This document shows, piece after piece, positions 1 to 64,000 of a stretch of DNA of 64,000 nt; within the stretch, counting starts at the first letter, position 1, and every line of letters starts with the position of its first letter. The stretch is taken from the NCBI RefSeq assembly GCF_010550675.1, contig NZ_JAAGOA010000002.1, forward strand, positions 62,001 to 126,000, given 5' to 3'. Source of the DNA: Phytoactinopolyspora halotolerans. GTDB taxonomy: Bacteria; Actinomycetota; Actinomycetes; Jiangellales; Jiangellaceae. The translations under genes and the position numbers were made by a program. The notes below the pieces were generated by a model that was not told where the DNA came from, made no database searches, and saw nothing but the letters and a program-made list of their open reading frames with translations.

Positions 1-119
1 AGCTGCGTACCCTGGGTTCGCTGGTCGACGCCGCGTCCCGGCAAGGGACGACGCTGGTCTTCCCGGTGCCGATCGAGCTGTTGCGACTGTCCTCAGCAGG
101 CGACGGGCAGCAGCGCTAG
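1..119 (+). CDS. SPFH/band-7 (slipin-like) protein, C-terminal end only
   Basis: The window opens inside this gene; only the last 38 codons are present (frame beginning at base 3, TAG at 117-119). The visible peptide carries LVFPVPIELLRL, which matches the conserved end of the stomatin/slipin helical region, where a (T/S)xVFPxPxELLR motif is usual. Slipins are membrane-anchored SPFH scaffolds, often partnered with a NfeD protein. Nothing upstream can be judged. The stop overlaps the stop of the convergent gene by four bases. The family call rests on this short motif alone. Confidence 0.6.
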   Translation, partial: LRTLGSLVDAASRQGTTLVFPVPIELLRLSSAGDGQQR

Positions 120-544
120 TCCCATTCTTCTCCGGCTTCGAGGCGCTGGCGCAGGAGCTGCTCCAGCGGCATCGACTCGCCGTCCCGCGCGCCCTTCCCG
201 ACCACCAACGGCGGGTCGGACGGGGCCGGCTGGACGCCGAACAGGCGGGATCTCAGGCTGGCCGGTGTGTCGAGGATGTAGAAGTCCTCGTCGACGCTGA
301 CCGCCAGCGAACCGTTGCGGCGCAGGTACCACCCGGTGAGCCCGGTCCGATAGGTGGCACGCGTGTCCGGCACGCGGGCCCGCAGCCGTACGGGCTGGAT
401 GCCCTGCGCGCGTACGGCCCGGACGAAATCCGATAGGAGTTCACGGGCCTGCGCGGTCTCCGCCGCCTTCTGCCGCTCGAGCGCCGCGGCGTGCGCGGCG
501 TATGCGGCTCGTCGCTGCTCACGCCAGCTCGTTCTGTCGTCCAT
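116..544 (-). CDS. Hypothetical protein, 142 aa
   Basis: I do not recognise a named family. The start is taken at the ATG at 544 (MDDRTSWREQRR) because a charged, Ala/Arg/Gln-rich helical N terminus begins there, whereas the longer open frame upstream reads through low-complexity Arg/Pro sequence. Residues about 1-45 look like a coiled helix. After that comes a compact alpha/beta-looking part with a WYLRRNGSLAVSVDEDFYIL stretch that could form two strands of a small domain. It lacks a signal peptide or membrane segment. It is convergent with the slipin gene and divergent from the transketolase pair, whose promoter lies between 545 and 686. Confidence 0.6.
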   Translation of the reverse strand: MDDRTSWREQRRAAYAAHAAALERQKAAETAQARELLSDFVRAVRAQGIQPVRLRARVPDTRATYRTGLTGWYLRRNGSLAVSVDEDFYILDTPASLRSRLFGVQPAPSDPPLVVGKGARDGESMPLEQLLRQRLEAGEEWD

Positions 545-648
545 CCCTGGATCACTGTATCGGTCCGGTGGCCGGGGGCAGGATGCGTGGTCAGCGCCGC
601 GGTTATCGCCGCTGCGCCACAGAACTTCCGCGGGTCTTCTTCGGGCCC

Positions 649-679
649 TTGACCTGAACTCTGGTTCAGGTTGCATGGT
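649..679 (+). promoter_or_regulatory. MerR-type promoter/operator for the transketolase pair
   Basis: TTGACC (649-654) and CATGGT (674-679) are separated by 19 bp, the stretched spacing that MerR-family activators act on. Centred in the spacer is a perfect 8-bp dyad, ACCTGAAC (652-659) and GTTCAGGT (664-671), with a 4-base centre. The predicted transcript start falls at about the ATG at 687, so the mRNA may be leaderless. The regulator is not adjacent in this window. Confidence 0.65.
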
Positions 680-686
680 CATGCAC

Positions 687-1382
687 ATGACCGCGACAAC
701 CGTATCGACGTTCACCTACGACGACCTCCCGGCGCTCATGTCGCGCATGACCGGAGACGATAAGCACACGTCGAGCGCGACGTCGACGCTCGATGTGCTC
801 TGGGTGCTCTACCACCATGTGCTCCGGGTCAGCCCGCATCTGCCCGACGATCCGGAGCGCGACCGCTTCCTGCTCTCCAAGGGACATGGGCCGATGGCGT
901 ACTACGCGGTTCTCGCCGCGCACGGGTTCTTTCCGGCCGCGTGGCTCGACGGCTTCGCCCGGACCGGTTCACCCCTCGGGCACCATCCGGACCGCACGCT
1001 GATCCCCGGAGTCGAGGTGGCCAGCGGCTCGCTCGGCCACGGCTTGCCGATCGGCGTCGGGCTGGCGCTCGGCCTACGGGCTCAGCGGAGTCCGGCACGC
1101 ACCTTCGTCCTGGTCGGCGACGCCGAATTGGACGAGGGCAGCAACCACGAAGCGATCGTGGTCGCGGGTGCACGCGCCCTCGACCAGCTCACCGTCGTTG
1201 TCGTCGACAACAGCTCGTCGTCGCTCGGCTGGCCGGGCGGACTCGCCGCGCGGTTCGCGCGGGAGGGCTGGGCCGCCGAGGCCGTGGACGGCCGCGACCA
1301 CGAGGAACTGATCCGTGCGCTGGCCGCACACCATCCGGATCGCCCGACCGCGGTCATCGCGACCGTCGAACCCAAGGAGTGA
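687..1382 (+). CDS. Transketolase, N-terminal (ThDP-binding) subunit
   Basis: A 231-residue protein covering the PP/ThDP-binding half of transketolase. It shows LSKGHGPMAYYAVL (substrate-side loop), GSLGHGLPIGVGLALG, and the ThDP/metal motif beginning GDAELDEG and ending with DNS about 30 residues later. In full-length transketolases (about 650 aa) the two halves are one chain; here the second half is the next gene, 2 bases downstream, as in the split transketolases of many bacteria and archaea. ATG starts also lie at 675 and 681; I chose 687 because it sits where the MerR-type promoter would begin transcription. It probably works in non-oxidative pentose phosphate or a related sugar or ketol transfer. 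Substrate is not evident. Confidence 0.85.
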   Translation: MTATTVSTFTYDDLPALMSRMTGDDKHTSSATSTLDVLWVLYHHVLRVSPHLPDDPERDRFLLSKGHGPMAYYAVLAAHGFFPAAWLDGFARTGSPLGHHPDRTLIPGVEVASGSLGHGLPIGVGLALGLRAQRSPARTFVLVGDAELDEGSNHEAIVVAGARALDQLTVVVVDNSSSSLGWPGGLAARFAREGWAAEAVDGRDHEELIRALAAHHPDRPTAVIATVEPKE

Positions 1383-1384
1383 CG

Positions 1385-2293
1385 ATGCGTGACCGATTCG
1401 CCTGCGTGACCGCACAGCTGATCGACGCCGACCCGCGAATCGCCATCGTGCTCGCCGACATCTCGGCCGACCGGTTCGTAGGCACCGCGCGCCGGCGGCC
1501 GCACCGCGTCATCAACGTCGGCATTCGTGAGCAGGCGTTGATCGGTACGGCGGCCGGCATGTCGCTGGCCGGGCTGCGCCCGATCGTGCATTCGTACGCG
1601 CCGTTCCTCGTCGAGCGGCCATTCGAGCAGCTGAAGCTGGACCTGAGCCACCAGAACCTGGGAGCTGTGCTGGTCAGCATCGGCGCCTCGTACGACTGGC
1701 CCGGCGGTGGGTACACCCACCACGGCCCGGGCGACGTCGCGCTGCTGGACACCCTCGAAGGCTGGACCGTCTACGTGCCGGGCCACCCGGACGAGGTCGA
1801 GCTCTTCCTCCGTGCCGCCGCCACGACGGACGATCGCGTCTACGTACGGCTCTCCGAGCAGGTCAACGACGCGCCGCACGCCCGCTCCGACGGGAGGTTC
1901 AGCGTCCTGCGCACCGGCACCGGACCCACTGTGCTGGCCGTCGGCCCGATGCTGGACCGCGTGCTAGCCGCGACCGCCGGCCTCGATGTCACCGTGCTGT
2001 ACGCGCCGACAGTCCGGCCGTTCGATGCGGAGACCTTGCGCGTCGTGCTGGCCGAACCTGCCGTCGTGCTGGTCGAGCCGTATCTGGCGGGGACGTCGGT
2101 CGCGCGGGTGGCGCAGGCGCTCGCCGACGTTCCGCACCGGGTCTTGGCGCTCGGTGTCTCGCCGCACACCGCCCGGATCTACGGCCGGATCGAAGACCAC
2201 GACGCGGCGTACGGGCTCGACGTCGCCGGGTTGCGGTCGAGTATCGCCGGGTTCGCCACCGCATCCCCGTCCTTGGTGCGCATGGTGCGCTGA
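1385..2293 (+). CDS. Transketolase, C-terminal (pyrimidine-binding) subunit
   Basis: A 302-residue partner of the preceding gene. It has the PYR-domain signature NVGIREQALIGTAAGMSLAG, with the catalytic Glu in REQ, then YTHHGPGDVALL and the C-terminal transketolase domain (TVLAVGPMLDRVL, ALADVPHRVLALGV). The ATG at 1385 follows the TGA of the first subunit by 2 bases and GGAGTGACG serves as its ribosome site, so the two are co-translated and should assemble as a heterotetramer with the active site at the interface. Its last seven codons fall in a short DNA repeat (2273-2315), so the C-terminal tail may have been altered by a small duplication. Confidence 0.86.
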   Translation: MRDRFACVTAQLIDADPRIAIVLADISADRFVGTARRRPHRVINVGIREQALIGTAAGMSLAGLRPIVHSYAPFLVERPFEQLKLDLSHQNLGAVLVSIGASYDWPGGGYTHHGPGDVALLDTLEGWTVYVPGHPDEVELFLRAAATTDDRVYVRLSEQVNDAPHARSDGRFSVLRTGTGPTVLAVGPMLDRVLAATAGLDVTVLYAPTVRPFDAETLRVVLAEPAVVLVEPYLAGTSVARVAQALADVPHRVLALGVSPHTARIYGRIEDHDAAYGLDVAGLRSSIAGFATASPSLVRMVR

Positions 2294-2315
2294 GTTGGCG
2301 CGCATGGTGCGCTGA
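2273..2315 (+). repeat. Two tandem 21-bp copies at the end of the transketolase pair
   Basis: The sequence from TTGG to GCGCTGA at 2273-2293 is repeated at 2295-2315 with one change. Each copy contains the hairpin GCGCA-TGG-TGCGC. The first copy supplies the last codons and stop of the transketolase gene, and the second is non-coding. It may act as a weak double hairpin terminator or be a recent tandem duplication. Confidence 0.6.
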
Positions 2316-2406
2316 ACGTACGCCAGAATCCCGCAGGAGCCGCACTCAAACCGGCACTCGCCGCACCATGCCCGGCCTGCCATGGGACGCATGGCATGAT
2401 CGGTGA

Positions 2407-5400
2407 GTGCGCTTCTACGCCGACCTGCACATCCATTCCAAGTACTCCCGAGCATGCAGCAAGGACTGTGATCTTCAGCATTTGACCTGGTGGGCCAAGC
2501 GCAAGGGGATCAGGGTGGTCGGCACCGGCGACGTGACCCACCCGGCCTGGTTCGCGCACCTGGAGGAGAATCTCATCGCCGCCGAGCCGGGCCTCTTCCG
2601 GCTCCGACCCGAGATCGAACGGGGCATCGACCGCGACCTGCCTCCCGGGTGCGTCGCCGATGTCAGCTTCATGCTGTCGGTGGAGATCTCGACCATCTAC
2701 AAGCGTGCCGATCGCACCCGCAAGGTCCATCATCTCGTCTACCTTCCGGACTTCGAAGCGGCCGCGGAGTTCAACCGGCGGCTCGGCGCGATCGGCAATC
2801 TGGGCTCGGACGGACGGCCGATCCTGGGGTTGGACTCGCGAGACCTGCTGGAGATCGCGCTGGAATCCGGCGAGGGCTCGTACCTGGTGCCGGCGCACGT
2901 GTGGACCCCGTGGTTCTCCGTGCTCGGATCGAAGGCCGGGTTCGACGCCGTCGACGACTGCTACCTGGATCTGGCGGACCACATATTCGCACTGGAGACG
3001 GGTCTCTCGGCCGATCCGGCGATGATGTGGCGCGTATCGGCGCTGGACCGCTACCGCCTGGTGAGCCATTCCGACGCGCATTCGCCGCCGATGCTCGGCC
3101 GGGAGGCGAGCAGGTTCGACACCGACGTGGATTACTACGCGATCAAACGGTCCTTGGAGACCGGAGACGGCTACCTCGGCTCCGTCGAGTTCTTCCCCGA
3201 GGAGGGGAAGTACCACCTGGACGGTCATCGCAAGTGTGAGGTTCGGCTGGAGCCCGCTCGGACCCGCGAGCTGGACGGCCGCTGCCCGGAGTGCGGCAAA
3301 CCGTTGACGGTCGGTGTGCTGAGCAGGGTGGAAGACCTGGCGGATCGGCCGGAAGGATATCGGCCCGCGAGGGCGCCCGGGTTCCGCAGCCTGATCCAAC
3401 TGCCGCACATCATGGGCGAGATCCTCGGCGTGGGGCCGAAGAGCAAGAAGGTGCAGAACGAGATCGCCTCGCTGGTGGCGGTGCACGGACCCGAACTGGC
3501 GATCCTGGACGACGTGCCGGTCGACGAGCTGTCCGACTCCTCGCCGCAACTGGCCGAGGCGGTACGGCGGCTGCGCGAAGGCGCCGTCATCCGGGAGGCC
3601 GGATACGACGGTGAGTACGGCACCATCCGCCTGTTCACGCCGGATGAGCTGGATGGCGTGCGGAACTGGCAGGCGCTGGCACTCTTCGACGACGGGCTGG
3701 TCCCGCAAGCCACGAAGACCCCGAAGGACACCGAGGCGTCGCGGACCCCGAAGGACACCACCCGTGGCTCGAACGGTGCGGCGTCGCCGGAGCCCGATCG
3801 TCCGGTTGACGTACCGCCCAGGGCTGGGCAGGCGCTCGTCCAGGATGAGACGCCTGCCCTCAATGAGCAGCTGCCCGGCCTGGACGAGACGCCTGCCGTC
3901 GACCGACCACCGCCGGTGGACGAGGACGGGGTGGAGATCCTCGACGTCGCCGTCCCGATCCCGGAGATGCTGATCGGGCTCGACCCGGATCAGCGGGCCG
4001 CGGCGGCCCTGCGCAGCGGCCCGCTGTTGATCGTCGCCGGGCCTGGCACGGGCAAGACACGGACGCTCACGCACCGCATCGCACATCTGGTGACCGAACA
4101 CGGGGTGGCGCCGGAACAGTGCCTGGCCATCACGTTCACGCGCAAGGCGGCCGGCGAGATGATCGATCGCCTGCATACCCTGATTCCGGATCGGGCGCGG
4201 GAGCTGACCGTCACCACGTTCCACGCGTTCGGCCTGCGCGTACTCCGTGAACGGCATCGCGACGCCGGCCTCACCGCTGACTTCCAGGTCGCCGACGACG
4301 CACGCCGGCTCGAGGTGCTGACCGAGGTTCTCGGGGACGAACAGAGCGCGCGCCGGATACTGCCCGAGCTGTCGCGGGTGCGCCGCAGCCCGCAACCGAT
4401 GGATCCGGAGACGGTCAAGGCGCTCGACGGCTACCTTGCCCGGCTGCGTGAGCTGGACCTGGTGGACTTCGACGATCTGGTGGGCCTGCCGGTGGAACTG
4501 CTGGAGGCGGACCCGGATCTGGTGGTCGAGTTCCGTGAGCGTTACCGGTGGATCTCGGTGGACGAGTACCAGGACATCGATGCCATGCAATACCGGCTGC
4601 TCCGGCTGTTGGCACCGGCCGGCGGCAACGTGACCGCGATCGGCGATCCGGACCAGGCGATCTACCGGTTCCGTGGCGCGGACGTCGGGTTCTTCCTCCG
4701 TTTCCAGCAGGACTTCCCATCCGCGGAGACGATCCAGCTGACCCGCAACTACCGCTCGGATCCGCACATCCTGACCGGAGCCATGCAGGCCGTCCGCCCG
4801 TCCACGCTGGTTCCTGATCGGGTTTTGATGCCGGTAGGCGACCATCCTGAGCCGCGGAAGATCGGTGTGCACGAGGCGCCGAACGAGCACGCCGAGGCGG
4901 CGTTCGTGACCCGGACCATCGACGGGCTGCTCGGCGGCTCGTCGTTCCACTCGCGGGACAGCGGCCGCGCGGACGGCGATGGCGACGGCGGGATCGGGTT
5001 CGCCGACGTCGCCGTGCTGTACCGGACGGCTGCCCAGGCAGAAGCCCTGATGGACGCGTTCGCCCGGGCGGGTTACCCGTACCAGCGACATTCGCATGAT
5101 CGGCTGGTCGAGCGGCCCGGGGTTCGCGATCTCCTGACCGAGCTGACGTTCGCTTCGCCGGCGACCGCCGCGCCGGACGTGCCGGCGGCCCTGCGCCGGG
5201 CCGCGGAGACGGTGCTGGCGCGCACATCCACGCTGGAACGATCGGAGCGATCCGCGGAGCTCTATTCGGCGATCGATCTGTTGAGATCGCTCGCCGCCGA
5301 GTGCGGGTCAGACCTCGAGCGCTTCCGCCAGGAGCTGCTGCTCGGGGCCGAGGTCGATGCCCTCGACCCCCGCGCGGACCGGGTCTCCCTGTTGACCCTG

Positions 5401-5715
5401 CACGCCGCCAAAGGACTGGAGTTCCCGGTGGTGTTCATCGTGGGTTGCGAGGAGGGCCTGTTGCCCTTCCGATGGCCGGGAGAGGACCTAGGCGATGAGG
5501 ATCTGGCCGAGGAACGCCGGCTGTTCTTCGTCGGCATGACCCGAGCGCAACGGATGCTCTATCTGACGCACGCCGCGGAGCGGACGTGGCGTGGTCAGTC
5601 CCGGACGGGTTCCGGCTCGCCGTTCCTGAGTTCGCTGGACGGATCGGTCTATGACCGGCTGGACGGCGAGGGCGTGCGTCGTCGGCGTCGAGTGGACCAG
5701 TTGACCCTCATGTGA
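2407..5715 (+). CDS. EndoQ-like PHP-domain nuclease fused to a UvrD-type helicase
   Basis: One 1102-residue chain (GTG start at 2407). Residues 1 to about 420 match the endonuclease Q/TIGR00375 group: DLHIHSKYSRACSKD at 6-20, TGDVTHPAW, SVEISTIYK, HVWTPWFSVLGSKAGFD, VSHSDAHSP (HSDAH at 221-225), and a zinc site with C277, C293 and C296. Archaeal and Bacillus EndoQ cut 5' of deaminated bases and abasic sites. Residues about 430-515 are an acidic, Pro/Thr-rich linker with a TPKDT repeat. From about 519 there is a full superfamily-1 helicase: GPGTGKT (545-551), TFTRKAAGEM, VDEYQDI, GDPDQAIYRFRGAD, LTRNYRSD, LTLHAAKGLEFPVVFIVGCE and FVGMTRAQRMLYLTHA. All helicase motifs are intact. The fusion suggests incision and unwinding by one polypeptide in repair of deaminated DNA; that coupling is inference. 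Confidence 0.85.
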   Translation: MRFYADLHIHSKYSRACSKDCDLQHLTWWAKRKGIRVVGTGDVTHPAWFAHLEENLIAAEPGLFRLRPEIERGIDRDLPPGCVADVSFMLSVEISTIYKRADRTRKVHHLVYLPDFEAAAEFNRRLGAIGNLGSDGRPILGLDSRDLLEIALESGEGSYLVPAHVWTPWFSVLGSKAGFDAVDDCYLDLADHIFALETGLSADPAMMWRVSALDRYRLVSHSDAHSPPMLGREASRFDTDVDYYAIKRSLETGDGYLGSVEFFPEEGKYHLDGHRKCEVRLEPARTRELDGRCPECGKPLTVGVLSRVEDLADRPEGYRPARAPGFRSLIQLPHIMGEILGVGPKSKKVQNEIASLVAVHGPELAILDDVPVDELSDSSPQLAEAVRRLREGAVIREAGYDGEYGTIRLFTPDELDGVRNWQALALFDDGLVPQATKTPKDTEASRTPKDTTRGSNGAASPEPDRPVDVPPRAGQALVQDETPALNEQLPGLDETPAVDRPPPVDEDGVEILDVAVPIPEMLIGLDPDQRAAAALRSGPLLIVAGPGTGKTRTLTHRIAHLVTEHGVAPEQCLAITFTRKAAGEMIDRLHTLIPDRARELTVTTFHAFGLRVLRERHRDAGLTADFQVADDARRLEVLTEVLGDEQSARRILPELSRVRRSPQPMDPETVKALDGYLARLRELDLVDFDDLVGLPVELLEADPDLVVEFRERYRWISVDEYQDIDAMQYRLLRLLAPAGGNVTAIGDPDQAIYRFRGADVGFFLRFQQDFPSAETIQLTRNYRSDPHILTGAMQAVRPSTLVPDRVLMPVGDHPEPRKIGVHEAPNEHAEAAFVTRTIDGLLGGSSFHSRDSGRADGDGDGGIGFADVAVLYRTAAQAEALMDAFARAGYPYQRHSHDRLVERPGVRDLLTELTFASPATAAPDVPAALRRAAETVLARTSTLERSERSAELYSAIDLLRSLAAECGSDLERFRQELLLGAEVDALDPRADRVSLLTLHAAKGLEFPVVFIVGCEEGLLPFRWPGEDLGDEDLAEERRLFFVGMTRAQRMLYLTHAAERTWRGQSRTGSGSPFLSSLDGSVYDRLDGEGVRRRRRVDQLTLM

Positions 5716-5770
5716 CCCCCGGCATCGGGGTGATTCCGGCACCCGTGCGCCGCACATTGTCCCTGCGCAT

Positions 5771-5812
5771 GGCCGTATTCGTCAATGCGGCTTCCGGTGA
5801 CCGGAAACGGCC
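5771..5812 (+). promoter_or_regulatory. Nested palindrome upstream of the MetE-like gene
   Basis: TTCCGGT-G-ACCGGAA (5792-5806) is a perfect 7-bp inverted repeat. It sits inside an outer pair GGCCGT (5771-5776) and ACGGCC (5807-5812). It lies 70 bases before the MetE-like start and could be an operator or an RNA hairpin. I could not fit the region to a known SAM or cobalamin riboswitch. Confidence 0.4.
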
Positions 5813-5882
5813 GTAGAGACTGCCGGAGCTGGGCCTCTAGCGTGGGCATCCATCAATTCATGATCACACCCGGGAGGCCAGG

Positions 5883-7007
5883 ATGACGGACCTTGGACGT
5901 CCACCGTACCGAGCGGATCACGTCGGCAGCTTGCTCCGGCCGGAGCGGTTGCTGAACGCACGGCGACAGCACGCGGCCGGGGAGATCGACGCCGCCACGC
6001 TCCGCGGGATCGAGGACGAGGCGATCCGGGACGTCGTCGCGATGCAACGCGACGTGGGGCTGAACACCGCGACCGACGGCGAGTTCCGGCGCACGTCCTG
6101 GCACATGGACTTCATCTACGAGCTCGACGGCGTGCATCGCGCCGATGGCGAGATCAAGGTGCCGATGCACAACCAGGACGGCGTGGTGGAGTTCACCAGC
6201 GCCGCGATGGCCATCGACGGCAAGATCGGGCTGGAGCGCCCGATCTTCGGCGAGCCGTTCCGGTTTCTGCAGTCGGCGGCCGCGGGAACCGGCCTGACCC
6301 CGAAGCTCACCATTCCGTCGCCGAGCATGGTGCACTACCGCGGTGGGCCGGCCGCGATCGACCCGCAGGTCTATCCGGACGAGGAGATGTTCTGGATGGA
6401 CCTGACCGCTGCCTATGCCAAGCAGCTGCGGATGATGGCGGACCTGGGGTGCGAGTACCTGCAGCTGGACGATGTCAGCCTGGCCTACCTCAACGATCCC
6501 CGCCAGCGGGAGCGTGTCGCCACCTGGGGTGGTGACGGTGAACACCTGCATGAACACTACATCCGGCAGCTCAACCGGGTGCTGGAGGACAAACCGGCCG
6601 AACTGACGGTGACGACGCACATGTGCCGGGGCAACTTCCAGTCGTCGTGGGCGGCCGAAGGCGGATATGACTTCGTCGCCGAGGCGCTGTTCGGCCAGCT
6701 CGCTGTCGACGGGTTCTTCCTGGAGTACGACGACGAGCGCTCCGGGACGTTCGAGCCGCTGCGGTTCGTGCCGCCGGGCAAGAAGGTGGTGCTCGGGCTC
6801 GTCACCACCAAACGCGGTGACCTGGAGACGAAGGATGAGCTCAAACGCCGGGTCGAGGAGGCGAGCCGGTACGTGCCGATCGAGCAGATCTGTATCTCGC
6901 CGCAGTGTGGCTTCTCGTCGACGGTCGAGGGCAACAACCTCAGCTATGACGAGCAGGTCGCCAAGCTGAGCTTGCTGGTGGAGACGGCCGCCGAGATCTG
7001 GGGCTGA
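5883..7007 (+). CDS. Core-MetE-like cobalamin-independent methyltransferase
   Basis: A 374-residue TIM-barrel enzyme of the MetE C-terminal/YxjG group, which transfers a methyl group to homocysteine or a related thiol. It opens with the usual RADHVGSLLRP and DGEFRRTSWHMDF. Candidate zinc ligands are in THMCRGNF (H246, C248), the acidic loop near 281 (FFLEYDDE) and C342 (SPQCGF). It lacks the N-terminal barrel of full MetE (about 750 aa), as is normal for this subfamily; the methyl donor of such proteins varies. GGGAGG precedes the ATG by 6 bases. It stands alone, with a palindrome in its leader. Whether it makes methionine in vivo cannot be told from sequence. Confidence 0.82.
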   Translation: MTDLGRPPYRADHVGSLLRPERLLNARRQHAAGEIDAATLRGIEDEAIRDVVAMQRDVGLNTATDGEFRRTSWHMDFIYELDGVHRADGEIKVPMHNQDGVVEFTSAAMAIDGKIGLERPIFGEPFRFLQSAAAGTGLTPKLTIPSPSMVHYRGGPAAIDPQVYPDEEMFWMDLTAAYAKQLRMMADLGCEYLQLDDVSLAYLNDPRQRERVATWGGDGEHLHEHYIRQLNRVLEDKPAELTVTTHMCRGNFQSSWAAEGGYDFVAEALFGQLAVDGFFLEYDDERSGTFEPLRFVPPGKKVVLGLVTTKRGDLETKDELKRRVEEASRYVPIEQICISPQCGFSSTVEGNNLSYDEQVAKLSLLVETAAEIWG

Positions 7008-7133
7008 GCCGGGCGCTCGGGCGGTGGCGCGTGCCGCAGTCCGCGAACACGGGGGCGGGGAACCCCTCCCGAACGTTGTCACGTTGAATGGACAGCACCG
7101 GCGGCATCCGGAGCCGGTGGAGAGGATGACAAC

Positions 7134-7547
7134 GTGACCTGTCCGAAGTGCGATGGGACCATGCGCACGTTCGACCGCCTGGGCGTCCATGTCGAGCAGT
7201 GCCAGAACTGTCGTGGCATCTTCCTCGATTACGGGGAGTTGGAACAGATCGTCGACGCTGAGCAGCGTCACAATGGATCGCCCCCGCCGCTGGAGTACGG
7301 CGCGCCTCCGGTCGCCACCGGGCCGGTGCCGGACCGGCGCGGCTATCGGCCGGACTCGCCGGCGCCCTACCGCGGTCGCCCTGACTCGCCGGCGCCCTAC
7401 CGCGGTGGCCCTGACTCGCCGGCGCCCTACCGGGGACGGCCGGACAGCCCGGGGCCGTTCGGCGGCGGGTTCGGACGATACAAGGATTCGCCGCGGCCGT
7501 ACGGCGGCCGGCGGCGCAAGAGCTTCTTCGAGCAGCTCTTCGACTGA
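7134..7547 (+). CDS. TFIIB-type zinc-ribbon protein with Pro/Asp/Ser repeat tail
   Basis: A 137-residue protein. Residues 1-45 form a zf-TFIIB zinc ribbon: MTCPKCDGTM, then QCQNCRGIFLDYGELEQIV, giving two CxxC pairs and the acidic signature after the second pair. The rest is a flexible tail with four PDSPAPYRG-like repeats followed by a basic stretch (GGRRRKSFFEQLFD). Proteins with this ribbon are common in bacteria and poorly understood. The GTG start at 7134 is preceded by GGAGAGGATG. It ends 12 bases before the next gene, which also begins with a zinc ribbon, so the pair is probably co-transcribed. Confidence 0.75.
   Translation: MTCPKCDGTMRTFDRLGVHVEQCQNCRGIFLDYGELEQIVDAEQRHNGSPPPLEYGAPPVATGPVPDRRGYRPDSPAPYRGRPDSPAPYRGGPDSPAPYRGRPDSPGPFGGGFGRYKDSPRPYGGRRRKSFFEQLFD
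7351..7470 (+). repeat. 30-bp in-frame tandem repeat within the zinc-ribbon gene
   Basis: Three near-identical 30-bp units (from 7351, 7381 and 7411) and a degenerate fourth (from 7441) encode the PDSPAPYRG motif. The near-identity at DNA level shows recent expansion, so copy number may vary between strains. Confidence 0.75.
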
Positions 7548-7559
7548 TCTGCGGCGGCC

Positions 7560-8198
7560 GTGAACCTGTTGGTTTGCGAGCGCTGCGGGGAACGCGCCGA
7601 CGCGGTCCCGGTCATACCGGGGCCGATGGTGCGCTGCGTGGAATGCGGACACCGGTGGCCGTTCCGGCGGTTGCCGCTGTACTGCGTCACCGGTCCGAGC
7701 GGTACCGGGAAGTCCACCGTGGCCGGATTGTTGACCGCATCGCTTGCCGACCGGTTCGTCGTTCTGGAGCAAGATGTGCTCTGGCAGGCGGGTCTGCAGG
7801 ACGACTCTGCCGATCACCGTCTCTTCCGGGCGGCGTGGCTGCGTATGGCGGCGATGATCCATCAGAGTGGCCGGCCGGTGGTGCTGTGCGGCACCGTGGT
7901 GCCGCCGGAGTTCGAGCCGTTGCCGGAGCGGGCGCTCTTCTCGGACATCCACTATCTTGCGCTGACCTGCGAACCCATGGTGCTGCGGGAGCGTTTGGCC
8001 GCGCGTCCGGCATGGCGGCAATGGGACGAGCCGCGCATCTCCGAGATGCTTGAATACGCGGCCTGGATCGACCGGAACGCGCAGGAGATGCAGCCGCCGC
8101 TGACACTGGTGGACACCACGGACGTGCCTGCCATCGAGACTGCCGGGGCCGTGCGGCGGTGGATTCTTGCCCTGGAGGGCTGCCCGACCCGGTCGTAG
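7560..8198 (+). CDS. P-loop nucleotide kinase-like ATPase with N-terminal zinc ribbon
   Basis: A 212-residue protein (GTG start at 7560). Residues 1-35 hold two CxxC pairs (CERCGE and CVECGH), a small zinc ribbon. From about 40 there is an AAA/kinase-like P-loop fold: CVTGPSGTGKSTVAGLL (Walker A), a VLEQDVLW strand similar to the acceptor loop of small-molecule kinases, VLCGTVVPPEF, and a lid-like LRERLAARPAW. It resembles broad nucleotide or shikimate-kinase-like proteins of unknown substrate. The preceding zinc-ribbon gene is 12 bases upstream. The substrate cannot be inferred. Confidence 0.72.
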   Translation: MNLLVCERCGERADAVPVIPGPMVRCVECGHRWPFRRLPLYCVTGPSGTGKSTVAGLLTASLADRFVVLEQDVLWQAGLQDDSADHRLFRAAWLRMAAMIHQSGRPVVLCGTVVPPEFEPLPERALFSDIHYLALTCEPMVLRERLAARPAWRQWDEPRISEMLEYAAWIDRNAQEMQPPLTLVDTTDVPAIETAGAVRRWILALEGCPTRS

Positions 8199-8231
8199 CG
8201 TCGAAACTTCCGGAAATGCCCCCGGCAATTC

Positions 8232-8241
8232 TTTGATCAAA
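8232..8241 (+). promoter_or_regulatory. Palindrome TTTGATCAAA upstream of the sugar ABC operon
   Basis: A perfect 10-bp palindrome 75 bases before the binding-protein ATG. It is the only strong dyad seen in the 118-base leader, so it is a candidate operator for a ROK or LacI type sugar regulator encoded elsewhere. Short palindromes occur by chance. Confidence 0.35.
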
Positions 8242-8316
8242 CTCTGTTCCGTGGCGCGGTGCCGGCGGTAGTGTGTGGGGCGAGTTCGCACCTGCGTCCG
8301 TGCAAAGGAGCCGACC

Positions 8317-9417
8317 ATGAGACGACTCGAGATAGTCGCTGTGCTCGCCGTAGTGGGGTTGATTACGGCGGCGTGTGGCGACGACGATGGCGGCGACGGC
8401 GGTCAGGGTAGTTCGGAGGATGTGTCGGAAGCTACCGGTACGGTGGCCCTTCTCTTACCGGAGAATGTGACCCCGCGGTGGGAAGGTCCGGACCGGGAGG
8501 GGTTCGAAGCCGGCATGGCCGAGCACGCACCCGACGTCGACGTGCAGGTCTTCAACGCTTTGAACGACGCGGCTGAGCAACAGCAGCAGGCGGAGCAGGC
8601 GATCACGCAGGGTGCCGAGGTGCTGGTGATCGCTGCTGTCGACAAGACGGCGGCCTCCGTCATCGTGGAGGATGCCGAGGCCGCCGACGTTCCGGTGATC
8701 GCCTACGACCGGCTCATCGAGGACGCCCCGCTCGACTATTACGTCACCTTCGACGGCGAACAGGTAGGGCGTGCGCAGGGCGAGTGGCTGATGGAGAACA
8801 CCGCGGACGGCGACCAGCTGGTCGTGATCCATGGCTCCGAGGATGACGACAACGCGCAGTGGTTCGCGGAAGGCTACATGCCGGTGCTGCAGGAGGCGGT
8901 GGACAACGGGACCCGCACCATCGGGTATGAGAACTGGACCCCCGGCTGGGACCCGTCCGCCGCCCAGGAGTCGATGGAGGCTGCCCTCACCCAGCTCGAC
9001 AACGACGTTCAAGGTGTGCTCTCGGCGAACGACGGCATGGCGGCCACGATCGTCACCGCGCTCGAAGCCCAAGGACTGGCCGGCGAGGTCCCGGTCACCG
9101 GCCAGGACGCCACCGAGCAGGGCCTCCAACTCATTCTCAACGGCCGGCAGGGCATGAGCGTGTTCAAGGACTTCACCCAGCAGGCCGACGTCGCCGCGCA
9201 GATCGCCGCGGCGCTGCTGGCGGACCAGGAACCCTCTGATGAGCTGGTGCCCGACGCGGTCGACAACGGCATGCAGGACGTGCCGAGCCGACTCCTCGAG
9301 GTCGAGGTGATCGACGACGAAGAGAGCGTGATGCTGGCGGTCGACGCCGGGATCCACGAACTGGACGCCATCTGCTCGGGTGTCAGCACCGACGTCGAGA
9401 TCTGCGCGGGCGGATAG
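8317..9417 (+). CDS. Xylose/ribose-type ABC substrate-binding lipoprotein
   Basis: A 366-residue exported protein. The signal peptide ends in the lipobox ITAAC (Cys20), followed by an Asp/Gly linker, then a periplasmic-binding-protein type 1 fold of the XylF group. Recognisable segments are VALLLPENVTPRWEGPDREGF, AAVDKTAASVIVEDAEAADVPVIAYDRLI, YYVTFDGEQVGRAQGEWL, VLSANDGMAATIV and TGQDATEQGLQLI. It captures a sugar and delivers it to the ATPase and permease that follow 3 bases and then a 4-base overlap downstream. AAAGGAG lies 6 bases before the ATG. The preference for xylose is family knowledge only; no isomerase or kinase gene is nearby. Confidence 0.87.
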   Translation: MRRLEIVAVLAVVGLITAACGDDDGGDGGQGSSEDVSEATGTVALLLPENVTPRWEGPDREGFEAGMAEHAPDVDVQVFNALNDAAEQQQQAEQAITQGAEVLVIAAVDKTAASVIVEDAEAADVPVIAYDRLIEDAPLDYYVTFDGEQVGRAQGEWLMENTADGDQLVVIHGSEDDDNAQWFAEGYMPVLQEAVDNGTRTIGYENWTPGWDPSAAQESMEAALTQLDNDVQGVLSANDGMAATIVTALEAQGLAGEVPVTGQDATEQGLQLILNGRQGMSVFKDFTQQADVAAQIAAALLADQEPSDELVPDAVDNGMQDVPSRLLEVEVIDDEESVMLAVDAGIHELDAICSGVSTDVEICAGG

Positions 9418-9420
9418 CGG

Positions 9421-10212
9421 ATGAGCGAAGCCACGGCCGACCCGGCTGCCGAGAGCACCGGATCGGCGCTGCTCCGGCTCGAGGGCATCTCGAAGGCGTT
9501 CGGCGCCGTGCAGGCGCTCGAGGACGTCGACTTCGAGGTCCACCCCGGCGAGGTGGTCGCCCTGGTCGGGGATAACGGTGCCGGCAAGTCCACACTGGTC
9601 AAGACGGTTGCCGGTATCCACGGGCCGGATCTCGGCCGGATCGTCTTCGACGAGCGTGAGGTCACCATCAAGGGTCCGCGGGACGCGGTCGAGCTGGGTA
9701 TCGAGACCGTGTACCAGGATCTCGCCCTGTGCGACAACCTCGACGTGGTCGCCAACCTCTTCCTGGGCCGGGAGCGGCTGAACGCGGTGCGGGGCATGGA
9801 CGAGATCGCCATGGAGGAGCGCGCGTGGGAGGTGCTCCGCTCACTCCGTGTGACGACCATCAGCAATGTCCGCCTGCCGGTGGCGGCGATGTCGGGCGGG
9901 CAGCGGCAGTCCGTGGCGGTGGCCCGGGCGGTGATGTGGGATGCGCGCGTCGTGCTGCTGGACGAACCGACCGCCGCTCTGGGCGTCGCGCAGACGCAGG
10001 AGGTCCTGGCCCTGGTACGACGGCTGCGTGAGCATGGCATCGGCGTCGTGGTGATCAGTCACAACCTCGCGGATGTGTTCGACGTCGCTGACCGCATCAT
10101 CGTGTTGCGACTCGGACGGCGGGTGGCGACCTTTGACGCGGCGACCGCGGATCCGGACCGTGTGGTCGGCGCGATCACCGGTGCCAAGACGGAGCGCGAG
10201 GTGGATCAGTGA
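9421..10212 (+). CDS. Sugar ABC transporter ATP-binding protein, single cassette
   Basis: A 263-residue ATPase. Motifs: Walker A GDNGAGKST, Q loop VYQDLALCDNL, signature MSGGQRQSVAVARA, Walker B VVLLDEPTAALG, H loop VVISHN. Its closest type is the sugar (xylose/ribose/fructose) group, but those usually carry two fused cassettes of about 500 residues. One-cassette versions such as FrcA also exist and would act as a homodimer. It starts 3 bases after the binding protein and its stop overlaps the permease start. Confidence 0.87.
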   Translation: MSEATADPAAESTGSALLRLEGISKAFGAVQALEDVDFEVHPGEVVALVGDNGAGKSTLVKTVAGIHGPDLGRIVFDEREVTIKGPRDAVELGIETVYQDLALCDNLDVVANLFLGRERLNAVRGMDEIAMEERAWEVLRSLRVTTISNVRLPVAAMSGGQRQSVAVARAVMWDARVVLLDEPTAALGVAQTQEVLALVRRLREHGIGVVVISHNLADVFDVADRIIVLRLGRRVATFDAATADPDRVVGAITGAKTEREVDQ

Positions 10213-11453
10213 CGCTCGCACGGAAATCGGAGGACCACACCCGGGAGGGCCGCGGAGGTGCGGCGGTGAGCACGGCCGGTGGCGGCTGGCGCGACGCTGT
10301 CGCGCGGCTCCGCCATGGCGATCTGTCCATCGTCCCGGTGGCGATCACACTCGCGGTCATCTGGATCGTCTTCTACTCGCTCGACTCGATCTTCCTCAGC
10401 CCGCGGAACCTCTCGTTCCTGTTCCTGCAGATCGCCGTGATCGGGACCATCGCGCTCGGTGTGACGTTCGTGCTGCTGATCGGTGAGATCGACCTGTCCG
10501 TCGCGGTGACCTCCGGGGTGTGTGCGGCGGTCACCGGCGTGCTGGTGACCAGGCAGGGCTGGGACCCCGTACCGGCGATCCTGCTCGCTCTCGCGATCGG
10601 AGCGGCGGTCGGAGCCTTCCAGGGGTTCTTCGTCGCCGTGGTGGGTGTGCCGTCGTTCGTGGTGACACTTGCGGGACTGCTGGGCCTGCAGGGTGTGATG
10701 CTGCTGATACTGGGCCGCGGCGGATCGGTGAACGTCAACGAGGACCTGATCCGCGATCTGACCACCACCTACCTCTCTGAACCGGTCGGCTGGCTGCTGG
10801 CCGCCGCGATCGCGGGGATCTACGCGCTGGTCCAGGTGCGCCGACGGGCCAAGCGACTCGCCTCCGGTCTATCGGCGCCCGGGCTGCGCGGGTTGCTCAT
10901 CCGGGTTGCACTCGTCGTGGCGATGCTGGCCGTGGTGGTCAACGTGCTCAACGACTATCGCGGCATACCGCTGGCCTCGGCGCTGCTCGTCGCCTTGGTG
11001 GCGATCTTCGGTTACGTGACGCGATGGATGCGGTTCGGCCGGTACTTGTACGCGATCGGCGGCAATGCGGAGGCGGCACGCCGCGCGGGTATCGACGTGG
11101 CCAAGGTCCGCATCGCGGCGTTCACGCTGAGTTCGTTGCTGTGTGCCGTCGCCGGTGTGATCGGGGCGTCCCGGTTCGCCTCCGTCTCGTATACCGCCTT
11201 CGCGGGCGGCCCACTGCTGCTCGAAGCGATCGCGGCGGCGGTGATCGGTGGCGCGACCATCTTCGGCGGTCGTGGCAGCCCGTGGGGCGCCCTGCTAGGT
11301 GCGCTCGTCATGGGGAGTCTGTCCAACGGATTGGATCTGATGCAGGCCGGAACCGGCACCAAGCTGGCGATCTCCGGAGCCATTCTGCTGGTGGCCGTCA
11401 CCGGCGACGCGCTCAGCCAGCGCGGCCGCGGCGACATCGGCGTGAAAGGCTGA
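10209..11453 (+). CDS. Sugar ABC transporter permease (XylH-like)
   Basis: A 414-residue membrane protein of the BPD_transp_2 family with about ten hydrophobic segments. Conserved stretches include TFVLLIGEIDLSVAVTSGV, YAIGGNAEAARRAGIDVAKV and GGRGSPWGALLGALVMGSL, all typical of XylH/RbsC. The long loop near 200-235 with an Arg/Lys cluster matches the longer XylH subgroup. The GTG start at 10209 lies inside the end of the ATPase gene, so the two are translationally coupled. The last gene of the three-gene operon. Confidence 0.87.
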   Translation: MTLARKSEDHTREGRGGAAVSTAGGGWRDAVARLRHGDLSIVPVAITLAVIWIVFYSLDSIFLSPRNLSFLFLQIAVIGTIALGVTFVLLIGEIDLSVAVTSGVCAAVTGVLVTRQGWDPVPAILLALAIGAAVGAFQGFFVAVVGVPSFVVTLAGLLGLQGVMLLILGRGGSVNVNEDLIRDLTTTYLSEPVGWLLAAAIAGIYALVQVRRRAKRLASGLSAPGLRGLLIRVALVVAMLAVVVNVLNDYRGIPLASALLVALVAIFGYVTRWMRFGRYLYAIGGNAEAARRAGIDVAKVRIAAFTLSSLLCAVAGVIGASRFASVSYTAFAGGPLLLEAIAAAVIGGATIFGGRGSPWGALLGALVMGSLSNGLDLMQAGTGTKLAISGAILLVAVTGDALSQRGRGDIGVKG

Positions 11454-11518
11454 CCGGCAGTGACCGGCGACTTGCGCCACCGTGCGCGCCGACTCGACGC
11501 GACGCTCGGCGTGCGGAG

Positions 11519-12187
11519 TCACGACGCCGCTGCGCGGCGCGGCCGCAGCATCTCCACCGCCACCCAGAACAGCCCAGCCGCGACCAGCACCCCATGGGCG
11601 ATCCGTACCGGCGCGGGAGCGTAGAACTGCGGTATGAACAGCGCGAAGCCGGTGGCGAACGGGACTCCGCTGTAGCGGGCAAGTACACCGGAGCGGTAGA
11701 TGGCGATGGCGGCCAGAACCGCGCCGACGCCGAGGGTGAGCAACCCCAGGGCGAAGGTGGTGACCGCGGCCGTGTCCATGCGGATGGCATCCACGAGGTC
11801 CAGGAGCTCGACTGCACGTCCCGCAGCGGCTTCCTCGGCGATGGCATTCAGCGCGAAGTCTTCCGCTCCGTAGTACGGGAGGGTGAGCCCGGCGCCGACC
11901 CAGGTGGTGACAGCGGCGGTCGCCGCCAGCGCCTCGGCCCGTGTGTCCGTGACGCGCCGGCGCACGGCGAGCAGGCCTAGCGGCACCAGGATGAAGCCGA
12001 CCATTGCGAACAGATGCGACGCGACCCAGGCGGAGGAACTCATGGCGGCTACCGCGCCGCCGACGACGTCCTCGTCGTCCCAGGGCCGCACGGTCGGGTA
12101 TAGGACGAACATCACGCCCGCCCCGCCCAGCGCGAGGCTTCCCAGCCGGATGTGAGCAGGGGTGCGAACAGTGGCAAGCGACGACAT
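11519..12187 (-). CDS. Multi-pass membrane protein, unknown function
   Basis: A 222-residue protein with about six transmembrane segments (GSLALGGAGVMFVLYPTV, SHLFAMVGFILVPLGLLAV, ALAATAAVTTWVGAGLTLPY, FALGLLTLGVGAVLAAIAI and two near the end). The start is the ATG at 12187, which has AGGAG nine bases upstream; the longer open frame crosses its own promoter region. I do not recognise a named family, though small proteins of this layout recur in actinobacteria under PadR, MarR or TetR control. Its leader carries a double dyad at 12256-12284, so it is probably tightly regulated. It converges with the sugar permease. Confidence 0.7.
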   Translation of the reverse strand: MSSLATVRTPAHIRLGSLALGGAGVMFVLYPTVRPWDDEDVVGGAVAAMSSSAWVASHLFAMVGFILVPLGLLAVRRRVTDTRAEALAATAAVTTWVGAGLTLPYYGAEDFALNAIAEEAAAGRAVELLDLVDAIRMDTAAVTTFALGLLTLGVGAVLAAIAIYRSGVLARYSGVPFATGFALFIPQFYAPAPVRIAHGVLVAAGLFWVAVEMLRPRRAAAS

Positions 12188-12255
12188 GTGGGGCGCTCCT
12201 TCTTTCCGTGGCGGAAGGCATCGGGGGCGGGACAAGACATATGTACCTTGTCGTG

Positions 12256-12284
12256 TTAGCCATAAAGCTAATCGAACTAGCTTT
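12256..12284 (-). promoter_or_regulatory. Overlapping dyads, MarR/PadR-like operator of the membrane protein gene
   Basis: TTAGC-CATAAA-GCTAA (12256-12271) overlaps AAAGCTA-ATCGAAC-TAGCTTT (12264-12284). Both inverted repeats are perfect and AT-rich in an otherwise GC-rich region. They lie about 70-100 bases upstream of the ATG at 12187. No regulator gene is adjacent, so it must be encoded elsewhere. Confidence 0.55.
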
Positions 12285-12404
12285 CTCGTCAAGGCCTGCC
12301 TCGCTCGCCACGCCGGACTGTGGCTGCGGGTAGTCACCTCGGACACCGGGCTGCTCGGCCGTAGACTGCAGGAGCGCGTGTGAGTCGAGAGTTGCGGAGC
12401 CGGC

Positions 12405-12947
12405 ATGGGCAGTTCGATCACGGCTGTGAGCAGCAGCGGTAGCCACGGTTTCAGCAAGATGGGCCGGGATAGCCTGACGCTTCTGGCCGGCCTGGGCGTC
12501 GAGGGCGACGCGCACATGGGCCGGACGGTCAAGCACCGGTCCCGGGTTGCACGGGATCCGAGTCAGCCGAATCTGCGTCAAGTTCACCTGATCCACAGCG
12601 AACTCTTCGCCGAGCTCGCCGCGGTGGGACACCGGGTGCTCCCGGGCGAGCTCGGCGAGAACGTCACGACCTCCGGCATCGATCTGCTCGATCTGCCGAC
12701 GGGGACGTTGCTACACCTCGGTGACCAGGCCGTCGTCGAGGTCACGGGCCTGCGCAATCCGTGCACACAGATCGACGATTACCAGGAAGGCCTGCTCAGG
12801 CGCGTCGTTCACCGGAGCGAGCACGGCATGATCATACGCAAAGCAGGTGTCATGAGTATCGTGCACATCGGCGGCGTGATCCGGCCGGGAGACGCGATCG
12901 AGGTGGTCCTGCCGCAGCAGCCGTATCGGCCGTTACAGCCGGTGTGA
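12405..12947 (+). CDS. MOSC domain protein
   Basis: A 180-residue protein of the MOSC superfamily (molybdenum cofactor sulfurase C-terminal, YiiM-like). Support: LGVEGDAHMGRTVKHRSRV near the N terminus, LRQVHLIHSELFAEL, PGELGENVTTSGIDLL, and the conserved Cys in GLRNPCTQI. MOSC proteins bind molybdenum cofactor or sulfurate it, or detoxify N-hydroxylated bases by passing electrons to Mo-enzymes; the partner is not in this window. It is a short single gene, divergent from the membrane protein. Confidence 0.85.
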   Translation: MGSSITAVSSSGSHGFSKMGRDSLTLLAGLGVEGDAHMGRTVKHRSRVARDPSQPNLRQVHLIHSELFAELAAVGHRVLPGELGENVTTSGIDLLDLPTGTLLHLGDQAVVEVTGLRNPCTQIDDYQEGLLRRVVHRSEHGMIIRKAGVMSIVHIGGVIRPGDAIEVVLPQQPYRPLQPV

Positions 12948-12987
12948 ACCGCTGCGGCGACGGTCCTTCAGCGCAGTGGCGATCCGG

Positions 12988-13461
12988 TCATCGCGGAGTG
13001 AGCCGGATCAGCGGATACACTCGGTCGCTCTTGCGCTGATACTTCTCGAAGCGGGGCTGGGCGGCCGTGATGCGGCCCCATGCCTGCTCCCGGTCGGCGC
13101 CGTCGAGTAGCTGCGGTATCACCGGCTTCGGCTCGCGACCCGGCAATTCGATCGCCGCCTGGTCGGGGTGTGCCATCAGATTGCCGTGCCAGTCCGGGTT
13201 CCGGCTTCCGCCGCCGGATGCGATGATCAGCCAGGAGTCCTCGCCGTCGGCGAACCACGCGACGGGGGTCTCCCTCGGCTGTCCGCTCCGGCGGCCGACC
13301 GTGTGCAGGATGAGCAGGTCCATGCCCATGAAGCTGCCACGTCCGCGTCGGATTTTGCGGAGCGTGCGGGCGTTCGCCTTGTGCTGCATCCATCGGGACA
13401 TCCGTCCGGGCGTGCCGGGCGCGCGCTTGCCACGCCTGTCGGCTTCCGTCTTCCGTGTCAT
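12988..13461 (-). CDS. Nitroreductase/deazaflavin(F420)-dependent oxidoreductase family protein
   Basis: A 157-residue protein of the DDN/FDOR split-barrel group. Marks are LLILHTVGRRSGQPRETPVAWFADGEDSWLIIASGGG and DWHGNLMAHPDQAAIEL, which form the F420-binding strand pair and the conserved HP motif. Members reduce quinones or nitro compounds with F420H2 and may sit at the membrane through a basic N-terminal helix, which here is rich in Lys/Arg. GGAGGAATCC precedes the ATG at 13461. Single-gene unit, convergent with the MOSC gene. Confidence 0.82.
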   Translation of the reverse strand: MTRKTEADRRGKRAPGTPGRMSRWMQHKANARTLRKIRRGRGSFMGMDLLILHTVGRRSGQPRETPVAWFADGEDSWLIIASGGGSRNPDWHGNLMAHPDQAAIELPGREPKPVIPQLLDGADREQAWGRITAAQPRFEKYQRKSDRVYPLIRLTPR

Positions 13462-13560
13462 GGATTCCTCCGGTCAGGTCGATGTCGGTCGTTGTCACGC
13501 TAACCGTGGCCGCGTGACCGGCGCTTCTCGATTCCTGATCGGTATGGCCTCTCACAGAGA

Positions 13561-13613
13561 GATGATCATGAACACTTTCCGTTCACATAGCACGGTAAGC
13601 GTTCATGATCATC
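13561..13613 (-). terminator. Long imperfect hairpin downstream of tRNA-Thr
   Basis: Arms at 13561-13581 and 13593-13613 pair over 21 bp with two mismatches around an 11-base loop; the outer 13 bp (GATGATCATGAAC and its complement) are perfect. It sits 5 bases from the CCA end of the tRNA and 100 bases before the nitroreductase. There is no T run, so it could end the tRNA transcript or be a dispersed palindromic element. Confidence 0.6.
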
Positions 13614-13618
13614 AGAGT

Positions 13619-13694
13619 TGGAGCCACCTGTCGGAATCGAACCGACGACCTATTCATTACGAGTGAATCGCTCTGCCGACTGAGCTAAGGTGGC
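13619..13694 (-). tRNA. tRNA-Thr (anticodon CGT)
   Basis: Read on the minus strand, the 7-bp acceptor stem GCCACCT pairs with AGGTGGC. A D-arm (TTAGCTCAGTCGGCAGAGC), an anticodon arm with 5-bp stem ATTCA/TGAAT and loop CTCGTAA (anticodon CGT, reads ACG), and a T-arm with GGTTCGATTCC follow. The discriminator is T and CCA is encoded (13621-13619). It is 76 nt with CCA and has no intron. No integrase lies nearby. Confidence 0.96.
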
Positions 13695-13780
13695 CTGTGC
13701 CGCATGACCGGCACGGTCCACGAGTATAGAACGTATCCGCCCGTGATGCCGAATCGGGCGGTTACCCGCCGCTGACGTGC

Positions 13781-15001
13781 TCAGAGCTCGTCGGTGGTGA
13801 TCTCCTCGCCGAGCGCGGAACCGGCGACGTAGTCCTTCCAGGACTGGTTCCAGTCGACCATGCCCGGATCACCGCGCTGCACCAGGTCGTTCGCATCGCG
13901 GGTGGAGTTCTTCACGGTGACGACGTCGCCGTAGCGGACCATGTTGAAGAACGTCTCACCGTTCTTGTCGTTCAGGTTGATGCAACCGTGCGAGACGTTG
14001 TCCTCGCCCTGCGACTCCTCCGACCACGGCGCGGAGTGGACGAAGGTGCCGCTGTAGGAGAGCCGTACCGCCCAATCGGTGTCGACGTCGTAGTAGTCCG
14101 GGTCGGACTCGTCACAGGTGATGTTCGCATTGCACGACGTCATGTTCCGTTCCTCGAACTTCTCCAGGACGACGTAGGTGCCGTTGCGGGTGGCGAAGTC
14201 CGGCGCTCCGAGGCTGGTATTCCACCGGTACTCGCGCTCGCCGTCCACCTTCACGTCCATCCGGTAGGTGTCCGCGTTGACCTCGGCGATCTGTGCCGAA
14301 CCGACCTGGAACTCCAGGTGGTACGAGCGTCCTCCCCACAGGTTCTCGCCGGCCTGGACGCCGTTCAGGTCGAGATCGAGGGCGACCTGGGTTCCTGCCG
14401 GCCAGTACTCCTTCGGGCGGAACCGTGCCTCCTGATCGTTGACCCAGTGCCAGCTGCCCACCACCTGTGGGTCGGAGGAGACGTGCATGTGGCGTTCGAC
14501 GGCCTCGCGGTCGGTGACCGGCTGGTCGAACTGGACGACGATGGGTGCCCCGACGCCCACCTCCGACTCGTTGCTGGGCAGCATCGCCAGGGTGAGCCGT
14601 TCGCCGTCGGGCACCTCAGCGACGCTGACCTGGTCACTGAACGTATGCGATTCCCCGAACTGGTCAGCGGCGGCCACGGTGATCTCGTAGTCAGCGCCGG
14701 GCTCCGGCCGGTTCGCGCTGCTCCAGGTCCGCCCGTCGTCGTTCACCTGGCCCTCGAGGCGATCGCCGTCCGTCGAGACGACCTCTACGGATTCGATCTG
14801 CCCCGCACTGATCTCCAGGCTCAACGGCTCGGAGAAGTCGACCGTATCGTCCAGGTCCTTCAGTTGGGTCAGCGCGTGCACCTGGCGGGCATGCGTCGGC
14901 AGCTCGGAGTCATCGCCGCCGCACGCGGCAAGTGTCAGCGCGAGAGCAAGGCTGACACAGCCGGCGGCGAGTCCGCGGCGGGAGCGATGCGTTCGATGCA
15001 T
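13781..15001 (-). CDS. L,D-transpeptidase lipoprotein (YkuD, Ig-like domains)
   Basis: A 406-residue lipoprotein: signal peptide ending LTLAAC (Cys27), two Ig-like beta domains of the actinobacterial LdtMt2 type (LEISAGQIESVEVVSTDGDRL and VVQFDQPVTDREAVERHMHV are landmark stretches), then a YkuD catalytic domain. The catalytic core is FVHSAPW followed by VSHGCINL, with His and nucleophile Cys intact. It makes 3-3 cross-links in peptidoglycan outside the membrane. An ATG nine bases further upstream (15010) is also possible. It lies 22 bases downstream of the Tap-like hydrolase in the same direction and probably shares its transcript. Confidence 0.88.
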   Translation of the reverse strand: MHRTHRSRRGLAAGCVSLALALTLAACGGDDSELPTHARQVHALTQLKDLDDTVDFSEPLSLEISAGQIESVEVVSTDGDRLEGQVNDDGRTWSSANRPEPGADYEITVAAADQFGESHTFSDQVSVAEVPDGERLTLAMLPSNESEVGVGAPIVVQFDQPVTDREAVERHMHVSSDPQVVGSWHWVNDQEARFRPKEYWPAGTQVALDLDLNGVQAGENLWGGRSYHLEFQVGSAQIAEVNADTYRMDVKVDGEREYRWNTSLGAPDFATRNGTYVVLEKFEERNMTSCNANITCDESDPDYYDVDTDWAVRLSYSGTFVHSAPWSEESQGEDNVSHGCINLNDKNGETFFNMVRYGDVVTVKNSTRDANDLVQRGDPGMVDWNQSWKDYVAGSALGEEITTDEL

Positions 15002-15023
15002 ATGCCCCATTATCCCCGCTATA

Positions 15024-16742
15024 TCACGAACACGTGCGGTCGTTCTCCGGCACGGTGCCGTTGAGCAGGTAGTCGTCCACGGCCTCGTCGACACAGTCGC
15101 TGCCGGACATGTAAGCGGTGTGGCCGAACGCGTCGAACGTGAGCAGCACACCGGATTCGAGCTGGTCGGCCAGGGACTCGGCCCAGGCGTACGGGGTGGC
15201 CGGGTCGCCGGTGGTGCCGACCACCAGGATCGGGTCCGCCCCCGCGCCGTCGATGTCACTGAGGTCGAAGTCGGATTCCGCCGGCCACTCGGAACACGCC
15301 AATCCGCTCCACGCCAGGTACTCGCCGAAGATCGGAGACGCCTCCTCGAACTGGGGCAGCGCCGCCTGCGCCTCCTCCACGGTGGTCCCCTCGGGGTAGT
15401 CGAGGCAGTTGACCGCGATGATCGCCTCGTTCTGGTTGCCGTTGTACGTTCCGTCCGCGTTGCGGTTCAGGTACAGGTCGGCCAGTTGGAGCAGGACGCT
15501 GCCATCGTCTTCGTTGACCGCCTTGTCGAGCGCCTCGGACAACGTGGGATAACCCTGATCGGGTGCGAGGTACAGCGGCAGGATGATTCCATAGAACGCG
15601 AGCGACGCGGTGAGCGGCCGGCTCTCCTGACCGGTGGGGAGCGGTTCCTCTTCCGTCTGCGCCATCAGCGACGCCAACGAGGCGCGGGCGTCTTCCTCGG
15701 TGTCCCCCAGTGGGCAGTCGTTGTCCAGGCACCAGTCCAGGTACGCGTCGAGCGCCCGCTCGAAGCCGCGCGCCTGCCCCAGCGCAACCTCCGCGGCCTC
15801 CAGGGTCGGATCGATCGCGCCGTCCAGCACCAGCCGCCCGGCCCGCTCCGGGAAGAGATCGGCGTAGACCGCGCCGATCAACGTGCCGTAGGACTTACCG
15901 AGGTAGTTCAGCGCCTCGTCTCCGAGCGCGGAACGCAGTACGTCCAGATCGCGCGAGACGTCGGCGGTGCCGATGTGCTCCAGGAGCTCGCCGGACCTGG
16001 ACTCGCATGCCTGCGCGAACTCCTCGGCCTGCTCGGCGATCGCCGCTGCCGTGTCGTCGGTGTCGTCCGCGTCGCCGTCGTCTGTACCCGCATCCTCGCC
16101 GCCGCTGTCCTCGCCGCCGGTGTCGTCCGCGCCGGTGTCGTCGCTGCCGTCCGCATCGTCTTGCGCGCCGGTGTCCTCGCCACCGTCGTCGCCGGAATCG
16201 GCGTCATCGGATCCGTCGTCGTCGCCGGGCGGGTCGCTGAGGAACTCGTCCAGCGACGAGTCGTCCAAGCATTCGATCGGGGTCGAGCCGCCGACGCCCC
16301 GCGGATCGAAGCCGACGATGTCGTACTGTTCCAAGACCTGCTCAGAGGCGACCACGTGCGCGTTGCGGGCATAGTCGACGCCCGATGCGCCGGGTCCACC
16401 CGGGTTCACCACCAGCGATCCGCTCGGTTCATCAGAGGACGCCGGGACGCGCAACAAGGACAGCTCGATATCCCCCGCGTCGGGCTCCGCGTAGTTCAAC
16501 GGAACCGTCAGGGTCGAGCATTGGAACTCGTCGCCGCAGTCTTCCCACTCCAGTGTCTGGGTGTAGTACTTCTCCAGTTCCGGGTCGATGCCCTCGGTCG
16601 CGTCCGGGGCGGGCGTCGATTCCGGCGGCATGTCCTGTCGTGGCGGGGCGTCTGGGTCGTCCGTGGACGAACAGCCGGCGACGGCGACCGCCGCCATCAT
16701 TCCGAGAGCGATAGCTCGCGACGCGTGCGGCCGCCGGCTCAT
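15024..16742 (-). CDS. Tap-like alpha/beta hydrolase lipoprotein with a long acidic insert
   Basis: A 572-residue exported serine hydrolase of the tripeptidyl-aminopeptidase/SlpD-E group. Lipobox AVAGC (Cys24). Catalytic parts: oxyanion loop VVNPGGPGASG, nucleophile elbow GKSYGT, acid in GTTGDPATPY, His in GHTAYMSG, and the C-terminal TAP-like domain. Such enzymes trim peptides at the cell surface. Unusual feature: residues about 171-230 are almost only Asp, Glu, Gly, Ser, Thr and Ala (for example GDDDGSDDADSGDDGGEDTG), inserted between the DPRGVGGS strand and the following helix, where relatives have a short loop. The ATG overlaps the stop of the PSP1 gene by 4 bases, so the two are coupled. 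Confidence 0.85.
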   Translation of the reverse strand: MSRRPHASRAIALGMMAAVAVAGCSSTDDPDAPPRQDMPPESTPAPDATEGIDPELEKYYTQTLEWEDCGDEFQCSTLTVPLNYAEPDAGDIELSLLRVPASSDEPSGSLVVNPGGPGASGVDYARNAHVVASEQVLEQYDIVGFDPRGVGGSTPIECLDDSSLDEFLSDPPGDDDGSDDADSGDDGGEDTGAQDDADGSDDTGADDTGGEDSGGEDAGTDDGDADDTDDTAAAIAEQAEEFAQACESRSGELLEHIGTADVSRDLDVLRSALGDEALNYLGKSYGTLIGAVYADLFPERAGRLVLDGAIDPTLEAAEVALGQARGFERALDAYLDWCLDNDCPLGDTEEDARASLASLMAQTEEEPLPTGQESRPLTASLAFYGIILPLYLAPDQGYPTLSEALDKAVNEDDGSVLLQLADLYLNRNADGTYNGNQNEAIIAVNCLDYPEGTTVEEAQAALPQFEEASPIFGEYLAWSGLACSEWPAESDFDLSDIDGAGADPILVVGTTGDPATPYAWAESLADQLESGVLLTFDAFGHTAYMSGSDCVDEAVDDYLLNGTVPENDRTCS

Positions 16743-17641
16743 TCGTACTCCTGATCGCCAAGAGAAGGGTCGTCACTGCCGTCGTCCGGAGTCGCCCGCA
16801 TGCCGGACGCCACCGCCGACTCATACGCCTGGCGCGATCCGCAGACGCTTGCTTTCGGGCACGCTACCTTGCGGCCGGTCTCGCGGTCCCGCACATACAC
16901 CGTTTCGGACGGGACGTTGTAGCCGACGACCGTGCCCTCGACCCCCTCGTCCGTCTCGACGCCGCAGCCGAGAGAGGGAACGCTGACCTTGAAGTCCTGA
17001 TAAAGCGGGTGCTCGTACTTCAGGCAGCACATGAGCCGCCCACAGGCGCCGGAGATCTTCAGCGGGTTCAGCGGGAGGTCCTGGTCCTTCGCCATCCTGA
17101 TGCTGACGGGCTCGAAGTCCTTCAGGAACGTCGAGCAGCACGTCTCCCGCCCGCACGGGCCGACGCCGCCCTGCACGCGCGCCTCGTCCCGGGGTCCGAG
17201 CTGCCGCAGGTCGATTCTGGCGCGCAAAGTGCGGGCCAGGTCGCGGACCAACTCCCGGAAGTCCACGCGCTGCGGCGCGCTGAAGTAGATCGTGATGAGC
17301 TGATCGACGTCCTCTCGGGTGTCGACGAAGTCGACCCCCACCACCTTCATGGGTAGGCCGTGGTCGCGGATCAGCCGACGGGCGACGACGCGGGCCTCGG
17401 CCCGGCGCTGCCGGTTACGTTCGTCCCGCTCCAGATGCTCCTCGGTCGCGATGCCCTCGCAGACCGGTAGTCCCTCGACGTCCTCGGTCACCCACTGCGG
17501 GGCCCAGATGCACTCGGCCACCTCAGGGCCGTCGTCAGTGGGCACGAGTACCTTGTCACCGACTCTCGGAGAGTGCCCGCCCGGGTCCAGGTAGTAGAGC
17601 TTCCCGTACCGGGTGAAGGCCACTGCCATCACCATGCCCAC
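16739..17641 (-). CDS. PSP1-domain protein (YaaT homologue)
   Basis: A 300-residue protein with the PSP1 signature: YYLDPGGHSPRVGDKVLVPT near the start, DFVDTREDVDQLITIYFSAP, then the Cys clusters GPCGRETCCSTFL and GACGRLMCCLKYEHPLY. In Bacillus, YaaT lies in tmk-yaaQ-yaaR-holB-yaaT and works with Y-complex partners in phosphorelay and RNA turnover; here the order holB-tmk is also nearby but separated by an FkbM gene on the other strand. GTG at 17641 is used with AAGGTGG upstream; ATG at 17635 is an alternative. The C-terminal tail is acidic. Confidence 0.85.
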   Translation of the reverse strand: MGMVMAVAFTRYGKLYYLDPGGHSPRVGDKVLVPTDDGPEVAECIWAPQWVTEDVEGLPVCEGIATEEHLERDERNRQRRAEARVVARRLIRDHGLPMKVVGVDFVDTREDVDQLITIYFSAPQRVDFRELVRDLARTLRARIDLRQLGPRDEARVQGGVGPCGRETCCSTFLKDFEPVSIRMAKDQDLPLNPLKISGACGRLMCCLKYEHPLYQDFKVSVPSLGCGVETDEGVEGTVVGYNVPSETVYVRDRETGRKVACPKASVCGSRQAYESAVASGMRATPDDGSDDPSLGDQEYE

Positions 17642-17934
17642 ACGTCCACCTTACGACCTGTTGTGGCGGACACCACGCGGGCGTCTACTCGGGCCCCGCG
17701 TCACCCGTGCTCGTGGACCGGTACGTACCGGGAGAGCCCGAACTAGGGCATGGGCCCGCCGGCGGCGCACACTGGGGGATGACTGTGACGAACGGCGTTG
17801 TCTCGGCCAATGTCGCATGACGATCCCGTCCATGACCCGAAGTGATGGGAACCACATACGGGGGTAGAACCGTCTTAGACACGAAACAGAGTCTGAATCG
17901 ATACGGCATCGAGACATAAGCACAAATCGAGGGT

Positions 17935-18915
17935 GTGAGCGGTGAGATGGCCGGTGACAGGACCGACTTCGACAAGAGCGGGCGCAGCCGTCGGCACAGC
18001 TGGTATGGGGCCAAGCCGACCGTCAAACGCGTTCTGTCCTGGCGTGTCCCGCATGCCGTAGTGCGGACGTGCGCATCGATGCTGGACGACCGCATCCGCT
18101 CCGAGCGGCTGCCGGCTCCGGCGCGGGTGCACGAGGTCGAGGCGCACATGGCCGGTGTCTCGTTCGTGATGAAGGATCCGGACCGGTGCGTGATCGCCAA
18201 GGAGCTGTACTGGGGACACGGCGTCCGGCCCCGTCCCGCGGACCAGCTCGCACTTGACGTCTTCGCCGCGCTGGCCAAGGACGCCAAGCTGATTCTGGAT
18301 GTCGGCGCGTACACCGGCCTGTTCTCCATCCTGGGTGCGCGCGTGGCCGAGGACGCTCAGGTGCACGCCTTCGAAGTGGTCCCGGCGGTGGCGAAGGCGG
18401 CGCTGGACAACGTGGTCGCGAACGACCTGCTCCGCCGGGTGACCGTGCATATACAGGGCGTCGGTAAGGATGGCGACTCGACACGCATCGCCGTCGGGGA
18501 TGGCGGATCCGCGTTGCCGGACTTCTACTCCACCGAGTTGTACTTCGAACACGGGGTCGACGTACCGGTGTACTCACTCGACGCGATCATGCATTCGATG
18601 CCCGAGTCGGTCCGGGGCGCCGCCACGCTCGTGAAGATCGACGTCGAAGGGACCGAGGACGTCGTGCTGCAGAACGCTCAGGAGTTCCTCGAGGCGAACC
18701 GTCCGGACATCCTCTGCGAGGTCCTCCCGGACTCGGGCGATGCCGACCGGGTGGCGACGGCGCTGGCACCGCACGGCTACCGTCTTCTCCGCGTCGAACC
18801 CGACACCCTGGTGGAGTACGGCGAACTGAGCCCGAGCATCCACTGCCGGGATTGGCTGTTCACCACCAAGAGCGACGCTCAGCTCGCCGCCGCCGGCGTC
18901 CCGCTGCCGGCCTGA
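17935..18915 (+). CDS. FkbM family SAM-dependent methyltransferase
   Basis: A 326-residue class I methyltransferase. The SAM-binding motif is LILDVGAYTGLFSILGARVA, the acidic motif II is VHAFEVVP, and the FkbM hallmark VKIDVEGTEDVVLQNAQEFL and LCEVLPDSGD follow. FkbM enzymes O-methylate sugars or polyketides; none of those pathways is visible here. The first 90 residues have no clear match and may hold substrate or partner. GTG at 17935 or ATG at 17947 could be the start. It runs against the surrounding minus-strand block, which suggests insertion between PSP1 and holB. The 293 bases before it (17642-17934) show no gene and no convincing promoter. Confidence 0.82.
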   Translation: MSGEMAGDRTDFDKSGRSRRHSWYGAKPTVKRVLSWRVPHAVVRTCASMLDDRIRSERLPAPARVHEVEAHMAGVSFVMKDPDRCVIAKELYWGHGVRPRPADQLALDVFAALAKDAKLILDVGAYTGLFSILGARVAEDAQVHAFEVVPAVAKAALDNVVANDLLRRVTVHIQGVGKDGDSTRIAVGDGGSALPDFYSTELYFEHGVDVPVYSLDAIMHSMPESVRGAATLVKIDVEGTEDVVLQNAQEFLEANRPDILCEVLPDSGDADRVATALAPHGYRLLRVEPDTLVEYGELSPSIHCRDWLFTTKSDAQLAAAGVPLPA

Positions 18916-18965
18916 TGCTGCCGGCCTGACCCAGTCAGCCTGACCGGCGCTCCGGCCTGACCCAG

Positions 18966-20123
18966 TCAGCCTTCCCGCAGCGCGAGCGCCATCGACTCCA
19001 GGGCGAGCTGCGGTGCAGCGTTACCGAGCAGTGCCTCTCTGGTCTCGACGATGGTCTCCATCCGGCGCAGCGTCGCCTCCGGTGTGCCGCTGTGCGCCAG
19101 CCGCTCGAGCGAGGGGCGCATCTCGTCGTTGACCAGCTCGGCCCCGACACCCAGCTGAAGCATCAGCACATCGCGGTAGAGAGCCAGCACATCCACCAGG
19201 GCGCGGTCGATCGAGTCTCGCTGCACCCGGGTGCGCCGCAGTTTCTGCTCCTGTTCCAGCTCCTTCAGCGCTGCGTTCATGTTCCGCGGTTTCCGCCCGG
19301 TGGTGCCGGCACCGAGGGCCTTCTTCAGCTCCTCGGTCTCCCGCGCGTCCAGCGCGTCGCAGCGTCGCTCGGCGTCGGCCTTGGCCGTCTCCACCAGGTT
19401 GGCCGCTGCGTCCAGGCACTCGCGGATGTTGCTCAGCGCGAAGGGCAGCCGCAGGACCTCCTCACGGCGGGCGCGGGCCTCCTCGTCGATGGCGAGCGCC
19501 CGGGCCCGTCCGATGTGCCCCTGAGAGGCGCGGGCGGCGAATGCGGCGAGGCGCTCGTCGACGTTCTCGGTCGCCGTCAGGTGGGCGGCGACGGCGTCGT
19601 AGGGCGGTGTGCGCAACTGGACCACGCGGCAGCGGGAACGGATCGTCGGGACGATGTCCTCCGCCGTCGGGGCACACAGCATCCAGACGGTGCGCTCGGG
19701 TGGCTCTTCGACCGACAGCAGCAACGCGTCCGCCGCGTCCTCCCCGAGCCGGTCGGCGTCCTCGACGATGACGATCTGCCACCGGCCGCGAGCCGGGCGC
19801 AGCGCGGCCCGAGGCACCAGCTCACGGACCTGGCTGATCCGGATGTTGAGGCCCTCGGTGGAGAGCGTGGCGACGTCGGGATGCGTCCCGGCGCGGACCT
19901 CGGCGCATTCGGTGCAGCTGCCACAGCCGCCCTGCGGGCACTGCAACGCCGCCGCGAAGGCCTTGGCTACGACGGAGCGCCCCGACCCCGGAGGGCCGGT
20001 GAACAGCCATGCGTGCGTCATCGAACCGCTGCCGTGGCCCTCCGTGCGCCCGGACGCGTGCTCGACCGTGCGCTGCAGGGCCGGCACCACCGCCTGCCCT
20101 ACGACGGCATCCCACACGCTCAT
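18966..20123 (-). CDS. holB: DNA polymerase III subunit delta prime
   Basis: A 385-residue clamp-loader subunit. It opens with VWDAVVGQAVVPALQRTV, has the modified P-loop GPPGSGRSVVAKAF with Arg in place of the usual Lys, consistent with the non-hydrolysing role of delta prime. The zinc module CPQGGCGSCTEC comes next, then VIVEDADRLGEDAADALLLSVEEPP and the sensor-like RSRCRVVQL. The C-terminal collar domain is helical. It works in the DnaX complex that loads the sliding clamp. The ATG directly follows the stop of tmk with no gap. Confidence 0.93.
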   Translation of the reverse strand: MSVWDAVVGQAVVPALQRTVEHASGRTEGHGSGSMTHAWLFTGPPGSGRSVVAKAFAAALQCPQGGCGSCTECAEVRAGTHPDVATLSTEGLNIRISQVRELVPRAALRPARGRWQIVIVEDADRLGEDAADALLLSVEEPPERTVWMLCAPTAEDIVPTIRSRCRVVQLRTPPYDAVAAHLTATENVDERLAAFAARASQGHIGRARALAIDEEARARREEVLRLPFALSNIRECLDAAANLVETAKADAERRCDALDARETEELKKALGAGTTGRKPRNMNAALKELEQEQKLRRTRVQRDSIDRALVDVLALYRDVLMLQLGVGAELVNDEMRPSLERLAHSGTPEATLRRMETIVETREALLGNAAPQLALESMALALREG

Positions 20124-20774
20124 CTAGTTCACCCTTTCCACGGCCTGCGCCACAGCGGCCGCGATCTGCTCGACCGGACGTGACGCATCCACGATGACGT
20201 ACCGCTCCGGTTCCGCGGCGGCGAGGTCCAGGAACGCCCGCCGGATGCGCGCGTGCACGTGATCGGGCTCGCGCTCGATGCGGTCGTACCGGCCGAGGCT
20301 CTCCATCCGCCGTCGCCGCTCGTCGGCGTCGAGATCCAGCACGATCGTCAGGTCCGGCTTCAGGCCCAGCGTGGCGAACTCGGACAGCGCGGCGACCTGC
20401 TCGACGCCCAACTCGCGGCCCACGCCCTGGTACGCGATCGACGAGTCGGTGTAGCGGTCGGTCACCACGACGGCGCCGCGGTTCAGCGCAGGACGGATGA
20501 GCGAGGCCACATGGTCCGCGCGGTCCGCGGCAAAGAGCAGGGCCTCGGCGCGGGCATCGAGGTCACCGCCGTCCAGCAGGATGCTCCGGACCTCCTTACC
20601 GATCCGGGAACCGCCCGGCTCGCGCGTCACGACGACGTCCCGGCCGTGCGCACGCAGATGTTTCGAGAGCAACTCGACCTGTGTGGTCTTACCGACGCCG
20701 TCGCCACCCTCGAACGCGATGAAGAGCCCACGACCGGTCTGTCCCCGCGGCGATGCACCCTCGTTGTGAACCAC
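20124..20774 (-). CDS. tmk: Thymidylate kinase
   Basis: A 216-residue dTMP kinase. P-loop FEGGDGVGKTTQ, DR(Y/H) substrate motif in TDRYTDSSIAYQGVGREL, and REPGGSRIGKEVRSILL are all present. The LID region (SLGRYDRIEREPDHVHARI) places basic residues as in the Gram-positive/human-like type. GTG at 20774 is the start; the next Met is too far in. It forms dTDP for DNA synthesis and is paired with holB as in many Gram-positive genomes. Confidence 0.94.
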   Translation of the reverse strand: MVHNEGASPRGQTGRGLFIAFEGGDGVGKTTQVELLSKHLRAHGRDVVVTREPGGSRIGKEVRSILLDGGDLDARAEALLFAADRADHVASLIRPALNRGAVVVTDRYTDSSIAYQGVGRELGVEQVAALSEFATLGLKPDLTIVLDLDADERRRRMESLGRYDRIEREPDHVHARIRRAFLDLAAAEPERYVIVDASRPVEQIAAAVAQAVERVN

Positions 20775-20798
20775 GGCCCAAGCCTACGATGCCGGCGG

Positions 20799-22160
20799 TT
20801 ATGGGCAGCGGGGGATCGGCGAGCTCCACGAGGTCGCGGACCTGGTGGAGACGTAGTGATCGGTCACCCAGCGGCCGTCGGCCAGTTTGTTCCACACGGA
20901 CGTGCCGTCGATCCGGGTGCCACGTTTCTGACACACGATCCACGCCAGCGATCCGCTCGGCAGCGGGCTTCCGGACCTGGCGTGTGACGTGCCCGGGCCG
21001 GAACGCGCGTTGAGCGGACCGGTGCTGGAGACCTGACCCGGCCACTTGCAGCGTGGCAAGGCGCGGGAGAACCCGGTGTTCGACGGCGTGGAGACGTAGC
21101 CGTCGCTGACCCAGGTGCCGTCCGCGAGCAGATCCCACACCGAGGTGGAGCCCGCCTTCGCGCCGCGTGCCTGGCAGATGACCGAGAGTGTGGAGCCCGG
21201 TGCGTGTCCCCCGGTGGCCCCGTACGACGTGCCGGGCCCGGTGCGGGCGTTCAGCGAGACGCTGCTGGTCACTCGATATCGCCGGGCGACCGTCGCGACC
21301 GGTGCGTCGATGGAGTTGCTGTCGATGTTCAGGGTGACCCCGCCGTTGGTGGTCTTGTGTTCACCGCGGTACTGCTTCGCGCGCTGGTGGACCGACCACT
21401 TGCTGTCCGCGGTGTTCGGCCATCCCCGCAGGGAGGTGTCGCGATCCCACCGCGCGAGCCAGATCGCGTCCGGCCGTGCGTAGTGGGCGGAGCCGTAACT
21501 CGTGGACAGGTCCTGCAGGCCGGAAGCGTGGTGCAGGTAGACGCCGGCGAGGTACCCGTTCGCGTGCAGGGTGCTGGTCCAGGCGGAGACGTATCGACGC
21601 ACGGCCGTGGCGCAGTCGCGGTCGGAGCGGTCGTAATGTTCGATGTCGGCGTAGAGCGCACTGCCGCGGGCCATGCCGAGCTCCTCTGCCTTGCCGATCG
21701 CGTGCTGCGCGTTCGTGCGGCCGAGCCGGTATGCGTCGGACTTGGTGAAGGTGCTCATACCTCGTGCGTTGACGCAGTACGGCTGCCGGCCGACGTACGT
21801 CGGCAGTAGATCCCACCCCATGGCGGTCACGTCGCGGACCCAGGATCGACTCAGCTCCGGCTGGCGACACGCTCGATTGATTCCGCCGATGTAGACGTTG
21901 ACCGTGGAGTAGGGCGATTGACGCCATGCGCGCAGGGCGCTCCGGGAGGGCGCCGTGCAGGTGTCGAAGCCGAGCCCAGACGTACGGGTGGCGGACGCGC
22001 CGCTCGGATAGCTGACCGGCGTCTCCGGCTCGGCGACGGCGGGCGCGTTGACCGTCCCGACGATCAACGCGGAGGTCAGCGAGCTGATGCCGAGCGTCAT
22101 GCCGAACCAGCGCCGTGTTCGCCCGCCGGTGTGCCAGCGGCTCGGTTTCGCCCTGTCCAT
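20799..22160 (-). CDS. Exported DUF1906 glycoside-hydrolase-like protein with two SH3 repeats
   Basis: A 453-residue secreted protein. The N terminus has a Tat-like RRWFGMTLG motif and a hydrophobic run ending VNAPAVAEP, so export through Tat is likely. Residues about 70-290 match the DUF1906 (Rv2525c) TIM-barrel-like fold: GFDTCTAPSRSALRAW, VNVYIGGI, GWDLLPTYVGRQ, ALYADIEHYDRSD, GYLAGVYLHHAS, WLARWD. Two SH3-type repeats follow (each with LNARTGPGTS or LNARSGPGTS and V(S/T)D.YVST), usual for peptidoglycan binding. It is probably a wall-active hydrolase, although catalysis in DUF1906 is not well established. The ATG at 22160 has GGGGGA upstream; the longer frame was not used. It ends 24 bases before tmk starts region-wise on the same strand. 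Confidence 0.82.
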   Translation of the reverse strand: MDRAKPSRWHTGGRTRRWFGMTLGISSLTSALIVGTVNAPAVAEPETPVSYPSGASATRTSGLGFDTCTAPSRSALRAWRQSPYSTVNVYIGGINRACRQPELSRSWVRDVTAMGWDLLPTYVGRQPYCVNARGMSTFTKSDAYRLGRTNAQHAIGKAEELGMARGSALYADIEHYDRSDRDCATAVRRYVSAWTSTLHANGYLAGVYLHHASGLQDLSTSYGSAHYARPDAIWLARWDRDTSLRGWPNTADSKWSVHQRAKQYRGEHKTTNGGVTLNIDSNSIDAPVATVARRYRVTSSVSLNARTGPGTSYGATGGHAPGSTLSVICQARGAKAGSTSVWDLLADGTWVSDGYVSTPSNTGFSRALPRCKWPGQVSSTGPLNARSGPGTSHARSGSPLPSGSLAWIVCQKRGTRIDGTSVWNKLADGRWVTDHYVSTRSATSWSSPIPRCP

Positions 22161-22346
22161 GGTTCCCCCGTCTCTTGTGTGCCGATGCCAACACTCGTGA
22201 GACCGAACGCTGTGACACATGTGACCGCAGCGCTCGTTGAGTCTCATGGTGCCACAGATGTCCATGTGACGACAGGGAGCCAGAAGAGATGCCTGCCCGG
22301 CGACGTGCATGCCGCGCTCACCGCGTGGCGGTCATAGAGTCGGGCC

Positions 22347-23507
22347 GTGGACGTGCGAGTGATCAATCGACTGACATCGTCGTGGCTCAGCGCCGAGGGC
22401 GCCGGCGTGGTGTCGGGTGCGGGTGCGTGGCCGCTACTGGCCGTGCTGGCGTCGTCGGCGGACGAGCCGGGCCGCAGTGAGCTGGCACAGGCGGTCGGGC
22501 TGCCGGCGGACCAGTGCATGGAGGCCGCGCGTGCGGTCCTCAAGCTGATCGGCGGTGCCGACGGTGTCGACGCCGCCCTCGGCCTGTGGGCACATGCCGC
22601 GGCGCAGATCGATCCGGATTGGGCGGCACAGCTGCCCGTCGCCGGTGTCGGCGAGCTGACCGGCGACGCCGCAGTGGATCAGCCGAAGCTGGACGCGTGG
22701 GCGCGGGAGAACACCAGGGATCTGATCGAGCGTTTCCCCGTCGACACCGACCCGGACATGATGCTGATGCTCGCCAGCGCGCTCGCCGTCCGGACGGAGT
22801 GGACCCGCAGGTTCAGCGATGAGCACCTGGTGCCGCGGAGCGGCCCGTGGGCGAAGCAGCGCATCGCCGGCCTGACCCGGTCATGGCCGGAGCTGGACGA
22901 CGTCGTGGTGGCGCGTACGGAAGCGGCCGGTCCGTTGACGCTGACCCGCGTCGAGGGCGACAACGGTATCGATGTGCACCTGGTACTCGGTGATGAGCAG
23001 CGGACCGGACACGAGGTACTGCCGGCGGCGATCGATGCGCTGGCCGGCGAGCTTGAGCTGACGGCCGGTTCGTCGTTGCTGGAGGCGGCGGATGCCGGGG
23101 CCCGCCCGGCGCCCGGATTGGAGGTGGTCCCGGCGCAGAAACGTGGCGTGTCCATGACCACGGTCCGTTTCACGGTCCGCAGCGATCACGATCTCATGGC
23201 GCATGCCGCGTTGTTCGGCCTGGACACCGTCCGTCGACGGGACAAAGGACATTTCTCCCGGATCGGTCCGGTGCCGTTGCACGTCGATCAGGCGCGGCAA
23301 TCGGCGGTGGCCATCTTCAGCGCCACCGGCTTCGAGGCGGCGGCCGTGACGGCGATCGGCATGCGTATGGTGTCGATGCCGATGCGCAAGGAGCGTGGCC
23401 TGCAGGTCACCTATGACCGCCCGTTCGGTTTCCTCGCCGTCCACCGGGACTCCGGCCTGGTGCTCTTCGCGGGCTGGGTGCAGACGGCCGAGCCGGCCCG
23501 GCGCTAG
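22347..23507 (+). CDS. Serpin family serine protease inhibitor
   Basis: A 386-residue protein with the full serpin fold pattern: INRLTSSWLSAEGAGVVSGAGAWPLLAVLAS at the N terminus, LASALAVRTEWTRRF (helix F to strand 3A region), the reactive-loop hinge SATGFEAAAVTAIGM, and the C-terminal signature VTYDRPFGFLAVHRDSGLVLFAGWV. The Ala-rich hinge fits an inhibitory serpin. The reactive loop after the hinge (RMVSMPMRK) is short, with Arg and Met as possible P1 residues. There is no signal peptide, so it is predicted to act in the cytoplasm. GTG start at 22347. It is flanked by the DUF1906 gene (divergent) and DedA (convergent); bacterial serpins are uncommon. Confidence 0.85.
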   Translation: MDVRVINRLTSSWLSAEGAGVVSGAGAWPLLAVLASSADEPGRSELAQAVGLPADQCMEAARAVLKLIGGADGVDAALGLWAHAAAQIDPDWAAQLPVAGVGELTGDAAVDQPKLDAWARENTRDLIERFPVDTDPDMMLMLASALAVRTEWTRRFSDEHLVPRSGPWAKQRIAGLTRSWPELDDVVVARTEAAGPLTLTRVEGDNGIDVHLVLGDEQRTGHEVLPAAIDALAGELELTAGSSLLEAADAGARPAPGLEVVPAQKRGVSMTTVRFTVRSDHDLMAHAALFGLDTVRRRDKGHFSRIGPVPLHVDQARQSAVAIFSATGFEAAAVTAIGMRMVSMPMRKERGLQVTYDRPFGFLAVHRDSGLVLFAGWVQTAEPARR

Positions 23508-23529
23508 GCGTTGCCGCCGCCGGCCGCTC

Positions 23530-23574
23530 GGCGGCGCTCTGGTCGGCGGCGCGCTGCTCGGTGGCGCCCTGTTC
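23530..23574 (+). repeat. Three 15-bp GC-rich tandem units between serpin and DedA genes
   Basis: Units of the form GGCGGCGCNCTGNTC start at 23530, 23545 and 23560. They lie just after the serpin stop and outside both genes. They could be a remnant of a Gly/Ala/Leu repeat tail; no function is apparent. Confidence 0.5.
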
Positions 23575-23586
23575 GACAGCGGTCCG

Positions 23587-24285
23587 TCAGGCGGCGATCC
23601 GGTCGAAGGTCATCGACGGCCGGGCCTGCTCACCGTCGGCGTTCGGCGGTACGGACGACGTGTCGATCGTGCGGCCGGCGGCGGCCGCACGGGCGGACAT
23701 CCGGCGGCGCGTGCGTACGACGGCCTGGCCCGCGGCGAACCACACGCCGATGACGATCGCGGTTGCGGCGCCGATCGCCGACTGAGCCCACAGCGGCGCC
23801 TCGGTCACCGATCCGGTGACGTAGCCGATGCCCAGCATCCAACTCGCCCACGCGCTGCCTCCGATCGCGCCCCAGAGAAGGAATCGCTGCGGTGCGACCC
23901 CGGCCAGGCCGGCGGCCGCCGAACTCGCGGTCCGGCCCAGCGGCACGAACCGGCCGGCAATGATCGCTGCGACACTGGCGGAGCCCATCCGCGCATAGGC
24001 TCGCTCGACGCTGTGCTGCATCCGGCGGCCCAGCCGGGACCGGGCCAACCTGCCCGGGAGCGCATGCCGACCGATCAAGTAGACGATCGAGTCACCCGCC
24101 ACCGCGCCGGCAGCCGCCGCGACCAGCACCGAGACGGCATCCAGCCGGCCCGCCGCGGCGAGCGTGCCCGCGGTGACGACCGCCACCTCGGACGGCACCA
24201 CCGGCACGATCGCGTCGGCGGCGACCAGCGCCGCGATGAGCATGTAGGCGAGCGCGGGCACGGCGGCGAGAGCCAGGAGATCCAC
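23587..24285 (-). CDS. DedA family membrane protein
   Basis: A 232-residue inner-membrane protein. The DedA/SNARE-associated signature is present: VVPSEVAVVTAGTLAAAG, GAVAGDSIVYLIGRHAL, and GRFVPLGRTASSAAAGLAG, which carries the conserved Arg and Gly residues needed for activity in relatives. About four or five hydrophobic segments. Family members are undecaprenyl-phosphate or phospholipid flippases. GTG start at 24285. The C-terminal 40 residues are hydrophilic and not conserved in type. Confidence 0.85.
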   Translation of the reverse strand: MDLLALAAVPALAYMLIAALVAADAIVPVVPSEVAVVTAGTLAAAGRLDAVSVLVAAAAGAVAGDSIVYLIGRHALPGRLARSRLGRRMQHSVERAYARMGSASVAAIIAGRFVPLGRTASSAAAGLAGVAPQRFLLWGAIGGSAWASWMLGIGYVTGSVTEAPLWAQSAIGAATAIVIGVWFAAGQAVVRTRRRMSARAAAAGRTIDTSSVPPNADGEQARPSMTFDRIAA

Positions 24286-24320
24286 GGATCCAGCCTTGCC
24301 CCGGCGGCCGCCACAGACAA

Positions 24321-24363
24321 CCCTGAGACAGCGAAGTTCAGGGAAACCTCGGGGTAACCCCGA
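24321..24363 (-). terminator. Two hairpins after topA
   Basis: TCGGGG-TAA-CCCCGA (24349-24363) and CCCTGA/TCAGGG (24321-24343) lie in the 84-base gap after the topA stop, reading on the minus strand. GGTTTCCC follows the first on that strand. They probably terminate topA transcription or weaken read-through into dedA. Confidence 0.5.
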
Positions 24364-24369
24364 TCTTGG

Positions 24370-26994
24370 TCAGGAGGAGCGGGCGCGGGATCGGGCGGCG
24401 CGCTTCTTCGGCGCCGGACCCTTGGCACGCTTCTCCGCGATCAGCTCGGCCGCACGGTCCAGCGTCAGCTGCTCCACGGATGTGCCTCGCGGGACGGTCA
24501 CATTGGTCTCGCCGTCGGTGATGTACGGCCCGAACCTGCCGTCCTTCACCACCAGCGGCTTACCGTTGGCCGGGTCGTCGCCGAGCTCCTTCAGCGGAGG
24601 TGTCGTGGTCCGCGCGCCGCGCCGTCCCTTGGGCAGGGCGAACAGCTTCTCCGCTTCCTCGACGGTAACCGTGAAGAGGGATTCCTCGTCCGGGAGCGAC
24701 CGCGTGTCGGAGCCCTTCTTCACGTACGGGCCGTACCGGCCGTTGGCGGCGATGATCTCCTTGCCCTCGGCGTCCTTGCCGACCGTGCGTGGCAACGTCA
24801 GCAGGCGCAGCGCGTCGTCGAGGGTGACCGTCTCCGGCGACATGCTCTTGAACAGCGATGCGGTCGGGGGTTTCGTGCCCTTCGGCGCGTCGTCCTCCAG
24901 GATCTCGGTCACGTACGGGCCGTACCGTCCGGCCTTGGCGACGACCGTCCGTCCGGTCTTCGGGTTCACCCCGAGCTCACGGTCGCCGTTGCCGGCCTTG
25001 AGGAGCTCCCGGGCCTTCTCGACGGTCAGCTCGTCCGGAGGAAGCTCGTCCGGGATGCTTCCGCGGTTGCCCTCCTCGTCCTCGACGTACGGCCCGTAGC
25101 GGCCCACGCGAGCGGTGATGCCCTCGCCAATCGGGAACGAGGAGATGCCGCGCGCGTCGATCTCCTCGAGATTGTCCGCCAGGTGCTTGAGCCCTTCGAC
25201 CTTCTCGTCACCGTGCCAGAACTGCGCCAGTTCCGCGACGCGGTCGGCCCGCCCGGCGGCGATCTCGTCGAGTACGTCCTCCATCTTCGCCGTGAACTCG
25301 TAATCGATCAGCCTGCTGAAGTGCTCCTCCAGCAGGCGGACGACGGCGAACGCCAGCCACGCCGGCACCAGGGCGTTCCCGCGCTTGAACACGTAGCCGC
25401 GGTCCAGGATGGTGCGGATGATCGAGGCGTAGGTGGACGGCCGGCCGATCTCGCGGTCTTCGAGCTCCTTGACCAGCGTCGCCTCGGTGTAGCGGGACGG
25501 TGGCTTGGTGGTGTGCCCTTCCGGCTCCACGCCGGCAGCGGTCAGCGCCTGACCCTCGGTCAGATGCGGAAGCCGCTTCTCCCGGTCGTCCAGCTCCGCC
25601 TCGGGGTCATCGGAGCCCTCGACGTACGCCTTGAGGAAGCCGTGGAAGGTGATGGTGCGGCCGGAAGCGCCGAGTTCGACGGACTCACCGGTGGACGCGG
25701 TCGCCGTCACCCGGACGGTGAGGGTCTCACCCTTGGCGTCCTTCATCTGAGAGGCGACGGTGCGCATCCAGATCAGCTCGTATAGGCGGTACTCCTCGTC
25801 GCGCAGTCCCGTCTCGGCAGGTGTGCGGAACGAGTCGCCCGCGGGCCGGATGGCCTCGTGCGCCTCCTGAGCGTTCTTCACCTTGCTGGAGTAGATTCGT
25901 GGCGCGTCCGGTAGGTAGTCCGCGCCGTAAAGCTCCTGCACCTGGGCGCGCGCGGCCCTGATCGCCGCATCGGACAGCGTGGTGGAGTCCGTCCGCATAT
26001 AGGTGATGTAGCCGTTCTCGTACAGGCGCTGGGCGATCTGCATCGTCCTGGCTGCGCCGTAGCCGAGCTTGCGGGACGCTTCCTGCTGGAGCGTCGTCGT
26101 ACGGAACGGGGCGTAGGGGCGCCTGGTGTACGGCTTCGCTTCGACCGAGCGCACCTGGTAGCCGACATCGTGCAACGCACCGGCCAGTGTCCGGGCACGC
26201 TCCTCGTCCAGAACGACGATGTTGCCGCGGCCCTTGACCTGCCCGTGGGAGTCGAAGTCGCGTCCGGCCGCGACCCGCGCGCCGTCCACGCTCAGCAGCT
26301 TCGCCGCGAACGCGCTGGGCTCCTCCGACGTTCCGGTGTCCAGCGTGGCGGTGATGTCCCAGTACGACGCCGCCGTGAATGCCATCCGCTCGCGCTCACG
26401 GTCGACGACGAGCCGGGTGGCGACGCTCTGTACCCGCCCGGCGGACAGGCCCTGTGTCACCTTGCGCCAGAGCACCGGCGAGATCTGATAGCCGTAAAGC
26501 CGGTCGACGATACGCCGTGTCTCCTGCGCGTCGACCAGATCCTCGTCGATGTCGCGCGGACTCTGCACGGCGTTCTGGATCGCGTCCCGGGTGATCTCGT
26601 GGAAGACCATCCGGCGGACCGGCACCTTGGGCTTGAGCTCTTCGCGGAGGTGCCAGGCGATCGCCTCGCCCTCGCGGTCCTCATCGGTGGCGAGCAGCAG
26701 CTCGTCGGCGTCCTTGAGCAGAGACTTGAGTTTCTTGACCTGATCCTTGGCGCGGCCCGCGGGGACGATGTACAGAGGATCGAAGTTGCCTTGGACGTCG
26801 ACACCCACCGGGTTGCCGAAGCGTTCACGCTTGGTCTCGGGCACCTCGGTCTTCTTCGACGGCAGGTCGCGGATGTGCCCGAAGGACGATTCCACGATGT
26901 AGCCGTCGCCGAGATAGCCCGCGATGGTCTTGGCCTTCGCCGGCGACTCCACCACGACGAGGCGGCGTCCCGCCCCGTTCGCGTTCTGTGCCAT
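24370..26994 (-). CDS. topA: DNA topoisomerase I (type IA)
   Basis: An 874-residue topoisomerase. TOPRIM domain: LVVVESPAKAKTIAGYLG and LLATDEDREGEAIAWHL. The catalytic Tyr is in GYITYMRTDSTTLS. In place of zinc fingers it has four C-terminal repeats ending in GRYGPYV or GRFGPYI, then a Lys/Arg-rich tail (KKRAARSRARSS), the usual layout of actinobacterial TopA. The start is the ATG at 26994 with AAGGGGA upstream; the open frame extends further but that part has no conservation pattern. Relaxes negative supercoils. Confidence 0.95.
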   Translation of the reverse strand: MAQNANGAGRRLVVVESPAKAKTIAGYLGDGYIVESSFGHIRDLPSKKTEVPETKRERFGNPVGVDVQGNFDPLYIVPAGRAKDQVKKLKSLLKDADELLLATDEDREGEAIAWHLREELKPKVPVRRMVFHEITRDAIQNAVQSPRDIDEDLVDAQETRRIVDRLYGYQISPVLWRKVTQGLSAGRVQSVATRLVVDRERERMAFTAASYWDITATLDTGTSEEPSAFAAKLLSVDGARVAAGRDFDSHGQVKGRGNIVVLDEERARTLAGALHDVGYQVRSVEAKPYTRRPYAPFRTTTLQQEASRKLGYGAARTMQIAQRLYENGYITYMRTDSTTLSDAAIRAARAQVQELYGADYLPDAPRIYSSKVKNAQEAHEAIRPAGDSFRTPAETGLRDEEYRLYELIWMRTVASQMKDAKGETLTVRVTATASTGESVELGASGRTITFHGFLKAYVEGSDDPEAELDDREKRLPHLTEGQALTAAGVEPEGHTTKPPSRYTEATLVKELEDREIGRPSTYASIIRTILDRGYVFKRGNALVPAWLAFAVVRLLEEHFSRLIDYEFTAKMEDVLDEIAAGRADRVAELAQFWHGDEKVEGLKHLADNLEEIDARGISSFPIGEGITARVGRYGPYVEDEEGNRGSIPDELPPDELTVEKARELLKAGNGDRELGVNPKTGRTVVAKAGRYGPYVTEILEDDAPKGTKPPTASLFKSMSPETVTLDDALRLLTLPRTVGKDAEGKEIIAANGRYGPYVKKGSDTRSLPDEESLFTVTVEEAEKLFALPKGRRGARTTTPPLKELGDDPANGKPLVVKDGRFGPYITDGETNVTVPRGTSVEQLTLDRAAELIAEKRAKGPAPKKRAARSRARSS

Positions 26995-27401
26995 CAAATC
27001 CCCTTGGTCATTCGTGACAAACCCCTCTCGAAGCAACGCACGATATACGACGGTGCTTCCATGAGAGTTCCGCGGCGGTGTACGCATGGTGGGTTCGCTC
27101 GTGCCCGTACGCCAGCGTCCAGACGTGCCGCTGGTCGAGGTGAGCGTGGTCCATGCATGATCAACACCGCCCTACTCCAGGGTGAGTGTAAGACGTCGAG
27201 GGCCCCTCGTGCTCGGGTGGACGATCTGATGAGACGGCCCGGAGGCTGTCTTCGAGCTTCAGACTGCGCCCCACCGACGGCACGGACGCACGTCGGTTTC
27301 GGCGCAGCGAACGCCTCGAACCGGCGACTTCCGGGCGAACGGTGCGGGGACCGCTGCGCCGCCTCTGTGCCGACAGTGGTCGGCCGGCGTGCCGACGGTG
27401 T
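26995..27401. other. 407-bp intergenic region between the YggS gene and topA
   Basis: I see no gene with good codon use, no tRNA and no strong dyad. A TATATC at about 27042-27047 on the minus strand could be a -10 element for topA, but no good -35 accompanies it. Confidence 0.4.
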
Positions 27402-28109
27402 TCAGGGCCGTGGGCGCGCCCCGAACACCCCGGAGCCGACCCGCACCATGGTGGAGCCCTCGTCTATGGCAATGTCCAGGTCAGCACTCATACCCATCGA
27501 CAGCGTGCCCATGTGCACGCCATCGATCTGCGCGTCGCGGATTCGGTCTCGTGCTTCGCGCAACCGGCGATAGCTGGGCCGGATCAGGTCGGCGTCGGAC
27601 GCGGGAAGTCCGATGGTCATCAGGCCCTGAATGCGTAGCCGGTCCAGCTTGGCCGTCTGACGGGCGAGCGTCAGCGCCTCGTCCGGCGGAACTCCGAACT
27701 TGCTGGTCTCGCCGGATGTGTTCACTTGGAGCAGAACATCCACCGTGGTGTCGAGCGTGTCCAGCCGTCGTTGTAGCCGATCGGCCAGTTCCACCCGATC
27801 GAGCGACTGTATGCAGGTCACATACCTCAGCGCCTGGTTCACCTTGTTGCTCTGAAGGTGACCGATGAGGTGGCGTTCGCAGGGCAGCGCGGACAGGTAC
27901 TCATCCTTCTGGGCGAGTTCCTGGACACGATTCTCGCCGAGCAGCCGTTCACCCGCTGTGACCACCACGGCGATCCGGTCTGCGGGTACCGTCTTCGTCG
28001 CGAGCAACAGCCGCACGTCGCCGGAGCCGTGCCGACGCTGAGCTGCGGCGCGGTCGATACGTGTCCGCACGTCGTGAAGGTTGGCCAGGATCTCGTCGTC
28101 GTTCAGCAT
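27402..28109 (-). CDS. YggS/PROSC family PLP-binding protein
   Basis: A 235-residue PLP homeostasis protein with a single alanine-racemase-like barrel. The PLP lysine is in RLLLATKTV, and LLGENRVQELAQKDEYL, HLIGHLQSNKVNQAL, LLQVNTSGETSKFG, IQGLMTIGLP and LSMGMSADLDIAIDEGSTMVRVG are all standard. In most actinobacteria the gene lies in the sepF/ftsZ cluster; here it is next to topA, so it may be a second copy. The N terminus begins MLNDDEILANLHDVRTRI. Confidence 0.9.
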   Translation of the reverse strand: MLNDDEILANLHDVRTRIDRAAAQRRHGSGDVRLLLATKTVPADRIAVVVTAGERLLGENRVQELAQKDEYLSALPCERHLIGHLQSNKVNQALRYVTCIQSLDRVELADRLQRRLDTLDTTVDVLLQVNTSGETSKFGVPPDEALTLARQTAKLDRLRIQGLMTIGLPASDADLIRPSYRRLREARDRIRDAQIDGVHMGTLSMGMSADLDIAIDEGSTMVRVGSGVFGARPRP

Positions 28110-28206
28110 GCCGCTTCTAACCTAGTGCAATCCCGGTGCCGGGCCGGTGGCGGCTGTTGCTTCAGCCGTGCGGCGGGGCTGGGTGAGTGAAGAGGGCGGA
28201 AAATCA

Positions 28207-28235
28207 TTGACATTCTCAATAATTGAGGAAATCAT
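28207..28235 (+). promoter_or_regulatory. Promoter with embedded dyad upstream of the orphan binding protein
   Basis: TTGACA (28207-28212) and AATCAT (28230-28235) with 17-bp spacing. The spacer carries CTCAA-TAA-TTGAG (28215-28227), so a repressor could block RNA polymerase directly. It sits about 60 bases before the ATG at 28294. Confidence 0.55.
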
Positions 28236-28293
28236 CGTGTGATTCGAGACACATCCTCGACGTCCGGCGTGTCGACGATGAAAGGACCGGATC

Positions 28294-29313
28294 ATGCGAG
28301 CACGAATTGTGACGAGTATCGCGGCGGTCGGCTTGCTTCTGGCCGGCTGTGGAGGCGACGACGGAGAAGAGACCGAGCAGGCGCAGCCGACCGACGATTC
28401 CAATGCCTCCGGGGAGACCGAGGGTTCGGACGACGACGGTGGTGCGGACGAGCAGATGCGGAGCGTGACCGTGGGTGCCCTGCCCATCGTGCCGACGACG
28501 GCGCTGCAGCTCGGCATCGACCAGGGCTTCTTCACCGAGCACGGGATCGACGTGACGCTTGAGCTGGGCCAAGGCGGTGCGGCTTTGCTGCCGGCGGTGG
28601 TTGCGGGCGAGATCGATTTCGTCGTCGGGCAGCCGCTGCCCCTGATGCTCGCACGCGACCAGGGTCTTGACCTCCGGGTCGTGACAGGCTTCTCCGCCTC
28701 CAAACCGGAAGGAGACGACATCAACGGCGTCTTCTCCGCCGAGGGTTCGGACATCCAGAGCGCCGCTGACCTGGCTGGACAGCGGGTCGCCGTGAACACC
28801 CTCAACGGCGCCGGTGACGTGACGATCCGGGAGGCGGTCCGGCAAGACGGCGGCGATGCGGAGTCGGTGCAGTTCGTGGAGTTGCCGTTCCCCAACATGC
28901 CGGCAGCGCTGCAACAGGGTGACGTCGATGCGGTCTGGATTCCGGAGCCCTTCGTGACCACGCTCGTCGACGACGGCGCGCAGCTGGTCACGTACAACTA
29001 TCAGGCGGTCGCACCGGGGCTCGACACGATGGTGACCTTCACCGGCGGCGAGCTTGCCGATGCCGATCCGGAGCTGGTGGAGGACTTCGTGGCGGCGATG
29101 GATCAGTCGCTGACCTACGCCGAAGAGAACCCGGAGCAGGTCCGGGAGACGATGGTCGATTTCCTGGACATGGATCCGGCACTGGCCGAACGGGTCGCCA
29201 TCGAGACCTTCACCTCCGAGGTGAACGTCGACGCGCTGCAGACGCTCGGCGAGCTGGCGGTGCAGGACGGGCTGCTGGATGAGAGCCCCGACCTCGACAC
29301 GATGCTGCACTGA
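28294..29313 (+). CDS. Orphan ABC substrate-binding lipoprotein (NMT1/SsuA-like)
   Basis: A 339-residue lipoprotein (lipobox LLAGC, Cys19) with a long Asp/Glu/Ser linker, then a type 2 periplasmic-binding fold of the NMT1/THI5/SsuA class: VTVGALPIVPTTALQLGIDQGFF, EIDFVVGQPLPLML, SAADLAGQRVAVNTLNGAGD, VELPFPNMPAALQQGDVDAV and IPEPFVTTLVDDG. No permease or ATPase is next to it. It is a clear paralogue of the binding protein at 52123-53115, with matching motifs in the same order, so it may share that transporter. AAAGGA precedes the ATG. The DUF6351 gene follows after 40 bases. Confidence 0.85.
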   Translation: MRARIVTSIAAVGLLLAGCGGDDGEETEQAQPTDDSNASGETEGSDDDGGADEQMRSVTVGALPIVPTTALQLGIDQGFFTEHGIDVTLELGQGGAALLPAVVAGEIDFVVGQPLPLMLARDQGLDLRVVTGFSASKPEGDDINGVFSAEGSDIQSAADLAGQRVAVNTLNGAGDVTIREAVRQDGGDAESVQFVELPFPNMPAALQQGDVDAVWIPEPFVTTLVDDGAQLVTYNYQAVAPGLDTMVTFTGGELADADPELVEDFVAAMDQSLTYAEENPEQVRETMVDFLDMDPALAERVAIETFTSEVNVDALQTLGELAVQDGLLDESPDLDTMLH

Positions 29314-29353
29314 GCCACGGGCGGACCTATCCCAACGACGATGAGGTGGCGGG

Positions 29354-31504
29354 ATGCGACGACGCATGGTGCTGATCTCGGCGATGGCCACGGCTGCCGT
29401 GCTGGGGATCGGAACGCCGGCGGCCCCGGACACGGATAGGGCGGGCGAACGGTTCCCGGCCTCGCGCGAGTTCTCCGTCCAGGTCCTCTCCGGCCCTGCG
29501 GACATGGTCACCGGGGGCGAGGCGCTTGTCGAAGTGGTGGTTCCCCGGTCGGTCCCGGTTCATCAGGTGGGGATCGCGCTCAACGGGGCCGACGTCCGCG
29601 GCGTGTTCCGCGCTGCCGAAGGTGATCAACGCCGCCTGATCGGTCGTGTCGACGCCTTGCATCCCGGCTCCAACCGGCTGACGGCCACCGCGAACGGCGA
29701 CGGCCTGGGCCGCCCGGCCGCCGAACTGGAGCTGGTGAACCATCCCGGACACGGGCCGGTCTTCTCTGGCCCGCAGGTGCGGATGTATTGCACCGCCGAC
29801 GAGCCGCCGTGGAACCTCGGTGCGGTCGACGAGCATTGCCATGTGGACCAGGCGACGGTGACGTACCGCTACCGCACCACGTCGGGGGAGTTCCGCGACC
29901 TTCCCGCGGACGACGGGCTGCCCGGCGACGTCGCCATCACGACCACAACCGAGGGCGACGAGGTCCCGTACGTGGTCAGGGTGGAACGCGGCACGATCAA
30001 CCGGGCCGTGTATGAGACGGCGATCCTGCACGAGCCCGGTACGCCGTTGCCGGACGCGTGGACCCCGACGCCAGGGTGGAACGGTGTGCTGGTCTACACG
30101 TTCGGCGGCGCCTGCGGCACCGGCCACTGGCAGGGCCGCACCACAGGCGGCGTCGAACAGGATCTGTTGCTGCGTCAGGGCTACGCCGTCGCGTCGTCCA
30201 GCCTCAACGTGTACGCCACCAACTGCGACGACGTCACGTCGGCCGAGTCGGCGATGATGGTGAAGGAACATTTCATCGAGACGTACGGTCCAGACCGTTT
30301 CACCATCGGCTGGGGCGGTTCCGCCGGGACCATGCAGCAGCTGCTGATCTCCAACGCGTACCCGGGCATCCTGGACGGCGTCGTCGGGGAGATCGGCTAC
30401 CCGGACGAGCGCACCGTCACCGTCAACGGACATGACTGCCGCGCTCTGACCGGCTACTGGAATGAGACGTCGACGTCGTGGACCGCGGAGGAACGCCGGG
30501 CCGTGACCGGCTACGCCACGCCGAACGCCTGCACAGGGTTCATGTTCTTCGACGGCGTGGATTACCCGGACCGAGGCTGTGCGGACGCCATACCGGTGGC
30601 CGACCGGTGGGATCCGGAGACGAACCCCAGCGGGATCAGGTGCACCATCTCAGACCTTGTCGCCAACGTGTACGGCCGGGATGACAACGGCTACGGACGC
30701 CGCGTAGCGCCGGACAATGTCGGCGTTCAGTACGGTCTGCAGCCGCTCAACGACGGTGTGATCAGCGTCGATCAGTTCTTGGAGATGAACGAGGCGATCG
30801 GTGGGTTCGACGTCGATGGCGTGCCTACGCAGGAGCGCTCGGCGGCTGATCCGGCGGCCCTGGAGCGCGCCTACGCCACCGGGCGAGTCAACGAGTTCTC
30901 CGGCGGACTCGAATTCACCCCGATCATCGAGGTTCGGCCGTATCGGGACCTGCAAGGCGATTTCCATGATCGCTACCGGTCCTGGATGATGCGTGAGCGG
31001 ATGCTGACGGCCCAAGGCAACGCCCACACCCACATCAGTTGGACCGGCCCTGGCGGCGGCGCGGTGCCCGAACAGATGCGTTCTGAGGCGCTGGCGGCCA
31101 TGCATGACTGGCTGCGGATCCGTTCCGATCTCGCCGAACGCCGACCGTTGATGGGCGAGCGTGACCTGACGGTACGTAGCCGTCCCGCCGGTCTGTCTGA
31201 TGGGTGTTTCACCGACGACGGCGCCAAGATCGACGAGCAGATCCAGTACGGCGTCGCGAACACATGCAACGAGCTGTATCCGTACCACGCGGATCCGCGC
31301 GTGATGGCCGGGGCGCCGCTCGCCGGCGACGTGCTGAAGTGCAGCCTGACTCGGCCGAGTCGGGACGATTACGCGGTGACGTTCACCGATGCGCAGTGGG
31401 AGCGCCTGGTGGGCATCTTCCCTGACGGCGTGTGCGACTGGGATCAGCCCGGAGTGGGCCAGGTGCCGCTGGAGGGCGTCTGGTTGACCTTCTCCGGCCG
31501 GTAG
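29354..31504 (+). CDS. Exported DUF6351 family protein (tannase/esterase-like)
   Basis: A 716-residue secreted protein with an N-terminal signal peptide (RRRMVLISAMATAAVLGIG). I place it in DUF6351, a family with an alpha/beta-hydrolase-like core. Support: an N-terminal beta domain (VTGGEALVEVVVPRSVPVHQV), LVYTFGGACGTGHWQ, the nucleophile-elbow-like GWGGSAGTMQQLLISNAYPG, and a C-terminal segment with THISWTGPGG. Several Cys suggest disulfides. The fold resembles tannase/feruloyl-esterase-like enzymes but the substrate is unknown. It sits 40 bases after the orphan binding protein and probably shares its promoter. Confidence 0.7.
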   Translation: MRRRMVLISAMATAAVLGIGTPAAPDTDRAGERFPASREFSVQVLSGPADMVTGGEALVEVVVPRSVPVHQVGIALNGADVRGVFRAAEGDQRRLIGRVDALHPGSNRLTATANGDGLGRPAAELELVNHPGHGPVFSGPQVRMYCTADEPPWNLGAVDEHCHVDQATVTYRYRTTSGEFRDLPADDGLPGDVAITTTTEGDEVPYVVRVERGTINRAVYETAILHEPGTPLPDAWTPTPGWNGVLVYTFGGACGTGHWQGRTTGGVEQDLLLRQGYAVASSSLNVYATNCDDVTSAESAMMVKEHFIETYGPDRFTIGWGGSAGTMQQLLISNAYPGILDGVVGEIGYPDERTVTVNGHDCRALTGYWNETSTSWTAEERRAVTGYATPNACTGFMFFDGVDYPDRGCADAIPVADRWDPETNPSGIRCTISDLVANVYGRDDNGYGRRVAPDNVGVQYGLQPLNDGVISVDQFLEMNEAIGGFDVDGVPTQERSAADPAALERAYATGRVNEFSGGLEFTPIIEVRPYRDLQGDFHDRYRSWMMRERMLTAQGNAHTHISWTGPGGGAVPEQMRSEALAAMHDWLRIRSDLAERRPLMGERDLTVRSRPAGLSDGCFTDDGAKIDEQIQYGVANTCNELYPYHADPRVMAGAPLAGDVLKCSLTRPSRDDYAVTFTDAQWERLVGIFPDGVCDWDQPGVGQVPLEGVWLTFSGR

Positions 31505-31513
31505 GCGCGGCAT

Positions 31514-31545
31514 GGCCTGTGCGGACTCGCCAGCCTGCACAGGCC
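31514..31545. terminator. Bidirectional hairpin between DUF6351 and aldo/keto reductase genes
   Basis: GGCCTGTGC (31514-31522) and GCACAGGCC (31537-31545) are perfect 9-bp arms around a 14-base loop, in the 67-base gap between two convergent genes. Confidence 0.65.
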
Positions 31546-31571
31546 GCGACTGACGACGCGCCGAGCGGCGT

Positions 31572-32567
31572 TCAGCGTGCCGGCGGCGTCACGCCGGCGA
31601 CGAACGTCATGTCGGCATAGCGCTCGCCGACCGGAGCCAGCGCGTTCAGTCTTTCGAGGTCGTCGTGTTCCAGCAGCACTTGCAGCGCGGCCACGTTGTC
31701 TTCGAGATGGCTACGGCGCCGCGTGCCGGGGATGGGCACCACGTCGTCGCCCTGTGCCAGAACCCAGGCGAGCGCTACCTGGCTGGCGGTGACGCCTTTG
31801 CTCTCGGCGATCGCCCGCACCGTGTCGACGAGCTCCAGGTTCTTGGCGAAGGCTTCGCCTTGGAAGCGGGGATGGTGACGGCGCACGTCGTCCTCGGCGA
31901 AGTCTTCTGGGGAGGTGATCGCTCCGGTGAGGAAACCCCTGCCGAGAGGGCTGTAGGGGACGATGCCGATGCCGAGCTCGCGGCATGTACCGATGATCTC
32001 GCCCTCGACGTCTCGGCTCCATAGGGACCATTCCGATTGCAGGGCGGTGATGGGATGTACGGCATGCGCGCGCCGGATCGAGTCGGCCGCCGCCTCGGAA
32101 AGACCGAGGTAGCGCACCTTCCCGGCGGTGACGAGTTCGCTCATCGCACCGATGGTGTCCTCGATGGGGACGTCGGGGTCCACACGGTGCAGGTAATACA
32201 GATCGATGTGATCGACGGCGAGCCGCCGCAGCGATCCATCGCATGACGATCGGACGTATTCGGGGGTGCCGTTGTACCCCCGATACAACGGGCGGGCAAG
32301 ATCGCGAACGATGCCGAATTTGGTCGCCAGCACTACCTCGTCCCGACGCCCTGAGATCGCGCGTCCGACCAGTTCTTCGTTGATGTACGGGCCGTAGATG
32401 TCAGCGGTGTCGAGGAACGTCACCCCGAGGTCGAGGGCGTGATGGAGCGTCGCCACAGCCTCTTGCTCGTCGCGTGGACCGTAGAACTCGCTCATTCCCA
32501 TACAACCGAGACCGAGCGCGGATACGGTGAGATCCGAGCGGCCGAGAGGGCGCGTTGGCAGGGTCAT
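31572..32567 (-). CDS. Aldo/keto reductase
   Basis: A 331-residue NADP-dependent barrel enzyme. [12 protein letters not shown] at the N terminus, [16 protein letters not shown] with the catalytic Asp and Tyr, LATKFG with the catalytic Lys, [11 protein letters not shown] with the catalytic His, and the coenzyme end [19 protein letters not shown] identify it. Closest type is the AKR13/YakC group, which reduces aldehydes and ketones. It lies 52 bases after the MerR gene on the same strand, the usual pair of regulator and target. GAGGAGAG precedes the ATG. Confidence 0.9.
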
Positions 32568-32619
32568 GTCTCTCCTCGTCGATGTCTGTGACGGTGATGT
32601 GTGGGTGAGGTGCGCAGTG

Positions 32620-33027
32620 CTACGCGAAGGACGTGTCTGACCCGCCGTAGATCGCGATCTTGTAATCGATCGTTTCGAGCGCGGCGTGCAGGTCTGTGAG
32701 CTGCGCTAGGACCGACTCGCGGTGGCGTACCAGCAGTTCGAGGCGTTCTGGCTGGGTCTCGGGGCCAGCCTCGACGAGCGCGAAGTACCGCTGAACCTGC
32801 CGGATCGGCATGTCCGTGTGCCGGAGTCGTGTGATGAATACCACTCGCTGGATGTCGTTCGGTGAGAACAAGCGGCGGCCGGCGTGGTCGCGGTTGACAT
32901 CGAGCAGGCCGATCCGCTCGTAATACCGCAGCGTATGCGCGCTGACACCGGTCAGCTCGGCTACCTCGGAGATGCTGCGCGCGGCTGGCGCCTCGGGCGC
33001 GGAACGGTCGATCTCAGTAGTCGTCAC
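32620..33027 (-). CDS. MerR family regulator of the aldo/keto reductase unit
   Basis: A 135-residue regulator. The MerR helix-turn-helix and wing are in [20 protein letters not shown] and [20 protein letters not shown]; a dimerisation coil follows. There is no Cys-based metal-binding loop, so it may sense an organic or electrophilic ligand. The GTG at 33027 is chosen because the MerR-type promoter predicts a transcript start at about that base, so the mRNA may be leaderless. It is expected to regulate its own operon and the reductase downstream. Confidence 0.87.
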
Positions 33028-33034
33028 ATCGAAG

Positions 33035-33065
33035 ACGCTAGAGCTTAGAGTGCACTCTAAGTCAA
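33035..33065 (-). promoter_or_regulatory. MerR-type autoregulatory promoter
   Basis: On the minus strand TTGACT (33065-33060) and TAGCGT (33040-33035) are 19 bp apart, overlaid by the perfect 18-bp palindrome CTTAGAGTGCACTCTAAG (33044-33061). This is the classic layout bound by MerR proteins, directly before the MerR start. Confidence 0.82.
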
Positions 33066-33084
33066 GCGATCTCGGTAGTTGACC

Positions 33085-34431
33085 TCAGCTTGCCGGTTCT
33101 GTCTTCGAGTGAGGGTGTGGAAGTGCGGAGCGCTGCTGTGATTCGCTGACGGCTAATCGGACCCGGTTCCGGCCGCCGCGCTTGGCGCTGTAGAGCGCGC
33201 CATCGGCGGCGAGTAGGAACTCGTCGAGCGAGATTTTGTTGCCAATCGGGTACAGCGCTGCGCCGACCGATACGGTTAGCGGTACGCGCTCGGGTTGATC
33301 GGCTGATTCCGGACTGATAAGGACCAGGGACTCGATTCGGCGTCGAACGCGTTCAGCAACCGCGATGACATCGCTCTCGGTCTGCATATTGGGAAGGATG
33401 ACGACAAATTCTTCGCCACCCCATCGGCCACATGCGTCCTGATCGCGAATCTCGGCGAGTATCTCGTGGGCTACCGCGCTAAGCGCTTCATCGCCAAACG
33501 GGTGGCCGTATGTGTCATTTATCGATTTGAAGTGGTCCAGGTCGACGATAAGAATTCCAGGAGTCTCGCTTCTCTCCAGGCTCTTTGCCAACATCTGGTC
33601 GGCGTACTCATGCCACCACCCAGCAGATGCCAGTCCAGTCTTAGTGTCCACTCTGGATGCCAATTGGTACTGATGTACGAGAAAGCCGCGATGAAGTGCG
33701 ACCATGGCAATCACGATGCCGGGAATGACGAATGGGTTGTTGACTACGACCGCAGCGGTAACCATTCCGAGTCCCAATGCGCCGGCATCGAGTAGCTGCT
33801 CGCTGAAGTTGGTGAATAGCTGACGAGTGGGCATCGTGGGATCTGCCATGGCGATGGCGGCAAGAACAAGAACATAGTTGATGCCCCATCGCAGGCTTGC
33901 GGCGAGAGCTATTGCGCCGAGATCGATCAAGCCGGACATGTCGGCGGAGCCAGGGGTGCCGGGATAATTCTCCATGCCGGCCGCGAGTACAGCTGCGGCG
34001 GCATAGGTTCCCAATAACACCGTGGAGCAAGAATAAATCCAACGGAACGGGATCCCCGGTCGGCCATTGTTTTTGACGCGCCACCACGCGAGTGCGTAAG
34101 TGGTCACTACCATTGCGGCAGCAAGTGCTATGGGGAGCACGATGACGGCTGCAAAGCTCCAGACTGCCTTCGTGTCGATATACGCCACGGAAGACTTGTG
34201 CCCGTAGACCCGTCGACGTTCGATGTGGCGCGTCAGCTCCATCGAGATCCACGCACCAGCCGCGAGGATACCGAAGAGCAACAGTTCATGTGTCGTGACA
34301 CGGGTGGCGGGCGTCAAAGTGGCTGTGAGGATCAGGGCTGCCACATTCACGATGGTGACCAGCACGAGGACTGGTTTCGGTGCCCGCCACAGTGCCCATC
34401 CCAGACACCACTCTCGAAGTCGCCCGTTCAA
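33085..34431 (-). CDS. Membrane diguanylate cyclase (GGEEF domain)
   Basis: About 448 residues. The N-terminal half holds six to eight hydrophobic segments (for example LVLVTIVNVAALILTATL and LLLFGILAAGAWISMEL), an integral-membrane sensor of uncertain type. The C-terminal GGDEF domain shows VDLDHFKSINDTYGHPFGDE, active site GRWGGEEFVVILPN, and an RDQD inhibitory-site motif five residues before GGEEF, so it should make c-di-GMP with product feedback. The start is uncertain: no ATG is in place. I use TTG at 34431 next to GGCGGG; the frame stays open through a 72-bp repeat to 34953 but that part does not look coding. The gene has visibly lower GC than its neighbours, a hint of transfer. Confidence 0.82.
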   Translation of the reverse strand: MNGRLREWCLGWALWRAPKPVLVLVTIVNVAALILTATLTPATRVTTHELLLFGILAAGAWISMELTRHIERRRVYGHKSSVAYIDTKAVWSFAAVIVLPIALAAAMVVTTYALAWWRVKNNGRPGIPFRWIYSCSTVLLGTYAAAAVLAAGMENYPGTPGSADMSGLIDLGAIALAASLRWGINYVLVLAAIAMADPTMPTRQLFTNFSEQLLDAGALGLGMVTAAVVVNNPFVIPGIVIAMVALHRGFLVHQYQLASRVDTKTGLASAGWWHEYADQMLAKSLERSETPGILIVDLDHFKSINDTYGHPFGDEALSAVAHEILAEIRDQDACGRWGGEEFVVILPNMQTESDVIAVAERVRRRIESLVLISPESADQPERVPLTVSVGAALYPIGNKISLDEFLLAADGALYSAKRGGRNRVRLAVSESQQRSALPHPHSKTEPAS

Positions 34432-34688
34432 GCTCGGTACCCGCCTTCGCCTGCGTCGATAGCCAACCCCCGCGAATGGTTGCCCACATACTAGCCCAAT
34501 CCGTGCGAGCTGTCGCGGGCCAAATCGTGACAATAGAGATGCAACCGGACGTGCTGACTGCTGAACTCGGCGCGTCTGTCCCGTGACGGAAGGGGCCCCG
34601 TGCAACACCGGATGGTGCCGCGGCCACAGCTGGGTAGCAGCGGTGGCAGGCCCGACGACCCTTGCTGTCCGTGTGCTTCTGGGGCTGG

Positions 34689-34949
34689 GAGAGGTGGTGT
34701 GTGTGATGCGTGACAACACGTGGACGTGAGTTTGTGGTGGTGAGTTGGTCGGTGGTTTCGGAGAGGTGGTGTGTGTGATGCGTGACAACACGTGGACGTG
34801 AGTTTGTGGTGGTGAGTTGGTCGGTGGTTTCGGAGTGGAGGTGTGTGTGATGCGTGACAACACGTGGACGTGAGTTTGTGGTGGTGAGTTGGTCGGTGGT
34901 TTCGGAGTGGAGGTGTGTGTGATGCGTGACAACACGTGGACGTGAGTTG
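34689..34949. repeat. 72-bp tandem repeat, 3.6 copies
   Basis: Copies start at 34689, 34761, 34833 and 34905 (the last one partial). They are nearly identical, differing mainly at GAGAGGTGG versus GAGTGGAGG. Each holds the dyad CACGT-GG-ACGTG inside TGCGTGACAACACGTGGACG. The unit is a multiple of three, so frames stay open through it. It lies in the 550-base gap between the MFS gene and the diguanylate cyclase. No spacers differ between copies, so it is not a CRISPR. Confidence 0.92.
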
Positions 34950-34981
34950 ACAAGAACAGCCGAACGATCGATTGCGAGACA

Positions 34982-36229
34982 TTAATGGGAGATGTCGTCG
35001 GCCTCGCCCGTAGGTGGGAAAACGGTGTGGGGCGGGGCTGTTCGATTCCAGCGAAGGGCGACCATCACGGTCACTGCAGAGCCGAGTAGCGCCGCGATTG
35101 CGATGACAATGGCTGGTGACAGCAGTTGGGCGAGGAGCCCGGCGACGATGATGCCCAGTCCTTGGGCCATGCGTAGCCCAGCTATGGCTACGCCCATGGC
35201 CTGGCCGCGGTGGTGCGCAGGCGCAAGGCGTAGATAGGTGGCTTGCGTGATCATGTCGTGAGCCGAGAACATGCCGCTGGCAGTCCACAGAACGAGCGTG
35301 ACGATGAGTCCAGGTGCCAGGCCGGTCGGGAGGAGTATGGCGCTGCTCGCGATGGCCAATGGCGCGATCAACTGCAGCCGACGATCTGGGGGGATTCGTT
35401 GAAGTAGCGTCAGGCCGATGACTGTTCCTGCTGGGTTGGCGATGAGCAGCAGGCCGACCGCGACGGTATCGGCCCCGATCTGTGCTGCGTACGGAGCAGC
35501 CAGACCTTCGGGAACGACGTAGAACCCGGCACAGCATGCGATGGCCAGTAGCGTGCGCATCTGGGCGTTCTTCGCCACGATGGCCCAGCCCGCCTTGACG
35601 ATTTGCCATTGTCCGATGTCCGTACGGCCGATCTGGGGTGCCGATGAGTACCGGGGGAGTCCGAATTGAATGACCGCGGCGGACAGCATGAACGTCGCAG
35701 CATCGATCAGCAGCGCCGCTGAAACGCCGACTTCTGCGACGAGCGCCGCGCCGGACCCGAAGCCGATGACCAATCCGACCTGATATGTCATCGAGATCGC
35801 ACCGATGCCGACGGTGAGCCGGTCCCCGGACAGCATGTCGGCGAGTACCGCCTGCCTCGCCGAAGAGAACGGTGCGGACAGAAGCTGGATCAGCACCAGC
35901 AGCCCGCATTGGACTGCCAGATGCACGCCCGGGATCGCCATGAGGATGAGGAGCCCGGCGCGAGCAAGGTCGGTGACCACCATGACGGTGCGACGCGGGA
36001 AACGATCAGCCAAGCCGGCCAGTGTCGCGCCGCCGATGAGATCCGGGATGTACGTCAGCGCATAGGTCAGGGCGGTGAGCCCTGCCGATTCGGTGCGCTG
36101 GAAAACAAGAATCGTGATGGCGACGCGAGCGAGCTGGTCGCCGATCACGGACAGGGCATGCGCTATCCACAGTCGACGGAACTCACGCACGGAGAACACG
36201 TCTCGGTAAGAAGCGGGCCGCCCAGGCAT
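34982..36229 (-). CDS. MFS transporter (drug/antibiotic efflux type)
   Basis: A 415-residue major facilitator protein with about 12 hydrophobic segments. It begins YRDVFSVREFRRLWIAHALSVIG, the MFS_3/enterobactin-exporter-like start, has LADRFPRRTVMVVTDLARAG (motif A loop) and ends in a hydrophilic tail. It probably exports a small hydrophobic compound. No biosynthetic genes are nearby. The stop is 33 bases from the 72-bp repeat. Confidence 0.85.
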   Translation of the reverse strand: MPGRPASYRDVFSVREFRRLWIAHALSVIGDQLARVAITILVFQRTESAGLTALTYALTYIPDLIGGATLAGLADRFPRRTVMVVTDLARAGLLILMAIPGVHLAVQCGLLVLIQLLSAPFSSARQAVLADMLSGDRLTVGIGAISMTYQVGLVIGFGSGAALVAEVGVSAALLIDAATFMLSAAVIQFGLPRYSSAPQIGRTDIGQWQIVKAGWAIVAKNAQMRTLLAIACCAGFYVVPEGLAAPYAAQIGADTVAVGLLLIANPAGTVIGLTLLQRIPPDRRLQLIAPLAIASSAILLPTGLAPGLIVTLVLWTASGMFSAHDMITQATYLRLAPAHHRGQAMGVAIAGLRMAQGLGIIVAGLLAQLLSPAIVIAIAALLGSAVTVMVALRWNRTAPPHTVFPPTGEADDISH

Positions 36230-36380
36230 CGTGGAGAGAGTCTGCTCAGTTCCGCTGCGCAGAGCAAGTTCCCATGACTGGGCGTGAAGTGCTGCTATAC
36301 GCCGGGGTGTGCCGCGGCTTCACCGATGCCCGCGCCTTTCGCGCTGGTCGTCGGCATCGTGCGGTACAACTGGGCCGTTG

Positions 36381-37151
36381 TTACTCATAACCGAACAGCT
36401 GTGTCCAGTAGATGCCGTCATCGCCCTCGGCCACGCCGACGCCGATCGCCGCCGACTCGCAGTTGAGTATGTTCGCGCGGTGTCCCTCGCTCTTCATCCA
36501 TCCTTCGACGACGGCTTCGGCAGTGGTGTATCCCATGGCGATGTTCTCGCCTGACCAACGCGGGTAGCCCGCCGCTTCCGCTCGGTCTCCGGGGCCTTCC
36601 CCCTCGGGGCTGGTGTGGCTCATGTAGTTCCGCTCCGCCATGTCATCGCTGTGCGACTGCGCTGCTTGGTGCAGGCGGTCGTCTACGTGAAGGTCCTCGC
36701 AGCCATGGGCACGTCGCTCGTCATTGGTGAGTTCGACGACGCGATCTTCCATGTCGTCCAGGCCGGGCGGCTGCGGCGCTGGTTCGTCGGACTCCGGCGG
36801 GTCCTCGTCGTCCTTTGGCGGTTCCTCGTCGTCGTCTGGCGGCGGTGGCGGTTCCTCTTCGTCCGGGTCTTGGTCCTCAGGAGGTTCGCCGGTCGGTGTG
36901 GCCGTCGGCGTCGCTGTGGGCTGCTCGGGCTTGGTAGAAGGGTCGTCCGGCGGCGGCGATACCGTCGCAGATGGCTTCTGCTCAGGCGTCGGTGACCGGT
37001 CGTGCATGGCCGCGAACTCGTCGGCCTGAACGGTGGCGGCGGGCCGCCCGACATCGCCCAGCGTGGTGGTCTGCTCTGCCTCCGCGCATGCCACGACGGC
37101 GCTGCCGACGACGATGAGCAGGGCGATTCGACGGCAGCACCGGGAGACCAT
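36381..37151 (-). CDS. CAP/SCP-domain lipoprotein
   Basis: A 256-residue surface protein. Lipobox VVAC (Cys22). Residues about 45-130 form a Pro/Glu/Asp/Thr-rich stalk. The C-terminal CAP domain shows VVELTNDERRAHGCEDL, AAQSHSDDMAERNYMSHTSP, YPRWSGENIAMGY and VEGWMKSEGHRANILN, with the His/Glu cluster of the family intact. Bacterial CAP proteins are secreted and of uncertain role. The upstream GGAGG is 11 bases from the ATG. Confidence 0.85.
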   Translation of the reverse strand: MVSRCCRRIALLIVVGSAVVACAEAEQTTTLGDVGRPAATVQADEFAAMHDRSPTPEQKPSATVSPPPDDPSTKPEQPTATPTATPTGEPPEDQDPDEEEPPPPPDDDEEPPKDDEDPPESDEPAPQPPGLDDMEDRVVELTNDERRAHGCEDLHVDDRLHQAAQSHSDDMAERNYMSHTSPEGEGPGDRAEAAGYPRWSGENIAMGYTTAEAVVEGWMKSEGHRANILNCESAAIGVGVAEGDDGIYWTQLFGYE

Positions 37152-37266
37152 GCCAGCGCTACCTCCGACGCGATGAGACGACCAGGACTAGGGCACGCAT
37201 ACCCGCCTTACGCCGCCCGTCAAACGTCGTATGGCCGCCTTTGGAGCGGTTTGTGCGCGCGGCTGA

Positions 37267-38289
37267 TCATAGCGACGTCAACCAGGCCCACATCGTCCGG
37301 CCGACCAGATCGAGCTGATCGGTATCGACCACCTCCGGAACGTCGTCCGGTGAGTGGTATGCCTCGTAAGGGACGCTGCCGAGCCGAGCGGACGGGAGTT
37401 CGGCCTTCTCGAAGGACCAATGGTCGCTCGCCCGGTTCTCACAAGCCTCGGCTGGAACGTCGATCGACTCCGCGGCTTCGATCAACGCATCCCGGAGCTG
37501 CGTCGTGCCGGTCCCGCCGGTACAGATCGGGACGTGATCCGCAGCGACGCCGACGCGGTCGAGCGAGACCATGCCCACCAACGCCTCTTGCTGATCCGCG
37601 GGCATGTCCGCCACGTACTGCTGGGATCCGAAGTGATGCATATCGTCGCCCTCGCCGCGCGGCTCCTCGGCACCGAATGCGATGAACCGTACCGGCACCG
37701 GTGGCGCTTCGACGCTGGCCATGCGCGCCAGCTCCATCATGACGGCGACGCCGGAGGCGTTGTCTTCCGCGCCCGGTGCCTGCGGGACCGTATCCAGATG
37801 CGCACCGATGATCACGTGCGCCTCATCCGGATCGAAACCCGGTGGGTCGGCGATGACGTTGGTGGACTCGCCTTCTCCGACGTCGACGCCCCAGGAGTTG
37901 CCGGCGGGCACGGGCACCTGGACGTGCGAGATCTCGTAGTCGAGACCTTCGAACCGATCGGTGATGTCGTCCGCAGCGCGGGCGAACGCGTCGGAGGTTC
38001 CCTCCCGGGGTCCGATCTCACCGGCAAGGTGTTCGATCGTGTCGAATGCGGCGTCGGCGTCGAACATGACCGGTTCCGGCGTGGGGGTAGGGGTCGGCGT
38101 CGGTGTCGGGCTTGGGCTCGACGTCGGAGTCGGGGGCGTCGTCGGCGGTGACGTCGTCGGGGACTCCTGCTCCGCAGGCGTCGTCCCGGCTGGAGACGAC
38201 GAGCCGTCGTCGTCACCGTTGCAGGCCGTGACGAGCACCGCGGCCGCTACGACGCCCCAGAGGGTCAGCGATCTGCGCACACATCCCAT
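37267..38289 (-). CDS. M28 family zinc aminopeptidase lipoprotein
   Basis: A 340-residue lipoprotein (lipobox VTAC, Cys23) with a Thr/Pro stalk followed by an M28 peptidase domain. Metal ligands fall in VIIGAHLDTVPQAPGAEDNASG (His and Asp), FGAEEPRGEG (Glu pair), MVSLDRVGV (Asp) and YEAYHSPDD (His). All appear intact, so it should be active outside the membrane. The ATG at 38289 has GAGG upstream; the frame reaches further but into the end of the MerR gene. It lies 110 bases downstream of that MerR gene on the same strand. Confidence 0.87.
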   Translation of the reverse strand: MGCVRRSLTLWGVVAAAVLVTACNGDDDGSSSPAGTTPAEQESPTTSPPTTPPTPTSSPSPTPTPTPTPTPEPVMFDADAAFDTIEHLAGEIGPREGTSDAFARAADDITDRFEGLDYEISHVQVPVPAGNSWGVDVGEGESTNVIADPPGFDPDEAHVIIGAHLDTVPQAPGAEDNASGVAVMMELARMASVEAPPVPVRFIAFGAEEPRGEGDDMHHFGSQQYVADMPADQQEALVGMVSLDRVGVAADHVPICTGGTGTTQLRDALIEAAESIDVPAEACENRASDHWSFEKAELPSARLGSVPYEAYHSPDDVPEVVDTDQLDLVGRTMWAWLTSL

Positions 38290-38399
38290 AGCACCTCGCC
38301 GAGCCGTCCACGTGCAAGCGTGCGCAGAACTGGAAGTTGTCCGCCCGCTCGACCGTAGAGGACCTTGTAGAAACGGGATGGCGGTTGATCGCGTGTTCT

Positions 38400-38756
38400 T
38401 CACCGGCGGCGCTCGGCGGCCGCGATGAATTCGTTCAGCGCCTGCCGTGACCGACTGAGGTCACCGATCCGCTCGTCCAGTTCTGCGAGCCGCGCCTGCA
38501 GCGTGGTCAACAGCTCGTCGCACGGCTCGAGCTCGGGCGCTTCACCGCTTACGCAAGGCTGCACGTAGCTGATGTCGTCCGTCGACAACCCCGCTTCGAG
38601 GAGTCGCCGGATCTGGGCGACACGCAGGACTGAGTCGTCATCATACTCACGGTATCCGTTGCCTGCGCGTTTCGGCTCCAGCAGACCCTTGGACTCGTAA
38701 TAGCGCAACTGATGGGCCGCCACGCCGGTTCGCTCGCTCAGCTCACCGATCCGCAT
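38400..38756 (-). CDS. MerR family regulator
   Basis: A 118-residue protein beginning MRIGELSERTGVAAHQLRYYESKGLL, the MerR DNA-binding head, with VLRVAQIRRLLEAGLSTDDI and a two-Cys C-terminal loop (QPCVSGEAPELEPC), typical of the group that lies beside NADP oxidoreductases. GTG at 38780 would add eight residues. It is divergent from the oxidoreductase at 38966 with a perfect dyad in between, so that gene is the likely target; it also lies upstream of the M28 gene. Confidence 0.85.
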   Translation of the reverse strand: MRIGELSERTGVAAHQLRYYESKGLLEPKRAGNGYREYDDDSVLRVAQIRRLLEAGLSTDDISYVQPCVSGEAPELEPCDELLTTLQARLAELDERIGDLSRSRQALNEFIAAAERRR

Positions 38757-38841
38757 TCGCCCGGCGCTCTTGACCTTCACACCGGTATCAACGTTGATGA
38801 TGCCGTCATGTCTTCCAATTCAACGAAACGCAGGGCTCGAC

Positions 38842-38856
38842 CACTGCTGAGCAGTG
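38842..38856. promoter_or_regulatory. Perfect dyad between MerR and oxidoreductase genes
   Basis: CACTGCT-G-AGCAGTG, 7-bp arms around one base. TCGACC (38837-38842) just before it is a possible -35 of the stretched type. It is the most likely MerR operator in this 209-base gap. Confidence 0.5.
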
Positions 38857-38965
38857 AAGGCTCTGGCCGACCGCGTAGCGGCTGCGGGTCTGGAGAGGAC
38901 AGCTACGCAGCCATGGTGCAGCTGTTTCGGAAAGACGCACGTTCGACGATCGCAGGAGATCCGGA

Positions 38966-39970
38966 ATGACCGACCTGTCTACCTCCAACCGGAGTACTGC
39001 CGCTGCTGATGGAGGCCGCCGTCCTGTCACGGTCATCGGACTCGGCTCAATGGGCGCTGCGCTGGCGCGGGCGTTCCTTCGGGCAGGCCATGTGACGACT
39101 GTGTGGAATCGCACGGCCGAGAAGACGACACCGCTGGCGGACGAGGGCGCCAGCCAGGCGACGACGGTAGCGGCCGCCGTTGCGGCCAGCCCGCTCATCG
39201 TCACCTGCCTTACCGGCTTCGACGAGACCCGAGCTGCGCTCGAACCGGCGGCGTCGCAATTGGTGGGACGTGACCTCGTCACGCTCAATACCGGCTCCCC
39301 TGCCGGGGCGCGCGATATGGCCGCGCTGGCGACCGAATGGGGTGCACGATTCCTGGCCGGTGCGATCAAGGATGTGCCCGGGGCCATTGGCCAACCAGAG
39401 ACTCTGCTGACATACAGCGGCGACCCGGCCGTGTTCGCCGACCATGCCGCGACGCTCCGTGTGCTGGGCGGCGAAACGGTCTATCTCGGAGAAGAACCCG
39501 ACCTCGCAGCCTTCTACGAGATGGCGGTGGGCGGGCTCCTGCTGCCGACCCTGATGGGCTTCTTCCAAGGCGCGGCGGCCTTGCAGAGTCGAGGGCTGGC
39601 GGCGGCGAGCATGGTCGGCTACACCGAGAAGTGGCTCGACATGATCAAGAACCTGCTGCCCGGTCTGGCCGACCAGATCGACCGGCGCGACTACAGCGAC
39701 GCGTCGTCTTCGATCGACCTCTTCCTCAGCGTCGCAGCGGCCGAGCAGGAGTTCGCCAGTGAGACCGGCGTCGACGTCGCCTGGCAAGATGCGGCATGGG
39801 ATCGCGTACGCCGGGCATCGGAGCTAGGTTACGGAGACCAGGAGATCTCAGCCGTCACCGAAGTGCTTCGGCCCCACAGGCCAGGCGATGACGGCGACGA
39901 TCCCGGTCGACGGGACACTGGGAACTCCCGCGATGGCACTCCGTCGACAGTGGAGACCAGCAAGGCATGA
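38966..39970 (+). CDS. Imine-reductase-like NAD(P)-dependent oxidoreductase
   Basis: A 334-residue enzyme with an N-terminal Rossmann domain (VTVIGLGSMGAALARAFL and TVWNRTAEK, the Arg preferring NADPH), then a helical dimerisation domain with LLPTLMGFFQGAAALQSRG and GQPETLLTYSGD. This is the beta-hydroxyacid-dehydrogenase-like/imine reductase group. The C-terminal 30 residues are Asp/Arg/Gly-rich and probably disordered. A MerR gene lies divergently upstream, a common pairing in actinobacteria. GGAGATCCGG precedes the ATG. Confidence 0.84.
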   Translation: MTDLSTSNRSTAAADGGRRPVTVIGLGSMGAALARAFLRAGHVTTVWNRTAEKTTPLADEGASQATTVAAAVAASPLIVTCLTGFDETRAALEPAASQLVGRDLVTLNTGSPAGARDMAALATEWGARFLAGAIKDVPGAIGQPETLLTYSGDPAVFADHAATLRVLGGETVYLGEEPDLAAFYEMAVGGLLLPTLMGFFQGAAALQSRGLAAASMVGYTEKWLDMIKNLLPGLADQIDRRDYSDASSSIDLFLSVAAAEQEFASETGVDVAWQDAAWDRVRRASELGYGDQEISAVTEVLRPHRPGDDGDDPGRRDTGNSRDGTPSTVETSKA

Positions 39971-40001
39971 CGCGTCCGCGGGGTACGTCGGGACTGTTGC
40001 G

Positions 40002-40454
40002 TCAGGCGTAGAACCGGAACACCGGCTGCGCGACGCAGACGGGCTTGGCGATGCCCTCCGCCTCGATGGTGGCATCCACCGCGAGCTGGAAACCCCCAGT
40101 CACCTCAGTGACGTCCGCGACGGTGGCGCCGAGCCGGACGCGTGCGCCGGCTGGAACCGGTGCCGGGAAGCGCGCGGAATTCAACCCGTAGTTGACCTTC
40201 GTGGTCACGCCGTGCACCTCGAGCAACTCAGACCACAACGGGATGATCAACGACAGCGTCAGGTAACCGTGGGCGATTGTTCCTCCGAACGGTCCAGCCT
40301 TGGCTCGCTCCGGATCGACATGGATCCACTGGTGGTCGTCGGTGGCGTCGGCGAAGGTGTCGATGCGTTTCTGCTCGATGCTCAGCCAGCTGCTGTGGCC
40401 GAGATGTCGGCCGATGAGTTCAGGCAGCTCGGCGTAACTGACGGTGGTCGTCAT
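40002..40454 (-). CDS. MaoC family hydratase
   Basis: A 150-residue hot-dog-fold enoyl-CoA hydratase-like protein. Motifs: FADATDDHQWIHVDPERA with the catalytic Asp and His, GPFGGTIAHGYLTLSLI, and NYGLNSARFPAPVPAGARVRL. The ATG overlaps the stop of the SDR gene by 4 bases. The pair looks like the hydratase and dehydrogenase steps of fatty-acid or steroid side-chain breakdown. Confidence 0.88.
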   Translation of the reverse strand: MTTTVSYAELPELIGRHLGHSSWLSIEQKRIDTFADATDDHQWIHVDPERAKAGPFGGTIAHGYLTLSLIIPLWSELLEVHGVTTKVNYGLNSARFPAPVPAGARVRLGATVADVTEVTGGFQLAVDATIEAEGIAKPVCVAQPVFRFYA

Positions 40455-41374
40455 GGGGTTCCTTCCGCGTCGTCCGGAGGAGTCGGGAACTGCTCTCCCA
40501 CGCTCTGCTGATGCGGCTCGAACACGGTCGGCCACGCGTCGGCGATCGCCTCCGGGCTCCAGCCGCCGTCCGCGTATCCGGCGACCACCTGCTGCGGGTG
40601 GGACCAGAGGGAAAGCCGATCACCGCCGACGCCGATGGCCTGCCCGGTGACGCCCGCGGCGGCATCCGAGGCGAGGAAGGCGACGATGCCCGCTGCGTCG
40701 TCCGGTGTGCCGAAAGCCAACGCTCGGCGCGCGAACGCCGGCAGCGGATCTCCGTTGTTGGCGGCGTCGACGTAGGGGCGCAGAAACGGAACAGTCTCGG
40801 TCATCGCCGTGGCGGCGACCGGGATGACGGCGTTCACCGTGACGCCGGCGCGGGCGAGCTCCATCGACCAGGTGCGAACCATGCCGATGATCCCGGCTTT
40901 GGCAGCGGCATAGTTGGTCTGCCCGAACGTTCCGCGCTGCCCGGTGGGTGAACCGATGCAGATGATCCTGCCGCCGTCGCCCTGTTCGCGGAATCGGACC
41001 GCGGCGGCGCGGGCACAGGTGAAGGTGCCTCTCAGATGAACGCCGACGACGGTGTCGAAGTCGTCATCGGTCATCTTCCACAGCACCTTGTCGCGGAGGA
41101 CTCCGGCGTTGGTGACGATGGCGTCCAGCCGGCCGAACTCGGATACAGCCTGATCGACGAGGGCTTGCGCGACATCGGCGGTACCGACCGCGCCCACGTG
41201 CGCCACCGCCGTCCCGCCGCGTCCGGTGATCGCATCGACAGCGGCCTTGGCGGCGTCGGAGTCTACGTCGTTGACGACGACCTGAGCGCCGAGTGCAGCC
41301 AGCTTCGCGGCGTACGCGAAACCGAGACCGCGCCCGCTGCCGGTCACGACCGCGACCTTGCCGGTGAGGTCCAC
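40451..41374 (-). CDS. Short-chain dehydrogenase/reductase (3-hydroxyacyl-CoA dehydrogenase-like)
   Basis: A 307-residue SDR. TGSGRGLGFAYA is the nucleotide motif, NAGVL and the Ser-Tyr-Lys triad (GSPTGQRGTFGQTNYAAAKAG) are present. Length and the DPVVND-like NDVDSDAAKAAVDAI resemble the dehydrogenase domain of peroxisomal multifunctional type 2 enzymes. GTG at 41374 has AAAGGAC upstream. It is co-transcribed with the MaoC gene from the promoter at 41411-41438 and probably controlled by the divergent MarR gene. Confidence 0.87.
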   Translation of the reverse strand: MDLTGKVAVVTGSGRGLGFAYAAKLAALGAQVVVNDVDSDAAKAAVDAITGRGGTAVAHVGAVGTADVAQALVDQAVSEFGRLDAIVTNAGVLRDKVLWKMTDDDFDTVVGVHLRGTFTCARAAAVRFREQGDGGRIICIGSPTGQRGTFGQTNYAAAKAGIIGMVRTWSMELARAGVTVNAVIPVAATAMTETVPFLRPYVDAANNGDPLPAFARRALAFGTPDDAAGIVAFLASDAAAGVTGQAIGVGGDRLSLWSHPQQVVAGYADGGWSPEAIADAWPTVFEPHQQSVGEQFPTPPDDAEGTP

Positions 41375-41410
41375 GTCATGTCCTTTCCGCCGTCCTACTG
41401 TGGCCTCAAC

Positions 41411-41445
41411 AGTAGAAGCAAATAGTTGAAACTGTCAATCATTGA
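41411..41445 (-). promoter_or_regulatory. Promoter with overlapping MarR-like operator
   Basis: On the minus strand TTGACA (41438-41433) and TCTACT (41416-41411) are 16 bp apart. The -35 overlaps the dyads TCAAT-C-ATTGA (41435-41445) and TTGA-AACTG-TCAA. It lies between the SDR gene and the divergent MarR gene. Confidence 0.65.
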
Positions 41446-41484
41446 TAACCTCATCTAGTTGCTCCACACACGAAAGGCGTTCGC

Positions 41485-41949
41485 ATGTCTCAGAGCGGGG
41501 ATGGTGAACTCCATCTGCTGGACGACGTTGGGTACCTGCTGGCGCGCAGCAGCGGGATCACCGTCCGTCGCACCAACGAGGCGCTGGCCGACCTTGGCCT
41601 GCGCGTGCGCCAGTATTCGGTGTTGTCAGCGGCGTGCGACACGGGCGGGATATCGCAGCGGGCTTTGTCGGATTTCCTCGGCCTCGACCCCAGCCAGATC
41701 GTCGCGCTCGCCGACGACCTGCAAGAGCGCGGCCTGGTCGAGCGGGTGCCGGATGAACGGGACCGTCGAACACGCTTGATCACGCCCACGGAAGCTGGAC
41801 GTCAGCTGTACGCTCAGGCGCGGGCTGCCGCTGAAGGCAGTTCGGAACTTTCGTTGGCGTCCCTGACCGAGGACGAGAGAACTGTGCTGCGCGACCTGTT
41901 GCGTCGAGTGGTCACGGCCGCGGTGACGCCCGTCGCCGCAGCCTCCTAG
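41485..41949 (+). CDS. MarR family transcriptional regulator
   Basis: A 154-residue winged-helix regulator. Support: DVGYLLARSSGITVRRTNEALADLGLRVRQYSVLS, helix-turn-helix QRALSDFLGLDPSQIVALADDL, wing VPDERDRRTRLITPTEAG. Divergent from the SDR/MaoC operon and convergent with the MFS gene, whose stop overlaps its last 38 bases. It probably represses the SDR/MaoC pair and itself, with an acyl-CoA or aromatic ligand as inducer; ligand is a guess. Confidence 0.87.
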   Translation: MSQSGDGELHLLDDVGYLLARSSGITVRRTNEALADLGLRVRQYSVLSAACDTGGISQRALSDFLGLDPSQIVALADDLQERGLVERVPDERDRRTRLITPTEAGRQLYAQARAAAEGSSELSLASLTEDERTVLRDLLRRVVTAAVTPVAAAS

Positions 41950-43156
41950 GTCCAGCGCCCTTGGCGCTGGGCAGAGCGGTGGAGCACGTCGCAGCGGCGA
42001 GAATCGCAGCCGCCAGCAGGGCTGCCTGGGCACCATGCCGGTCGGCGAGGACACCGGCCGTCGCCGGGCCCGCGATGGTGCCGACGCCGAGGAAGAAGAC
42101 AGTCGCGCTGAATCCGGCAGTGGGTCGTTCGGGGAAGACCTGGTAGCTCCAGACCGCGAGCAGCGCCGACCCGGCCATGAAGCTGGGGCCGTACAGTATG
42201 GCGGACAAGCCCACCCCGAGTGGAGTCCCAGGTGCAGCCCACAGCAGCGCGGCAGCGACACTCAGCAGGCTGAAGATCAGCACATGGGAACGGCGCAGGC
42301 CCAGCCTGGCGAATACCGCACCGGTGGCCACGCCTGTCATCCCAGCGACGCCGGTGATCGTCCAGAACACCGCCGCAGTGCGGCTGCCGCCGCCGCTCAC
42401 GCCGGCGGCGGTTATCGTGTCGACCGCCAGTAACCAGTAGACAGAGCCCGTGCAGCCGTACGACAGCGCGGTCAGCGCGAGCGGCGCAACTCCGCGGCGG
42501 GCGAACCAGCTGAGGCTGAGCGCCGCCGCTCGGCGTTCCCGGGCGGGCGCGGCCGGGCCGGAAGGAAGCACCCGGACGTTGTAGACGGTCGCGGCGAACG
42601 CTCCGATCGCGAATACCAGCCACGCATACCGCCATGCGGTTCCGTACATGACCATCGCGAGCGGTCCGGCGACGGCGACGCCGAACGCTGTCCCGCTCGG
42701 TATCAGCGCGAGAACTCGTTCGCGGCGCCCCGGGGGGAGCGCCCGGTCGACGGCGTCGGAGAAGGGCGCCCATACCCAGCCGGGGCTCGTCCCTGCGAGT
42801 ACCAGGCCGGCGACGAGCCAGGGCCACTGCTGAGCGAGCGCGACGATGGCCATACCGGCCGTTGCGGAGCAGCCGCCGATGGTGACCAGAACTCGCGGGC
42901 CGACTCTGGCCGCACAGAGGCCCACCAGGAGCAGAGCGCCGAGGTAACCGGCGTATGTGGCACTTCCGATCATGCCGACGACGGACAACGGCAGGTCGAA
43001 CTCGGCGCGGATATCCGGGAGGAACAGGCCGTAACCGTAGCGGGCGAATCCGAAGGAGACCCCGACCGCGGCAAGCCCGGCGAGGCTCAGCCGACGTGCT
43101 GCTGACGGATGCCGATACGAGCTTGGGGAAACCGGCTCTGCGGCGGCGTGTGGCAT
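41912..43156 (-). CDS. MFS transporter (YbfB/YjiJ-like)
   Basis: A 414-residue membrane protein with about 12 hydrophobic segments. It opens LSLAGLAAVGVSFGFARYGYGLFLPDI, the YbfB/YjiJ family start, then YAGYLGALLLVGL and GTIAGPATAGVLADRHG. I use the ATG at 43156, where GGGGTGC is upstream; ATG at 43165 or 43201 is possible. It is divergent from a GlxA-type regulator across 71 bases with a perfect dyad, so the pump is a likely target. Confidence 0.85.
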   Translation of the reverse strand: MPHAAAEPVSPSSYRHPSAARRLSLAGLAAVGVSFGFARYGYGLFLPDIRAEFDLPLSVVGMIGSATYAGYLGALLLVGLCAARVGPRVLVTIGGCSATAGMAIVALAQQWPWLVAGLVLAGTSPGWVWAPFSDAVDRALPPGRRERVLALIPSGTAFGVAVAGPLAMVMYGTAWRYAWLVFAIGAFAATVYNVRVLPSGPAAPARERRAAALSLSWFARRGVAPLALTALSYGCTGSVYWLLAVDTITAAGVSGGGSRTAAVFWTITGVAGMTGVATGAVFARLGLRRSHVLIFSLLSVAAALLWAAPGTPLGVGLSAILYGPSFMAGSALLAVWSYQVFPERPTAGFSATVFFLGVGTIAGPATAGVLADRHGAQAALLAAAILAAATCSTALPSAKGAGPRRLRRRASPRP

Positions 43157-43184
43157 GCACCCCATGCTTCGTGACGGAACATGA

Positions 43185-43198
43185 CGCCACCAGTGGCG
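43185..43198. promoter_or_regulatory. Dyad in the MFS/GlxA divergent promoter region
   Basis: CGCCAC-CA-GTGGCG is a perfect 6-bp inverted repeat, about 30 bases from each start codon. TACGAT (43211-43216) is a possible -10 for the regulator gene. Confidence 0.4.
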
Positions 43199-43227
43199 CA
43201 CGCGTCACTATACGATAAGATTACGCC

Positions 43228-44229
43228 ATGATCGACAAGGCGTCGCTCCACCATGTCGCCGTGCTGGCCTACCGGGGTATGTCCGCCTTCGAGTTGGGCA
43301 TCGTCACCGAAGTCTTCGGCGTGAAGTGGCCGGACGCCCCCGCCTACCGGCTGACCATCTGTGCCGAGGGGCCGGATGAGGTGGACGTCGTCGGAGGGGC
43401 GGTGCTTCGCACACCACATGGGCTCGACACATTCGCCTCGGCGGACACGGTCATCGTTCCGAGCGTCTCCGACGTCGACGCCGAAGCAAGCCCTGAATTG
43501 ACGGCCGCGTTGCGTCGTGCCCACGACCGCGGCGCCCGCATCGTGTCGATCTGCACCGGCACCTTCGCGCTCGCATCGTCGGGTTTGTTGGACGGGCGGC
43601 GAGCCACCACCCATTGGCTTTACGCCGACATCCTCCGCCGCCGGTACCCCCGGATCGAGGTCGACCCCACGCCGTTGTACATCGACGAGGGTGACATTCT
43701 GACCAGCGCGGGAAGCGCTGCCGGCCTGGATCTCTGCGTCCACCTGGTCCGCCGTGATCACGGGGCGGCCGCGGCCAACACCGTTGCGCGGCGTTTGGTC
43801 GTGTCGCCGCACCGGGACGGCGGCCAAGCCCAGTACATCGAGGCGCCGGTGGCGGCCGACCCGCATGACGACAGGATCGCCGCCAGCATGTCGTGGGCAC
43901 TGGGACGGCTCGCGGGGCCTATGACGGTAGAGACGCTCGCGCGGCAGGCGGCGATGTCACCGCGGACCTATCTGCGACACTTCACGCGTGCCACCGGAAC
44001 CAGCCCGATCCGGTGGCTGATCGCACAGCGAGTGCAAGCCAGTCTTCCCCTCCTTGAACACGGGGACACGCCGGTGGAGCAGATCGCCGCCCGGGTCGGG
44101 TTCGACAGCGCGGTCACCTACCGGCATCACTTCGCCCGGGCCATGCGCACGTCGCCGTCGGCCTACCGGCGCGCCTTCCGAGCGTCCTCGCAAGAGCCGA
44201 CGGAGCCGACGCCGCCTCCCGCACCGTGA
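43228..44229 (+). CDS. GlxA family transcriptional regulator (DJ-1/PfpI plus AraC)
   Basis: A 333-residue regulator. Residues 1 to about 190 form a DJ-1/PfpI-like domain (VAVLAYRGMSAFELGIVTEVFG and IVSICTGTFALASSGLLDGRRATTHW, with Cys at the nucleophile-elbow position). Residues about 220-320 are an AraC-type DNA-binding domain (LARQAAMSPRTYLRHFTRATGTSPIRWL and AARVGFDSAVTYRHHFARAM). Divergent from the MFS gene, which is probably its target. Confidence 0.9.
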   Translation: MIDKASLHHVAVLAYRGMSAFELGIVTEVFGVKWPDAPAYRLTICAEGPDEVDVVGGAVLRTPHGLDTFASADTVIVPSVSDVDAEASPELTAALRRAHDRGARIVSICTGTFALASSGLLDGRRATTHWLYADILRRRYPRIEVDPTPLYIDEGDILTSAGSAAGLDLCVHLVRRDHGAAAANTVARRLVVSPHRDGGQAQYIEAPVAADPHDDRIAASMSWALGRLAGPMTVETLARQAAMSPRTYLRHFTRATGTSPIRWLIAQRVQASLPLLEHGDTPVEQIAARVGFDSAVTYRHHFARAMRTSPSAYRRAFRASSQEPTEPTPPPAP

Positions 44230-44242
44230 GCGCCACACGCCC

Positions 44243-45808
44243 TCACATGGCAGGACGCCCGTCGGCGGTGTTGAGGAAACCGTCCTGCAGCAGCGTGCGT
44301 ACCCGGGGGAGCACCTGCCCCCGCAGACGTCCGCCGTCGACGTCGAGCACATCGGCGAGGGCGTCGATGATCGCTCCCACGGGTAGCGTGCCATCGCAGG
44401 CGCCGACGAATCCCGCCTCCGCGGTGCCGCTCTGCACTGCACGCATCATGCCGCGGTGCTGACGCAGGACGAGGTGCTCCGGGTCCTGTTCCCCGGGCTG
44501 CCCGATCTGCTCCAGGACGACGTCGTCGGCGACGGTGAGATGCAGATCGAGCAGCGCGTCGTCGTCGATGCGAAGCCGATCGACCCGGTCGAACCAATCG
44601 CCGATGACGGGTGCCAGCGGCTGCTCCACCGCGTGCGGCCAGCCCTCGATGCGCACCGTCGGACTATCCGCCCCGGACTGTCGCAGGTTGATCCAGCCGA
44701 AACCGATGCCCTCCACACCGTTCTCGTCGAACCATGCCAGCCAGTCGCGGTACATCTGGTCGTCCCCGGGGCTGCCGGTCTCGCCGGAGTCGCGCAGCCA
44801 GAGTTCGATGTATTCGGCCGGGTCCTGAACCTCACGCTGGATTACCCATGCGTCGCAGCCGGTCTGTTCGACCCAGGCCCCGACGCGCTCCTGCCAGTCC
44901 TGGCCACGGATGTGCATCCAGTTGGCCAGGGACTGCAGCATTCCGCCGTCGCCGAGCCGGGAAGCGCCTTCGACGACGACGCGACGGCTCGCCTCGTCGC
45001 CGGCCAGACCGCTGTCCCGGTAGACGTAGCGCCCGCCCGGCGAGACGACGAACGGGGGGTTGGTGGCGATCAGATCGAAGCGCTCGTTCGCGACGGGCGC
45101 GTAGAGGCTTCCCTCCCGGACGTCGACCTCGATTCCGTTGAGCCGAGCGGTGAGCGATGCCATCGCCAGCGCTCGGCGGTTGACATCGGTGGCGACGACG
45201 GTGTCGCAGTGCCGGGCCAGATGCAGGGCCTGGACCCCGCAGCCGGTCCCGAGATCCAGTGCGCGGGCGACCGGTCGGCGGATCGTCAGTTGTGCCAGCG
45301 TGCTCGAGGCGCCGTTGAGACCCAGGACGTGGTCCACGGGTAACGCAGCGGAACGGCCGTCCAGCCCGGGAGTGAGGTCCGCGGCGACCCACCAATCTCC
45401 GGCGTCGTCGGCGTATGGCCGGATGTCGACCAGCGCCCAGGCACGGTCCCCGTCGGCGGCCAGGATTCCGCCGTCGACCAGGCTTTCCAGCGGCAACAGG
45501 CGCCGCACCTCGGATACCGGGACCGCACGCTGGAACCGCCACAGCCTGGTCAGCAGGGCGAGCGCCGAACGGTCGGCGTCGAGTCTCAGCCGGCCGGGGA
45601 TCGTGCGGTTGCGGTTGAGCGCGGCAGCGGCCCGGTCCCCGAGGAGGTCGTGGACCGCATCGACCGTGTACCGCGCCTCGGCCAGGGCGTGGCGTAGCTG
45701 AGCGACGTCGTCGTCAGCGAGGCCGGGCAGCGGTAGGGCGGGAGGAACAGACGGGTCGGTCGCGGGCCGGTGGGCCGGGCTGGCTGAGTCATCAGTCACG
45801 CTGGCCAT
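44243..45808 (-). CDS. Class I SAM-dependent methyltransferase (DUF7059/small-MT type)
   Basis: A 521-residue protein. The central domain has RALDLGTGCGVQALHLARH (SAM motif I), VVATDVNRRAL and LIATNPPFVVSPGG, the NPPF motif of amino-methyltransferases that act on N atoms in nucleic acid bases or on Gln in release factors. The N-terminal 150 residues are a winged or helical domain with WRFQRAVPVSEVRRLLPLE. The C-terminal 200 residues form an additional domain. This three-part layout is conserved in actinobacteria; the substrate is not known to me. It ends 13 bases from the GlxA gene (convergent). Confidence 0.82.
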   Translation of the reverse strand: MASVTDDSASPAHRPATDPSVPPALPLPGLADDDVAQLRHALAEARYTVDAVHDLLGDRAAAALNRNRTIPGRLRLDADRSALALLTRLWRFQRAVPVSEVRRLLPLESLVDGGILAADGDRAWALVDIRPYADDAGDWWVAADLTPGLDGRSAALPVDHVLGLNGASSTLAQLTIRRPVARALDLGTGCGVQALHLARHCDTVVATDVNRRALAMASLTARLNGIEVDVREGSLYAPVANERFDLIATNPPFVVSPGGRYVYRDSGLAGDEASRRVVVEGASRLGDGGMLQSLANWMHIRGQDWQERVGAWVEQTGCDAWVIQREVQDPAEYIELWLRDSGETGSPGDDQMYRDWLAWFDENGVEGIGFGWINLRQSGADSPTVRIEGWPHAVEQPLAPVIGDWFDRVDRLRIDDDALLDLHLTVADDVVLEQIGQPGEQDPEHLVLRQHRGMMRAVQSGTAEAGFVGACDGTLPVGAIIDALADVLDVDGGRLRGQVLPRVRTLLQDGFLNTADGRPAM

Positions 45809-45901
45809 TGTGGCTCAGATCGGTGCAGCGTCCTACGACATGCGTTGTGGTCGCGGTAGCAGCCGCAATGTCGTTCGCTGAAGCGATTTGTACGCGAAGG
45901 G

Positions 45902-45920
45902 TAAGGTAAGCCTTAGCTCT
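45902..45920 (+). promoter_or_regulatory. Iron box (IdeR/DmdR-type operator)
   Basis: TAAGGTAAGCCTTAGCTCT matches the 19-bp actinobacterial iron-box consensus at 16 positions by my count; the left half is complete. It ends 15 bases before the DUF2470 start and could block its promoter when iron is plentiful. Confidence 0.75.
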
Positions 45921-45935
45921 GTGTAAGGTGGCCAG

Positions 45936-46250
45936 ATGAGCGAGAACCCGTTCGCGCCCGACGTCATTGAAGCGGTCGCGCGGCACATGAACGAGGACCA
46001 CGACGACGATTCGCTGCTGATCGTGCGGTCTTTGGGCGGCGTTCCCGACGCGACGGAAGCCGTCGTCGCGTATTTGGACGGTGATGGCGTGGATTTCACC
46101 GTCACCGTCGGCGGTGAGGAGCGAACGGTCCGAGTGTCGTGGAGCCAGCGGTTGTCCGAGCGGCCGCAGATCCGGCAGGAGTTCGTCCGGATGTATCGCG
46201 AGGCCGCAGAGGCCCAGGGCACGACGCCAAGGGCGGCGGCCGAACACTGA
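45936..46250 (+). CDS. DUF2470 family protein (haem/iron-linked)
   Basis: A 104-residue stand-alone DUF2470 domain: DVIEAVARHMNEDHDDDSLLIVRSLGGVPDATEAVVAYLDGDGVDF and RVSWSQRLSERPQIRQEFVRMY. The same domain is fused to the flavin-like barrel in HugZ-type haem oxygenases, where an N-terminal HMNxDH motif contacts haem. The iron box directly upstream points to induction under iron starvation, so a role in haem use or iron transfer is plausible. GTAAGGTGG precedes the ATG. No siderophore or haem-uptake genes are adjacent. Confidence 0.85.
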   Translation: MSENPFAPDVIEAVARHMNEDHDDDSLLIVRSLGGVPDATEAVVAYLDGDGVDFTVTVGGEERTVRVSWSQRLSERPQIRQEFVRMYREAAEAQGTTPRAAAEH

Positions 46251-46313
46251 TTGACTCCGGGCGGATCAGAAGGGGCATCGCTGCCCTGCACGGCACAGAG
46301 TGGCCGTCCAGGT

Positions 46314-46374
46314 GGTCATAAAGTGTCCGTTACGATGGTCATAAAGTGTCCGTTACAACGGTCACTTTATGGCC
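46314..46374. repeat. Direct and inverted copies of a CATAAAGTG element, forming a hairpin
   Basis: GGTCATAAAGTGTCCGTTAC occurs at 46314-46333 and 46337-46356, and a diverged inverted copy at 46357-46377. The second and third copies fold into an 18-bp stem with two mismatches and a 2-base loop (46337-46374). It lies 60-120 bases after the DUF2470 gene and may end its transcript, but the extra direct copy is not needed for that. Confidence 0.8.
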
Positions 46375-46487
46375 GTTGGCGGTCACCGACGACGGACTCG
46401 TTCTGGCTCCTATCGAGGCGGTGTGGCAGGTTGTCTGATGCCGGCGGAGCTCGTCCGTACATATGGCGGGGCCGCCGACACGTCGTT

Positions 46488-46606
46488 GTCACCGTTCGTA
46501 CCGCATGTCACCACACGTATCGCGAAGAGCCGGATTCGGCCCGCAACGCGGTACGTACGGTGACATGCATTACGTACGGTGACATGCGGCACGCACGGTG
46601 ACGTGC
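46488..46606. repeat. Array of TACGTACGGTGACATGC-like units
   Basis: Direct copies at 46552-46568, 46571-46587 and 46590-46606 (19-bp period) face inverted copies at 46503-46519 and 46488-46500. The core is ACGGTGACATGC. The five units flank a 32-base centre, so the whole block is roughly palindromic. No gene is visible in 46251-46683. It could be a multi-site operator or a mobile palindromic element. Confidence 0.75.
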
Positions 46607-46683
46607 GGGACGAGAATCGGCATGCGGACCGACGGCGGATCCGAGACGATGGTGATGTGTCCGGACGCGGCCCTGTCAGCGAT

Positions 46684-47667
46684 GTGAAGACTGACGGACG
46701 CGCTGCCGAGCCGCGGGCGGTGGGCGTGCGGCGGGACTTCGCCGACATACCTGATCGAGTCAAAGCCTGGGCCGAGATCGCGTTGGGCGGCGCCGTGGCG
46801 GAAGCGGCCGGCCAGCGCGGGGGGATGTCGCCGGGGTGCGCCGCGCGGCTGACGACCGTCGGCGGCCGGAGAGCCTTCGTCAAGGCCGTGGGCTCCGAGC
46901 TGAACCCGGACACACCGAATCTGTTCCGCAAGGAGATCGCGCTGCTCAGTAGGCTGCCGTCCGTGCCGTACCGGCCGGAACCAATAGCGACGTACGACGA
47001 CGGCGACTGGGTAGCGCTCATGCTCGAAGACGTCAAAGGGCGGCACCCGGACCTGTCCGATCGGGCGGACGCCGACGCCGTCTGGGCAACCGTGCTCGAA
47101 CAAGTCGACGAGCTTACCCCCGCGCCGGACGGGCTGACGCTCCCCACGATGGCCGAGACGGCTCAGCGATGGCTCGCCCGCTGGGCGGACGTGGTGGAGC
47201 AGCCGGGCCACTTCCTCCCGGACTCGGCGGTGTCGCGGGTCGACGAGCTTCATGAGCGCACGCGTTCGTTGCCGCGACGGCTGCACGTGAGCCCGGCACC
47301 GGGCGAGGAACAGGGGACGACCTCGCGGCAACCGGCGACCCTGTGCCACTGCGATCTCCGTGACGACAACCTGCTGATCCGTCCCGATAACACGGTGGCG
47401 ATTCTGGACTGGGGCATGGCCCGGCTCGGTCCGGCCTGGGCTGATCCGTTCTTCCTTGCGCTGTCCTGGGCCGACTCACCCGAGTTCGATGTGCGCATGG
47501 CTGACGTCGGTGCCGATGAGGACGCCGTCACCGACCTTCTGCTGCTCTTCGCTGTCGCGCAGGGCTGGCGTGCGCAGCAGCCCGCCCCACCCGGACTGCC
47601 GACGCTGCCGGAGTTCTGCCGTTCGGAAGCGGAACGCATGTTCGCCGGAGTCGCTCGCCGTCTCTAG
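46684..47667 (+). CDS. Aminoglycoside phosphotransferase-like kinase
   Basis: A protein kinase-like fold phosphotransferase, about 327 residues. The Brenner motif HCDLRDDNLL and the metal motif AILDWGMARLGPAWADPFFLAL are intact; the N lobe has AFVKAVGSELN with the ATP-contacting Lys, and YDDGDWVALMLEDVKG forms the hinge. Start is uncertain: GTG at 46684 is used, GTG at 46657 is possible, and the first ATG (46579) lies in the repeat array. Such enzymes phosphorylate antibiotics, sugars or choline; substrate is unknown. Confidence 0.8.
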   Translation: MKTDGRAAEPRAVGVRRDFADIPDRVKAWAEIALGGAVAEAAGQRGGMSPGCAARLTTVGGRRAFVKAVGSELNPDTPNLFRKEIALLSRLPSVPYRPEPIATYDDGDWVALMLEDVKGRHPDLSDRADADAVWATVLEQVDELTPAPDGLTLPTMAETAQRWLARWADVVEQPGHFLPDSAVSRVDELHERTRSLPRRLHVSPAPGEEQGTTSRQPATLCHCDLRDDNLLIRPDNTVAILDWGMARLGPAWADPFFLALSWADSPEFDVRMADVGADEDAVTDLLLLFAVAQGWRAQQPAPPGLPTLPEFCRSEAERMFAGVARRL

Positions 47668-47718
47668 CGTCGGTCTGCACGGGCGATCACGTCAACGGGA
47701 CGAACGGCAGCTCCGGCG

Positions 47719-48969
47719 TCACGGTGCCGGGGCAGATGCGTGGGCGCGGAGGGTGAAGCGGTCGGGCGGTGAGCCGTCGCCGGTGATCATCGACGTGACC
47801 AGTTCGCCGATATACGCGCCGAACTTCGCCCCATGGCCGGAGCAGGGCGAGCACACCACCAAGGGCCCCACGGTATCGATGACGAAGTCCTCCGTCGGCG
47901 TCCGCGTGTAGAGGCAGGACAGCTTCAGAAATGGTTCGGGGGACAGCCCCGGCAGGAACTCGTCGACGTAGCGGACCAGCCGCTCGACGGATGCGGGATC
48001 GACCTGGGCGTCCCGACCCTCCGCGGTGGTGACCGTGCCGTGACCGTGCTCGCCGACCTTGACCGCGCGCGGCGCCGCCCGTCCGGCCGGCAGGGCGAAG
48101 ACACCGATGCCCTCCAGATCCGTGCGGGCGAGGTCGCGGTGGACGATGACCGGCCAGTCCTCGGCCGGCTCCCGTTGCCGGAAATGCATCACCTGCTGCT
48201 GCGTCACGGTCAGTGCCGGGGCGGACTTGCCCAGCAGCCGGGCCAGCCAGGGCTGGTTCCATGGCCCGGCGGCCAGGACGACCCGCCTGGTACGCAGCGG
48301 CACACGTTCATCGCCGATGATGACCTGCACGACGACGTGGTCCCCGCCCGGCGCCACCATCGTCGCCTTGGCGGACGTGTGCACGTCGACGCCGTCCGAG
48401 GACGCCCGGGCCAGGGCCGATACCACGGCGAGGTCAGCGTCCAGGACCCCGGCGTCGGGATGGTAGAGCGCGTCCGTGGTGAACCTCATCTGCGGCCAGC
48501 GCTTGCCGGCCTCCTCAGCACTGAGCAGCTCATGCGGCACGGACGCGTCGGACAGCCATTGGGCGAGGCGGTGCGGCTCGCGGTCAGGGCCATGGTCGAC
48601 CGCTCCGGTGAAACGTCGTAGAACGACGCCGGTGTCATCCTCGAGCCGTTGCCAGCTGTCCGCCGCGTGGGCGGTGAGCTCGACGTAGAAGGGATCCGGA
48701 TAGACACGGCGGAAGATCCGTGACGTGCCGTGGGAAGAGCCGTGGGGGTGGCCCGGCTCGAACTGGTCCAGGACAGCCGTGCGCAGCCCGCGGCGCCCGG
48801 CCGCCCAGGCAGTACATGCGCCCATCAGACCGGCGCCTATCACCACGAGATCGTAGACGCCATCGACCTTGCTCCCGGCAGGTTCGGTGAGCACGGCATC
48901 CTGTGCGGTGCCGACGTCCTCCCCGCCGTCCTGCGCGCGTGCCGAAGAAGAGAGGTGTGGTTCCGTCAC
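47719..48969 (-). CDS. Monomeric sarcosine oxidase/N-methyltryptophan oxidase-like flavoenzyme
   Basis: A 416-residue FAD amine oxidase. Dinucleotide motif VVIGAGLMGACTAWAAGRRG, then HGSSHGTSRIFRRVY, the MSOX/MTOX hallmark. The Cys in LSCLYTRTPTEDFVID is at the position of the covalent flavin link in these enzymes, and SGHGAKFGAYIGEL closes the active site. It demethylates an N-methylated amino acid, releasing formaldehyde and peroxide. GTG at 48969 follows GGCGGG. Divergent from the alpha/beta hydrolase gene. Confidence 0.85.
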   Translation of the reverse strand: MTEPHLSSSARAQDGGEDVGTAQDAVLTEPAGSKVDGVYDLVVIGAGLMGACTAWAAGRRGLRTAVLDQFEPGHPHGSSHGTSRIFRRVYPDPFYVELTAHAADSWQRLEDDTGVVLRRFTGAVDHGPDREPHRLAQWLSDASVPHELLSAEEAGKRWPQMRFTTDALYHPDAGVLDADLAVVSALARASSDGVDVHTSAKATMVAPGGDHVVVQVIIGDERVPLRTRRVVLAAGPWNQPWLARLLGKSAPALTVTQQQVMHFRQREPAEDWPVIVHRDLARTDLEGIGVFALPAGRAAPRAVKVGEHGHGTVTTAEGRDAQVDPASVERLVRYVDEFLPGLSPEPFLKLSCLYTRTPTEDFVIDTVGPLVVCSPCSGHGAKFGAYIGELVTSMITGDGSPPDRFTLRAHASAPAP

Positions 48970-49089
48970 CCCGCCGACCTTATCGACCGTCGGCGCGTCG
49001 TGGTATCTGACCCGTGACCCGAGTTCCTGACATGGGTGTCGGCCCTGGGACAGCCCCTGCTGCGATCCCGTGCTGCGATACTGCCGGTG

Positions 49090-49923
49090 ATGGAACTGAA
49101 CAGAGAATATGAATGGCGTGGTCGCCGGGTCCGTTGGACGGCGACGGGAGACGGGCCACCGGTGGTGTTCTGTCATGGCACACCGTGGTCGTCATGGCTG
49201 TGGCAGCCGTTCGCGCAGGCGTTGGCATCGGAGTTCACCGTCTACCTGTGGGACATGCCCGGGTACGGGGCGTCGTCGAAGGACGCCGACCACCGGGTGT
49301 CCCTGGACGTGCAGGGCGAGCTTCTCGCTGACCTGCTCTCGCACTGGGAGCTGGATCGCCCGCACGTGGTGGCGCACGACTACGGCGGTGCGGTCTCGCT
49401 CCGCGCGCACCTCCTGCACGGCGCCCGATACGCGTCGCTGGCCCTGGTCGACGTGGTGGCGCTCGCGCCGTGGGGCTCCGAATTCTTCCGGCTGGTACGG
49501 GACAACGCCAACGTTTTCGGCGCGTTGCCTCCGGCGGTGCACGACGGCGCGCTCCGGGCGTACATCGCGGGCGCGAGCCATCGAGGTGCAGCCGACGAGC
49601 AACTCGAAGCGTTGGCCGCGCCGTGGCGAGGACCGGAAGGCCAAGCGGCGTTCTACCGGCAGATCGCGCAGGCGGACCAGGCCTACACGGACGAAGTCGA
49701 GCCTCGGTACCCGTCGCTGGACGTCCCTGTTCTGGTGGCGTGGGGTACCGAAGACACCTGGATCCCGGTGGACCGGGCACACAGACTCGCCGAGCTGATC
49801 CCCGGCGCCCAGCTGGAGCTGATCGACCACGCGGGACATCTCATACAGCTCGACGCACCGATCCAGCTGGCCACCGTGCTGCACCGCTGGCTCACCCGGA
49901 ATGCGCGGCAACCCCCCGAATGA
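49090..49923 (+). CDS. Alpha/beta hydrolase with Asp nucleophile (dehalogenase/epoxide-hydrolase type)
   Basis: A 277-residue enzyme. CHGTPWSSWLW is the oxyanion strand, VVAHDYGGAVSLRAHL places Asp at the nucleophile elbow, WGTEDTWIPV gives the acid and DHAGHLIQLDAP the His. Asp at the nucleophile position is typical of haloalkane dehalogenases and epoxide hydrolases, not of esterases. The start is the ATG at 49090; GTG at 49087 is also possible. Confidence 0.85.
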   Translation: MELNREYEWRGRRVRWTATGDGPPVVFCHGTPWSSWLWQPFAQALASEFTVYLWDMPGYGASSKDADHRVSLDVQGELLADLLSHWELDRPHVVAHDYGGAVSLRAHLLHGARYASLALVDVVALAPWGSEFFRLVRDNANVFGALPPAVHDGALRAYIAGASHRGAADEQLEALAAPWRGPEGQAAFYRQIAQADQAYTDEVEPRYPSLDVPVLVAWGTEDTWIPVDRAHRLAELIPGAQLELIDHAGHLIQLDAPIQLATVLHRWLTRNARQPPE

Positions 49924-49934
49924 CTCGGCCGGCA

Positions 49935-50001
49935 CTTCCTGAGTTCACGTAACGCTTGGAGTCGGTAAACGGGGCCGCAAGCGCTACCTGAACTCAAGAA
50001 G
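49935..50001. terminator. 24-bp hairpin between convergent genes
   Basis: Arms at 49935-49958 and 49978-50001 pair over 24 bp with three mismatches around a 19-base loop. It sits in the 140-base gap between the hydrolase (plus) and aldehyde dehydrogenase (minus) and can terminate both. Its arms share no clear sequence with the hairpin at 13561. Confidence 0.65.
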
Positions 50002-50063
50002 CCCGCAGACCTGATGGCCGCGGTCGAGGGCATGCCCGTGACGCCGCTGACCCGAAGCCGTGA

Positions 50064-51548
<1,485 letters not shown>

Positions 51549-51562
51549 GGTGGTCCGCCTCT

Positions 51563-52126
51563 CTATGTCTGGGGTGCGAGGGCCAGCTGGCGCCTCGCGA
51601 GGTCGCGACGCAGCTCAGGGGTGCGCCACGACAGAGTGGTCCGGGGGTGGGAGCGGAGCGCGTCGACGGTGGCCTCCGCAATCGAACGAACATCGCCGAC
51701 CAGGATGACGTCGACAGGCGCGTAGTCGCCGAACACGTCGGCGTTCTGGTCGATCCGGACCACCGTCGCTTCCGCCGAGAGCGGCGCGCCGTGGCGGAGC
51801 GTCCGCGCGTCGTGCGACATACCCCAGCCGACGACGAGATCGGCGGTGCGGATCAGATCATCGGCCAAGCGCGCGGAGGAACCGCCCGAGACGTCGATCG
51901 ACCACGGCTCGCCGTCGAACAGGTCCCGGGCGGCAGCGGACGTCGCGAGCAGGGAACCGCTGAAGGCCGCCAGCTGGATGAGGGCATTTCGCGTTCCCGT
52001 CGGCCGTGCGTCTCGCCCGGCGATGAAGACCGGACGCCGCGCGACGCGGAGCAGTTCGGCCAGCCGCGGTACGGCGCCGGGGGCCGGCCCTGCCACCCGC
52101 ATGTCCGGCTCTTCGGTCCGGCTCAT
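51563..52126 (-). CDS. Stand-alone ThDP-enzyme middle (TPP_enzyme_M) domain
   Basis: A 187-residue protein matching only the central domain of ThDP enzymes such as acetolactate synthase: RLAELLRVARRPVFIAGRDA, LATSAAARDLFDGE, RTADLVVGWGMSHDARTL, VVRIDQNADVFGDYAPVDVILVGD. The PYR and PP domains that bind ThDP are absent, and no neighbour supplies them. So it cannot be a ThDP enzyme by itself. It keeps a nucleotide-binding-like fold and may bind ADP or FAD or serve as a subunit. The ATG overlaps the stop of the binding-protein gene by 4 bases, and the frame is clean, which argues against a decaying remnant. Confidence 0.8.
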   Translation of the reverse strand: MSRTEEPDMRVAGPAPGAVPRLAELLRVARRPVFIAGRDARPTGTRNALIQLAAFSGSLLATSAAARDLFDGEPWSIDVSGGSSARLADDLIRTADLVVGWGMSHDARTLRHGAPLSAEATVVRIDQNADVFGDYAPVDVILVGDVRSIAEATVDALRSHPRTTLSWRTPELRRDLARRQLALAPQT

Positions 52127-53115
52127 CCGCAGATGAGGTCGTCGGCGGTGGGGGCGGCCTCGACGATGTCGAACTGCTCCATGAATCCCATCTGCTCGTC
52201 GATCGCCTGCTCGTCGAGCTCGGACGTGTACACCGGGAGCCGCATCCGCTCGGCGACCGCGGGGTCTATCTCCGTGTAGCTGGGGATGATCGAGCGGACC
52301 GCGTCCTCGTTCTCCCGTGCGTAGTCCAGCGAGCGGTTCATCGCTCGGGTGAAACGTTCGACGACGTCGCCGTTCTCCGCGATGAACTGCTCGCTCGCCG
52401 CATAGGACCCGTTGGGATATTCCGGAGCGAGTTCGGACTGCGGCGCATAGACCACTTCGCCGCCCTGGTCGAGGACGGTGGTGACGAACGGCTCGGAGGT
52501 GTAACCGGCATCGATGCGGCCCTCCGCGACCGCGGCCGGAACCTCCGGGAACGGAACCTCGATGAACTCGACGGAGTTCGGGTCCACGCCGTCCGCGTCC
52601 AGCGCCGCCTTGATCAGTACCTCGGCGACCCCGCCGAGCGCGTTGATGCCCAGGGTCGCGCCGGCGAGGTCCTGCGGCGATTCGATGCCGTTGTCGGCGC
52701 CGGCCACCAGGACCTGCCAGTCGTCCTCCGGCGTGGTGCCGGTCGCATCGCTGGCCGTGACGACGCAGACGGGTACGTTCTGGCTCAGCGCCACGCCGGC
52801 GGAGATGTAGCCGACGAATCCGAAGTCGTAGTCGCCCGAGACCAGGCCGGTGATGATCTCGTTGCCGCCCTGCAGGACCGTGGGTTCGATCTCCAGGCCT
52901 TCTTCTTCGAAGAAGCCCTCCTCCATGCCCAGGTACATCGGCGCGGCGTTCGCGATCGGCAGGGTGCCGACGTCGACGGTGATCTGATCCCCGCCGTCAC
53001 CGGTGGCGTCGGCGGAATCGTCGCCGCAACCGGCGGCGGCGAAGACTGTGACCGCGACCGCCGCTGCCATGCCGCTGACGGGGCGGACACGGCCGGGGAT
53101 GCGCTGGTGTCTCAT
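52123..53115 (-). CDS. ABC substrate-binding lipoprotein (NMT1/SsuA-like)
   Basis: A 330-residue lipoprotein (lipobox AAAGC, Cys30) with a type 2 periplasmic-binding fold: VDVGTLPIANAAPMYLGMEEGFF, GDYDFGFVGYISAGVAL, GVAEVLIKAALDADGVDP, EVPFPEVPAAVAEGRIDAGY and SEPFVTTVLDQGG. It supplies the two permeases and ATPase upstream in the operon. Ligands of this class include sulfonates, thiamine precursors and riboflavin, so the ligand is open. Confidence 0.88.
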   Translation of the reverse strand: MRHQRIPGRVRPVSGMAAAVAVTVFAAAGCGDDSADATGDGGDQITVDVGTLPIANAAPMYLGMEEGFFEEEGLEIEPTVLQGGNEIITGLVSGDYDFGFVGYISAGVALSQNVPVCVVTASDATGTTPEDDWQVLVAGADNGIESPQDLAGATLGINALGGVAEVLIKAALDADGVDPNSVEFIEVPFPEVPAAVAEGRIDAGYTSEPFVTTVLDQGGEVVYAPQSELAPEYPNGSYAASEQFIAENGDVVERFTRAMNRSLDYARENEDAVRSIIPSYTEIDPAVAERMRLPVYTSELDEQAIDEQMGFMEQFDIVEAAPTADDLICG

Positions 53116-53152
53116 CTGTTCTCCTTGTCGAGTCGGTGTCGGCTCGGTTCGC

Positions 53153-53938
53153 TCAGACGGATGCTGTGGCCGCGTGTTCGGGGCGTTTGATCGATCGCCA
53201 GACGTAGGCCCGCAGATGAGCGAATTCGGGCTGTTCTTTGGTCTCGACCTGGTCCCGTGGCCGGGCCAGGGGGACGTCGACGATCTCGGCGACGCGGGTG
53301 GGCGCTGGGGTGAGCACCACGACGCGGTCGCTGAGATAGACCGCCTCGTCGATGTCGTGCGTGACGAACAGGATGGTGATGCCGTAGCGATCGCGCAGGT
53401 CCAGAACGAGGTCTTCGAGATCGGCGCGAGTCTGGGCGTCTACGGAGGCGAACGGTTCGTCCATGAGCAGGATCTCCGGCTGGTAGGCGAGCGCGCGGGC
53501 GATCGCCACGCGCTGCTGCATGCCCCCGGAGAGCTGCCACGGATACTTCGCCCCCGCCTCCCCGAGGCCGACCGAGCGCAGCGTGTCCTGGATCAGTTCC
53601 CGGGTGGCGGCCTTGCCCAGCTTGCGACGCCGCAACGGGAACGCGATGTTGTCCTGGACCGTCATCCAGGGATAGAGCGAGCGGGAATAGTCCTGGAAGA
53701 CCAGCGCCATCTTCTCCGGCGGACCGATCACTTCCTCATCGTCGAGATAGACCGCGCCGGAGGTCTGCGGCAACAATCCGGCCACGCACTTGAGCAGCGT
53801 CGTCTTTCCGGCACCGGACGGCCCGACGATGGATACGAACTCGTGTTCAGCGACGGTGACGCTCAGGTCGGCGACGGCCTCGAAGGGCCGCCTGGTGCCC
53901 TCACCGTAGACCTTCCTGAGGTGTTCCACGCGCAACAT
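53153..53938 (-). CDS. ABC transporter ATPase (SsuB/TauB-like)
   Basis: A 261-residue ATPase: Walker A GPSGAGKTTLLKCVAG, Q loop LVFQDYSRSLYPWMT, signature LSGGMQQRVAIARAL, Walker B EILLMDEPFASVD and H loop FVTHDIDEAVYLSDR. Single cassette with a C-terminal extension of about 30 residues. It lies between the permease and the binding-protein genes, with gaps of 18 and 37 bases. Confidence 0.9.
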   Translation of the reverse strand: MLRVEHLRKVYGEGTRRPFEAVADLSVTVAEHEFVSIVGPSGAGKTTLLKCVAGLLPQTSGAVYLDDEEVIGPPEKMALVFQDYSRSLYPWMTVQDNIAFPLRRRKLGKAATRELIQDTLRSVGLGEAGAKYPWQLSGGMQQRVAIARALAYQPEILLMDEPFASVDAQTRADLEDLVLDLRDRYGITILFVTHDIDEAVYLSDRVVVLTPAPTRVAEIVDVPLARPRDQVETKEQPEFAHLRAYVWRSIKRPEHAATASV

Positions 53939-53956
53939 GCTGATGACCCTCCAGGG

Positions 53957-54742
53957 TTAGACGGAGCCGGCGCGGACGCCGCGGTGCCACTTGAGTACCT
54001 GACGTTCGACCAGCAGGAAGAGACCGTTGAGGGCGTAGCCGAGGATCGCGAGCAGCAGGATGCCCGACCACATCTCCGTGATCGCGTAGGTGCGCTGCGA
54101 CTGCAGGACGAAGTAGCCGATCCCGTTGGTGCTCGCGACCATCTCCGAGACGACCATCATGATCACGGCCAGCGCCAGGCTCACTCGTGCGCCGGCGAAG
54201 ATCTGCGGCGCGGCCGATGGCAGGACCACCCGGAACAACCGATCGCGCCGCCGGATGTGGAAGCTGCGGGCCGTCTCCCGCAGCGTGGGGTCCACACCGT
54301 CCACACCGTCGATGGTGTTCAACAGAACCGGCCAGAAACAGACGAACGCGATCAGCGCGACCTTCATCGTCGAGTTCACGCCGAGAACGAGAATCCCGGC
54401 GGGGATGAGTACGGGCGGCGGGATGGCGCGCAGGAACTGAACCACCGGGTCGACCATCCGGCGGAGCAGGTGCGAAGAGCCGAGTGCGACGCCGATGACG
54501 ACGGCGGCGACGACGGCGATGGCATACCCGGTGAGTAGCCGAGCGAGGCTGGGCACGACGTCGGAACCGACCCGGGTGAACAGCCATGTCTCCTGAAAGG
54601 TGCGGAAGATGTCGAGCAAGGGCGGGAAGTAGAACGATGAGCCGTCCCTCGACAGCACCGCCCAGAGCACCAGGACGGCGATGGGGACGGCGATCTCCAA
54701 TCCCACGCCGAGGATCCGGAGAGGTCGACGTGGCGCCCTCAT
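53957..54742 (-). CDS. ABC permease 2 (SsuC-like)
   Basis: A 261-residue permease with about six hydrophobic segments and the EAA loop in DPTLRETARSFHIRRRDRLFRVVLPSAAPQI. A fixed promoter-side segment LRAIPPPVLIPAGILVLG is typical. The ATG at 54742 overlaps the stop of permease 1. Together they should form a heterodimer, whereas most relatives use one permease twice. Confidence 0.88.
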   Translation of the reverse strand: MRAPRRPLRILGVGLEIAVPIAVLVLWAVLSRDGSSFYFPPLLDIFRTFQETWLFTRVGSDVVPSLARLLTGYAIAVVAAVVIGVALGSSHLLRRMVDPVVQFLRAIPPPVLIPAGILVLGVNSTMKVALIAFVCFWPVLLNTIDGVDGVDPTLRETARSFHIRRRDRLFRVVLPSAAPQIFAGARVSLALAVIMMVVSEMVASTNGIGYFVLQSQRTYAITEMWSGILLLAILGYALNGLFLLVERQVLKWHRGVRAGSV

Positions 54743-55557
54743 CGCGTACCCGTCCGTTGTGAGGGGTGCCAGTGCAACAGCCGACGTTCCAGCATCGTCA
54801 TGAGGATGTTGAGCCCCCATCCGATCAAGCCGGTCGCGATGATCAGGCCGTACATGAGTTCCACGGCGCCGCTCTGCCGGGCGATGTTGATCTGTTGGCC
54901 CAGCCCGGGGTTTCCGAGGACGAGCTCCGCGGTCACGGCGAGGATCAGCGCCACCGCAGAGGAGATCCGTACACCGGTGGCGATGTAGGGCAGGGCACTG
55001 GGCAACGTCACCCGGAGCAGCCGCCGCGGGGCGCTGACGCCGAACGAGCGAGCCGTCTCCATCGCCACCGGGTCCACGTCTCTGACGCCGTAGACCGTTT
55101 GCAGCAGGATCGGCCACGTCGCCGCGAACGTGGCCAGGAAGATCTTGCTCTCCAGGCCTGCGCCGAACAACAGCACGGCCAACGGGATGAGCGCCACCGA
55201 GGGCACCGGCCGGAGGAACTCCACGATCGAGCGGGTGGCCATGAACAGCAGGTACAGCGAACCGATGAGGATTCCGCAAGGCAGTGCGATAGCCATGGCC
55301 AGACCGAGACCGAGCGCCCATCCTTGCAGGGTCTGTCCGATGGGTGACCAGATGCTGCCGTCCGCGACCTGCCCGGCGAGCGACCTCAACATAGCCGAGG
55401 CCGGCGGTAAGAACCGGGCGTCGACGAGGCCGGACCGGGGGACGACCTCGAACAGCACGACGGCTGTCGCGATGCCCACGGCGGGAGCAGTTCGGTCGAG
55501 CATGCTGCGCACGGAGATTCGGATACCGGCGCGCTGGCGGAGCTGAGCTTCAGACAT
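54739..55557 (-). CDS. ABC permease 1 (SsuC-like)
   Basis: A 272-residue permease; EAA loop DPVAMETARSFGVSAPRRLLRVTLPSALPYI, plus FLRPVPSVALIPLAVLLFG. First gene of the six-gene operon. Its leader contains an inverted repeat at 55634-55655. About six hydrophobic segments. Confidence 0.88.
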   Translation of the reverse strand: MSEAQLRQRAGIRISVRSMLDRTAPAVGIATAVVLFEVVPRSGLVDARFLPPASAMLRSLAGQVADGSIWSPIGQTLQGWALGLGLAMAIALPCGILIGSLYLLFMATRSIVEFLRPVPSVALIPLAVLLFGAGLESKIFLATFAATWPILLQTVYGVRDVDPVAMETARSFGVSAPRRLLRVTLPSALPYIATGVRISSAVALILAVTAELVLGNPGLGQQINIARQSGAVELMYGLIIATGLIGWGLNILMTMLERRLLHWHPSQRTGTR

Positions 55558-55633
55558 CTTCTTCGGTGTCAGACTCTCTGGTGACGGGGTGCAGCCAGGG
55601 TAGGCAGCCGACGATGATCGTCACGTCATGCGA

Positions 55634-55655
55634 ATGACTACTCGCGTGCAGTCAT
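55634..55655 (-). promoter_or_regulatory. Inverted repeat upstream of the six-gene operon
   Basis: ATGACT (55634-55639) and AGTCAT (55650-55655) are 6-bp arms with a 10-base centre, 77 bases before the permease 1 start. Candidate operator; no regulator gene is adjacent. Confidence 0.4.
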
Positions 55656-55755
55656 CGGTCCCATGGCGACCGCGACGGATGACGTAGAAGCGGTCCTCGC
55701 GACGCGCGACGGATCGTCCGCATCCGGCGGCGATGAGCGAGGCGGGATGCTGCGC

Positions 55756-56229
55756 CTAGGAGTGGCCGCCGTTCAGGATGCCCAGGGCGGTGAAGCTGTT
55801 GCGCGCGAAGTCACCGAGATCGAGCGTGGCGAACTCATCGGGGTGAAACCAGCCGACGTCGACGGTCTCGTCGTGGTCCGGGCGGGGTGAGCCGCCGACG
55901 ATGCGCGCCTCGTACACCAGGCTGACGTAGGCGGTCTGATCGCCGTTGGGGTAGGTGATCCGGAACTGCGGCCCACCGACCGCGCCCATGATCCGGATGA
56001 GTTCGACCGTCACGCCGGCCTCTTCCTCAGCTTCGCGTATCGCCGCGGTCTCTGGCGCCTCATCGACTTCGACGGAACCGCCGATCGTGGCCCACTTTCC
56101 GGTGTCCGCCTGCTTCACCAGGAGGATGCGGCCGTCGTCGGCGTGCGGAAGAACGGCCACGGACGGCAGCAGGAGCAGGTCATGGCCGATGGACTGACGC
56201 AGATGCCGGATGTAGGGCGAGACGGGCAC
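55756..56229 (-). CDS. Nudix hydrolase
   Basis: A 157-residue Nudix protein. The Nudix box is complete: GGSVEVDEAPETAAIREAEEEAGV (written in two parts: GGSVEVDEAPETA and AIREAEEEAGV). Before it comes the strand GRILLVKQADTGKWATIG. GTG start at 56229. Substrate is likely a nucleotide-sugar or oxidised nucleotide; none can be assigned. It lies downstream of the MarR gene on the same strand. Confidence 0.9.
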   Translation of the reverse strand: MPVSPYIRHLRQSIGHDLLLLPSVAVLPHADDGRILLVKQADTGKWATIGGSVEVDEAPETAAIREAEEEAGVTVELIRIMGAVGGPQFRITYPNGDQTAYVSLVYEARIVGGSPRPDHDETVDVGWFHPDEFATLDLGDFARNSFTALGILNGGHS

Positions 56230-56283
56230 GGACCGATTCTCGCAGAATGGGTCGGATGAGGTACGGGGGCACGATCGCGGCCG

Positions 56284-56802
56284 CTACCCGCCGGCCGGCG
56301 GCACCCGGCGCTGAAGATCGGTGTGGAGCAGTCGCAGCAGCTTGCTGAGCTCTTCGCGCTGTTCCGTGCCGAGGGCACTGAGCAGTGTCTCCTCGTGGTG
56401 CAGCAGGTCGTCGACGGTGCGTTCGATCAGGTCATGACCGCGCGGCGTCAGCCCGACGACCACGCCGCGCCCGTCGTCGTCGCTCTTCCGGCGCGTGACC
56501 AAATCCTGGCCCTCCGCGCGGCGCACCCGTTGTGAGATGGCGCCGGATGTGACCGCGCAGCGCCGCGCGATCTCCTGTACGGGCAGGGCGTACGGTGCGC
56601 CTGCCCGTCGCAATGTGGCCAGCAGGTCCCGGGTGGCGGTGTCCATGCCGAGCCTGGCCATGGTGCGACGACGATCGTCGTCGAGCAGTTTGGCGATCCG
56701 CCAGATGCGGGTGATGACCCCGATCGAACCGACCGGGGTGTCGGGTCGCTCGCGCAGCCATGCGTCCTGAATGTCGTCGACGTCATCGTGGAGATGGTCC
56801 AT
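56284..56802 (-). CDS. MarR family transcriptional regulator
   Basis: A 172-residue winged-helix protein: RDLLATLRRAGAPYALPVQEIARRCAVTSGAISQRVRRAEGQDLV (helix-turn-helix) and RKSDDDGRGVVVGLTPRGHDLI (wing). The ATG at 56802 is used; GTG at 56823 is possible. Divergent from the SDR gene with a dyad between, so it probably controls both. Confidence 0.85.
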   Translation of the reverse strand: MDHLHDDVDDIQDAWLRERPDTPVGSIGVITRIWRIAKLLDDDRRRTMARLGMDTATRDLLATLRRAGAPYALPVQEIARRCAVTSGAISQRVRRAEGQDLVTRRKSDDDGRGVVVGLTPRGHDLIERTVDDLLHHEETLLSALGTEQREELSKLLRLLHTDLQRRVPPAGG

Positions 56803-56831
56803 GGGTGATAGTTTAGGCCTCACGTATATCG

Positions 56832-56843
56832 TTTAGTGCTAAA
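56832..56843. promoter_or_regulatory. MarR-type dyad between MarR and SDR genes
   Basis: TTTAG-TG-CTAAA, 5-bp arms, directly before the SDR ribosome site (AAAGGAG). AT-rich in a GC-rich stretch. Confidence 0.55.
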
Positions 56844-56854
56844 GGAGTTTTCGG

Positions 56855-57586
56855 ATGCGGCAGGTTGTGGTCACCGGCGGCGGAACCGGCATCGGACGGG
56901 CGGCGGCCGCGTGGTTCGCTGCCCGCGGTGATGCCGTGACCATCGTGGGGCGGCGAAAGGACGTCCTCGATCAGGCGGCGGCCGGTACCGGCGCCACCGC
57001 CGTGGTTTGCGATCTCACCTCTCCGGACGAGATCGAGTCGGCTCTGCCGCATTTTCCCGACCGGGTCGACGTGCTGGTGAACAACGCAGGCGGCAACACT
57101 GACCTGAGCGTCCCCGCCGGTGGCGGCGGAGACGGCTCGCAGTTGAGCCACGTGGCCCAGCGCTGGCGAGCCAACTTCGACGCGAACGTCCTGACCGCGG
57201 TGCTCATGACCACGGCGCTGGACAGCCGGCTGAACGATGGGGCGCGGGTGATCACCATCGGCTCGATCGCGGCGAAGACCGGCGCCACGTCCTACGGAGC
57301 GGCCAAGGCGGCGCTGGAAGGCTGGAACGTCAGCCTGGCGACGAGTCTCGGGCCGCGCGGCATCACCGCCAACGTGGTGTCGCCGGGGCTGACGATGGAC
57401 ACCGAGTTCTTCCAGGGCAAGCTATCGGACGAGCGGTATGAGCGCCTCGTCGCGGCGACGCGGACCGGTCGCCCCGGGAGTCCGGACGATATCGTCGCCG
57501 CCATCGGCTTTCTGGCCTCGACGGAGGCAGGGCACGTGACCTCGCAAGTCATACACGTCAACGGAGGCGCCTACTCAGGCCACTGA
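56855..57586 (+). CDS. Short-chain dehydrogenase/reductase
   Basis: A 243-residue SDR. TGGGTGIGRAAA, NNAGG, and the triad region ITIGSIAAKTGATSYGAAKAAL are intact; it ends in VNGGAYSGH. It is close to the 3-oxoacyl-ACP reductase type, substrate unknown. The AAAGGAG ribosome site overlaps the dyad at 56832, so MarR binding would also hide the start. Confidence 0.88.
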   Translation: MRQVVVTGGGTGIGRAAAAWFAARGDAVTIVGRRKDVLDQAAAGTGATAVVCDLTSPDEIESALPHFPDRVDVLVNNAGGNTDLSVPAGGGGDGSQLSHVAQRWRANFDANVLTAVLMTTALDSRLNDGARVITIGSIAAKTGATSYGAAKAALEGWNVSLATSLGPRGITANVVSPGLTMDTEFFQGKLSDERYERLVAATRTGRPGSPDDIVAAIGFLASTEAGHVTSQVIHVNGGAYSGH

Positions 57587-57683
57587 CCGGGCGTGCCCGG
57601 ACCTGTCAACAACCAGGAGTGCGTTCCTTCTCGGTCATCGCGTCCGCCATACTGAGATCTTTGATGACGACAGGTGAGGCGAG

Positions 57684-57944
57684 ATGACCGAGAACCCACG
57701 GCGGCGAGATCTCGAACAGCTTCAACAGCGCGTATCCAACCGGATCGACGATCTGAAAGAGGCGCTCGACGGGCCGCGCACGATCATGGAGGACGGCGAC
57801 GCGTGGACCGGGTCACGCGCGGACATCTTCGGTGAGGACCTGGGTTACCGGCGCACGGATCTGCAAGGTGCCGCGACCACACTCAGTGATGACATCGACA
57901 GCGCCGTGCAGGCCGAGCCTGAGACTCTTCCTGAGGACGAGTGA
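57684..57944 (+). CDS. WXG100-like small protein
   Basis: An 86-residue protein with two helices around W41-T-G43, the WXG motif, and Y55xxxD59 shortly after, which resembles the ESX export motif but is closer to the WXG turn than usual. It begins LEQLQQRVSNRIDDLKEAL and ends in an acidic tail. It is 49 bases before the 650-residue gene. AGGTGAGG precedes the ATG. Confidence 0.62.
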   Translation: MTENPRRRDLEQLQQRVSNRIDDLKEALDGPRTIMEDGDAWTGSRADIFGEDLGYRRTDLQGAATTLSDDIDSAVQAEPETLPEDE

Positions 57945-57993
57945 GGGGATCGTGCGGCATGAGTTGCACATCGAAGACGGCTGGAGTTAGCGC

Positions 57994-59946
57994 GTGACAT
58001 ATTCCTCGGTCTCGGTCGAAGGTCTCGAGGACCTGGTCTCGAAGATGCAGACCGCCATGATGACCATCGATTCGTTCACGGGTCAGCTCGGCTACAGCAG
58101 CATCAAGAACGACATGGACGACCTGGGTGTGACGTCCGAGGCGATGCGGACGTTGCGGCTCATCCAGGATTGGATACACGACGACGAGCTGCCATCCCTG
58201 CGTCGCCGGCTGAATCTGGCCCGGGGCCTGCAGCAGAAGTCGCCGAACGCGACCATGCTCACCCTCGACGAAGCGCTCGTCGACGCCATGAGCTCGGAGG
58301 AGGCCGAACAGCGCGGACGTGAGCTGGCCGAGGCGTTCAACGAGCTCGGAGGTGTCAACGAAGGGTTCGGCGACCTCATGGAAGACTTCGAAGAACTCGC
58401 CTATGACCCGGATGCCATGGCGGGGTTCTACGCCGAGCTGGGCCCGGAGCTGGCGGCGATGTTCGCGGGCACCCTCGGCTACCCGGGGAACAACGCGGGG
58501 GATGACTCGCAGCGCTACCTCGAGCTGATGAGCATCGGCCTCGGAACGGCCTTGATGGACGAGACCCGGCCGGGCGACTGGTACGACATGAACGAGTTCT
58601 TCCAGGAAACCGACAATCCCGTCGCCGCGTGGGGGCGGCTGGCACTGTTGCAGTACGGCGACTTCTCGGACTCGCAGTTCTTCGTCCAGATGACCGTGGA
58701 ACGCACCGCGCTCGACGCGTTCACCCAGGACGATTGGGCGGACCCGTACAGCAACATCTCGGCGCAGAACCTGTACCCGCACGAGCACCACATGAATGTG
58801 GATCTACCGGCCAACATCGCCGAGATGGCCTTCCTCACGCTCGGCAAGCACCCCGAAGCCTCCCGGCAGGCCTTGAGCGGGTATGAGGACTTCCCGCTCT
58901 CCAGTTTCGTCGATCGCGTCTACGAGGCGGCCGACTATCCGCACGACCGCTACGAGCTGGCCGATGCGTTCGGCCTGGCGATCGAGTCGGGCGTAGGTGC
59001 CGAAGGCGATCCGCCGCGGACCGAGCACACCGAGGAAGAGGCGGCGTTCGCGTTCGAGTTCATCAACGCCTCCGCCGGACACGACGAGGTTCCGTACCAG
59101 ATCAAGGATTCCCTCGGCCGCATCGGCGCGTCGTACGTCCACGAGATGGTCGCGGGTTCGTACGTCGACGACGGTGAGCTGCCCGGCGACCGGAACTCCT
59201 CCATGACCGATGCGCCGAACGACTTCCCGGAGGGCGTCGGGCTGGAGCCGTCGTTCTACCTCAGCCCGGAGATCACCTACCAATTCCTCGGCAGCTTCCA
59301 GGACGAGCTCTACCTCTCCGAGCCGTACGACAACGCGATGGGCCTGCTGCTCAGCGAACAGCTGGATGCCGCGATCCAGGCGGATCAGGCCGGTGAGGGT
59401 GACGGTAACCGCACCCAGCAGGTGATGGAGCTCTTCGGCGGCGCGTCGCAGCTGCATTACCTCGCCCGCCGCGAGTACGCCGCGGACTTCGACGCACAGG
59501 AGGAGCAACGGCGGGCGGGAGTCGCACAGTTCTACAGCAGTGGCATGGCGATCATCCCGGTTCCGGGTGCCGGGCATTATCTCTACTGGGGCTTCCAGGT
59601 GGTGGCCAACGACAAGCTCAGCGACTGGGTGAGCGGGGGCCCGGGAATGGAAGACCAGGTGGTGTCCGAGAACGCGAACGCGGAAGCCATGCGTTGGTAC
59701 ATGACGGTCCAGGCGATGATCGAGAACGGGGTGGGCGAGGACGCCGTCCCGAACGCGCCTGCCGGGCTGTTCGAGGACGGCGAGCTCAAGCCGATGGACG
59801 AGATCTTCGCCGATGAGCAGCTGCGCCAGGACTTCTACGACTGGGTCAACGAGAACCCAGAGCTCAACGGTCCGTCCGACGACGCGCAGAGCGGCTGGAA
59901 CGACGGCGCACACGGCGTCGACACGTACATCGGAGCGACGAGGTGA
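57994..59946 (+). CDS. Large DUF6571-like protein, 650 aa
   Basis: I recognise only the layout. Residues 1-75 are an ESX-substrate-like helical head (VSVEGLEDLVSKMQTAMMTI, then WIHDDELPSLRRRLNLARGL), as in DUF6571-type actinobacterial proteins. The large middle is helical and acidic (EEAAFAFEFINASAGHDEVP, DNAMGLLLSEQLDAAI, HYLARREYAADFDAQEEQRR). A hydrophobic stretch MAIIPVPGAGHYLYWGFQVV near residue 520 may be a membrane or pore-like segment, and the C terminus is hydrophilic. No catalytic motif or signal peptide is seen. GTG start at 57994. Its stop overlaps the lipoprotein start by 4 bases, so the two are coupled. Confidence 0.65.
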   Translation: MTYSSVSVEGLEDLVSKMQTAMMTIDSFTGQLGYSSIKNDMDDLGVTSEAMRTLRLIQDWIHDDELPSLRRRLNLARGLQQKSPNATMLTLDEALVDAMSSEEAEQRGRELAEAFNELGGVNEGFGDLMEDFEELAYDPDAMAGFYAELGPELAAMFAGTLGYPGNNAGDDSQRYLELMSIGLGTALMDETRPGDWYDMNEFFQETDNPVAAWGRLALLQYGDFSDSQFFVQMTVERTALDAFTQDDWADPYSNISAQNLYPHEHHMNVDLPANIAEMAFLTLGKHPEASRQALSGYEDFPLSSFVDRVYEAADYPHDRYELADAFGLAIESGVGAEGDPPRTEHTEEEAAFAFEFINASAGHDEVPYQIKDSLGRIGASYVHEMVAGSYVDDGELPGDRNSSMTDAPNDFPEGVGLEPSFYLSPEITYQFLGSFQDELYLSEPYDNAMGLLLSEQLDAAIQADQAGEGDGNRTQQVMELFGGASQLHYLARREYAADFDAQEEQRRAGVAQFYSSGMAIIPVPGAGHYLYWGFQVVANDKLSDWVSGGPGMEDQVVSENANAEAMRWYMTVQAMIENGVGEDAVPNAPAGLFEDGELKPMDEIFADEQLRQDFYDWVNENPELNGPSDDAQSGWNDGAHGVDTYIGATR

Positions 59947-60479
59947 GCGCTCGTCGTCGCCTGGTGCGATCGAACCAGGCGCAGATCGGAGCGGCGGTTC
60001 TCGCCGCGGTCGCGCTGACGTCGGCATGTACCGGGGACGACTCCACCGCGGACGTGGAGACCGTGCAGGGCGACGTGGTCGCGGCCGTGGCGCCCCTGCT
60101 CGACGAGTACGAGAGCCTCGGTGAGACTACGCGCGACGTGCGCCGGGACGGTGTGACGGAGCTCGGGTGCGCAGACGGCGGCCGCCGAGCTCAGCATCAG
60201 GTCGTCTTCACTTATCCAGGCGGCAGCGATGTCACGGTGGAGAACACGCGGCGGGTCTATGTCGACTTCATCGCCGCCCACCCGGACTTGGACGTCCGCG
60301 AAGGGATGAATCTGGCGGGAGAGGCGCTGACCGATCACGTGCAGGACGGGACGTCGTTCTTCGAGATGCGGGAGATCATCCGCGACGGCTACACCATGAG
60401 TCTCATCGTGGACATGGACCCGGCCGCGGACGGTGGCACCGTGGTTTCGGTCGACGCCCACACGACGTGCGTGAAGTGA
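59943..60479 (+). CDS. Lipoprotein, unknown function
   Basis: A 178-residue lipoprotein (lipobox LTSAC, Cys29) with a mature alpha/beta domain containing two Cys (LGCADG and HTTCVK, probably a disulfide). No family known to me. The start overlaps the stop of the 650-residue gene by 4 bases, which ties it to the cassette as a surface partner. Confidence 0.75.
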   Translation: MSARRRLVRSNQAQIGAAVLAAVALTSACTGDDSTADVETVQGDVVAAVAPLLDEYESLGETTRDVRRDGVTELGCADGGRRAQHQVVFTYPGGSDVTVENTRRVYVDFIAAHPDLDVREGMNLAGEALTDHVQDGTSFFEMREIIRDGYTMSLIVDMDPAADGGTVVSVDAHTTCVK

Positions 60480-60846
60480 ACCGGCCGGCTGAACCGGCGG
60501 CATGCCGACCATTCCGGGGTCGTCGTTGGACGGCAGACACTCGCGCTACTGCGGTCCAGTGGCGCCGGCGAGGCCTTTGAGGGATCGACGTCGTGGCGCT
60601 GTCGACGACACTGGCGACTCGACGACAGCGCCGGCCGCCTGGTCGAGTGCAGGCCCCCGCGCTATTTCTCCCACGGCGCGTCCGGCCTCTACTGGTCGTT
60701 CCGACTCTCATTCGGCGGAATCGGCGTTCCAGTATCGCCCGCAAGGTCGCTGGGCGCGAAGGCGGCCAATTTCGAGCGGAGTGGCCGGCCAGCGGGGTCA
60801 CAGCGACTCGCGTGTACTCGCCGCGACCGTGGCGTAAGACTGGCTC
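60480..60846. other. 367-bp gap without a supported gene
   Basis: No frame shows good codon use or a recognisable motif; no strong dyad or promoter was seen. Confidence 0.4.
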
Positions 60847-61209
60847 ATGACCACCGAAGCCGGGGACCTGATGCCCACGACGGTGAAGCCGATGCTTGCC
60901 ACCCTCGCGGCCCTGCCCGTCGACGACACCGGGCGGGGCTTCGAGATCAAATGGGATGGCGTGCGAACGCTAGCTCGGATCGATGGCGGCGCAGTCCGGC
61001 TGAACGGCCGCACGCTGCGCGACGTCACCACCAGCTACCCGGAACTCACGCGTCTGGGTGCCGCTCTGGCCGGTCACCGGGTGTTCCTCGACGGCGAGGT
61101 CATCGCTCTCGTTCGCCGGCGCCCAGCCCGACAAACCCTGGACGCCCGCCCATCATCTGTCGGAGGTGGTCGCGATACTGGGCCGCAGACGCCAGGGAGG
61201 ATGCGGTGA
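60847..61209 (+). pseudogene. ATP-dependent DNA ligase remnant (N-terminal part)
   Basis: The first 85 codons match the start of LigD/LigC-type ligases: KPMLATLAALPVDDTG, FEIKWDGVRTLARIDGG with the nucleotidyl Lys in KWDG, VTTSYPELTRLGAALAGHRV and FLDGEVIAL. After that the frame reads into unrelated Arg/Pro-rich sequence and stops at 61209. The remaining two thirds of the adenylation domain and the OB-fold are missing, so it is a broken gene. Confidence 0.75.
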
Positions 61210-61247
61210 TAGGCCCGACATGCGCGAAGGACGTCCGCCGTGGCGAC

Positions 61248-61580
61248 ATGGTGAATGACCGAGTCGTCGAGTGGGCCGCGTGGTGCCATGTCGAACGGAC
61301 AGTGACCTGGTGGCTCGACGAAGACAGATCCATGACGACCGACACCCGACCGTGGGACGACGTCGTGGAAGTCACCGGCGCTGGTCGGCCCCTGCGTCCT
61401 CGAGCGACGATGGCGGCCATTGGCCGAGCCTGGCTCAGCTCAGCCCTTCACGCCCACCACCTCAAGGCGGATCGCTCGTACGCACAAGCGCGCGCCTCAT
61501 CAGCCGATCGAGTGTCACTCGACGGTGCAGTCGCGCAGCGCCGGCCTCGGTCGTGGCACAGCGCTCTGAGTTTCGCCTGA
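61248..61580 (+). CDS. Doubtful small ORF, 110 aa
   Basis: Reads MVNDRVVEWAAWCHVERTV near its start; third positions are fairly G/C rich over the first 70 codons, then decay. No homology is recognisable and no good ribosome site precedes it. It may be debris from the ligase locus. The remaining bases to 61750 show nothing. Confidence 0.22.
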   Translation: MVNDRVVEWAAWCHVERTVTWWLDEDRSMTTDTRPWDDVVEVTGAGRPLRPRATMAAIGRAWLSSALHAHHLKADRSYAQARASSADRVSLDGAVAQRRPRSWHSALSFA

Positions 61581-61750
61581 GATCCGCGCGTGAGGCTGGA
61601 TCCCGCTCGGCATCACCGTCGGGCAGCCGGAGGCGGCGTGGCCGATGGGGTGAGAAGCCCGATCGTTCGCAGCCGGTGTCGAACTGCACGTGCGCATGTG
61701 AAAGGGGATGGGGGCGCGGACTCGCATGAGCATCGAGCCCTCAAGAATCT

Positions 61751-63886
61751 ATGGCGTCTCGTCTTGCTGCCATCGTCGTCAATCTTCGTCGTTCCTTGAT
61801 CGTGGTCGGTGTCGCCAGCCTGAGCGGCGTGTTGCTGGCCGGTCTGGCGTTGCCGGTGGTGGCCGGTGTGGGGCTCATGGCGCGCGAGACGGCTCAGACG
61901 TTTCAGGAGATGCCCTCGGAGCTGGCGCATCTGCCGCTGCCGGAACGATCGACAGTGCTGGATGCCGACGGCAACGTGCTGGCCACGTTCTATTCCGAGA
62001 ACCGCATCTATGTGGGCCTGGACAACATCGCCCCGGCGATGCGGGACGCGATGCTGGCGATCGAGGACGACCGGTTCTACGACCGTGGGCCGATCGACTT
62101 CCAAGGCACGGCGCGGGCGCTCATCCGTAATGTCGAGGCCGGTGAGACTACCGGTGGGGGCTCGACGCTCACTCAGCAGTACGTGAAGCTGGTCCGGCTG
62201 GCCCAGGCCGAGACCGATGCCGAGCGAGCCGAGGTGCTGGAGAGCAGCGGCATCGACGGCTATAGGCGCAAGCTGGAGGAGCTTCGCATGGCCATCGGTG
62301 TGGAGGAGCAGTACACCAAGGACGAGATCTTCGAGCGGTATCTGAACATCGCCTACTTCGGCGCGGGCGCGTACGGGGTGGAGGCGGCAGCGCGGGCGTT
62401 CTTCTCCACGACGGCGGCCGACCTGACGTTGCCGCAGGCGGCCACTATCGCCGGGCTGGTCCAGTCGCCGTCGGCCACCGATCCGACCCGCAATCCTGAG
62501 CCGGCGCTGAACCGCCGCAACGTGGTGTTGGACCGGATGGCGGAGACGGGCCGGATCACCGAAGCGGAGGCCGCCCAGGCGCGGGAGACCGACCTGGGCT
62601 TGAACCTGTCGGCGTCGCCGAACGGATGTGTGTCGTCCTATGCCGGGTTCTTCTGCGACTACCTGCTGCACGAGGTCCGCACGCTCTCCGAGCTCGGCGA
62701 CACTCCGGAGGAACGCGAGGATCGGCTCCTCACCGGCGGCCTGACCATCCAGGCGACCATCGACCGAGACATCCAGGAGGCGGCCGACGCGGCGATCGCC
62801 GACCGGGTCGGCGCCACCGACGAGCCGATCGGGGCGGCGGCCACGGTGGAGCCGAGCAGCGGGTTCATCCGAGCCCTGTCGAACTCGCGCACCTACGGCG
62901 ACGAGGGCGCGGGGTCGTCGTTCATCAATTACGCCGTCGACGCGTCGATGGGTGGCGGGGCCGGCATCCAGTCTGGGTCGACGTTCAAGACATGGGTCCT
63001 GGCGGCTGCGATCCGGCAAGGCCGCGGCGTCGACACCGCGATCAACTCCCCCCAGACGATCGACATGAGCGACGAGCCGTTCCGCATCTGCCAGAACGGT
63101 CAGACCGTCACGCGCGACCCGGACTACACACCAGCCAACTCCACAGGGTCCGGCACGTTTACCATGCGCCAGGCAACCGAGCGGTCGGTCAACACGTACT
63201 TCATCGAACTCTCCCAGCGCACCGGCCTGTGTGACCCGGCCACGATCGCCCAGGGCGCCGGCGTGTACCGGGCCGACGGCGCCGAACTGCGCCAGGTGCC
63301 GTCGTTCGCGCTCGGATCGAACGAAGTCTCGCCGCTGGCCATGGCCGGCGGCTACGGCATGTTCGCCAACCGCGGCATGTACTGCCCGTCGACCTCCATC
63401 GCGACGATCACCGACACCAACGGCGAAGTCCTCGTCGACCACACCGACCCGGACTGCGAGCGAGTACTCGACGCCGATGTCGCCGACACCGTGGCCGATG
63501 TGCTCGCGGGAGTGATCAGTACCCCCGGTGCCACCGGCACCCGCATGCAGCTCAACGACGGACGTCCGGCCGCCGGCAAGACCGGCACCACGAACGACTC
63601 CATCGCCGTGTGGTTCGCCGGCTTCACCCCACAGCTGGCAACGGGGGTGGCGGTCGCCGACGTCGACGGACGGATCACCTCACTGGTGAACCACGAGTTC
63701 CACGGCGACCGGCTCGGCTCGTCCGGAGTCTGTGGCGGATGCATTCCCGGGCCGATCTGGAAGGACATCATGGACGCAGCCCACGAGGACCTCGACGTGG
63801 TCGACTTTCCACAGCCCGACCCCGAAACCCTTCAAGGCGACCAACCCGCCCAACGGCCTGAGACCGCCGGCAACGACGCTGAATGA
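61751..63886 (+). CDS. Class A penicillin-binding protein (transglycosylase/transpeptidase)
   Basis: A 711-residue peptidoglycan synthase with one N-terminal transmembrane helix. GT51 domain: AIEDDRFYDRGPIDFQGTARA (catalytic Glu), GGGSTLTQQYVK, and YLNIAYFGAGAYGVEAAA. Transpeptidase domain: SGSTFKTWV (SxxK Ser), ERSVNTYFIEL (SxN) and AAGKTGTTNDS (KTG). No PASTA domains; the tail is acidic and Pro/Gln rich. The ATG has no strong ribosome site. It builds wall glycan strands and cross-links outside the membrane. Confidence 0.93.
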   Translation: MASRLAAIVVNLRRSLIVVGVASLSGVLLAGLALPVVAGVGLMARETAQTFQEMPSELAHLPLPERSTVLDADGNVLATFYSENRIYVGLDNIAPAMRDAMLAIEDDRFYDRGPIDFQGTARALIRNVEAGETTGGGSTLTQQYVKLVRLAQAETDAERAEVLESSGIDGYRRKLEELRMAIGVEEQYTKDEIFERYLNIAYFGAGAYGVEAAARAFFSTTAADLTLPQAATIAGLVQSPSATDPTRNPEPALNRRNVVLDRMAETGRITEAEAAQARETDLGLNLSASPNGCVSSYAGFFCDYLLHEVRTLSELGDTPEEREDRLLTGGLTIQATIDRDIQEAADAAIADRVGATDEPIGAAATVEPSSGFIRALSNSRTYGDEGAGSSFINYAVDASMGGGAGIQSGSTFKTWVLAAAIRQGRGVDTAINSPQTIDMSDEPFRICQNGQTVTRDPDYTPANSTGSGTFTMRQATERSVNTYFIELSQRTGLCDPATIAQGAGVYRADGAELRQVPSFALGSNEVSPLAMAGGYGMFANRGMYCPSTSIATITDTNGEVLVDHTDPDCERVLDADVADTVADVLAGVISTPGATGTRMQLNDGRPAAGKTGTTNDSIAVWFAGFTPQLATGVAVADVDGRITSLVNHEFHGDRLGSSGVCGGCIPGPIWKDIMDAAHEDLDVVDFPQPDPETLQGDQPAQRPETAGNDAE

Positions 63887-64000
63887 CGCGGCCCGCTGCT
63901 GGCCGCGCTGGACGTCGCGTCGGCGGCGGACGTGCTCGAGGCGCTGCCGGACGGGCTGGACACCGTCGTGGCCTCGGGTGGGAAGGGGTTCTCCGTCGGA
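63887..64000 (+). pseudogene. 5'-truncated ABC transporter ATPase, runs off window
   Basis: Directly after the PBP stop, in the same frame, the codons read ALDVASAADVLEALPDGLDT and ASGGKGFSVG, which match the alpha-helical region before the signature of ABC exporters, where FSGGQRQR is expected next. There is no Walker A, membrane domain or start codon upstream, so the head is lost. The window ends before the signature. Confidence 0.65.

What the first reader, a model, noticed from the sequence alone, without database searches (positions are those of the whole stretch)
57684..60479. Three-gene cassette: WXG100-like protein, 650-aa DUF6571-like protein and coupled lipoprotein
Sequence shows a small protein with WTG at 41-43 and YxxxD at 55-59, then a large acidic helical protein with an ESX-substrate-like head and one hydrophobic stretch, then a lipoprotein whose start overlaps the preceding stop. 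No toxin, nuclease or immunity motif is visible and no ESX core genes lie in the window. The stop/start overlap and the steady order suggest a functional unit, perhaps a secreted surface complex or contact-dependent effector. I know of no assigned function for it.
Basis: partly seen in the sequence, partly recalled or inferred. Interest (0 to 1): 0.72.

Follow-up and report, generated by a model that had tools for sequence, protein, structure and literature searches.

The report
Probable secreted effector and matched lipoprotein
Three neighbouring genes of a soil actinobacterium most likely make a small escort protein, a large protein exported by a type VII secretion machine, and a surface lipoprotein matched to that protein's tail; in one observed case related strains had swapped tail and lipoprotein together, as toxin-and-antidote pairs do, but no toxicity has been shown.

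Summary
The three genes are real, at the stated coordinates, and belong together. The 650-aa protein joins the DUF6571 superfamily by profile comparison; the held library has no paper naming DUF6571. Relatives occur in 48 of 393 genomes of the class, and all 48 encode an EssC/EccC-type T7SS ATPase. Of 45 full-length relatives inspected, 43 have a small W-x-G/S gene nearby and 36 a lipoprotein of the same family. Paralogues sit beside essC in this genome and others; in Kribbella antibiotica a window-type cassette does. Other paralogues share the N-terminal module but end in an ADP-ribosyltransferase or endonuclease. The small partner's divergence tracks the protein's head, the lipoprotein's tracks its tip, and in one pair of genomes the C-terminal half and the lipoprotein gene were replaced together. 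Best reading: a T7SS effector, its WXG100-like export partner, and a lipoprotein that neutralises (or at least binds) its tip. Against: eight Jiangella-group orthologues keep the effector without the lipoprotein; the tip has no known toxin domain; the lipoprotein is on the opposite strand in 26 of 36 loci; nothing was tested at the bench. Twenty Jiangellaceae genomes examined lack EccB and EssB, and EccD and mycosin above cut-off, so the exporter may itself be unusual.

The parts
57684..57944 (+). small WXG100-like export partner (86 aa, W41-T42-G43)
   Evidence: W and G kept in 21 of 21; divergence tracks the head of the large protein
57994..59946 (+). 650-aa DUF6571-superfamily protein, putative T7SS effector
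57994..58323 (+). head of the large protein, residues 1-110: helical, part of the N-terminal module shared with toxin-tipped paralogues; putative partner-binding region
59515..59629 (+). weakly hydrophobic, low-confidence linker, residues ~508-545
   Evidence: (pLDDT under 50 at 516-528 and 530-535)
59614..59946 (+). C-terminal tip, residues 541-650: helical, no known domain; its divergence matches that of the lipoprotein; putative effector domain
59943..60479 (+). lipoprotein (178 aa; lipobox Cys29, invariant Cys76 and Cys176), putative immunity protein

Best explanation
The cassette encodes a type VII-secreted effector with its partners. Step 1 (inferred): the 86-aa WXG100-like protein pairs with the N-terminal helical head of the 650-aa protein and forms the export signal. 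Step 2 (inferred from genome context): the complex is exported by the genome's EssC-type T7SS, encoded on another contig. Step 3 (inferred): outside the cell the helical body presents the C-terminal tip, which acts on the envelope of neighbouring cells. Step 4 (inferred): the cognate lipoprotein, held on the outer face of the producer's membrane, binds the tip and protects the producer and its kin. What the calls show is the homology, the co-occurrence, the modular architecture, the matched divergence of partner with head and of lipoprotein with tip, and one joint replacement of C-terminal half and lipoprotein gene. Secretion, toxicity and binding are not shown. My estimates: T7SS substrate with cognate partner about 0.85; effector plus lipoprotein immunity about 0.6.
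For: Small gene near 43 of 45 full-length relatives. P0003-family lipoprotein near 36 of 45. Of 20 Jiangellaceae genomes searched whole, 8 have the lipoprotein, and all 8 have a full-length relative of the effector; numbers match 1:1 except one genome with a tandem extra copy (G011) and one with an extra short hit containing a stop (G002). L086 also has a second copy split over two frames. Extra copies are what orphan immunity genes would give. EssC/EccC-type ATPase in 48 of 48 genomes with a relative. Full-length homology (profile probability 99.5, residues 3-632) to proteins encoded next to essC. Kribbella antibiotica has a WXG100-like gene, essC and a window-type cassette side by side. Thirteen paralogues keep ~470 residues and then split into an ADP-ribosyltransferase (4.3e-18), an endonuclease (3.7e-11) or other tips, with different downstream genes. 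Over 29 gene trios, small partner vs head given the rest: partial r 0.55; lipoprotein vs tip given the body: 0.55; cross terms -0.16 and 0.02; 0 of 1000 permutations each; the pattern holds in the 8 loci whose small gene lies downstream. L131 vs L128: small 97%, head 95%, tip 16%, lipoprotein 17% identical; DNA 89% and 92% identical on the two sides, with no blastn match across the C-terminal half plus the lipoprotein gene.
Against: Eight orthologues of the Jiangella group keep the large protein (47-54% identical, tip included), but no lipoprotein of this family is found anywhere in those genomes; G014, given the same genus code, does have it. In those eight the cassette stands at one conserved place, like a core gene. 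The lipoprotein gene is on the opposite strand in 26 of 36 loci, so it is usually not co-transcribed with the effector. The tip has no recognised toxin domain. The predicted lipoprotein fold resembles LppA, DcrB and Eag-type chaperones, which would also suit a chaperone or receptor. The columns that separate the lipoprotein-less proteins lie outside the tip. The permutation tests ignore relatedness. Only 1 of 45 full-length loci has essC in the stretch fetched.
Confidence: 0.6

Rival explanations
1. The 650-aa protein is a secreted structural or adhesive surface component and the lipoprotein is its membrane anchor or receptor. Joint replacement then reflects co-evolution of a binding interface, not toxin and immunity.
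For: Full-length conservation and a fixed chromosomal place in 8 Jiangella-group genomes; a helical body without a toxin domain; an essC-adjacent homologue followed by a lipoprotein in five loci (L054, L056, L057, L062, L147).
Against: Toxin-tipped paralogues share the N-terminal module; en-bloc replacement of the C-terminal half with the lipoprotein gene, and extra lipoprotein copies; 8 orthologues without the 'anchor'.
Confidence: 0.25
2. The lipoprotein is an extracytoplasmic chaperone or export factor for the effector, not an immunity protein.
For: Its predicted fold is closest to LppA, DcrB and the Eag chaperones EagT6 and SciW; it tracks the tip.
Against: Absent from 8 genomes that keep the effector; toxin-tipped paralogues have downstream genes without a lipobox, which fits cytosolic immunity better than a general chaperone; the fold scores are middling by the tool's own note.
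Confidence: 0.1
3. The matched divergence is only an effect of gene linkage and recombination, and the three genes act separately.
For: The lipoprotein gene usually abuts the 3' end that encodes the tip.
Against: In 8 loci the small gene lies downstream, beyond the lipoprotein gene, and still tracks the head (partial r 0.73); the association holds on either strand and over several families.
Confidence: 0.05

Closest known systems
LXG polymorphic toxins of T7SSb with Lap1/Lap2 partners (TelC, TelD; PMC9600955, passages seen)
   Same: Helical N-terminal targeting domain that binds small WXG100-like partner proteins, variable C-terminal domain, immunity gene next door
   Different: No LXG family hit; actinobacterial host; DUF6571 superfamily; usually one small gene found; tip without a known toxin domain
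TslA lipase toxin with immunity lipoprotein TilA and partners TlaA1/TlaA2 (PMC10730906, passages seen)
   Same: T7SS effector, small helical partners, a lipoprotein as cognate partner, multiple lipoprotein copies
   Different: TslA is reversed (toxin N-terminal, targeting C-terminal); TilA is DUF576, P0003 matches no Pfam family; no lipase domain here
Pfam PF20211, DUF6571
   Same: Relatives of the window protein reach this family (best 9.6e-13), and these have full-length profile homology to the window class
   Different: The window protein itself does not reach it; no paper in the held library names it
T7SS subtypes T7SSa, T7SSb, T7SSd (PMC11217815: abstract and three sections read)
   Same: EssC/EccC-type ATPase plus WXG100 protein in the same genome
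   Different: 20 Jiangellaceae genomes lack EccB and EssB, and EccD and mycosin above cut-off; T7SSd parts (TsdD, TsdH, TsdI) were not tested

Membership tests
WXG100 (PF06013) | about 100 residues with a central WxG | tested here: met
   86 aa, W41-G43; kept in 21 of 21 aligned partners
WXG100 (PF06013) | match to the Pfam model over its curated cut-off | tested here: not met
   P0001: 0 families at E up to 10; 1 of 21 partners matches at E up to 1, weakly (0.011)
WXG100 (PF06013) | profile similarity to genuine WXG100 proteins | tested here: inconclusive
   hhalign probability 59.9 over 40 columns spanning WxG
WXG100 (PF06013) | helical hairpin fold | not tested
   the two structure jobs went to P0002 and P0003
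WXG100 / T7SSa substrate | conserved YxxxD/E export motif | tested here: not met
   present in P0001 but in only 5 of 21 partners
DUF6571 (PF20211) | window protein over the Pfam cut-off | tested here: not met
   no family at E up to 10; 3 of 21 members of A1 match at E up to 1, best 2.4e-8
DUF6571 superfamily | profile homology to members that do match | tested here: met
   A1 vs A7 99.5, full length; an A7 member matches PF20211 at 9.6e-13
Polymorphic toxin system | constant delivery module with exchangeable C-terminal domains | tested here: met
   A6 paralogues; one replacement in the window's own class, L128/L131
Polymorphic toxin system | known toxin domain in the window protein's own tip | tested here: not met
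   no Pfam or NCBIfam match for residues 490-650 at E up to 1
Polymorphic toxin system | toxicity of the tip and neutralisation by the lipoprotein | not testable with these tools
   needs an experiment
LXG toxin (T7SSb) | LXG domain match | tested here: not met
   no Pfam family at E up to 10
T7SSa machinery in the host family | EccB, EccD and mycosin | tested here: not met
   EccB 0 of 20; EccD over cut-off 0 of 20 (two weak matches below it); mycosin over cut-off 0 of 20 (matches below it in all 20). G298 and G370 are positive over the cut-off for each; G119, tried for EccB and EccD, is negative
T7SSb machinery in the host family | EssB/YukC | tested here: not met
   0 of 20 genomes; the tool's control B. 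subtilis is positive
T7SS core | EssC/EccC-type ATPase plus WXG100 protein | tested here: met
   own genome: 1557-aa protein, TIGR03928 620 bits (below its cut-off of 778), with a WXG100 protein over the Pfam cut-off beside it
T7SSd | TsdD kinase, TsdH and TsdI | not tested
   described in PMC11217815; no sequences compared

The most novel reading that the evidence does not exclude
Jiangellaceae and relatives run an undescribed T7SS subtype (EssC-type ATPase and WXG100 protein without EccB, EccD, mycosin or EssB) whose dedicated effectors are DUF6571-superfamily proteins. One class carries an uncharacterised helical tip that acts on the envelope and is neutralised by a matched surface lipoprotein of LppA/DcrB-like fold, with tip and lipoprotein exchanged as a unit between strains.
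Probability: 0.4. Interest if true: 0.78.

Novelty: new variant of a known kind. Interest (0 to 1): 0.63.

Why it matters
It gives a testable role to a Pfam family without one (DUF6571): an effector module of type VII secretion in non-mycobacterial Actinomycetota. It suggests lipoprotein immunity outside Bacillota, and points to an EssC-type system in a family where the usual ESX partners were not found. The tip and lipoprotein alleles come as natural matched and mismatched pairs, so specificity can be tested directly.

Tried and rejected
Known-domain searches with the three window proteins gave nothing useful (fragilysin at 0.12 for the lipoprotein was dismissed as chance). A sequence search of the PDB with the small-partner profile gave unrelated helical proteins, best E 0.012; with the large-protein profile nothing below 0.5. 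Foldseek on the large protein gave no match at E up to 0.001; VIA-align gave Z up to 9.7 to HEAT/armadillo solenoids, which the tool's note says is common for helical repeats, so no function is inferred. The lipoprotein's Z 9.6 to LppA is over 129 residues at 5.5 A rmsd from a model with pLDDT 72.4: a lead only.

A membrane-pore reading of the 'hydrophobic stretch' was considered; no stretch of the window protein reaches transmembrane hydropathy, so it is not claimed. Homology of the essC-adjacent lipoproteins to P0003 was not found (hhalign probability 5.3). Linkage as the only cause of the matched divergence was tested with the loci whose small gene lies downstream and is not favoured. Seven columns conserved in lipoprotein-bearing proteins but changed in the 8 Jiangella-group proteins (69, 103, 165, 289, 291, 293, 352) lie in head and body, not in the tip; this does not fit simply with a tip-binding lipoprotein and is unexplained.

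Rows left out: of 36 lipoprotein-family genes the correlation used 29 trios. Dropped were one stray distant hit (L046, 2070 bp away), a second copy (L049), three gene calls under 110 aa (L086, L135, L143), one with a short large-gene call (L092) and one without a small gene near (L133). L051, L125 and L130 were missed by my gene caller and found by tblastn; they are in the 36-of-45 count, not in the correlation. Genes were called by my own script, so some starts are uncertain. The 'small gene' test accepts W-x-G and W-x-S. The full-length class is defined by profile E below 1e-50. Of the 50 other family genes, 37 have a small gene within 650 bp and 1 a P0003-family lipoprotein. The EssC comparison with genomes lacking a relative used 18 of 345 such genomes (12 of 18 positive). 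The class search scored about 3 candidates per genome, so its counts are lower bounds. Two further Jiangellaceae genomes (G007, G008; completeness 81 and 75) had no relative and were left out.
Full report
Observation. The three ORFs are at the stated places. The 86-aa protein has W41-T42-G43 and Y55RRTD59; W and G are kept in 21 of 21 aligned partners, the YxxxD/E in 5 of 21. The 650-aa protein is strongly acidic and, in an AlphaFold2 model from 17 sequences (mean pLDDT 82.7, pTM 0.79), almost wholly helical with a poorly predicted linker around 516-535. The third gene encodes a lipoprotein with lipobox Cys29 and two further cysteines that are invariant in 14 sequences. Its GTG start overlaps the preceding stop; a start 21 bases further on is also possible.

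Setting. The window is part of contig C12 of a 7.3-Mb genome. No essC/eccC-like gene lies in the window. The same genome has a WXG100 protein and a 1557-aa ATPase side by side on contig C9; the ATPase scores 620 bits with EssC (cut-off 778), 420 with EccCa (cut-off 509) and 346.5 with EccCb (cut-off 346.55). Next to it are a 108-aa W-x-G gene, a 419-aa putative lipoprotein and a 636-aa relative of the window protein. The window cassette thus has a distant counterpart at the T7SS locus of its own genome.

Distribution. Relatives of the 650-aa protein are in 20 of 60 related genomes by single-sequence search and in 48 of 393 genomes of the class by profile. All 48 encode an EssC/EccC-type ATPase (E up to 1e-40); of 18 genomes without a relative that I also searched (of 345), 12 do, so the ATPase is common and the co-occurrence alone is weak evidence. 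Of 95 family genes inspected, 45 belong to the window's full-length class; 43 of these 45 have a small W-x-G/S gene within 650 bp. A P0003-family lipoprotein is near 33 of 45 by gene calls and 3 more by tblastn; it is on the same strand in 10 of these 36 loci and on the opposite strand in 26. The nine without are eight Jiangella-group orthologues and L123, whose upstream side is cut by the contig start.

Link to T7SS. Thirteen fetched loci contain the EssC-like gene. In five of them (L054, L056, L057, L062, L147) the next genes are a 94-95-aa small gene, a 685-701-aa DUF6571-type protein and a lipoprotein. Profile comparison joins the window class to those proteins over residues 3-632 (probability 99.5), and a member of that set matches PF20211 at 9.6e-13. 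In Kribbella antibiotica (L086) a window-type cassette lies directly beside essC and a WXG100-like gene; it is the only one of the 45 full-length loci with essC in the stretch fetched.

Delivery module and tips. A third set of 13 paralogues (A6) is highly conserved to about residue 468 and then splits into different C-terminal domains: an endonuclease (3.7e-11), an ADP-ribosyltransferase (4.3e-18) and others without a family match. Their downstream genes show no lipobox; one is DUF6188 (3.9e-28), the other four tested have no convincing match. The window class shares residues 1-296 with this set (99.1). So the N-terminal part appears as a carrier for toxin-like domains in paralogues; whether the window's own helical tip is toxic is inferred.

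Matched divergence. Over 29 gene trios the small partner's distances follow those of the head given the rest of the protein (partial r 0.55) and the lipoprotein's follow those of the tip given the body (0.55); crossed terms are -0.16 and 0.02; 0 of 1000 label permutations reached either value; random 110-column subsets reached at most 0.51 over 300 draws. In the 8 loci where the small gene lies downstream, the values are 0.73 and 0.86, so neighbourhood alone does not explain the small-head match. The permutations do not correct for relatedness.

A natural replacement. DNA is 89% identical from 4889 to 7027 of L128 and 92% identical from 8576 on; between them, covering residues from about 349 to the end and the whole lipoprotein gene, blastn at E 1e-8 finds nothing. 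Two further genomes (L130, L051) carry the second allele, with a lipoprotein 59% identical to that of L131. Joint replacement of effector end and neighbouring gene is what effector-immunity pairs do. This is one clear case; no such replacement was seen among the window's nearest relatives (window, L032, L033: tip 78-84%, lipoprotein 46-56% identical).

Against. Eight orthologues of the Jiangella group lack any lipoprotein of the family genome-wide while keeping the tip. Either their tip is harmless, or another protein protects, or the lipoprotein is not an immunity protein. The seven columns that separate these eight from lipoprotein-bearing proteins are in head and body, none in the tip.

The exporter. 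In 20 Jiangellaceae genomes EccB has no match, EssB has no match, EccD has none over its cut-off (two weak ones below) and mycosin has none over its cut-off (all 20 have matches below it), while the EssC-like ATPase is in 20 of 20. G298 and G370 were positive for EccB, EccD and mycosin; G119 was negative for EccB and EccD; B. subtilis among the tool's controls was positive for EssB. Garrett and colleagues (PMC11217815; abstract and three sections read) describe T7SSa and T7SSd in Actinomycetota; I did not test T7SSd parts, so 'new subtype' is only a possibility.

Comparison with the known. The arrangement 'partner gene, effector, immunity gene' is that of LXG toxins, and a lipoprotein as immunity protein has a precedent in TilA for TslA (PMC10730906, passages; PMC9600955, passages). 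The window proteins match none of those families. Searches of the paper library: 'DUF6571' 0 papers. Combinations of T7SS, polymorphic toxin and Actinobacteria terms listed none on this family as far as title and abstract start show; one search listed 12 of 20 papers, and apart from the papers cited above only listings were seen.

Noticed in passing
G000:C9 about 36-56 kb (L071, L175, L176): The T7SS core sits beside what look like tad-pilus genes (recalled, not searched) and a 1001-aa protein with about four hydrophobic segments just upstream of the WXG100 gene; it might be a further component.
   Followed up: partly
20 Jiangellaceae genomes: EssC-type ATPase present without EccB or EssB, and without EccD or mycosin over cut-off: possibly an undescribed T7SS subtype.
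   Followed up: partly
L053:7743-8138: Gene downstream of a DUF6571 paralogue is DUF6188 (3.9e-28), an immunity candidate.
   Followed up: no
L145, L149, L152, L154, L155, L158, L176: Another DUF6571 class is accompanied by 385-419-aa putative lipoproteins, with a small W-x-G gene beyond them.
   Followed up: no
L086:8486-8856 (- strand): A second lipoprotein-like copy, split over two frames, lies behind the first in Kribbella antibiotica.
   Followed up: no
window 60847-61209: 120-aa ORF that resembles the start of an ATP-dependent DNA ligase (recalled, not searched) and looks truncated; ligase-like genes also flank the cassettes in L148, L151 and L159.
   Followed up: no
L034-L041: In 8 Jiangella-group genomes the cassette lies between a dihydrolipoamide-dehydrogenase-like and a NucS-like gene (names recalled).
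   Followed up: no
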